Below the pieces are notes generated by a model. It did no database searches and had not been told where the DNA came from. It saw only the letters and a list, made by a program, of their open reading frames with translations. The translations under genes were made by a program, and so were the position numbers. Shown here in pieces: positions 1 to 39,583 of a stretch of 39,583 nucleotides of DNA; within the stretch, counting starts at the first letter, position 1, and each line of letters opens with the position of its first letter. The stretch lies in the NCBI GenBank assembly GCA_031279425.1, contig JAITIQ010000156.1, positions 1 through 39,583 on the forward strand, read 5' to 3'. The DNA comes from Accumulibacter sp. (lineage in GTDB: Bacteria; Pseudomonadota; Gammaproteobacteria; Burkholderiales; Rhodocyclaceae).

Positions 1-1
1 G

Positions 2-607
2 ATCGTGCTCGGCTGCTCGCCCGGCGCGCCCGGTGAGATCGCGCGTGTCATGGATTCCAGCGGACAGGCGTCCTGGCTGGCCGCGCTGCATGCCTCGCCG
101 CAGGGCGTCCGCAGCATGAGCACGCGCGCGCCCGGCGTCGTCGAAACGTCCGTCAACCTGGGCATCGTCGATCTCTCTCCGGAAAGGGGCGCTTGCGAAT
201 TCCTGGCGCGTTCGCTGGTAGACAGCGCCACGGCGGAACTCGCCGAGGAGATCGCCAGCCTGTTCCGGCTATCCGGCGCCACAGCCGAGATTTCGGGCCA
301 CTATCCCGGCTGGACGCCGAACCCGGACTCAAGGCTGCTGGCTTCGTGCCGCGAGGTCTATTGCCGGAGCTTCGGCGGCGAGCCGGATATCGACGTGATT
401 CACGCTGGTCTGGAATGCGGTCTTATTGGCGGCAAATATCCAGCCATGGACATGCTCTCCCTTGGCCCGACGATCCGCGGCGCGCACGCTCCGGGAGAGC
501 GGGTCGAAGTCCGCTCGGTCGGGCACTGCTGGCGGCTGTTGCGGGAAATACTCGCGGCGCTGGCGATCGAGGCTACAGCGCATCCACCGGGATCGGCCGG
601 CCGGTGA
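2..607 (+). CDS. pepD: Aminoacyl-histidine dipeptidase (PepD-like, M20 family), C-terminal part; gene starts outside window
   Basis: Reading frame open from the window edge to TGA at 605-607; motifs GHYPGWTPNPDSRLL, IHAGLECGLIGGKYPAMDMLSLGPTIRGAHAPGERV are typical of PepD C-termini. Confidence 0.88.
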   Translation: MVLGCSPGAPGEIARVMDSSGQASWLAALHASPQGVRSMSTRAPGVVETSVNLGIVDLSPERGACEFLARSLVDSATAELAEEIASLFRLSGATAEISGHYPGWTPNPDSRLLASCREVYCRSFGGEPDIDVIHAGLECGLIGGKYPAMDMLSLGPTIRGAHAPGERVEVRSVGHCWRLLREILAALAIEATAHPPGSAGR

Positions 608-1682
608 GATAGCCCTGGATCAGCTTCACCCCCATGGCCACACAGGTACTGGCTTCCGCTTCGGTCTCGATGCCCTCGGCCAGCGGCACCGAACCGATGG
701 AAAGCACCATCTGCACCAGGTCATGCACGACTTTCTGTTTTCGGGGCATGGCCTTGTCCAGGTCATGGACCAGCGACATGTCGAATTTCACGAAATGCGC
801 GGGTACGTCGGTGAGCTCGAGCAGACGCGCCTGCCCGGCGCCGAAATCGTCGTAGGCGAACCGGATGTCCAGCCTGGCCAGGCATTCGGCGAACTTGCGC
901 AAATGTTCGATGCTGGTGACCGCCGACTCGTGGATTTCCACCACCAGCCGCAGGCCGGGTATCGAGCGGCGCATGTGCTCCAGCGAGAGGAGGAACACCT
1001 CGCTGAACATTTCCTTCGGGTGCGCATTGACGAACAGGCTGTTGCCGTTCAGGGCGGGAGCGAACTTGTTGATGCCGAATTCGCGGAACGCCGAACTGAG
1101 ATCCATCTCGCGATCCATGGCCCTGGCCAGGCTGAACAGCTCGATCGGGGTTTTCGGCAGGCTGGGATGATTGGCGCGACCGAGCAACTCGTAGCCGACG
1201 ATCTGCCGGGTCTTGGCTTCGACGATCGGCTGGATCGCGCCCGAGAGTCCGCGGCCCATGATCAGTTCATCGAATTCGGCTTCGTTGGAGGCAAAATGCT
1301 CCGACAGGGAACGGTCTTCCGGGATGAGCATGGTGCTCATCTGGTCGAACGGCAGGATGACGTCCGACTGTTCGAGCTGGATCTGGCGCAGCCGGTACTC
1401 GGCGCCGGCGAAATGGATGATGTCGTTTTTCTTGAGCAGGCAGTAGCCATCGACGCGGCGCCGATTGACGAAAGTGCCGTTGGTGCTGTTCTCGTCGACG
1501 AGTCTCAACTGCCCGGTGATGTCGAGATTGAGCGTGGCATGTACCCGGCTCAGCCCCAGATTGGCGATCACCAAGTCGTTTCCCTTGGCGCGCCCGATCT
1601 GGCACGGAAGCCGGGTGATCAGAAATTGCGTGCGATTGCCGTCAGAATTGGCAGCAGACTCGAGCGCCCATTGGTTTTCCAA
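573..1682 (-). CDS. FHA domain + EAL domain (putative c-di-GMP phosphodiesterase) protein
   Basis: N-terminal FHA motifs (IGRAKGNDLVI..GLSRVHATL..ENSTNGTFVN) and C-terminal EAL-type motifs (YELLGR, VEIHES, YDDFGAGQARL, KFD, AEGIET, LIQGYLTGRP). Confidence 0.88.
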   Translation of the reverse strand: MENQWALESAANSDGNRTQFLITRLPCQIGRAKGNDLVIANLGLSRVHATLNLDITGQLRLVDENSTNGTFVNRRRVDGYCLLKKNDIIHFAGAEYRLRQIQLEQSDVILPFDQMSTMLIPEDRSLSEHFASNEAEFDELIMGRGLSGAIQPIVEAKTRQIVGYELLGRANHPSLPKTPIELFSLARAMDREMDLSSAFREFGINKFAPALNGNSLFVNAHPKEMFSEVFLLSLEHMRRSIPGLRLVVEIHESAVTSIEHLRKFAECLARLDIRFAYDDFGAGQARLLELTDVPAHFVKFDMSLVHDLDKAMPRKQKVVHDLVQMVLSIGSVPLAEGIETEAEASTCVAMGVKLIQGYLTGRPIPVDAL

Positions 1683-1923
1683 GAAACGACCCGCGATATC
1701 GGTTCACATGGGTAAACATTAGCAGAAAAACGCAGAAAAACGCCAGTCGGAATAACCAGGCACGGCGGTGGGTGCAATCCGAGGCGGGGAGAAAACCTTT
1801 CCGGATCTTCCAGGCGAAGCGCAGGCGCGCGATTTTTCCCCTCCCCGCCTTGGCGGTCTGTACAGCGGGGGAGGGGGCCGGACAAGGCCGGGAGAGGGCG
1901 TTCCGCTCGGCGCGAAGCGCTTT

Positions 1924-3243
1924 TCAGTCGTCCGATTCGATCCGGTACTCGGCGCTGCGCGCGTGCGCGGCCAATCCCTCACCCATGGCCAGCACCGAGG
2001 CGACGCGCCCGAGCGTTCCGGCGGCTTGCCGGGAAACCCGGATCAGACTGCTGCGCTTCTGGAAATCATAAACGCCCAGCGGCGAGGAAAAGCGCGCGCC
2101 GCCGGAAGTCGGCAGGACGTGATTCGGCCCCGCGCAATAATCGCCGAGCGCTTCCGAAGTCCAGCGGCCGATGAAGATGGCGCCGGCATGATGAATGCGG
2201 TCGATCCAGCGTTCGGCGTCGGCGACCGACAGTTCCAGATGTTCGGGCGCGATGCGGTTGGCGATGTCGCAGGCCTCGTCGAGATCGCGCACGGTGATCA
2301 GCGCGCCGCGCTTCTCCAGCGCGGCGCGGATGATGTCCCGGCGCGGCATCGCGGGCAGCAGCCTTTCGAGCGAGCGGGCGACGCGCTCGACGTAGGCGGC
2401 GTCGGGACACAGCAGGATGGCCTGCGCCAGCTCGTCGTGCTCGGCCTGCGAGAAAAGGTCCATCGCCAGCCAGTCGGGATCGGTGCCGCCGTCGCAGACC
2501 ACCAGGATTTCGGAAGGCCCGGCGAGCAGGTCGATGCCGACCACGCCGAACACGCGGCGCTTGGCCGCGGCGACGTAGGCGTTGCCGGGCCCGACGATCT
2601 TGTCGACCCGGGAAATCGTCCGGGTGCCGTAGGCCAGCGCGCCGACCGCCTGGGCGCCGCCGACGCAGAACACGCGATCCACGCCGGCCGTCGCCGCCGC
2701 CGCCAGCACCAGCGGGTTGCGTTCGCCGTCCGGAGTCGGAACGACCATGATCAATTCACCGACACCGGCAACCTTGGCCGGGAGCGCGTTCATCAGCACC
2801 GAGGAAGGATAGGCGGCCTTGCCGCCCGGAACGTACAGACCGACGCGGTCAAGCGGTGTCACCTTCTGGCCGAGCAGCGTGCCGGCCAGCGCGCCTTCGG
2901 TCTCCTCGTACTGCCAGCTTTGCTGCAACTGGCGCCGATGGTAGTCCCGGATGCGCCGCGCGGCCGCTTCCAGCGCCGTCCGCTGGAGTTCCGGCAGGGT
3001 TTCCAGCGCCTGCTCGAGCGCTTCTCGCGGCAGTTCGAGTTCGGCCAGCGAGGACGCGCACACGCGGTCGAAACGGCGGGTGTATTCCAGCACCGCCGCG
3101 TCGCCGCGTTCCTTCACGTCGATCAGGATGGCGGCGACGGCCTGGTCGATCGCGACGTCCTGCGCCGCGTCGAAGGCGCGCAAGGCGGCGAGTTTTTGCG
3201 CGAAGTCGGCATCGGTGCTGGAAAAACGCTGGACGGCGATCAT
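1924..3243 (-). CDS. hisD: Histidinol dehydrogenase
   Basis: [14 protein letters not shown]...[25 protein letters not shown]...[17 protein letters not shown]...AGPSEILV...[13 protein letters not shown] (CAT) at 3241-3243 overlaps the hisG stop. Confidence 0.96.
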
Positions 3244-3884
3244 GGCTCGACCGCCCCGGCGATGGCTTCCATGATCGGCGCGAGTTTTTCGCGCTTCAAT
3301 TTCAGCGCCGCCTGATTGACGATCAGGCGCGCCGAAATGTCGACGATGTGTTCGATGGCCACCAGATCGTTGGCCTTCAGCGTCCCGCCCGTCGATACCA
3401 GATCGACGATGGCGTCCGCCAGCCCGGCCAGAGGCGCCAGTTCCATCGATCCGTACAGCTTGATCAGGTCGACGTGGACGCCCTTGGCCGCGAAATGCTC
3501 GCGCGCGATGTTGATGTATTTGGTCGCCACTTTGAGGCGGGCGCCCTGTCGCACGGCGTGTTCGTAATCGAAACCGGCCGGCACCGCGACCATCATCCGG
3601 CATCGGGCGATCTTCAGGTCGAGCGGCTGATAGAGTCCTTCGCCGCCGTTTTCGATCAGCACGTCCCTGCCGGCCACGCCGATGTCGGCCGCGCCGTACC
3701 GCACGTAAGTCGGCGCGTCGGTGGCGCGCACGACGACCACGCGCGCGTCGCTGCGGCTGGTCGGGAGGATCAGCTTGCGCGAGGACTCCGGATTCTCCAG
3801 CGGCACGATGCCGGCGGCCGCCAGCAAGGGCAGCGTTTCCTCGAAGATTCTCCCCTTCGACAGGGCAATGGTGATGCCGTCCAC
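3240..3884 (-). CDS. hisG: ATP phosphoribosyltransferase, short form (HisZ-dependent type)
   Basis: 214 aa; [26 protein letters not shown]...[27 protein letters not shown]; lacks the C-terminal regulatory domain of long-form HisG. Confidence 0.95.
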
Positions 3885-4021
3885 GGCGTGCCTTTTGCGA
3901 AAAGGAAGAATTCTACCCTCAACGTCCGCCTCATGAATCCAGCATGCGCAGACCGCCAGGGCGCCCGGATGCTATATTTGCACCCACCGCGTTCCACCGA
4001 TCCGCCGAGGAGCAAAGAAGC

Positions 4022-4345
4022 ATGGCGTACGTCGTCACCGAGAACTGCATCAAGTGCAAATACACCGATTGTGTCGACATCTGCCCTGTGAATTGCTTCC
4101 GCGAAGGCCCCAACTTCCTGGTCATCGATCCCGACGCGTGCATCGATTGCACGCTGTGCGTCGCCGAGTGCCCCGCGTCGGCCATCTTCGCCGAGGACGA
4201 CGTGCCGGACGGAATGCGGGGCTTCATTGCGCTCAACGCCGAGCTCTGCAGGATCTGGCCGCCGATCACCGAGCGCAGGAACCCGCTGGACGACGCCGAT
4301 GCCTGGAACGGCATTGCCGACAAGCTGGACCAGCTCGAGCGCTGA
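4022..4345 (+). CDS. fdxA: 7Fe/8Fe ferredoxin FdxA
   Basis: [56 protein letters not shown], classic ferredoxin cysteine spacing. Confidence 0.95.
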
Positions 4346-4355
4346 CGGGCCAGGC

Positions 4356-7088
4356 GTGCTGGCCCTGCCTCCCGGCGAGGACTTCTTCGACGAGGTGGCC
4401 TCGCACGTCCTCTCGCGCTGGCCCGGCCCCGATCTTTCGGGGCTGCGCGTCCTGGTGCCGGCGCTGCCGATCGCGGCGGAGTTGCGCGCGGCGCTCGCGC
4501 GCGCGGCGCCGGGGCCGCTCCTGCTTCCCCGCTGCGACACCCTGCGCAACTGGGTGGGCGGTGAGCCGCTGCCCGGCGTTCCGCAGCCCTTGCCGGAAGC
4601 CGAGCGTCGCGTGTTGCTGCATGAAGCGCTGCGTCAGCGGAACTGGTTCGACGAAGCGGCGCTGTGGGGCATCGCCGACGAACTGGCCGGATTGTTCGAC
4701 GAGCTGACCGCCGCGGCGGTGCGGCTGCCCGACGACGCGGCGGACTTTGCCGAGCAGTTGGGGCGGGCCTACGCCCTGCGCGCCTCGGCGCCGCTCGCCT
4801 TCGAGGCGCGTGTTGTGCATGAATTGTGGCGGGCGCAATCGACGGTCGGCACGCCGGACGCGGCGGCGGTCTACCGCCTGCGTCTGGCTGAGCTCGCCCG
4901 GCGCGCGACGGCGGCGGCCGAAACGTCACAGCCGCCTCAGCCGCTCCTGGTACTGCTCGACGCCGCGCCGGACGAGGCGCTCGCTCCGGCCGAAGGCGAT
5001 TTTCTGCGCCGCTACGGCGCCGCGCAGCCGGTGGAAGTGGTTCATCCGCAGGCGCGCGAGGCCCGTTCCACGCCGCTCCTGGCGACACTCGCCGCCGCCT
5101 GGCCCGATACGCGGGAAAGCGCGCCCATCGGTGAACGCGCGCGCGCGCTGGTATCCCGCCATGCGCAGGGAACGCTGACGGGACGCCTAGCGCTGATGCC
5201 GGCCGCCGGACGCGAAGAGGAAGCGCGCGCGGCGGTGGCGCAGATCGGCGCCTGGCTTGCCGAGGGACTGCGCCGCATCGCGCTCATCGCGCAGGATCGC
5301 CTGACGGCGCGGCGCGTGCGCGCGCTGCTGGAACGCGAGCGCGTGCTGGTCAACGACGAAACCGGCTGGCTGCTGTCCACTTCGCGCGCCGCCGCTTCGG
5401 TCGACGCGCTGATCGAAGTCGCGGCGGGCCAGGCGTATTACCGCGATCTGCTCGATCTCGCCAAGTCGCCGTTCATTTTTTCCGACATCGGCGAAGAAGA
5501 TCGCCTCCGGGCCGTGTCCAGTCTGGAGGCGTCGATTCGCGCCAAGTCGGCCACCTCCGGCGCCCGCATCCGGCGCGCGCTGCTCGAGTTCGACACGCCG
5601 GACCGGCCGCTCGGCTTCCTGCTGCTCGACCGCGTCGAAGCGGCCATGGCCCGGCTGCGCGCGGGATCGGCGCCGCTGGCGCTCTGGCTCGAACGGCTTG
5701 CCGCCGCGCTCGATGCGGTCGGCATGACAGAGGCGCTGGCTTCCGACGCGGCCGGTATCAGGCTGCTCGAGCTCCTGGCGGCGCGCCGCGAGGAACTGGC
5801 GGGAAACGCCTCGCCGTTTTCCTTCGAGGTCTGGCGCGACTGGCTTGACCGCGAGCTCGAAGCCGCCAGTTTCCGCGATGAAGACATCGTCAGCCCGATC
5901 GTCGTGACGCCGCTCAACGCCGTTTCCCTGCGCCGTTTCGAAGCCGCGCTGCTGCTCGGCGGCGACGCCGCGCAGCTTGCGCCGGCGGAACACGCCGAGT
6001 TCTTCAACGCCTCGGTGCGCCGCGAACTGGGCCTGGCCACCCATGAGGACGGCGAGCGCCGATTCCAGCGCGATCTCGAACTATTGCTGGCGACGGTGCC
6101 GCGCGTGGTGGTCAGCTGGCAATCGCGACGTGACGGGGAGGCCGTTCCTCTCTCGCCCGGATTGTCACTTTTGTCTACGCTGCACGATCTGGCCTGGGGA
6201 GACGATCTGTACCGGCCTTCGCCGCCGATGTCCGGCGACGCCGTGGATGGTCGGGCCGACGCGGCCACCGCGCCGTCCGCCGCCGCGCTCGCCGCGCCCG
6301 TCGCGCCGCCGGCGCTGATCCCGCGGCGCGTCTCGGTCAGCGCCTACGGGACGCTGGTCGATTGTCCCTACCGTTTTTTCGCCCGCTACGTGCTGGGTCT
6401 CGCGCCGATGGACGAAGTGAGCGAGGAAATGGACAAGAGCGGGTACGGCGAGCGCGTACACCGCGTCCTGGAACGCTTCCATACGCGCTGTCCGGTCGTT
6501 GCGGACCTGTCTCATGAAGAGGCGCTGCAAGCCCTGCGCGAGTGTACGGACGAGGTTTTCGCCCCCGCCGTGCGCGACGACCTGCTGGCCGTCGGCTGGC
6601 GCGCGCGCTGGGAAAAGCGCCTGTCCGCGTACCTCGCCTGGCAGCGCGGGCAGGAAGCCGGGGGCTGGCGCTGGGAACGGGCCGAAGCGCGGTTTGCCCG
6701 CGCCTTGCCGCTCTCGGACGGCGGCGCCGTCGAACTCTATGGCCGGATCGACCGCATCGACCGCCGCGCCGGGGAAGCCGCGCTCTACGACTACAAGACG
6801 CAAGCAACCGAGATGGTCAAAAAACGCCTCGCCGACGATGTGCAGCTGCCGGCCTACGCGCTGATGCACGGGAACGCGGCGGAAGCGGCCTATGTCCTAC
6901 TCGACGGCGACACGGTCGACGCCCTGCCGGATCGCGGCTCGCGAGCGCTGTGCGAGGAAGCCGCGGCGCAGGGCGGGCGGCTCGCCGCCCTGTTCGAGGC
7001 CATGCGCGCCGGCGCCGCGCTGCCGGCGCACGGCGTCGACCGGGTCTGCCGCTGGTGTGAAATGCGCGGGCTGTGCCGCAAGGAGTGA
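4356..7088 (+). CDS. PD-(D/E)XK nuclease family protein (AddB/RecB-like, Fe-S cluster containing)
   Basis: GTG start in frame at 4356; nuclease motif GRIDRIDRRAGEAALYDYKTQ; CPYRFFARYVLG plus C-terminal CX2CX5C (CRWCEMRGLC) as in the 4Fe-4S staple of AddB-type nucleases. Confidence 0.88.
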   Translation: MLALPPGEDFFDEVASHVLSRWPGPDLSGLRVLVPALPIAAELRAALARAAPGPLLLPRCDTLRNWVGGEPLPGVPQPLPEAERRVLLHEALRQRNWFDEAALWGIADELAGLFDELTAAAVRLPDDAADFAEQLGRAYALRASAPLAFEARVVHELWRAQSTVGTPDAAAVYRLRLAELARRATAAAETSQPPQPLLVLLDAAPDEALAPAEGDFLRRYGAAQPVEVVHPQAREARSTPLLATLAAAWPDTRESAPIGERARALVSRHAQGTLTGRLALMPAAGREEEARAAVAQIGAWLAEGLRRIALIAQDRLTARRVRALLERERVLVNDETGWLLSTSRAAASVDALIEVAAGQAYYRDLLDLAKSPFIFSDIGEEDRLRAVSSLEASIRAKSATSGARIRRALLEFDTPDRPLGFLLLDRVEAAMARLRAGSAPLALWLERLAAALDAVGMTEALASDAAGIRLLELLAARREELAGNASPFSFEVWRDWLDRELEAASFRDEDIVSPIVVTPLNAVSLRRFEAALLLGGDAAQLAPAEHAEFFNASVRRELGLATHEDGERRFQRDLELLLATVPRVVVSWQSRRDGEAVPLSPGLSLLSTLHDLAWGDDLYRPSPPMSGDAVDGRADAATAPSAAALAAPVAPPALIPRRVSVSAYGTLVDCPYRFFARYVLGLAPMDEVSEEMDKSGYGERVHRVLERFHTRCPVVADLSHEEALQALRECTDEVFAPAVRDDLLAVGWRARWEKRLSAYLAWQRGQEAGGWRWERAEARFARALPLSDGGAVELYGRIDRIDRRAGEAALYDYKTQATEMVKKRLADDVQLPAYALMHGNAAEAAYVLLDGDTVDALPDRGSRALCEEAAAQGGRLAALFEAMRAGAALPAHGVDRVCRWCEMRGLCRKE

Positions 7089-7192
7089 AAGGCGATCGAG
7101 CCATTCCATTTGCACGTCGGCACGGCGCCCGGAGTCCGACGGTTTCTCATGTTCTGCCCGATCGTTCCATCCCATTTGCCAAGGAGTTCCAG

Positions 7193-9067
7193 TTGCTCAA
7201 GCTGCTCAAGTTGTTCGAAAAAACCGTCGATCCCTATCCCGCCGCCGCGCCCGCCGTGCCGCCGCGCGAATTCCTCACCTTCGTCTGGCAGTGTACCGAG
7301 GGGATACGCGGCCTGATCGCCGGGATGATGGCCTGCACGGCGGCGGTCGGCGCCTTCGAGGCGCTGCTCTTCGCCGTGCTCGGCAAGGTGGTCGATTGGC
7401 TCACCGCGATCGACCCGGCGCATTTGTGGGACGAAGCCGGCGGCCGCCTGCTCCTGCTCCTCGGCGCCATCCTCGCCGCCGTCGCCGTCACCTGCCTGCA
7501 GACGCTGATCAAGCACCAGGCGCTGGCGGGCAATTTCGCCATGCGCCTGCGCTGGAATTTCCACCGCCTGCTGCTTGGGCAGAGCATGAGCTTCTTCCAC
7601 GACGAATTTGCCGGCCGCATCTCCGCCAAGGTGATGCAGACGGCCCTGGCCGTGCGCGACACCTGTTTCATCCTCACCGACATCCTGGTCTTCGTCGTCA
7701 TCTATTTCCTCACGCTGGTGCTGGTGCTCGGCAGCTTCGATGGCTGGATGCTCGCGCCGATCTTCGCCTGGTTCGTCTGCTACCTCGCCGCGCTGCGCTA
7801 CTTCGTGCCGCGCTTGGCGCGGGTGTCGAAGGAACAGGCCGACGCGCGCGCCTCGATGACCGGGCGGGTGGCCGACGCCTATACCAACATCGCCACGGTC
7901 AAGCTCTTTTCCCACGCCGGAAGGGAGGCCGCCTACGCGCGCGAGTCGATGCAGGAGTTCCTGATCAATGTCCATGCGATGATGCGCCTGGTGAGCGGCA
8001 TCCAGGTCGTGCAGTTCGCCATGGCCATGGGGCTCGTCGTCGCCACCGGCGGCACGGCGCTGTGGCTGTGGACGGTGGGCGAAGTCGGCGTCGGCGCGCT
8101 GGCGGCGTCGACGGCGATGGCCTTGCGCCTGAACGGCATGTCGCACTGGATCATGTGGGAAATGGCGCAACTCTTCGAAAACGTGGGCACGGTGCAGGAC
8201 GGCATCCGCACGCTCACCGGCGTCCCCGAAGTGGTCGACCGGCCCGATGCGCGCGATCTTGCCGTGACGCGCGGGGAAATCCGCTTCGAGCGCGTCTGTT
8301 TTTCGTATGACGCGAGGAAGGATCTGCCCCGGGTCATCGACGGATTCGACCTCATCATCCGTCCCGGCGAGAAAATCGGCCTCGTCGGCCGTTCGGGCGC
8401 GGGCAAATCGACCCTGGTCAACCTGTTGCTGCGCTTTTACGACACCGACGCCGGCCGCATCCTCATCGACGGACAGGACATCGCCGCCGTCACCCAGGAC
8501 AGCCTGCGCGAGAACATCGGCATGGTCACCCAGGATAGTTCCCTGCTGCACCGCTCGGTGCGCGACAACATCCTCTACGGCCGCCCCGACGCGACGGAAG
8601 AACGGATGCTCTCGGCGGCGCGCCGCGCCGAAGCGCACGGCTTCATCGAAAGACTCACCGACCCGGCGGGGCGCGGCGGCTACGACGCCCACGTCGGCGA
8701 GCGGGGCGTGAAGCTCTCCGGCGGCCAGCGCCAACGCATCGCCATCGCGCGCGTGATGTTGAAGGACGCGCCGATCCTGCTGCTCGACGAAGCGACCAGC
8801 GCGCTCGATTCCGAGGTCGAGGAAGCGATCCAGAAGAGCCTGTACCGCCTGATGGAAGGCAAGACCGTGGTGGCCATCGCGCACCGCCTGTCGACCATCG
8901 CCGCGATGGATCGCCTGATCGTCGTCGACCGCGGCCGCATCGTCGAGGAAGGCGATCACAAGAGCCTGCTCGCGCGCGGCGGCCTCTACGCCCGCCTGTG
9001 GGCGCGCCAGAGCGGCGGTTTTCTCGGCAACGACGCGGGAGAGGAGATCGCGGCGAACGCGGCGTGA
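7193..9067 (+). CDS. ABC transporter, fused permease/ATPase (exporter type)
   Basis: TTG start at 7193 preceded by AAGGAG; transmembrane segments; Walker A GRSGAGKSTLVNLLLRFYD, signature LSGGQRQRIAIARVMLKDAPILLLDEATSALD. Confidence 0.93.
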   Translation: MLKLLKLFEKTVDPYPAAAPAVPPREFLTFVWQCTEGIRGLIAGMMACTAAVGAFEALLFAVLGKVVDWLTAIDPAHLWDEAGGRLLLLLGAILAAVAVTCLQTLIKHQALAGNFAMRLRWNFHRLLLGQSMSFFHDEFAGRISAKVMQTALAVRDTCFILTDILVFVVIYFLTLVLVLGSFDGWMLAPIFAWFVCYLAALRYFVPRLARVSKEQADARASMTGRVADAYTNIATVKLFSHAGREAAYARESMQEFLINVHAMMRLVSGIQVVQFAMAMGLVVATGGTALWLWTVGEVGVGALAASTAMALRLNGMSHWIMWEMAQLFENVGTVQDGIRTLTGVPEVVDRPDARDLAVTRGEIRFERVCFSYDARKDLPRVIDGFDLIIRPGEKIGLVGRSGAGKSTLVNLLLRFYDTDAGRILIDGQDIAAVTQDSLRENIGMVTQDSSLLHRSVRDNILYGRPDATEERMLSAARRAEAHGFIERLTDPAGRGGYDAHVGERGVKLSGGQRQRIAIARVMLKDAPILLLDEATSALDSEVEEAIQKSLYRLMEGKTVVAIAHRLSTIAAMDRLIVVDRGRIVEEGDHKSLLARGGLYARLWARQSGGFLGNDAGEEIAANAA

Positions 9068-9130
9068 ATCTCTTCGGGTACATTCCCCGCTGCTTGCGGC
9101 GTATCAAAACAACATATGCTGCCGCTCGAT

Positions 9131-9160
9131 ACCCCGCCCTTGGGGCGGGGTTGTTTCGTC
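9131..9160 (+). terminator. Rho-independent-type hairpin / REP-like palindrome between convergent ABC transporter and guaC
   Basis: accccgccc-ttg-gggcggggt, perfect 9-bp stem, followed by tgttt. Confidence 0.6.
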
Positions 9161-9164
9161 CTCG

Positions 9165-10205
9165 TCACGACGCGCCGAATACCTCGTTCAACTGCTGCGT
9201 GACGCGCACGAAGGTGGTGCGCTTGGAGAGCTCCTTCAGCTTCCCCGCGCCGACATAGGTGCAGGCCGAGCGCACGCCGCCGAGGATTTCCCGCAGGGTA
9301 TTCTCGACCGGACCGCGGCACTCCAGCAGAACTTCCTTGCCTTCCGAGGCGCGGTAACCGGCCACGCCGCCGGCATATCTGTTCATGGCCTCGCGCGAAC
9401 TCATGCCGTAGAAACGCATCTTGCGCTCGCCGTCGACCTCGACCCTGTCCGAACCGCATTCGTCATGCCCGGCGAACATGCCGCCCAGCATCACGAAATC
9501 GGCGCCGGCGCCGAAAGCCTTGGCCAGATCGCCCGGCGAAACGCAGCCACCGTCGGCGCAGATCAGCCCGCGCAGCCCGTGCGCGGCGTCGGCGCATTCG
9601 ATGATGGCGGAGAGCTGCGGATAACCGACACCGGCCACCTTGCGCGTGGTGCACACCGAGCCGGGGCCGATGCCCACCTTGACGATGTCCACGCCGTCGA
9701 GGATCAGTTCCTCGGTCATCTCGCCGGTGACCACGTTGCCGGCCATCAGGGTGAGCAAGGGGAATTCGGCCCGGAACTTGTGAATGAAGCGGATGAACGC
9801 CTTGGTGTAGCCGTTGGCCACGTCGACACAGACGTTTTCGATGGCGCCGCCGGACTTTTCCATGACGCGGCGGAATTTCCCGAAATCGGGCGCGGTGATG
9901 CCCATCGAATAAAAGGAAAAACCGCCCGGCGGTGGCGCGGCGAAGAAACCGGAGAGTTCCGCCTCGCCGTAATGCTTGTGCAGGGCGACGGACAACTCGT
10001 GCCGCGCCAGCGCGCGTGCCATCTCGAAAGTGCCGGTGGCGTCCATGTTGGCGGCGATGATCGGAATGCCGTGATAGGTCTTCCCCGAATGCGGGAAAAC
10101 GTAGTCGCGGGAGATGTCGACTTCCGAACGCGAGGTCAGCGTCGAACGCTTGGGTCGGATGAGCACGTCCTTGAAGTCGAGCTTGATGTCCTGTTCGATG
10201 CGCAT
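9165..10205 (-). CDS. guaC: GMP reductase
   Basis: [33 protein letters not shown]...[25 protein letters not shown]...[15 protein letters not shown] at 10203-10205. Confidence 0.93.
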
Positions 10206-10643
10206 GGCGTATTCCTTTCGACGGCGCGCGATCCGATGCGCCGTGTTCGGGAGAGGCGCGTATCGGGTCGAGATGGGGCCTGCCGACGGCGCGCGCTTCA
10301 TGTCGTGATGCTCCACTCCGCGTTTGCCGAGGCCGGCCAGCGCCGCTTCCAGCGTTTCGATGCGGGTTTGCGACGCACGCGGAAAATACTCGACGCTGGG
10401 CAGCGTAATGTCAAGGTGGCGCGCCGGATCAGGCGACCGAGCCGTTCAAGCGGCGCGGCGTGGCTCGAGTGGCGGGTATTCTTCGAGTGGTCCGACGGGC
10501 AGACCGCGAGCAAGGTGACGAGCGTGGCGCCGACCTCAATATCCGCGAGATGGCCAGCCGCCTTCGACCGCGATCGCCTGGCGCAAATTGCCGGGCCGGA
10601 CGCGTTCCGCTATCCTCTCGGTTTTGTCCGTCCCGCCGTTCCC

Positions 10644-11441
10644 ATGAGCATCGTTCTCAAGACTCCCGATGAAATCGAAAAGATGCGCCTCGCCTGCCGT
10701 CTCGCGGCGGAGGTGCTCGACTACGTCACGCCGTTCGTGAAACCGGGAGTCAGCACGGGAGAACTGGACCGGCTCTGCCACGATTACATGGTCGACGCGC
10801 TGGGATGCATCCCCGCATCATTGAACTACACGCCGCCGGGCTACACGCCCTACCCGAAATCGATCTGCACCTCGGTCAACCACCAGATCTGCCATGGCAT
10901 CCCCGGCGAGAGGCTCCTGAAGAACGGCGACATCGTCAACATCGACGTCGCCACCATCAAGAACGGCTATCACGGCGATACCAGCCGGATGTTCCTGGTC
11001 GGCGAGGTTTCCATCCTGGCCCGGCGGCTTTGCGACGTCACTTTCGAGTGTCTGTGGAAAGGCATCTGCCAGGTTCGTCCGGGCGCCACCCTGGGCGACA
11101 TCGGCCACGCCATCCAGCGGCACGCCGAGGGCGCCGGATTCTCGGTGGTGCGGGAATTCTGCGGCCACGGCGTCGGCGCGCGCTACCACGAAGATCCGCA
11201 AATCGTGCATTTCGGACAGCCTGGCACGGGGGCCGTGCTGCGTCCGAACATGATCTTCACCATCGAGCCGATGGTCAACGCCGGCAAGGCGGCGATCCGC
11301 GTGCTGTCCGACGGCTGGACGGTGGTCACCAAGGACCACAGCCTGTCGGCGCAGTGGGAGCACACGGTCCTCGTCACCGACGAAGGTTACGAAATCCTCA
11401 CCGTATCCGCCGGCATGCGCCCGCCCCCGATTGAACGGTGA
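10644..11441 (+). CDS. map: Type I methionine aminopeptidase
   Basis: [28 protein letters not shown]...[41 protein letters not shown]...[14 protein letters not shown]...[10 protein letters not shown]. Confidence 0.96.
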
Positions 11442-14038
11442 ATGGTGAATCGCCGATGAAAGCCGACTTCAGGGATCGGACCGAATTCCTGTCCCGCCAT
11501 AAATCCCGCATCCGGAAAGGGCGGGTGGCCTTGCGCGATCAATACCTCGCGAGCCGCGAGCCGGAACCGGCGTATTTCCTCTACGAACACAGCCACCTGA
11601 TCGATGAAGTGCTGCGCGACCTGTGGAACGAGCTGCGCATCCCGGAATTCATGGCGCTCTGCGCGGTGGGCGGCTATGGCCGCGGCGAGCTGTGGCCTTG
11701 CTCGGACATCGATCTGCTGATCCTCCTGCCGGATGCTCCCGATGCGGAGCTCGCCGGGCGGATCGAACGGTTGGTCGGGCTGTTCTGGGACGTCGGTCTC
11801 GAAATCGGCCACAGCGTGCGCACGATGGAAGAATGCCTCAAGGAAGCCTGGGGCGATCTCACCATCCAGACGGCGCTGGTCGAAGCGCGGCTGATCGTCG
11901 GCAACCATGGCCTCTTCCAGCGAATGATCTTCGAATTCAGGAAACAGCTCGATGCCCAGGTGTTCTACCATACCAAGCGCGTCGAACAGGAGGAGCGCTA
12001 CCGCCGCCACGGTGGGTCGCCCTATAGCCTGGAACCGAACTGCAAGGAAAGTCCCGGCGGCCTGCGGGATCTGCAGACGATTCTGTGGATCGCACAGGCT
12101 GCGGGCTACGGGAACAGCTGGCGGGATCTCAAGCGCCACGGCTTCATCACCTATCAGGAAGAACAGGGTCTGGGACGCCGCGAACGTTTCCTGCAGAATC
12201 TGCGCATCCAGCTGCATCTTCTCGCCGGACGGCACGAGGACCGCCTGCTGTTCGACCACCAGACGGCGCTCGCCGAACGCATGGGTTTCAGGGACCAGCC
12301 CACCCGGCGCGCCAGCGAGCTGTTGATGCAGGAATACTATCGCATCGCCATGACGATCATGCAGCTCAATACCATCCTGATGCAGAACATGGGCGCGGCG
12401 ATATTCCCGTCGCCCGAGCAGGAGCCGACGCCGATCAACGATCGCTTCCAGAATGCGCACCAGTTGCTCGACGTCACTCACGAAAGGGTGTTCGTCGAGC
12501 ACCCCGAAGCCACGCTGGAAGTCTTCCTGCTCATGGGGCGGCATCCGGAACTCAAGGGTCTCACGGCGCGCACCATCCGCTTGCTGTGGCGCGCGCGCCG
12601 GATGATCGACGACGATTTCCGGCAGAACCCGGCGAACAAGAAACGCTTCATCGAGATCTTCAGGCAGCCGCGCGGCGTGCTGCACGAACTCCGGCGCATG
12701 AACCAGTTCGACATCCTCGGCCGCTACCTGCCGAAATTCGGCGCGATCGTCGGGCAGATGCAGCATGACCTGTTCCACGTCTACACGGTAGACCAGCACA
12801 TCATGCAGGTGTTGTACAATCTGCGCCGCTTCTCGGACACCAACTTCACGCATGAATATCCGTTCTGCAGCCAGTTGATCAATGAATTTGACAAGCCGTG
12901 GCTGCTCTACATCGCCGCGCTGTTCCACGACATCGCCAAGGGACGTGGCGGCGGCCACTCGGAACTCGGCGCCTTTGATGCGCAGGAGTTCTGCGACGAA
13001 CACGGACTGGCCGAGGAAGAAACGGAATTGATCGTCTGGCTGGTGCGCAACCATCTGCTCATGTCGAACGTCGCCCAGAAACAGGATATCGCGGATCCCG
13101 ACGTCGCCGCCTCGTTCGCCCGGACGGTCAGGGACGAACGCCGCCTGACCGCGCTCTACCTCCTGACCGTGGCCGACATCCGCGGCACCAGCCCGAAAGT
13201 CTGGAATTCGTGGAAAGGCCAGTTGCTCGAAGGGCTGTACCACCAGACCCGCCGGCTGCTGGCCTCGGGAGGACAGGTGCCGGCGCAGGGCATCATCCGG
13301 GAGCGCAAGGAGGAAGCCCTGCGACTGATGCTGTTCCACGGCGTGCATGAATCGGAGCATGAACGGTTCTGGAACCAGCTCGACACGGTGTATTTTCTGC
13401 GTCATTCCGCCGAGGAAATCGCCTGGCACACCCGTGCCCTGCACTACCGCATCAACACCGCGGAGCCGGTCGTCCGGGCCCGTCTCAACCCGCAGGGAGA
13501 CGGCATCGAAGTCATGACCTACATGCGCGACCAGCGCGACCTGTTCTCCCGCATCGTCGGCTTCTTCAGCCGCACCGGCTACAACATCCTCGACGCGCGC
13601 ATCCATACGACCCGGCACGGCTATGCGCTGGACAGCTTCATCATGCTGGACGTCACCGGACGCGACAGCGACCGCAGCATGATCAGCTACATCGAACACG
13701 AACTGACGGAACGCCTCGTTCGGCAAGGGCCTCCCGACCGGCCGGCCGACGGGCGCCTCTCGCGCCAGGTCCGGCATTTCCCGATCCGGCCCCAGGTGGC
13801 CATAGAGACCGACGAGAAAAACGAACAATTCGTCCTTTCGGTCAACGCTTCCGACCGTCCGGGCTTGCTGTATACGATCGCCAGCGTACTGGCGGCGCAC
13901 GGCGCGAACCTGCATACCGCCAAGATCGCGACCATGGGGGAACGGGTCGAGGACACCTTCCTGATCGCGGGCGGCGATCTTGCCAACGAACAGAGCCGGA
14001 TCCGGCTGGAAACGGATTTATTGAACCAGTTGAAGTGA
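11438..14038 (+). CDS. glnD: [Protein-PII] uridylyltransferase / uridylyl-removing enzyme (possible ATG start at 11456)
   Basis: [21 protein letters not shown] nucleotidyltransferase motif, HD motif ([17 protein letters not shown]), two C-terminal ACT domains; just downstream of map. Confidence 0.96.
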
Positions 14039-14075
14039 AACACCGCCAACAACCAAACCATGAAAGGAACTATCC

Positions 14076-15074
14076 ATGACTCGCAAAAACCTCTCTTCGT
14101 CAGCCATTTCCGTTCTTATCCTGAGCCTGGCCGCCTGCTCGCAAATGCAGATGGGATCTTCTGCGGCCAAGACGGAAGCCACCGGATCGGCAGGGGGCTC
14201 GGAGAGCCAGAACGCGAATGCTCAACTGGAGCGCTGCGACGCCTCGCTCGGCACCATCGCCGTGGTCGAGGATACCGATGCCCCGTGGTACGGCGTCCTG
14301 ACCGGGCAATATCGCCTGGGATCCACCACGCCGGTGCTCAAGCTCTTGATCCAGCAATCGAACTGCTTCGTCGTGGTCGAACGCGGACGCGCGATGAGCA
14401 ACATGATGCAGGAGCGCGCCCTGCAGCAATCGGGCGAATTGCGCTCGAACTCCCGTTTCGGCAAGGGGCAGATGGTTTCGGCGGATTACTCGCTCTCCCC
14501 GTCCATCACCTTCTCCAACAACAATGCTGGTGGCATGGGCACGGCCATTGGTGGCATGTTGGGCGGCTCGCTCGGCGCGGCCATCGGCGGCAGCCTCAAT
14601 GCCAAGGAAGCCAGCACCCTGCTGACGCTGGTCGATAACCGTTCCGGCGTGCAGCTCGCCTCGGCCGAGGGCAGCGCCAGGAACTGGGACTTCGGCATGG
14701 TCGGCGGCATGCTCGGCAGCGGCTTCGGCGCTGTTGGCGGCGGCTATTCCAATACCGCCGAAGGCAAGGTGATCGTCGCCGCGTTCATGGATTCGTACAA
14801 CGGCGTCGTGCGTGCCGTGCGCAACTACAAGATGCAAACGGTCAAGGGCGGTCTCGGCACCGGTGGCAACCTGGGCGTGCAGGGTGCGTCGTCGCAGATG
14901 ATGACGTTGTTCGAAGCGCAGACGAGGCTCAATGAACTTGGATTCAGCGTCGGCAGACCCGACGGCAAGCTTGGACCGCGCACCAAGTCGCAGTTGAGCC
15001 GCTTCCAGCAGTCGCGCGGGATACCGACTACTGGCGCGCTGGATTCGGCGACCATCGACGAGCTGTCGAGGTAA
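14076..15074 (+). CDS. Lipoprotein with CsgG/HfaB-like domain, glycine-zipper segments and C-terminal peptidoglycan-binding (PG_binding_1) domain
   Basis: Lipobox LSLAAC; CsgG-like core (LKLLIQQSNCFVVVERGRAMSNMMQERALQQSGE); GGMGTAIGGMLGGSLGAAIGG; C-term LFEAQTRLNELGFSVGRPDGKLGPRTKSQLSRFQQSRGIPTTGALDSATIDEL. Confidence 0.82.
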   Translation: MTRKNLSSSAISVLILSLAACSQMQMGSSAAKTEATGSAGGSESQNANAQLERCDASLGTIAVVEDTDAPWYGVLTGQYRLGSTTPVLKLLIQQSNCFVVVERGRAMSNMMQERALQQSGELRSNSRFGKGQMVSADYSLSPSITFSNNNAGGMGTAIGGMLGGSLGAAIGGSLNAKEASTLLTLVDNRSGVQLASAEGSARNWDFGMVGGMLGSGFGAVGGGYSNTAEGKVIVAAFMDSYNGVVRAVRNYKMQTVKGGLGTGGNLGVQGASSQMMTLFEAQTRLNELGFSVGRPDGKLGPRTKSQLSRFQQSRGIPTTGALDSATIDELSR

Positions 15075-15121
15075 TTCCAATCGTCGGGATGGCAGGGCGC
15101 ATGCTCCGCCGACATGACCCT

Positions 15122-15205
15122 TCAGTCAACGTGCTGAATGTCGACGATGACGGATGCGCCGTATTGTTTCCACTTCACGAGGATGACGTAGCTGCGGGGT
15201 GAAAC
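15122..15205 (-). pseudogene. Possible orphan C-terminal remnant (...SPRSYVILVKWKQYGASVIVDIQHVD*), truncated at the glnD-like repeat
   Basis: Reverse-strand frame ending in TGA at 15124-15122, protein-like composition; within the adjacent repeat the frame hits a stop at 15227-15229. Confidence 0.35.
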
Positions 15206-15332
15206 TCCAGCGAATGATCTTCGAATTCAGGAAACAGCTCGATGCCCAGGCGTTCTACCATACCAAGCGCGTCGAACAGGAGGAGCGCTACCGCCGCCAC
15301 GGTGGGTCCGCCCTACAGCCTGGAACCGAACT
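15206..15332 (+). repeat. Frameshifted partial duplicate of glnD (source 11916-12041)
   Basis: tccagcgaatgatcttcgaattcaggaaacagctcgatgcccagg[c/t]gttctaccataccaagcgcgtcgaacaggaggagcgctaccgccgccacggtgggtc... matches by direct reading with 2 substitutions and a 1-nt insertion. Confidence 0.97.
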
Positions 15333-15341
15333 TCCTCTGGA

Positions 15342-16280
15342 TTATGGTGGCCGGCCCGTCAGCAGCGCATCGACTCTTTTCCCGATTCGTCCGCATACGT
15401 CGGCGGCCAGGCAGTCGAAGCTTTCCGGGCGGAGCGTGTTGGTCATCCAGGTGATCTGGCGCTTGGCGAGCTGCCGGGTGGCATAGATGCCGCGATCGCG
15501 CAGTTCGTGCCGCGGAATGATCCCGTTCTGCGCCTGCCAGACCTGCCGATAGCCGACGCAGCGCATCGACGGGAGATCCGGCGAGAGCGTGTACTTGCCG
15601 TGTAGATGAGCCACTTCATTTTCGAGTCCGGCGAGAAGCATCGCGTCGAAACGCCGGGCGATGCGCGCGTGCAGGGCGTTTCGGTCGGAAGGCAGAAGCC
15701 CCAGCGCGAGGAAGCGGTAGGGTGGCCGCTGCGTTCGTCTCTCGCCGATCCATTCCGACATCGGCCGGCCCGACAGCCGGAAGACTTCCAGCGCGCGCTG
15801 GATGCGCTGCGCATCGGTCACGGGGAGGCGCGCGGCGGTCGCCGGATCGACTCGCGCCAGCTCGGCGTGCAGGGCCGGCCACCCATCCGCGGCGGCGCGC
15901 GCGTCGAGTTCGGCGCGGACGGCGGCATCGGCCCGAGGTAGCTCCGCCAGGCCCTCGCACAGGGCCTTGTAGTAAAGCATGGTGCCGCCGGCGAGCAGGG
16001 GAATCCGGTCACGCGCCGTGATTTTTCCCATCGCGGCCAGCGCATCGCTGCGAAAACGGGCCGCGGAATAGGCTTCCTCCGGACTGATCAGGTCGATCAG
16101 GTGGTGCGGAAAGGCTTTCCGGATGGCGGCGTCGGGCTTGGCCGTGCCGATGTCCATGTCACGGAAAACCTGCGCCGAATCGACGCTGACGATTTCGACT
16201 GGAAAGCGCTCGGCCAGCCACAGGGCGACCCTCGTCTTGCCCGAAGCGGTCGGACCCATGAGCAGGATGGCAGGAGGCAT
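15342..16280 (-). CDS. miaA: tRNA dimethylallyltransferase
   Basis: [50 protein letters not shown]...[22 protein letters not shown] at 15342-15344; longer frame begins at 16319. Confidence 0.95.
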
Positions 16281-16393
16281 TTCACGCCTGTCCTGACGGG
16301 AGGGGAATTCCTGCGGCACTCATCGCGGTATGCTTTCACTCAACGAGGTTGAATTCGCCACCTTTGCCGTTGTTGAACAGAAGATGAAAAAAC

Positions 16394-16548
16394 CTTGAGA
16401 GTGTAGACTCTGCTTATAAACATACTGATTTAATTGGTTTTTGTTCCGCATACCTATCTATTGATGATCAACGCAGTATTTCATTAAAAATGATTGATAT
16501 TTCATATAGTTACCGTGTATCTGTCTATACATAGGGCAACACTCTCAA
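16394..16548. mobile_element. Candidate non-autonomous MITE-like element
   Basis: TTGAGAGTGT (16394-16403) and its exact reverse complement ACACTCTCAA (16539-16548); flanked by direct repeat AAACC (16389-16393 and 16549-16553); interior about one-third GC. Confidence 0.55.
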
Positions 16549-16597
16549 AAACCATTAGAGCACATTAACAAACTAATGCGCAGGCATTATATACACT

Positions 16598-16635
16598 CGT
16601 CATTGCGAGGAACGCAGCGACGGACAATCCATGCC
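16598..16635. repeat. Dispersed intergenic repeat cgtcattgcgaggaacgcagcgacggacaatccatgcc
   Basis: Related copy at 18555-18583 (gaggagcgaagcgacgcggcaatccat). Confidence 0.6.
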
Positions 16636-16690
16636 TTCCTCCGGCGCAGCCGCAAACTGACTGTCTTCTGTCCTCTGTCCTCTGCGCCGC

Positions 16691-18475
16691 CTACCGCCCG
16701 CGCAGGAACAGCTTGTCGAGTTCCCGCAGCGAAAGCTCTGTCCAGGTGGGGCGGCCGTGGTTGCATTGATCGGCGCGTTCGGTTTCCTCCATCTGGCGCA
16801 GCAGGGCGTTCATTTCCGGGAGCGAGAGCGCCCGCCGGGCATGCACGGCGCCATGGCAGGCCAGCGTCGCCAGGAGCTCGTCGCGCCGGGAGTTCGGCAT
16901 CTGGCTGACGCCGTGCTCGCGCAGTTCGGCCAGCAGTCCGCGCACCAGGGCCACGGGATCGGCGGCCTGCAGCAGGGCCGGGACGCCGCGCACGGCCAGC
17001 TGTGCCGGGCCCATGGGCGCCACCTCGAAGCCGAGTTCGCGCAAGGCTCCGGCGTGCTCCTCGACGGCGGCGACGTCCAGCGCGTCGGCCGTGAAGACGG
17101 CGGGGATGAGCAGCGCCTGGGTGGCGACCCGTTGCCCGTCGAAGACTTTTTTGAGTTTTTCGTACAGGATGCGCTCGTGCGCGGCGTGCATGTCGACGAT
17201 GATCAGCCCCTGCGCGTTCTGCGCCAGGACGTAGATGCCGTGCAGTTGCGCCAGGGCGTAACCCAGCGGCGGTGTATCGGGCGCTTCCGCCGGCGCTTCC
17301 GGAGCAGTCAGGGCTGCGCGGCTGAAGGCGTAATAGGCCGCCGGCTCCGCGGCGTGCGGCGCGGATTGGCGCGGCAGCATCCATGGACGGGACGGCCGGG
17401 AGGCCGACCGCGCCGAATCCATCTTCCGGAGGGCTTGGGTTTCGGCCTGAGCCGGCGAAGCCGGTGAGCCGCTCAACGGACTGGACAGCGCCTTGTGCAC
17501 GGTATGCAGCACGAACTGGTGCACCGCCCGGCTGTCGCGGAAACGCACCTCGGTCTTGGCCGGATGGACATTGACATCGACCAGGGCCGGATCGACTTCG
17601 AGAAACAGGCAGTATGCCGGGTAGCGGCTGCCGTGCAGCATGTCCCGGTAGGCTTCGCGCAGGGCATGCGCAAGCAGTCTGTCGCGCACGAAGCGGCCGT
17701 TGACGTAGCAGTACTGGGTATCGCCGCGCGGCCGCGAGTGGGCGGGCGTCGCGCAGTAGCCGAAAAGACGCAGCGGGCCGGCGCCAGCGTTTACGACGCG
17801 CGATTCGGCCAGGAAATCCTCGCCGAGAATGGCGCCGGTGCGCCCGGTGGCGTCGCTGCGGGCAAGGTGCAGGCCGACGCGCCCATTGTGCGCGAGCATG
17901 AACGCCGCTTCCGGATGAGCCAGGGCGATGCGCTTGACGGCTTCGGCACAGTACGCGAATTCCGTGGCTTCGGATTTGAGAAATTTGCGCCGCGCCGGGG
18001 TGTTGTAGTACAGCTCGCGCATTTCGACTACCGTGCCCTTGATCAGCGCGGCGGGTTCCGGCGTCGCCCCGGGTTCGCCCGGAAGGCGCCAGGCGTGGGC
18101 CGATCCGGCCTGGCGGCTGGTCAGTGTGAGATGCGCGACCGAGGCGACCGAGGCCAGGGCCTCGCCCCGGAAACCGAGAGTGGCGACGTGCTCGAGATCG
18201 GCGAGCGAGGCGATTTTCGACGTGGCATGGCGGGTCAGGGCCAAGGCCAGTTCGTCACGCGCGATGCCGCCGCCGTCGTCGATGACGCGGATCAGCTTGA
18301 CGCCGCCTTCCTCGACCTGGATGTTGATGACCGTGCCGCCCGCGTCGAGCGCGTTTTCGAGCAGCTCCTTCAATACCGAGGACGGACGTTCGACCACTTC
18401 CCCGGCGGCGATCTGGCTGATCAGCGCGTCCGGGAGAAGCTGGATCGGGGAACGAAGCGAAGCGGCTTGCGGCAT
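16691..18475 (-). CDS. mutL: DNA mismatch repair protein MutL
   Basis: [34 protein letters not shown]...[23 protein letters not shown]...[14 protein letters not shown]-term [22 protein letters not shown]. Confidence 0.97.
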
Positions 18476-18554
18476 TCGCCGATTATACCGGCCGGGCTGC
18501 CGGAAGCCGGCATCCAGCCGACAAAACGAGACGCCAATTCCCTCCCCCTCGAAG

Positions 18555-18583
18555 GCAGAGGAGCGAAGCGACGCGGCAATCCA
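18555..18583. repeat. Second copy of the gaggagcgaagcgacgcggcaatccat repeat
   Basis: Similar to 16598-16635. Confidence 0.55.
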
Positions 18584-18752
18584 TCCGGCAGCCCAGCGAT
18601 CCGGAAAGGTTTTCTCCTCCTCTTTGGATCGCACTCCAATCGCCCCGATCGCCAATCACCTCCCACTTCCCACGCATTTTCAAGTAGACTCGATCATTTC
18701 CACCTTGCTCCACCGTTTCGCATGGCGGGGGGCTTTTCCAGAAGGAGTGTCC

Positions 18753-19190
18753 ATGCGTCATTACGAGATCGTATTCATCGTCCATCCGGACCAGAGCGAG
18801 CAGGTTCCGGCGATGATCGAGCGCTACCAGTCGATCATCGCTGCGCAGGGCGGCCAGGTCCACCGTCTCGAAGACTGGGGCCGCCGCCAGTTGGCCTATC
18901 CGATCCAGAAGCTGCACAAGGCCCATTACGTGCTGATGAACATCGAGTGCGGCGGCGAGGTGCTGGCCGAGCTCGAACACGGCTTCAAATTCAACGACGC
19001 GGTGCTGCGCCACCTGATCATCAAGACGAAAAAGGCCGTCACGACGCCTTCTCCGATGATGAAGGAGGAGAAATCGAAGTCGATGCTGGAACCGCCGCCG
19101 CAACCAGCGCCGCCGGCGCAAAGCGAGGAAGCGCCGGCGCCTGCCGAAGCGGTCGCCGCGGCGGCCGGCGCGGAAGCGGCGGCGGGTTGA
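18753..19190 (+). CDS. rpsF: 30S ribosomal protein bS6
   Basis: [65 protein letters not shown]; Pro/Ala/Glu-rich C-terminal tail. Confidence 0.97.
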
Positions 19191-19191
19191 T

Positions 19192-19530
19192 TTGCCCGGG
19201 GGCAACCGCGTCGAGCTGGACGGGATCCTGATCGAGCGCAAGGCGCTGCGTTTCACTCCCGCCGGCGTGCCGGTCGTGGAATGCCTGATCGGACACGGCT
19301 CGGAGCAGATCGAGGCGGGCAGTCCGTGGCGCGTCGAATGCGAGATTCCGGCCATTGCCCTGGGGGAGCCGGCCCGCTGGATGCAGCAGGCCGCTCCCGG
19401 AATGTCGGTTCGCCTGACGGGATTTCTGGCCGCTCGCGGCAAGCGCGGCAGACAACTCAGATTGCATGTGACCACCATTGAATTCGAGGAAGGAAAGACA
19501 AATGGCAAGATTCATGAAGAAGAAGGATGA
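19192..19530 (+). CDS. priB: Primosomal replication protein N
   Basis: TTG start; [35 protein letters not shown]...; conserved position between rpsF and rpsR. Confidence 0.9.
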
Positions 19531-19777
19531 CAAGAACGTCAAGAAGCGCGGCAGCGGGCTGTTCAAGCGCCGCAAGTTCTGCCGCTTCACCGCCGAGAAG
19601 ATGGAAAGCATCGACTACAAGGATGTCGACCTCTTCAAGGAATACATCGCCGAAAACGCCAAGATCATGCCGGCGCGGCTGACTGGCACCAAGGCCGGCT
19701 ACCAGCGCATGTTGTCGGTGGCCATCAAGCGCGCGCGCTTCCTGGCGCTCCTGCCCTACACCGACAACCACCAGTGA
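19502..19777 (+). CDS. rpsR: 30S ribosomal protein bS18
   Basis: [71 protein letters not shown]. Confidence 0.97.
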
Positions 19778-19792
19778 GCGGAGGATGAGACG

Positions 19793-20242
19793 ATGCAAAT
19801 CATTCTGATGGAGAAGGTCGGCAATCTCGGCAACCTCGGCGATCTCGTCAAGGTCAAGGATGGCTACGCCCGCAACTTCCTGATTCCCTCCGGCAAGGCC
19901 AGGCGCGCCACGCCGGCGGCGATGAAGGAATTCGAGGCCAGGCGCGCCGAACTGGAAAGGGCGGCGACCGAAAAGCTCTCCGCGGCGCGGGAATTCGCCA
20001 GCCGGCTGGAAGGCGTGGCCGTGACCGTGGCCCGCAAGGCGGGCGTCGACGGCCGCCTGTTCGGTTCGGTGACCAATTTCGACATCGCCGAAGGACTCGA
20101 AGCGCTGGGCCACCAGGTCGACAAATCCGACATCCGCATGCCGGACGGCCCGCTCAAGGCGGTCGGCGAGTGGGATCTGGAAGTCGTGCTGCACACCGAC
20201 ATCATCGCGACGATCAAGGTGATCGTGGTCGGCGAGCAGTAA
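19793..20242 (+). CDS. rplI: 50S ribosomal protein bL9
   Basis: [40 protein letters not shown]. Confidence 0.97.
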
Positions 20243-20274
20243 AAGGCCGTGAGCAGTGAAACGTGATTGAGTGA

Positions 20275-20313
20275 AACGTGAAGAACCGAACGGGGCCGTT
20301 CGGTTTTCACGTT
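20275..20313 (+). terminator. Long inverted repeat between rplI and dnaB
   Basis: aacgtgaagaaccgaacgg-gg-ccgttcggttttcacgtt: 18-bp complementary arms with one bulged base. Confidence 0.6.
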
Positions 20314-20325
20314 CCGCTCACATTC

Positions 20326-21738
20326 ATGGCCAAGCCTCCCAATTCCGCCAACGCGAAGGCGTCGCAGCCCGATCCGGCGATCGCCGGCCTGCGCGTGCCG
20401 CCGCATTCGATCGAGGCCGAGCAGTCGGTGCTGGGCGGTCTGCTGCTCGACAACGCGGCGTTCGACAAGATCGCCGACGTCGTCGCCGAATCCGATTTCT
20501 ATCGCGACGAGCACCGGCGCATCTTCCGCCACATAGCCCGGCTGCTCGAGCGCAACAAGCCGGCCGACGCGGTCACCGTCGCGGAGGCCATCGACCTGGC
20601 GGGAGAGGGGACCGAGACCGGCGGGCTCGCCTATCTCGGCGAACTCGCGGTCAACACGCCGTCGGCGTCAAACATTCGGCGCTACGCCGAGATCGTGCGC
20701 GAACGGGCGATCCTGCGGCAGATGGTGACCGTCGGCGACGAGATCGCCGGCAGCGCCCTGAACCCCCTGGGGCGCGACGCGAAGCAGCTGCTGGACGAGG
20801 CCGAGGCCAGGGTGTTCGCCATCGCCGAATCCGGCTTCCGCTACCAGAGCGGCTTCCAGTCCATCAATCCGCTGCTCACGCAGGTCGTCGAACGCATCCA
20901 GGAACTGCACGACCGCGACAATCCGTCCGACATCACCGGCATCCCCACCGGCTTTGTCGATCTCGACCTGCGCACCTCGGGAATGCAGGAGGGCGATCTT
21001 CTGATCGTCGCCGGCCGCCCGTCGATGGGCAAGACCTCCTTTGCGCTGAACATCGCCGAGCACGTGGCGATCAAGGTCGGCCTGCCGGTCGCCGTCTTCT
21101 CGATGGAAATGGGCGGTACGCAACTGGCCATGCGCATGCTTTCCTCGGTCGGCCGGCTCGACGCGCAGCGCGTGCGCACCGGACGGCTCAATGACGACGA
21201 ATGGTCGCGCCTGACCTACGCGATGGGCGAGATGGTCGACAAGCCGCTGTACATCGACGAGACGGCGGCCTTGAACCCGATCGACCTGCGCGCCCGCGCC
21301 CGCCGCCTGCAGCGCCAGTTCGGCGGCAAGTTGGGCCTGATCGTCATCGACTACCTGCAACTGATGGCCTCGGCCAACCCCGCCGCCGGCGAGAACCGGG
21401 CGACCGAGATTTCCGAGATTTCGCGCTCGCTGAAGGCGCTGGCCAAGGAACTGAAGGTGCCGGTGATGGCCCTGTCGCAGTTGAACCGCTCGGTCGAGCA
21501 ACGCCCGAACAAACGGCCGGTGATGTCCGACCTGCGCGAATCGGGCGCCATCGAACAGGACGCCGACGTGATCATGTTCATCTACCGCGACGAGGTCTAC
21601 AACCTCGACACGCCGGACAAGGGCACCGCCGAGATCGTCATCGGCAAGCAGCGCAACGGCCCGACCGGCATGGTGCGCCTGACTTTCCTGGGCGAATACA
21701 CGCGCTTCGAGAACTTCGCGGCGGCGGGGACGTATTAG
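20326..21738 (+). CDS. dnaB: Replicative DNA helicase
   Basis: RVPPHSIEAEQSVLGGLLLDN...LLIVAGRPSMGKTSFALNIAEH...LGLIVIDYLQLM...LSQLNRSVEQRPNKRPVMSDLRESGAIEQDADVIMFIYRDE. Confidence 0.97.
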   Translation: MAKPPNSANAKASQPDPAIAGLRVPPHSIEAEQSVLGGLLLDNAAFDKIADVVAESDFYRDEHRRIFRHIARLLERNKPADAVTVAEAIDLAGEGTETGGLAYLGELAVNTPSASNIRRYAEIVRERAILRQMVTVGDEIAGSALNPLGRDAKQLLDEAEARVFAIAESGFRYQSGFQSINPLLTQVVERIQELHDRDNPSDITGIPTGFVDLDLRTSGMQEGDLLIVAGRPSMGKTSFALNIAEHVAIKVGLPVAVFSMEMGGTQLAMRMLSSVGRLDAQRVRTGRLNDDEWSRLTYAMGEMVDKPLYIDETAALNPIDLRARARRLQRQFGGKLGLIVIDYLQLMASANPAAGENRATEISEISRSLKALAKELKVPVMALSQLNRSVEQRPNKRPVMSDLRESGAIEQDADVIMFIYRDEVYNLDTPDKGTAEIVIGKQRNGPTGMVRLTFLGEYTRFENFAAAGTY

Positions 21739-21949
21739 GCTGAAAAGATGACTTCCACCCTGATTGGCATTGCTTGCGAAACTACGCGACGCGACTGGAT
21801 CCTGCAACGCAGGAACGCGGTTTAAATATATGAGTGGTTGCCGGAGATCAGGGAACAGAAGGGTTCCTTGACGCCGAAACTGGAGAAACCCACCCACACG
21901 CTGAAATAGTTGCGGATGGATTCAGATACACTTTCCCCGGAGGTTTCCC

Positions 21950-24900
21950 ATGTCATTCCTGAACAAAACCGCGGAGCGCGCCCTTGTCGCCGCGCTGCTG
22001 GCCCTGATCCTCGCCGCGCCGGCCGCCGCGGCCGCGCGCAGGATTCCGCCGCCGGCGCCGGCGAGCGTGGCTTTCGAGGTGGTCGATGGGGCGCACCGCG
22101 AGTTCGACGGTTCTCCGGCGCTCACGCTCTCGTTCAGCCGGCCGCTCGACGCCAAAAGAGACTATGGGAAATACCTCGAAGTGCTCGAAATGCCGGCCGA
22201 CCGGAAAACACCAAAGCCCGCGGCGAACGATGAAGGGGACGAGGACGGTGAGGCCCCCGACGCCTTCGGCGAAGCCAGCCGCGCCCCCGAGGACACGACG
22301 CTGGACGGCGGCCGGCCGGTGCCCGGCGCCTGGGTCGTCGGGGAAAACCCGCGCCTGCTGTTTTTCCCGCAGGTCAAGCCGCAGACCCGCTACGTCGTGC
22401 GCCTGGTGGCCGGTCTGCCGGCCGGGGACGGCGCCCGGCTGGCCGGCGAGGCGCGCTTCTCGATCCGCACGGCGGCGGTGGCGCCGGCCTATTACTTCGC
22501 CAGCAGCGGCATGGTGCTGCCGACGGCGCAGAACGGCGGCCTGCCGGTGACCACGGTCAATGTGCCGGAAGTCGACATCCAGTTCCTCCGGGTGAAAGCC
22601 GAGCGCCTGCCGAATTTCCTGGAACAGGTCATCGCCGGCAGGCTCGGCGGCAAGGCCGCGCCGCGCCCCGACGACGAGGAGGGCGAAGGCGGGGACGAGG
22701 AGGATTACTACGGGCAGAGCAGAATCCGGCTCAAGGGGCTGGTCAACCTGTGGACGCTCGATCAGATCCACGCGATGACCGAGAGCGTCTTCGTCGGCCG
22801 TTTCCTGACCGAAACGAAGGCGAACCGGCGCGCCGTCACCTTCATCCCGGTCGAGAAGATTGCCGCGCTCAGGGAGCCGGGAGTTTACGTCGCGGTGATG
22901 TCGCAGCCCAATCGCTTCCGCTACGAATATCAGACGACCTATTTCTACGTCAGCGATCTCGGCCTGCACGTCCGGCAATACCCGGAGAAGGGGGCGGACG
23001 CCTTCGTCAGTTCGCTCGCCACCGGCAAGGGGGTCTCCGGCGTCGAGATCAGCTGGATCGGAGCCGACGGCAGGACCCACGCGCTCGGCGAGACCGACGC
23101 CGACGGACGCGCCGCTTTCGCCGAGCGTCCGAAGGAAGCGAAGGTGGTGATGGCCAGGAAGGGTCGGCAGACTTCGCTGATCGCCCTCAAGGAGCCGGCG
23201 CTCGACCTCGCCGAGTTCGACGTCGGCGGGCTGATCCCGTCGCCGATCCGCCTGTTCGCCTACAGCGGGCGCGATCTCTACCGTCCCGGCGAGCGTTTCG
23301 CGGTTTCGGTCATGGCGCGCGACGCGGACGGCAGGCCGGTGCCGGCGCAGCCGATCCAGGCGCTTCTGCGCCGTCCGGACGGCAGGGCGCAATGGACGAC
23401 CTCCTGGCGGCCGCAGGAAAAATTCGCGGGCTACTACCAGCAGACGATCGAGCTGCCCGCCGACGCGGCGACCGGCTTCTGGAACCTCGAACTGCGCGCC
23501 GACCCGGCGGACAAGCGGGCGAGCGCCGTGATGCGCTTGAGCGTCGAGGAATTCCTGCCCGAACGGATGAAGCTCGATCTTTCCAGCGCGGCGGAGCGGC
23601 TCGACGACGCCGAGGCCGGAACGTGGGAGATCGGCGTTGCCGGCGCCTATCTCTACGGCTCGCCCGCCGCCGGCACCCGTCTGCTCGGCGTGGTCAACAG
23701 CGAGCCCGAGCGCCATCCGCTCGCCAAGACGCTGCCGGGTTTTTATTTCGGCGACGCCAACGAGGACCCGATCCGCTCGCGCGTCGAACTCTCCGAGCAG
23801 GAGCTTGACGACGAGGGCAGGGCCGCGGTCCGCGTCGATCTTGCCCCGTTGCAGAACCGGCGCTCCCCCTTTGCCGTGCGCGCCACGCTGAGCCTGCTGG
23901 AAGAAGGCGGCCGGCCGGTGGTGCGCAGCATCGAGCGCACCTGGTGGCCGGCGCCGGCGCTGATCGGCCTGCGCCCGATGTTCACCGGCCCCTACGCGCG
24001 CGAGGGCGCGCCGGCCGAGTTCGAGATCGTGCGCGCCGACGCCGCGGGCAATCTGCTGGCGGCAAGCGAACTGCCGGTGCGCCTGTTCCGCGAGAACCGT
24101 CATTACTATTGGCGTTTCGACGACCAGCGCGGCTGGCATTCCGGCTTCTCCGAGACCGATGAGCTCTCGCTGGCGACGCAGGTCTCGATTCCGCCCGGTG
24201 GTCGCGGCGCGTTCGCCGTGCCGGTGAAATACGGCCGCTACCGCGTCGAGGTGCTCGATCCGGAAACCGGCCTGACCACCCGTTTCCGTTTCTACGCCGG
24301 CTGGTTCGCCAGGGACGACGAAACGCAGGGGCAGCGCCCCGACCGGGTGGCCCTGAAGCTCGACAAGCCGGCTTACGCCGAGGGCGAGACGGCCAAGTTG
24401 ACGATCACTCCGCCGCATGCCGGCGAGGCCCTGATCACGGTGGAAGGCGACAGACTGCTGTGGATGAAGCGAATCAGCATCGGCGCCGACGGCGCGACGC
24501 TCGACATTCCGGTCGACCGGGCGTGGCGCCGGCACGACCTCTACGTCACGGCGATGGTGCTGCGTCCCGGCGGGAAGCCGAGCAAGAGCGGCGCCGGCAT
24601 CACTCCGGCGCGCGCGCTGGGCCTCGTTTACCTGCCGCTCGAGCGCGGCGGGCGCAAGCTCGAGGTGACGCTTTCCGCGCCGCAGAAGATGGAGCCGAAT
24701 CAGCCGCTCAAGGTGCGGGTCAAGGTGTCCGGCGCCGCCAGGACCGGACCGTCAACGATGCTCACGCTTTCCGCCGTCGATGCCGGCATCCTCAACATCA
24801 CCCGTTTTGCCAGTCCCGATCCGTACGCGTTCTTTTTCGGCAAACAGCGCTACGGGCACGATCTGCACGACATCTACGGCCGTCTGATCGAAAAGATGGC

Positions 24901-27070
24901 CGGGCGGAGGGGTCGGCTCAAGTGGGGCGGCGACGCCACGCCCGAGCCGACGCGGAGCCTGCCGCAGAAGGTGCGCCTGGTCGATCTGTTCAGCGGAGCG
25001 GTGGCGCTCGACGAGGCCGGCGAGGCCGAGATTTCCCTGCCGGTGCCGGATTTCAACGGCAGCCTGCGCCTGATGGCGGTGGCTGCCGACGGCGAGCGCT
25101 TCGGTATGCGCGACGCCGAAGTCACCGTCGCCGCGCCGCTCATCGTCGAACTGGCCACGCCGCGCTTCCTGTCGGTCGGCGATCAGGCCCTGCTCTCGCT
25201 CGACGTGCAGAACCTGGCCGGCGAGGCGCAGGAAGTGAAGATCAGGGTCGACAACGGCGACGGCCTGGTGATCCATGAAGGCGAGCGGGAATTCACGCTG
25301 CGGGACCAGGAAAAGAAAGTGCTGCGCGTCCCGATCGAAGCCGGCACGGCCTTCGGCCTGACCGAAGTCGAAATCGGCATCGACAGCCCCCGCCTGAAGC
25401 AGACGCGGCGCTTCGGCCTGCAAGTGCAGGCGGTGACGCCGCGCGAGACGATCCTCCGGCGCTATACCGTCGCTCCCGGAGAAACACTGGAAATCCGGGA
25501 CGCCGAACTCTCCGGCCTGTTCCGCCAGACGGTGCTCTCGACCCTGGCCGTTTCCGACCAGGCGCCGATCGACGTGAAAAGCGCGGTGCGCGGCCTGCTC
25601 ACCTACCCCTACGGCTGCACCGAACAGACCACCAGCACCGCCTACCCGCACGTGTTCATCGACGAAGAAGCGGCCCGGCGCTTCGGGCTGCGGCCGTACA
25701 CCGCGGCGCAACGCGCCGACATGCTCGGCAAGGCCATCGGCCGCCTCTCCGGCATGCAGGCGCCGAACGGCGGTTTCAGCCTGTGGGGCAACGTCAACGA
25801 GTACCAGTACTGGCTCTCCGCCTACGTCGCCCACTTCCTGCTGGACGCGCGCGAACAGGGCTTTGCCGTTCCCGGGGAGATGGAGAAGAAGGCGCTCGAC
25901 TTCCTCCTGCGCGGCTTGCAGGAAGGCGTCGCCGGGTTGCCGCGCGGACCGTTCGTGTATGACGAAGGTTCCGTCTGGCGCGACCTGCGCTACGCCGGCT
26001 CCGGCCGCTTCGGCGTGCTCGCCTACGGCGCCTACGTGCTGGCGCGCCAGGGCAGGGCGCCGCTGTCGACCCTGCGCCAGATGTTCGAAGTCCGGGAGCA
26101 GGCGTATTCGGGCCTCGCCCTCGTCCACCTGGGCCTCGCGCTCCAGCTGATGGGCGACGAGACGCGCGCCCTGGAGTCCATCGACGCCGGTCTCGGCAAG
26201 CCGCGTTTCCACCGTTCCTGGTGGGGAGACTACGGCAGCCAGATACGCGACTCGTCGATGATCTACGTGCTGCTGCAGAAACACGGCATCGAGCGGCCAG
26301 GGCGCGAGGCGCTCGTCGCCCAGGTGGCGGGCCTGCTCGAAAACGACCGTTATCTCTCCACCCAGGAGAAGCTCGCCGTCTTCCTGCTCGGCCGGGGCTT
26401 CGCCGGACAGAAGACCGGCGAATGGTCGGCAAGCCTTGCCGCCGCCGGGAAGGAAGAAACGATCGGCGGTCGGGGCGCGCGGTTCGTGGCGCTGTCCGCG
26501 GACGATCTCGCGACGGGCGCGCGAATCAGGAACACGCACGCGCAGCGCCTGTTCCTCGAACTCAACCTGAGCGGCCACCCGGTCGTCATGCCACCCGCGC
26601 GCGACGACGCCTTCCACCTGACGCGCACCTGGCATACCGCCGACGGCCAGCCGCTGTACAGCGGGCCGGGTGGGCGGGCGCTGCAAGTCGGCGAATCGCT
26701 GATCGCACGGGTGAACGTCAAGACGCGTGGACGCTACGCCAACGCGCTCGTCGTCGATTACGTGCCGGCGGGCGTCGAGATCGAAAACGCCAATCTCTCG
26801 CAGGGCGAGCAGAACGCGCTTGCCATCGGCGGCATCGACATCCGCCAGGCGATGCAGGACACGCGCATCAAGCACCAGGAATTCCGCGACGACCGTTTCG
26901 TCGCCGCCCTGCGCATCGACGGCGAAATGAATCTGTTCTACCGCGTCCGCGTGGTCACCCCCGGCCGCTTCGTCGTCCCGCCGACCTGGGCCGAGGACAT
27001 GTATCAGCCGGCGGTCTACGGACTGTCTGGCGGCGGCTGGACGGTGACGGTGACGGACGGGAGGGAGTGA
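21950..27070 (+). CDS. Bacterial alpha-2-macroglobulin family protein (YfhM-like) with CTEQ thioester motif
   Basis: 1706 aa, N-terminal signal-like segment, MG domains (DLYRPGERFAVSVMARDADGRPVPAQP), thioester YPYGCTEQTTSTAYP at 25616-25627, C-terminal YVPAGVEIENANL. Confidence 0.93.
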   Translation: MSFLNKTAERALVAALLALILAAPAAAAARRIPPPAPASVAFEVVDGAHREFDGSPALTLSFSRPLDAKRDYGKYLEVLEMPADRKTPKPAANDEGDEDGEAPDAFGEASRAPEDTTLDGGRPVPGAWVVGENPRLLFFPQVKPQTRYVVRLVAGLPAGDGARLAGEARFSIRTAAVAPAYYFASSGMVLPTAQNGGLPVTTVNVPEVDIQFLRVKAERLPNFLEQVIAGRLGGKAAPRPDDEEGEGGDEEDYYGQSRIRLKGLVNLWTLDQIHAMTESVFVGRFLTETKANRRAVTFIPVEKIAALREPGVYVAVMSQPNRFRYEYQTTYFYVSDLGLHVRQYPEKGADAFVSSLATGKGVSGVEISWIGADGRTHALGETDADGRAAFAERPKEAKVVMARKGRQTSLIALKEPALDLAEFDVGGLIPSPIRLFAYSGRDLYRPGERFAVSVMARDADGRPVPAQPIQALLRRPDGRAQWTTSWRPQEKFAGYYQQTIELPADAATGFWNLELRADPADKRASAVMRLSVEEFLPERMKLDLSSAAERLDDAEAGTWEIGVAGAYLYGSPAAGTRLLGVVNSEPERHPLAKTLPGFYFGDANEDPIRSRVELSEQELDDEGRAAVRVDLAPLQNRRSPFAVRATLSLLEEGGRPVVRSIERTWWPAPALIGLRPMFTGPYAREGAPAEFEIVRADAAGNLLAASELPVRLFRENRHYYWRFDDQRGWHSGFSETDELSLATQVSIPPGGRGAFAVPVKYGRYRVEVLDPETGLTTRFRFYAGWFARDDETQGQRPDRVALKLDKPAYAEGETAKLTITPPHAGEALITVEGDRLLWMKRISIGADGATLDIPVDRAWRRHDLYVTAMVLRPGGKPSKSGAGITPARALGLVYLPLERGGRKLEVTLSAPQKMEPNQPLKVRVKVSGAARTGPSTMLTLSAVDAGILNITRFASPDPYAFFFGKQRYGHDLHDIYGRLIEKMAGRRGRLKWGGDATPEPTRSLPQKVRLVDLFSGAVALDEAGEAEISLPVPDFNGSLRLMAVAADGERFGMRDAEVTVAAPLIVELATPRFLSVGDQALLSLDVQNLAGEAQEVKIRVDNGDGLVIHEGEREFTLRDQEKKVLRVPIEAGTAFGLTEVEIGIDSPRLKQTRRFGLQVQAVTPRETILRRYTVAPGETLEIRDAELSGLFRQTVLSTLAVSDQAPIDVKSAVRGLLTYPYGCTEQTTSTAYPHVFIDEEAARRFGLRPYTAAQRADMLGKAIGRLSGMQAPNGGFSLWGNVNEYQYWLSAYVAHFLLDAREQGFAVPGEMEKKALDFLLRGLQEGVAGLPRGPFVYDEGSVWRDLRYAGSGRFGVLAYGAYVLARQGRAPLSTLRQMFEVREQAYSGLALVHLGLALQLMGDETRALESIDAGLGKPRFHRSWWGDYGSQIRDSSMIYVLLQKHGIERPGREALVAQVAGLLENDRYLSTQEKLAVFLLGRGFAGQKTGEWSASLAAAGKEETIGGRGARFVALSADDLATGARIRNTHAQRLFLELNLSGHPVVMPPARDDAFHLTRTWHTADGQPLYSGPGGRALQVGESLIARVNVKTRGRYANALVVDYVPAGVEIENANLSQGEQNALAIGGIDIRQAMQDTRIKHQEFRDDRFVAALRIDGEMNLFYRVRVVTPGRFVVPPTWAEDMYQPAVYGLSGGGWTVTVTDGRE

Positions 27071-27440
27071 CGATGGCGTGAGCGGATGGAATGATCTGCA
27101 TATCTTCTTTGCCGATGCCGCGCGGTGGGAAAAAACGAGCGAATCAAGGATTGCAGACGGGGCGGAGACTTGGGGAGATGCCGAACAATGTCATTCCGGC
27201 TCGCATTGCGGGCGAGAAGCCAGGCGTCCCATGGCTCTTGCGTAAAAACGGGGGCGCGGGCGTCTCGCCCGTTTCCCGGTGCTTTTGCGGGCGGCAACCA
27301 CAAATGAACATCGTTCGCGCAGGGAATGGAATGAAGTTCGTTGCCGATCAAGTTGATTTTCATGGATTTCGCCTTCCCGGGAATGACGAATCTTGACTTG
27401 ATCAGTGTTTCTTGAATTTGAACTCTACTTGATTTTTTGA

Positions 27441-27878
27441 ATGATCATTTTCGATTTGAGTTGCAGGCATGGACACCGTTTCGAGGCTTGGTTCCAGTCT
27501 TCCGAAGCCTTCGAAGCGCAATGCGAGAAAGGCCTGGTCTCCTGTCCCGAATGCGGCTCCACCGAGGTTCGGCGCATCCCGTCGGCCGTTCACCTTGCCA
27601 GGACTTCCGGGGAACCGGCGCAGGCGTCCGCGAACGTGGCCGTGTCCAATCCCAAGGGCGAATTGCTCGACGCTTACCGCAAGCTGGTGGCGGCGCTCAT
27701 GGCCAACAGCGAAGACGTCGGCAGGGAATTTGCCAACGAGGCGCGCAGAATCCACTATCTCGAAGCTCCCGAGCGATCGATTCGCGGACAGGCCAGCAAC
27801 GAGGAATTCGAAGCCTTGCGCGACGAAGGCATCGAGGTGCTCCGGATCGCCGTGATCAACAAAGAAGATCTGAATTAG
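27441..27878 (+). CDS. DUF1178 family protein
   Basis: MIIFDLSCRHGHRFEAWFQSSEAFEAQCEKGLVSCPECGSTEVRRIPSAVHLAR, zinc-ribbon-like N-terminus. Confidence 0.85.
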   Translation: MIIFDLSCRHGHRFEAWFQSSEAFEAQCEKGLVSCPECGSTEVRRIPSAVHLARTSGEPAQASANVAVSNPKGELLDAYRKLVAALMANSEDVGREFANEARRIHYLEAPERSIRGQASNEEFEALRDEGIEVLRIAVINKEDLN

Positions 27879-28117
27879 CCCGAATCAGCCCGAATGACCT
27901 CCTGAAGATCGAAGCCGTCTCTCCCCCATGGGGAAGTCCGTTACGCGCCCATGCGCGCCGCCCCATAACGCGCTGACTGCGTTGCTCCTCCTTTTGCAGG
28001 CAAGGGGGCCTGCCGCGTCGTCGCGCCTTGTCGGCACACTCCGGGACAGCACTCATGGGCACGTCCAGTTGCGGTTTCCAGGTTGAAAGAGCTTGCTTTC
28101 AGGGACGCAATGGAACT

Positions 28118-28672
28118 CTACTGCCGCGCCGGCTGGGCCGACAGATCGACGAGTTCCTGGGCCAGCCTCAGCTTGGCCGGCGCCGTCGTTCCGGATGCGT
28201 CGAGGCGCGCGGCCCGCGCGTAGGACTGGCTGGCCAGCTTGGCGTAAATGTCACCCAGGTTTTCATGAGCCATCGCGTAATCCGGATCGACGCGGATCGC
28301 CATTTCCAGCGCGATCCGCGCCCGATCGTACTGTTTCTGCCCGGCATACAGCGCGGCCAGGTTGTTGTGCGGTTCCGGCAGTTCGGGGAAGTTCTCGGTG
28401 AGTTCCGTGAATACGGCGATCGCCTCCGTCGCGCGGCCCATGCTGGTCAGAATGAGACCCTTGGCAAACGGCCCCTGGGCGTCTTTCGGCTGCGCGGCGA
28501 TGTAGCGGTCGGCCTGTTCCAGCGCCCGGCCCAGGTTTCCCTGTTGCATGAGATCCTGGATGTCCGCGAGCGTCTGCGCATTCGTCGGCAAGGCGACGGA
28601 GACGGCCAGGGCGAACCCCGCCAGCAGGTTCGAGACAGGTATCCGCAAGGATTTCGGGAAGGCCGGAAACAT
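28118..28672 (-). CDS. Periplasmic TPR-repeat protein
   Basis: Signal-like N-terminus, TPR-type repeats ([48 protein letters not shown]). Confidence 0.82.
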
Positions 28673-28772
28673 CGCTGTGCTATACTCCGCGCGCTCGTCA
28701 GAGCCGAAGGATTCTAGCAGGAAGCCCGGTAAAGTCCAAAACCATTCGGCGCGCAGCCGCGAGTTCCGGAAA

Positions 28773-30158
28773 ATGTTGAAAATCTTCAATTCCTTGACGC
28801 GAGGAAAACAGGACTTTGTTCCCATCGAATCCGGCAAGGCGCGTATGTACGTGTGCGGGATGACGGTGTACGACTACTGCCATCTGGGCCATGCCCGCGT
28901 ACTGGTCGTCTTCGACGTGGTGCGGCGCTGGCTGCGCGCGAGCGGTTTTGCCGTCACCTACGCGCGCAACGTCACCGACGTCGATGACAAAATCATCAAG
29001 CGCGCCCAGGAAAACAAGGAGACGATCTACGAGTTGACCCGGCGTTTCATCGATTTCATGAACGAGGATGCGGCGGCGCTGGGCGTTGAAAAGCCCGATT
29101 TCGAGCCGCGCGCGACCGAATACGTGCCGCAGATGCTCCAGTTGATCGGCCGGTTGGAGAAGAATGGACTCGCCTACCGGGCCGGGAACGGGGACGTGAA
29201 TTTCTCCGTGCGCAAGTTTCCCGGCTACGGCAGGCTTTCCGGCAAATCGCTCGACGACCTGCGCGCCGGCGAACGGGTCGACGTCGACCTGACCAAGCAG
29301 GACCCGCTGGATTTCGTCCTGTGGAAACACGCGAGAGAAGGCGAGCCATTCTGGGATTCACCATGGGGGCCCGGCCGTCCGGGCTGGCACATCGAATGCT
29401 CGGCGATGAGTTCGGATCTGCTCGGCGAACACTTCGACATCCACGGCGGCGGACAGGATCTCCAGTTTCCGCACCACGAGAACGAAATCGCGCAATCCGA
29501 GGGCGCGCACCGCGGCCGTTTCGTCAATTACTGGATGCACAACGGCTTCGTTCGCGTCGATGACGAAAAGATGTCGAAATCGCTGGGCAATTTCTTCACC
29601 ATCCGCGAAGTGCTCAAGAAGTACGACGCGGAGGTCGTGCGCTTCTTCATCCTGCGCGCGCATTACCGCAGCCCGCTCAACTATTCGGACCAGCACCTCG
29701 ACGACGCGCGCGGCGCCTTGATCCGCTTATATACCGCGCTGAAGACGGTCGAGCCGGCGGAGCTTCCAGTCGATTGGAATGAAGCGCACGCGATGCGCTT
29801 TCGCGAGGCGATGGACGACGATTTCAACACGCCGGAAGCCTGCGCGGTGCTCTTCGATCTGGCGAGCGAAGTCAACCGCACGAAATCCCCGGCGCTGGCC
29901 GGACAACTGCGCGCGTTGGCCGGCGTGCTCGGGCTGCTCGGGCGAAGCGCGCGGGAGTTTCTGCAGGCGGGTCCCGCGGGAAGCGGAAAGGAAGATTCGG
30001 AATATCCAGCGGAGAAGATCGACAAGCTGATCGCGGCGCGCCTGGCCGCCAAGAAGGCGAGGAATTTCGCCGAGGCGGACCGCATCCGCGGCGAACTGGC
30101 GGCCGCCGGCATCGTGCTGGAGGACGGGCCGCAAGGGACGACTTGGCGGCGCGCGTGA
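28773..30158 (+). CDS. cysS: Cysteinyl-tRNA synthetase
   Basis: [54 protein letters not shown]...[39 protein letters not shown]...[16 protein letters not shown]. Confidence 0.97.
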
Positions 30159-30271
30159 GGCGCCCGTCCCGGCTTTCAAATGCCCGTCCCTTTGATTGCT
30201 CCCCGACTCATTCAGCGTTTCCCCGACAAGACCTGTTCCGGTGAAGGCGCATTCATTCGGCTCGGGTTTCA

Positions 30272-33148
30272 TCAAGGCAGCAGCGCCTTCAGCCAGAGGT
30301 CGAGATACCTTTCCAGCCGATAGTTCTCTTCCACCCAGGCGCGCAGCGCATCGCCTTCACGAGCGAGCGCGTCGGGGCAGGCGGCGCGTTCGCGGATGGC
30401 TTCGATCCACCGCGCGGTGTCGTTGGGGAGCCGCGTGACCGGTGGGTCGTCGGTACGGTAGGGCAGGATGTCGGTGCAGATCACCGGCCAGCCGAGCGCG
30501 CCGTATTCGAGCAGGCGCAGATTGCTCTTGGCTTCGTTGAACGGATGTTGTTCGAGCGGGGCGATCGCGAGATCGAGGTCGAGCGAGGCGAGCTTGGCCG
30601 GGTAGGCGGCATGGTCATGCACGTAATCGTGAAACTCGACGGCACGGGAATCGAGCCCTTCCGGCATCATGCCGAGGAAGACCCAGTCGACTTCGCGCCG
30701 CGTCGCCTCGACGATCTCCCGCACGAAGCGCAGATCGCCGGCGTGCTGCTGCGCGCCCGCCCAGCCGACGCGCAGGCGGGGAGCGCGCCGGCGCCGGCTC
30801 TGGAGTTCTCCCCATACCGCCCAGTCGAGCGCGTTCGGTATCAGGCGGATGTCGTCGATCCTGTGCCGACAGGCTTCGGCCAGCGGTTCGGTGCTGACGA
30901 TCAGGCGATGGCTGGCCGCCAGGCCGATCTGCAAGCGTTCCGCCATGACCTCCGCGGGGAGGGCGCGATGGAACGGGTTGTCCGGCGGAAGCTGGTGGAT
31001 CAGGTCGTCCATTGAATAGATACGCAAAATTTCCGGGTTGGCGCGCTGGTAGCGCAGCAGCGCCAGGCAGCGCGTATTGTCGACCGGCAGGTGCATGAGC
31101 AGCGTGTCGGGCGCCATGCGCGCAAGTTCGACGGGCATCGGCGCGCGTTCGAAGCCGGGGCGCGGCCGGCAGATCGCGACATGGTGAAGCTTCCCGGCCG
31201 CGTGCAGGGCGCGCAGGGGAGCGAGAAAGCGGTACTCGGCGACACTGGCGCTGATGCTTGGCATGACCGCGACGCGCGGCCGGTCGTGGAATTCGCGCTG
31301 CCAGGGGACGGCGAGTTCGTCCTCGATCGCCGGCGTGGTCTCGGCCAGCGAGAGGTTCCGGTTCCATGCCGGATCGTCGGCCAGGGTTTCGGCCCAGCGC
31401 TGATAGAAGGCGTTGACTTCATTCTGGAAAACGGCGGCCCGGGCGGGATCCACGGAGCCCGCGAGCTGCGTCGCCGAGCCGTGGTGCAGCAGCGTGGCAA
31501 ACGGCGTCCACACGACGCGGTAGCCCCGCCGCCGCGCCTTCAGGCACAGGTCGACGTCGTTGAAACTGATCCGCAAGGCTTCTTCGTCGAGCCCGCCGAT
31601 CTCGTCGAACAGGGATTTGCGGATCAGCAGGCAGGCGCCGGTGACGGCGGAATATTCCTGATCGGTCAGGGCGCGGTTGAGATAGCCGGGCTCATCGTGG
31701 GCCAGCGCGTTGATGAACACGTGGCCGGCCGTGCCGGTCAAGCCGAGCACGACGCCGGCATGTTGCACCCTGAGCGAAGCGGGGAACAGCAGGCGCGCGC
31801 CGACGACCCCCACGTCCGGACGCTGCGCGTGCGCCATCATGGCCTCGAGCCAATCGTCGTGGATGCACTCGGTATCGTTGTTGAGCAGCAGCAGGTACTC
31901 GCCGCGCGCTTCCCGCGCCGCCAGGTTGTTCATCGCCGAGTAATTGAACGGCGCGTCGAAACGCAGCAGGCGGACGCGTCCGGCATGTCGAGCGAGCAGC
32001 GCGTCGTACCAGGCGAGGACAGCCGCATCGTCGCTGCCGTTGTCGACCAGCAGCAGTTCCCAGTCGGGATAACTGGTCAGCCCGAGCAGCGATTCGACGC
32101 ACGGCCGCAGCAGATCGAGCCGGTTCTTCGTCGGGATGATGATCGATACGCGGGGCGTCCCGGAATGCCGGTACACGACGCGGCGGGTGGCGCCTTCCAC
32201 GAGCCCCTGGAAAACCTCCCCGACGATGCCTCGCCGGACGAGATGTTCGCGCAGCGCCTCGGCCGCGCCGCCTTCAGCGGCGCGCGCGCCGACTGCCGCG
32301 GGAGTATGCAGCAGGATGTCCGGAATATGACCGATGGCCGAATCGCCGACGGCGTCATGGATTCTGAGCGCGTTGTCGAAGTCTGCGGCGTCCGGGATTT
32401 TCGAGTACCCGCCCGCCGCGAGCAGCGTATTCCGCTCGACGAACAGGCTGCCGATGTAATCCGCCGAGCGCAACAGTTCGAGATTGAAGTCGGGCTTGAA
32501 CCGGGGAGATCGCCGCTCGCCGTTTTCCTCGACCGTATCCTCGTCCGCATAAATCGCGCGCCATTCCGGATGAATCGCGAGATGATCGGACAGCGACAGC
32601 AGGAGTTGCGGCGCGAAGCGCGTTCCGCACTCGAAGAAACCGACCCAGTGCGCCGGGGTCTGCAGCAGATGTTCGTTGATGAACTCTTCCGGCGCGGCGC
32701 GCCCGGGAATCCGCAGCCAGCGCACGGGGCCGTCTTCCCTGGTGAATTCGTCTTCCGGGGAAGGCGTTCGGGCAAAGATCGAGAGACGCCAGCCGTCGTA
32801 ATACTGTCGGGATATCGAGTCGATGCTGTCGGCAAGCAGCGATTCCGCTCCCGGCTGCAATACGAAGCAGAACTCGAACAGCAGGCGCTTCTTCCAGAGG
32901 GCGCTTGCGCGTTCCCGGAATAGCTGGGCGTCCAGTTCGTCGAGCGCCCTGGCATGCTGCCAACGGAGGTAACGATACCCATCTTCGGCGGCTTGGGCAG
33001 AATCGTCGAGTTCGACGCCGAAACTTTGCCGGGACGCATCGGTCTCGGCGACGATTTGTTCGTCGCCCTGGCGGCCGGCAGCCAGCAGATAATTCAAACG
33101 TTCAATGTGGAATACGTCGAAAACTCCCGGTACGAGCGCCTTGCTCAT
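30272..33148 (-). CDS. Large multidomain glycosyltransferase (GT2-like modules plus C-terminal GT4-like module)
   Basis: VSIIIPTKNRLDLLRPCVESLL...LLVDNGSDD...LLLLNNDTECIHDDWLEAM...SFNDVDLCLKARRRGYR; C-term VGWAGAQQHAGDLRFVREIVEA..LDLAIAPLEQHPFNEAKSNLRLLEYGALGWPVI. Confidence 0.9.
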   Translation of the reverse strand: MSKALVPGVFDVFHIERLNYLLAAGRQGDEQIVAETDASRQSFGVELDDSAQAAEDGYRYLRWQHARALDELDAQLFRERASALWKKRLLFEFCFVLQPGAESLLADSIDSISRQYYDGWRLSIFARTPSPEDEFTREDGPVRWLRIPGRAAPEEFINEHLLQTPAHWVGFFECGTRFAPQLLLSLSDHLAIHPEWRAIYADEDTVEENGERRSPRFKPDFNLELLRSADYIGSLFVERNTLLAAGGYSKIPDAADFDNALRIHDAVGDSAIGHIPDILLHTPAAVGARAAEGGAAEALREHLVRRGIVGEVFQGLVEGATRRVVYRHSGTPRVSIIIPTKNRLDLLRPCVESLLGLTSYPDWELLLVDNGSDDAAVLAWYDALLARHAGRVRLLRFDAPFNYSAMNNLAAREARGEYLLLLNNDTECIHDDWLEAMMAHAQRPDVGVVGARLLFPASLRVQHAGVVLGLTGTAGHVFINALAHDEPGYLNRALTDQEYSAVTGACLLIRKSLFDEIGGLDEEALRISFNDVDLCLKARRRGYRVVWTPFATLLHHGSATQLAGSVDPARAAVFQNEVNAFYQRWAETLADDPAWNRNLSLAETTPAIEDELAVPWQREFHDRPRVAVMPSISASVAEYRFLAPLRALHAAGKLHHVAICRPRPGFERAPMPVELARMAPDTLLMHLPVDNTRCLALLRYQRANPEILRIYSMDDLIHQLPPDNPFHRALPAEVMAERLQIGLAASHRLIVSTEPLAEACRHRIDDIRLIPNALDWAVWGELQSRRRRAPRLRVGWAGAQQHAGDLRFVREIVEATRREVDWVFLGMMPEGLDSRAVEFHDYVHDHAAYPAKLASLDLDLAIAPLEQHPFNEAKSNLRLLEYGALGWPVICTDILPYRTDDPPVTRLPNDTARWIEAIRERAACPDALAREGDALRAWVEENYRLERYLDLWLKALLP

Positions 33149-33409
33149 GTCTTCTCCCGTTGCAACATTTGGACAGTGTGATGAAACGAAACGAACGCGA
33201 TGGAGCGCGGGCGTCCCGCCGGCAAAAGAGACGGAACGAAGCCGGCAAGATGTCGGCGTTCCCGGTTCTTTCACGTGAATCCATACGATCCATCATCAGG
33301 TAAGTGTTGTTTCTCCACACCGCCTGATAGAGCACCTTCACCGCAAAAAAGCATCCGTCACTCCCACGCGCAGACGGGAATGACGGCAATGATTGCCTTC
33401 CGCCATGAA

Positions 33410-34297
33410 TCATCTGCTTTTCCCTCTGAACTCCGAATTACTCCCCCGGCGCTGTCGGGAGAATTCGGACAGGGTGACGACGACCAGCGCCCCGAGCAGA
33501 ATCATGGCCCATGACAGATACAGCCACAACAGGAAAATCGGTACCGTGGCGAACGCTCCGTAGACCAGGGTGATGGTCGGGAAATACGACAGATACAGCT
33601 CGAAACCCTTCTGCATCAGCAAAAAACCGAGGGCCGCGAAAAATCCTCCGGCCAGCGCGTCGGACGGTCTCACCCGCGCGTTCGGAACGGCGTAGTAGAG
33701 GCCGGCGAAGAAGACGGCGGCGACGAACACGCCGGTGGCCTTGGACAGCAAGGCATACAGCCAGACCGGCGCGACGAACCAGCCGGACGACAGGGAGACG
33801 GTGAATGAAATGGCGGCCACGACGTAGGCTACGGCCAGCGGCCACAGCAGAATCAGCACCGCGTACAGGCCGATGCGCCGCCACCACGGCCGGCCCGCCG
33901 CGGCCTTCCAGACCGTGTCGAACGCGCGCTCGACGGTGTGCAGCATGGCCAGCGCGGTAAACGCCAGCGCCAGCAGACCGACGACGGTGACCCTCAGCGC
34001 CTTCTGCGAGAACTCGAACACGTAGGCGATGATCAGGCCGGCGCTGTGCTCGGGAAGCAGGTTGCGGATCACCTGATCCAGATAGTCGACCATGCGCAGG
34101 AACGACGGCGCCGCGGACATGGCGCCCAGCACCACGGCGAACAGCGGAACGATCGACAACAGGGTGGTGAAAGCGAGGCTCGCGGCGACTTGGGCGAAAT
34201 TCTCCCGGGCGAAGCGGCGAACGATGCGGATGAAAAAGCGTGAAAGGTGAACCGGAAAGCGCGAGAAACCCTTGGATTTCCGGCGAACGGTTCTCAC
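33410..34297 (-). CDS. YihY/virulence factor BrkB family inner-membrane protein
   Basis: FAQVAASLAFTTLLSIVPLFAVVLGAM...WRRIGLYAVLILLWPLAVAYVVAAI...LPNARVRPSDALAGGFFAALGF-type pattern; start codon uncertain. Confidence 0.88.
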   Translation of the reverse strand: MRTVRRKSKGFSRFPVHLSRFFIRIVRRFARENFAQVAASLAFTTLLSIVPLFAVVLGAMSAAPSFLRMVDYLDQVIRNLLPEHSAGLIIAYVFEFSQKALRVTVVGLLALAFTALAMLHTVERAFDTVWKAAAGRPWWRRIGLYAVLILLWPLAVAYVVAAISFTVSLSSGWFVAPVWLYALLSKATGVFVAAVFFAGLYYAVPNARVRPSDALAGGFFAALGFLLMQKGFELYLSYFPTITLVYGAFATVPIFLLWLYLSWAMILLGALVVVTLSEFSRQRRGSNSEFRGKSR

Positions 34298-34310
34298 GTT
34301 TCACCGCCGG

Positions 34311-34946
34311 TTACCGCAGTTCGGCCAGCACGCTGGAAGAAGCAAGGACGCGCTCGCCGATGACCGCTTTCATCTGGGCATCGAGCGGCAGATAGAGGTC
34401 GAGCCGCGAGCCGAAACGGATGAAACCGTAACGCTGGCCCGCTGTCAGGGAAGTCCCCGCTTCGGCGTAATTCAGTATCCGCCGCGCGATCAGTCCGGCG
34501 ACCTGGACGCAGGTCAGGTCCTGGCCGTCGGGCGTGGCAAGATGCAGCGCGCAGCGTTCGTTTTCCAGTGACGCCTTGTCCAGGGAGGCATTGAGGAAGG
34601 CGCCGGGGCGGTACCACTTCTGCCGGACCGTGCCTCCGACCGGCGAACGGTTCGAATGCACGCTGAACACGTTCATGAACACGCTGATCTTCAAGGCCCG
34701 GCGGTTGAGCCACGGATCGTGCGCTTCCTCGACCGTCACGACGCGACCGTCGGCCGGGGCCAGCACGCTCTTCGGGCCGCCCGCGACGACGCGGGCCGGG
34801 TCGCGGAAGAATTGCAGGCAGAAGACGAAAAGCAGCCAGAAAGGCAGCGACCAGAGTCCCGCGACGGAGGAACACAGGGCCAGGATCAGCGAACCGGCGA
34901 CGAACGGCCAGCCCTCCCTGGCAATCAGGGGATGAGGATAGTTCAT
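34311..34946 (-). CDS. psd: Phosphatidylserine decarboxylase proenzyme
   Basis: [15 protein letters not shown]...[11 protein letters not shown]...[14 protein letters not shown]...[19 protein letters not shown]...[14 protein letters not shown]. Confidence 0.95.
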
Positions 34947-34959
34947 GGGAGGCGAAGGA

Positions 34960-35310
34960 TCACAGCTTTTTGATGGCATCGACTTCGATTTCCACCGGGA
35001 AACCGGGGAAATCCCGGTCGATTTCACCGCGAATTTCCACGGCATCGTCCGGGCCGACGGTCACGCCGCGCCACACGTCATCGTCTATTTCCACGACGAT
35101 TTCGCTGCCCGCGTCGTGGAACAGATATTTCTCGTCGCCCAGGGCGCGCACGATTCTGCCCTGAACCCGCACAGGGGCTTCGTCACGCAAGCTTCGGGCA
35201 GCCGCGACGGTCACCATGCCCGCTTCGTCGACAAAACCGCCCTGGGCATGAACCGGCGAGACGGCCAGGAGAGCAAACGCGGCCACGATGGAAAACAGAC
35301 CGGATTTCAT
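34960..35310 (-). CDS. YgiW/YdeI-type periplasmic OB-fold protein
   Basis: Signal peptide [26 protein letters not shown] then [54 protein letters not shown]. Confidence 0.85.
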
Positions 35311-35341
35311 CGGCTCACTCCTTTCACGTAAAAACGCAACA

Positions 35342-35833
35342 TCAGACTTTCAATACCCGGTCGCCGCGCCCGATGCCGGAGACGCCGGTACGCACGGTTT
35401 CCAGGATGAGATCCCCGTCGATGGCCTGGATGAACGAATCGAGCTTCGATCCGTTGCCGGTCAGTTCGATCACGTAGGTGGTGTCGGTCACGTCGATGAT
35501 GCGCCCCCGGTAGATGTCCGCCATGCGCTTCATTTCCTCGCGATCCTTGCCGGAGGCGCGCACCTTGATCAGCATCAGCTCGCGCTCGATGTGCGCCGCC
35601 TCGGAAAGATCGACGACCTTGACGACGTCGATCAGTTTGTTCAGTTGCTTGGTGATCTGCTCGATGATCTCGTCGCTGCCGGAAGTCACGATGGTCAGGC
35701 GGGACAGGGAATGGTCCTCGGTGGGAGCGACGGTCAATGACTCGATGTTGTAGCCGCGCGCGGAAAAGAGCCCGGCCACGCGCGAGAGCGCCCCCGCCTC
35801 GTTCTCGAGCAGGATGGAAATGATGTGTCGCAT
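35342..35833 (-). CDS. ilvN: Acetolactate synthase small subunit
   Basis: MRHIISILLENEAGALSRVAGLFSARGYNIESLTVAPTEDHSLSRLTIVTSGSDEIIEQITKQLNKLIDVVKV. Confidence 0.96.
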   Translation of the reverse strand: MRHIISILLENEAGALSRVAGLFSARGYNIESLTVAPTEDHSLSRLTIVTSGSDEIIEQITKQLNKLIDVVKVVDLSEAAHIERELMLIKVRASGKDREEMKRMADIYRGRIIDVTDTTYVIELTGNGSKLDSFIQAIDGDLILETVRTGVSGIGRGDRVLKV

Positions 35834-35844
35834 GTTCTCGTTCC

Positions 35845-37551
35845 TCACAGGTTCTCGCTGGCCAGGACCATTTCGGACAATCCCTTGCCCGCGGCCACCA
35901 TCGGAAAAACGTTGGCTTCCTGCGCCGTGCGGATGTCGAGGAAAACCAGCTCGTTCTTGTGCTGGACGAAGGCGCAGCGCAGGGCCGGCACGACGTCCGC
36001 GGGCTTCTCCACGCGGATGCCGACGTGGCCATAGGCTTCGGCCAGCTTGACGAAATCGGGGATCGAATCCATGTAGGTCTGCGAATACCGCCGGCTGTAG
36101 AACATTTCCTGCCATTGCCGGACCATGCCGAGATAGCGGTTGTTGAGGGCGATGATCTTGATCGGCAGGCCGAACTGCTTGGCCGTCGAGAGTTCCTGGA
36201 TGCACATCTGGATCGATCCGTCGCCGGTGACGCAGACCACCGGCTTGCCGGGATTGGCGAAGGAAGCGCCGATGGCGTAGGGCAGTCCCACGCCCATCGT
36301 GCCCAGCCCGCCCGAATTCAGCCAGCGGCGCGGCTTGTCGAATTTGTAGTATTGCGCCGTCCACATCTGGTGCTGACCGACGTCGGAAGCGACGATCGCC
36401 TCGCCCCCGGTGATCTCCCACAACTTCTCGATCACGTACTGGGGCATGATGACGTCGTCCCTTGCCGCGTATTTCAGGCACTGCCGGGCGCGCCAGTCTT
36501 CGATCCGGCCCCACCATTCGGAGAGGTCCTTCCTTTCCCGCTCGGCTTCCAGCAGGCGGGTCATCTCCGCCAGCACCTCGGGCACGCTGCCGACGATCGG
36601 CACGTCGACGCGCACGCGCTTGGAGATCGACGAGGGATCGACGTCGACGTGGATGATCTTGCGGGCAACGGCGCAGAAATCCTCCGGATTGCCGATCACC
36701 CGGTCGTCGAAGCGCGTGCCGACGGCCAGCAGCACGTCGCAATGCTGCAATGCCAGGTTGGCTTCGACCGTGCCGTGCATGCCCGGCATGCCGAGGAACT
36801 GCCGGTCGGTTCCGGGATAGCCGCCCAGCCCCATCAGCGTATTGATGATCGGAAAGCCGAGCAGTCTCGTCAGGCGGGTCAAGCATTCCGCGGCGTCCGA
36901 CAGGATCACGCCGCCGCCCGTGTAGATCACCGGCCGCCTGGCGCCGACGAGCAGCTGGACCGCCTTCCTGATCTGGCCGGAATGTCCCTTGGTGACCGGA
37001 TTGTACGAGCGCATCCGGATCTCGGACGGATACTCGAACTCGCATCTGGCGGCGGTCACGTCCTTGGGAATATCGACGACGACCGGCCCTGGACGGCCCG
37101 TGCTGGCGAGATAGAAGGCTTTCTTCATGGTCAGCGCCAGCTGTTGCACGTCCTTGACCAGGAAGTTGTGCTTCACGCACGGTCGGGTGATGCCGACGGT
37201 GTCGCATTCCTGGAACGCATCCTCGCCGATCTGGGACGTCGGTACCTGTCCGGAGAGGATGACCAGCGGAATCGAATCCATGTAGGCGGTGGCGATGCCG
37301 GTCACGGCGTTGGTCGCTCCCGGCCCGGAAGTCACCATGGCCACGCCGACTCGCCGCGAGGAACGCGAATACGCGTCCGCCGCATGTACGGCGCCCTGCT
37401 CGTGACGGACCAGGATATGCTGGACCTGATCCTGCTTGAACAGTTCGTCGTAGAGGTGGAGAACCGATCCGCCGGGATAGCCGAAAACGTATTCCGCCTT
37501 TTCTTCCTGCAGGCACCTGATTACAATTTCCGCACCAGTCATCATGGTCAT
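35845..37551 (-). CDS. ilvB: Acetolactate synthase large subunit
   Basis: MTGAEIVIRCLQEEKAEYVFGYPGGSVLHLYDEL...HEQGAVHAADAY...SGPGATNAVTGIATAYMDSIPLVILSGQV...VVCVTGDGSIQMCIQELSTA. Confidence 0.96.
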   Translation of the reverse strand: MTMMTGAEIVIRCLQEEKAEYVFGYPGGSVLHLYDELFKQDQVQHILVRHEQGAVHAADAYSRSSRRVGVAMVTSGPGATNAVTGIATAYMDSIPLVILSGQVPTSQIGEDAFQECDTVGITRPCVKHNFLVKDVQQLALTMKKAFYLASTGRPGPVVVDIPKDVTAARCEFEYPSEIRMRSYNPVTKGHSGQIRKAVQLLVGARRPVIYTGGGVILSDAAECLTRLTRLLGFPIINTLMGLGGYPGTDRQFLGMPGMHGTVEANLALQHCDVLLAVGTRFDDRVIGNPEDFCAVARKIIHVDVDPSSISKRVRVDVPIVGSVPEVLAEMTRLLEAERERKDLSEWWGRIEDWRARQCLKYAARDDVIMPQYVIEKLWEITGGEAIVASDVGQHQMWTAQYYKFDKPRRWLNSGGLGTMGVGLPYAIGASFANPGKPVVCVTGDGSIQMCIQELSTAKQFGLPIKIIALNNRYLGMVRQWQEMFYSRRYSQTYMDSIPDFVKLAEAYGHVGIRVEKPADVVPALRCAFVQHKNELVFLDIRTAQEANVFPMVAAGKGLSEMVLASENL

Positions 37552-37678
37552 GGTTATCGCTCGACGAAAAAATTGCTGGAAAAACGTGTTACGTTAAGGC
37601 TTGACCCCGGTTTGGTCAACACTGCCGCAACGCGGAATTCTCATTCCAGAGGCAACCCCGTCCCCAAGGAATCCCATC

Positions 37679-38245
37679 CTGGCTAGCTCACGTGAATTGT
37701 CGGACTTTCTCGCCGCCACCGAGCGACGCGCGTTCAAGCAGGCAATGTTCGCCGTCCGCAACGAGGAGACGGCGCTCGACATCGTGCAGGACGCGATGAT
37801 GAAGCTTGCCGAGAAATACGGCGCCCGTCCGGCGAACGAGCTGCCCATGCTGTTCCATCGCATCCTCCAGAACACGATTCGCGACCACTACCGGAGAAGC
37901 AAGGTCCGCTCGCTGTGGACCACCTTGTTCTCCGCTTTTTCCTCCGGGGAGGACGAAGAAGATCACGACCCCCTGGAGAATTTCGAAGTCGAATCCGATG
38001 CGGTCACGCCGGATTCTCCCGAAGATCGTTTCGAACAATCCCAACTGCTTGGTATAATCGAAAAAGAAATCATGCTGCTGCCGGCGCGTCAACGCGAGGC
38101 CTTCCTCATGCGTTACTGGGAGGATATGAATGTCGCGGAAACAGCCTCGGCGATGGGCTGTTCCGAAGGTAGCGTCAAGACTCACTGCTCGCGCGCGACG
38201 CATACACTGGCGGCGGCATTGAAAGCCAAGGGAATCACGCTATGA
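37679..38245 (+). CDS. Sigma-70 family RNA polymerase factor; probable CTG start at 37679 (ORF open from TTG at 37601)
   Basis: ERRAFKQAMFAVRNEETALDIVQDAMMKLAEKY...LPARQREAFLMRYWEDMNVAETASAMGCSEGSVKTHCSRATHTL. Confidence 0.9.
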   Translation: MASSRELSDFLAATERRAFKQAMFAVRNEETALDIVQDAMMKLAEKYGARPANELPMLFHRILQNTIRDHYRRSKVRSLWTTLFSAFSSGEDEEDHDPLENFEVESDAVTPDSPEDRFEQSQLLGIIEKEIMLLPARQREAFLMRYWEDMNVAETASAMGCSEGSVKTHCSRATHTLAAALKAKGITL

Positions 38246-38622
38246 ACGAACTTCATTTCGCGTACAGGCTCAGACAGCACCTGAACCGCGGGCTGCGCGA
38301 GCTCGATCCCGCCACGCTGGATCGCCTGTCCGCCGCCCGGCGGGCGGCGCTGGCCCGCCACGAACAGGCGGCCATCCATCCGGCGCGGGCGGCGGTCGAC
38401 GGTTTTCTCTCCCTGTCATGTTTCGGTGGCCGCCGGCTCGGCCAGGCGCTCGCCGTCCTCGTGTTCGTGTCGAGCATCCTTGGCTCGACCTTGTGGATTG
38501 CCAACCTGCAGGCGCAGGAACTGGGCGGCATCGATTCGGCGATCCTTTCCGACGAACTGCCGATCGGCGTTTTCATCGACGAGGGTTTTGCCGTATGGCT
38601 CGCCTGCGAATCGTCGAAGTGA
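38242..38622 (+). CDS. DUF3619 family protein
   Basis: MNELHFAYRLRQHLNRGLRELDPATLDRLSAARRAALARHEQ... one TM segment; ATGA overlap with the sigma factor gene. Confidence 0.8.
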   Translation: MNELHFAYRLRQHLNRGLRELDPATLDRLSAARRAALARHEQAAIHPARAAVDGFLSLSCFGGRRLGQALAVLVFVSSILGSTLWIANLQAQELGGIDSAILSDELPIGVFIDEGFAVWLACESSK

Positions 38623-39191
38623 TTCCGTTCCTGGCGCGCGCCGGGGTGATGCTGGGCTTTTTCCTGGCCTGTCCCGGCTGGACGCAGGCGGCCAGCCCGG
38701 TGGCGATCGCCACTCCGCCGCAGCCCGGCTGGAGCAAACTGTCCATCCCGCAGAAAATCGTCCTGGCGCCGCTCGCCGACGAATGGGATTCGTTGGCATC
38801 TTTTTCCCGGAGAAAATGGCTGGAATTCGCCGTGCGCTTTCCCTTGCTCTCTCCCGAAGAGCAACGCCGCGCGCAAGGGCAGATGTGGAAGTGGCGCAAG
38901 CTCACGCCCGAGGAGCGGCAAGCCGCCCGTGAAAACTATCAATTCGCGCTCCGGCTGTCGACCGGCCAGAGGCAGGAACTCAAGCAAAAGTGGGAAAAAT
39001 ATTCCAGTCTTTCCGGAGAGGAAAAGGAAAAATTCAAGCAACGAGCCGCCGGAAAGCCCGCGCAGATCCTGGCGCGCGCCGCTTCCGCCGCTTGCGGCGC
39101 GCGCTCGACGGACGAAAAGCCGTCGCCCCTCTGGCGGCCAGGCGCTTCGATCCCGTATCGCGTATCACCGCCCGCGCGATGGCCCCGATAA
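38595..39191 (+). CDS. DUF3106 family protein
   Basis: Signal/TM N-terminus; [71 protein letters not shown]. Confidence 0.8.
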
Positions 39192-39583
39192 GAAAAGCCC
39201 GCCATCGCAGGCCTTGAATGGAAGAAACCAGTAGAGCCCCTTCCCCGCTTCCCGCTGCCGCATCTCCCACTCGATGGTCAGCACCTTGGCCCGGCGCAGG
39301 AGCGCGTTGTAGAGCGTCACCGAGACCAGCGCCACGGCAATGCCCACCGCCGTCGCCTTGAGCGCCAGCGCCAGGCCGGTCATGATCTCGCCCGTGTCGA
39401 TGGCCGCGCTTCGTCCCATCTCGTAGAAGGCCAGCATGATGCCCGGCACCGTGCCGAGAAGCCCCAGGTACGGCGCGTTGCTCGCCACCGAGGCCATCCA
39501 CGCGAGATGCCGGGAAAGCGCCAGTTCCAGCGCCCCCTCGTCCGTGTAGCGCGCCACGTCGCAGCGCCGGTAGAACGACCAGC
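39165..39583 (-). CDS. MotA/TolQ/ExbB proton channel family protein, partial (N-terminus beyond window)
   Basis: [76 protein letters not shown]. Confidence 0.92.

Follow-up and report, generated by a model that had tools for sequence, protein, structure and literature searches.

MITEAba12 of Acinetobacter (111–114 bp) is a short, AT-rich, gene-less sequence of nearly fixed length that has its terminal inverted repeats (TIRs) in common with a co-resident insertion sequence (IS), is flanked by 9-bp duplications and occurs in more than one genus (PMC6382973). The element described here, which lies between mutL and miaA in an Accumulibacter genome, resembles it in each of these respects. It differs in its parentage, as the parent of MITEAba12 is ISAba12, which has GGCTTTGTTGCACAAA ends and is not an IS1 element, and in the make-up of its family, MITEAba12 being nearly uniform and more abundant whereas the family found here is divergent and low-copy (PMC6382973). 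The Sulfolobus MITEs SMN1 and SM3A are moved in trans by the transposases of co-resident ISs, as is probable for the present element, but their parents are ISC1733 and ISC1058, the elements are unrelated and their hosts are archaeal (PMC3718332). Among ISs, the closest comparison is with the IS1 family (e.g., the ISAba3-like IS of Tn6645, PMC6382973), whose transposase genes occur between the same GAGAGTGTTG ends in this genome and its genus, and which makes 8–9 bp duplications as here; unlike these ISs, the element is 150 bp long and has no transposase gene. The TIR printed for the ISAba3-like IS, GGTGGTGTTTCAAAAAGTATGCTG, is unlike that of the element in its letters, and its duplication is 8 bp (PMC6382973).

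The window, i.e., the whole stretch of DNA that was analyzed, comprises 39,583 nucleotides of an Accumulibacter sp. contig. The element within it belongs to a commonplace class of very small MITEs without genes, and we consider it highly likely that its ends were used in trans by a transposase of the widespread IS1 family making an 8–9 bp cut, that part of the copy was later inverted and that it is now probably a fossil.

A MITE Family with Common Ends

Three further copies or fragments were found when the stretch was compared by BLAST with its own genome: C196 (90% over 81 bp), C90 (90% over 61 bp) and C206 (79% over 79 bp). What is left of C196 and C90 is mainly the right arm, while the C206 copy is complete, having outermost ends GAGAGCGTT...AACGCTCTC flanked by a perfect 8-bp duplication (CGGCGATC). 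In the C206 copy (L004, positions 1484–1517) the MITE end is also tandemly duplicated over 17 bp (GAGAGCGTTTCCCTGCA GAGAGTGTTGCCCTGCA) inside the 8-bp target-site duplication. The genome is in 266 contigs and IS copies break contigs, so the number of copies counted is a minimum. Two more copies, L084 and L087, were identified in a Desulfovibrio MAG, so that short gene-less sequences with these TIRs are present at multiple, unrelated sites. The non-autonomous, MITE-like insertion suggested in the initial annotation is borne out by these further genomic copies, by the lack of the element from the corresponding gap in congeners and by transposase genes with the same ends.

The copies C206, C196, C90, L084 and L087 define the start of the family as GAGAGTGT and its end as ACACTCTC. 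Immediately outside GAGAG, the two adjoining bases differ from copy to copy (TT in the window and C196, CT in C90, TC in C206, TG in L084 and L087), and for this reason the outer TT and AA of the window copy are target bases and not TIR. The window element is therefore 16397–16546, which at 150 bp is exactly the length of both Desulfovibrio copies. It is assigned to the minus strand by the family-conserved arm GAGAGTGTTGCCCTATRTATAG, which reads from 16546 down; the left TIR, GAGAGTGT, is at 16397–16404 (plus strand, from the sequence and comparison with other copies), and the right TIR, which is GAGAGTGT read on the minus strand, is at 16539–16546, with conservation running on to GAGAGTGTTGCCCTATGTATAG (16525–16546).

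The target-site duplication is perfect, 8 bp long and directly adjoining GAGAG at both C206 (CGGCGATC) and L084 (TTTTTTTG). In the window, by these boundaries and repeat D1, it is formed by AAAAACCTT at 16388–16396 and AAAAACCAT at 16547–16555 (both plus strand), a duplication of ~9 bp with one mismatch (8/9 identical). The family is thus associated with a duplication of fixed length, 8–9 bp, as would be expected of a MITE that depends on the IS1 family. No duplication was seen at L087 or at a 92-bp element on contig C170, which was added, along with several IS-like starts, by pattern searches of the own genome and has GAGAGTGTTGC ends. This second, shorter gene-less element with IS1-type ends (L005, G000:C170:20830-20921) runs from GAGAGTGTTGCC to GCAACACTCTC and has a different interior; one of its flanks (GAGAAAAACCTT before GAGAGTG) is similar to the left flank in the window (AAAAAACCTT before GAGAGTG).

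IS1-Type Partners and the Likely Parent Family

The initial annotation assigned the element to no IS family and proposed a search for an autonomous IS with the same ends. When the IS1 transposase model NF033558 was used as a profile, seven stretches of the own genome matched, as did 11 of 59 other genomes; the IS1 transposase hits fall short of the NCBIfam curated full-length cut-off of 100 bits, each gene being split over two frames. The IS1-family transposase genes of the own genome and genus sit between GAGAGTGTTG ends. In the own genome, the C124 element (from 3372) starts with GAGAGTGTTGCAAAAAGG, ends with CCCTTTTTGAAATACTCTC and codes for a zinc-ribbon protein followed, past an A-run (GGGTCAAAAAAACG), by the IS1 DDE part in another frame; its transposase matches NF033558 (in two frames) and PF03400. 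In G025, an element of 798 bp has GAGAGTGTT-type ends on either side and contains the two IS1 halves, and G028 and G020 carry other IS1-type transposase elements with GAGAGTGTTG ends; NF033558 was matched in G025, G028 and others. No duplication was visible around the full-length IS1-type copies C124, G025, and G028.

The closest partner is at the edge of contig C9 in the own genome, where an element starts with GAGAGTGTTGCCCTATAGATAG, which is also the extended end of the MITE, and continues as MVECKNCHSVQIVKSG, where a reading frame begins, before the contig stops. Elsewhere in the genus it has a single match, which overlaps an IS1 transposase gene in G016. The assembly of the own genome contains no intact autonomous element that has exactly this extended TIR, C9 being cut by the contig end, and the 16 residues of its product that precede the cut-off are too few to classify alone. 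The ends of the MITE are common to co-resident IS elements, and the transposase of the partners C124, G025, G028, and others is of the IS1 family.

It is improbable, in our assessment, that the mover of the MITE was an IS1595-type or other zinc-ribbon transposase and not IS1 proper. The N-terminal zinc-ribbon model NF050000 covers both IS1 and IS1595, and the C9 partner ends after 16 residues, both of which are compatible with such a mover; against it, the other partners agree in their C-terminal half with the IS1 models NF033558 and PF03400, and both the 8–9 bp duplications and the A-run where the frame changes are in keeping with IS1. Duplications of IS1 elements are ~8–10 bp. Since the ends are common and the duplication length fits, we infer that an IS1 transposase moved the MITE; judged on these sequence features, IS1 is the most likely parent family, and mobilization would have been in trans. 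Under this IS1-dependent scenario, the GAGAGTGT(TG) ends would be recognized by an IS1-family transposase supplied from elsewhere, and an 8–9 bp staggered cut in the mutL–miaA spacer would have left AAAAACCTT and AAAAACCAT around the element. A likely parent family can now be named for an element that had been left without one.

The Window Copy and Its Inversion

At 33% GC the element is AT-rich relative to the window (65%), and its longest ORF is at most 43 aa, in agreement with the earlier description of an interior about one-third GC with no plausible protein-coding frame. The 10-mers TTGAGAGTGT (16395–16404) and ACACTCTCAA (16539–16548) form, as was correctly noted, an exact inverted repeat adjoined on both sides by AAACC as an exact direct repeat. 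Its arms are 134 nt apart; the sequence of 16388–16560 reads AAAAACC TTGAGAGTGT ... ACACTCTCAA AAACCATT. Such an arrangement is not expected by chance: 20,000 Markov re-samplings of the mutL–miaA gap yielded one case of a perfect 10-bp inverted repeat directly bordered by perfect 5-bp direct repeats, and four cases in which an inverted repeat of 8 bp was accompanied by a direct repeat of 9 bp (at most one mismatch).

From this string the initial annotation derived 10-bp TIRs (TTGAGAGTGT), a 5-bp duplication and a length of 155 bp, which would call for a mover from a transposase family with 5-bp duplications. We regard this parsing as very unlikely: the AAACC-TTGAGAGTGT...ACACTCTCAA-AAACC string is exact, but the bases outside GAGAG vary among copies (TT, CT, TC, TG), and the clean duplications of C206 and L084 are 8 bp and adjoin GAGAG. 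The exact AAACC is part of the window 9-mer, the TT and AA having been counted as TIR. A target-site duplication is indeed present, though as an imperfect ~9 bp and not 5 bp; the other copies place the ends at GAGAGTGT and ACACTCTC, and TTGAG...CTCAA spans 154 bp, not 155 bp, within which the redrawn element takes up 150 bp. A reading based on a single copy misplaces the ends of the element. IS families with 5-bp duplications were considered as parents and set aside, as the boundary is 2 bp further in and the duplication is 8 bp in other copies.

The left arm interior (16405–16467, ~63 bp, minus strand; breakpoints placed within 1–2 bp) is inverted relative to the other family copies. Turning it back raised the global alignment score from 86 to 157 with C206, from 76 to 122 with L084 and from 53 to 106 with L087, and produced a left end in which CATCAATAKATAG comes after GAGAGTGT, the arrangement of L084 and L087; C196, though incomplete, fits the non-inverted junction too. 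No inverted repeats were recognized at the breakpoints. The inversion, which would have followed insertion, displaced the left subterminal sequence of the window copy, and the duplication would also have gained its mismatch later. Given the loss of this subterminal sequence and the mismatched duplication, the copy is probably an old, immobile fossil.

The mutL–miaA Spacer

Pfam confirmed the identities of MutL and MiaA, which are both encoded on the minus strand (mutL at 16691–18655, miaA starting near 16280). The gap between the genes is ~410 bp here, compared with a few to ~170 bp from the end of mutL to miaA, without the element, in most congeners; longer congener spacers (e.g., L056, L064, and L065) contain unrelated sequence. 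No congener carries the element at mutL–miaA. An orthologous empty site with a single target copy was not found, the closest relatives (~82% MiaA identity) having contig ends or rearrangements there. The element is part of the reason for the wider spacing. A repeat-like sequence at 16595–16640, CGTCATTGCGAGGAACGCAGCGACGGACAATCCATG, with similar versions on other contigs (L009, L016, and L018), also widens the spacer.

That the element serves the spacer in a regulatory function (promoter, terminator, small RNA) and is a MITE in looks only is very improbable, for although the spacer upstream of miaA is AT-rich and MITEs sometimes carry promoters (PMC6382973), a scan found no sigma-70-like promoter or terminator within the element, there was no Rfam match, the single-strand fold of the window copy is unremarkable (z -0.53), and copies are at unrelated places with none at mutL–miaA in congeners. 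A function of the MITE at this site is not supported, and it presumably has none.

Distribution and the Desulfovibrio Copies

The family is small and rare. BLAST against 99 relatives gave only a 26-bp match in G065, the extended-TIR pattern was absent from 398 other genomes of the order (which in the taxonomy used has at least 50 families), plasmid and phage collections and viral contigs were without a match, and literature searches with the TIR letters returned irrelevant matches only. When GTDB species genomes were scanned for GAGAGTGTTGCCNTATNNATAG, the only contig recovered was that of the Desulfovibrio MAG with L084. It is conceivable, and we offer this only tentatively, that the elements represent a previously unlisted IS1-dependent MITE family with a fixed length of 150 bp, common to the own genome and to a Desulfovibrio MAG from a different phylum, which would imply horizontal spread in a shared habitat; inversion within an arm would then be one way for copies to diverge or die. 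The Desulfovibrio link is based on a MAG, in which mis-binning is possible. The family, found in two distant lineages, marks IS1 activity; no broader consequence is evident.

L087, the second element of the MAG, is exactly 150 bp, and its contig is 41 kb or longer. L084 occupies 423–572 of its contig, with TTTTTTTG on both sides; this duplication sits in the frame of a RelB/DinJ antitoxin, the upstream half of which corresponds to TIGR02384 positions 1–37, and the frame resumes right after the element. In this region (L084, 300–986) the MITE splits the Desulfovibrio antitoxin gene, while the downstream YoeB-type toxin gene is intact.
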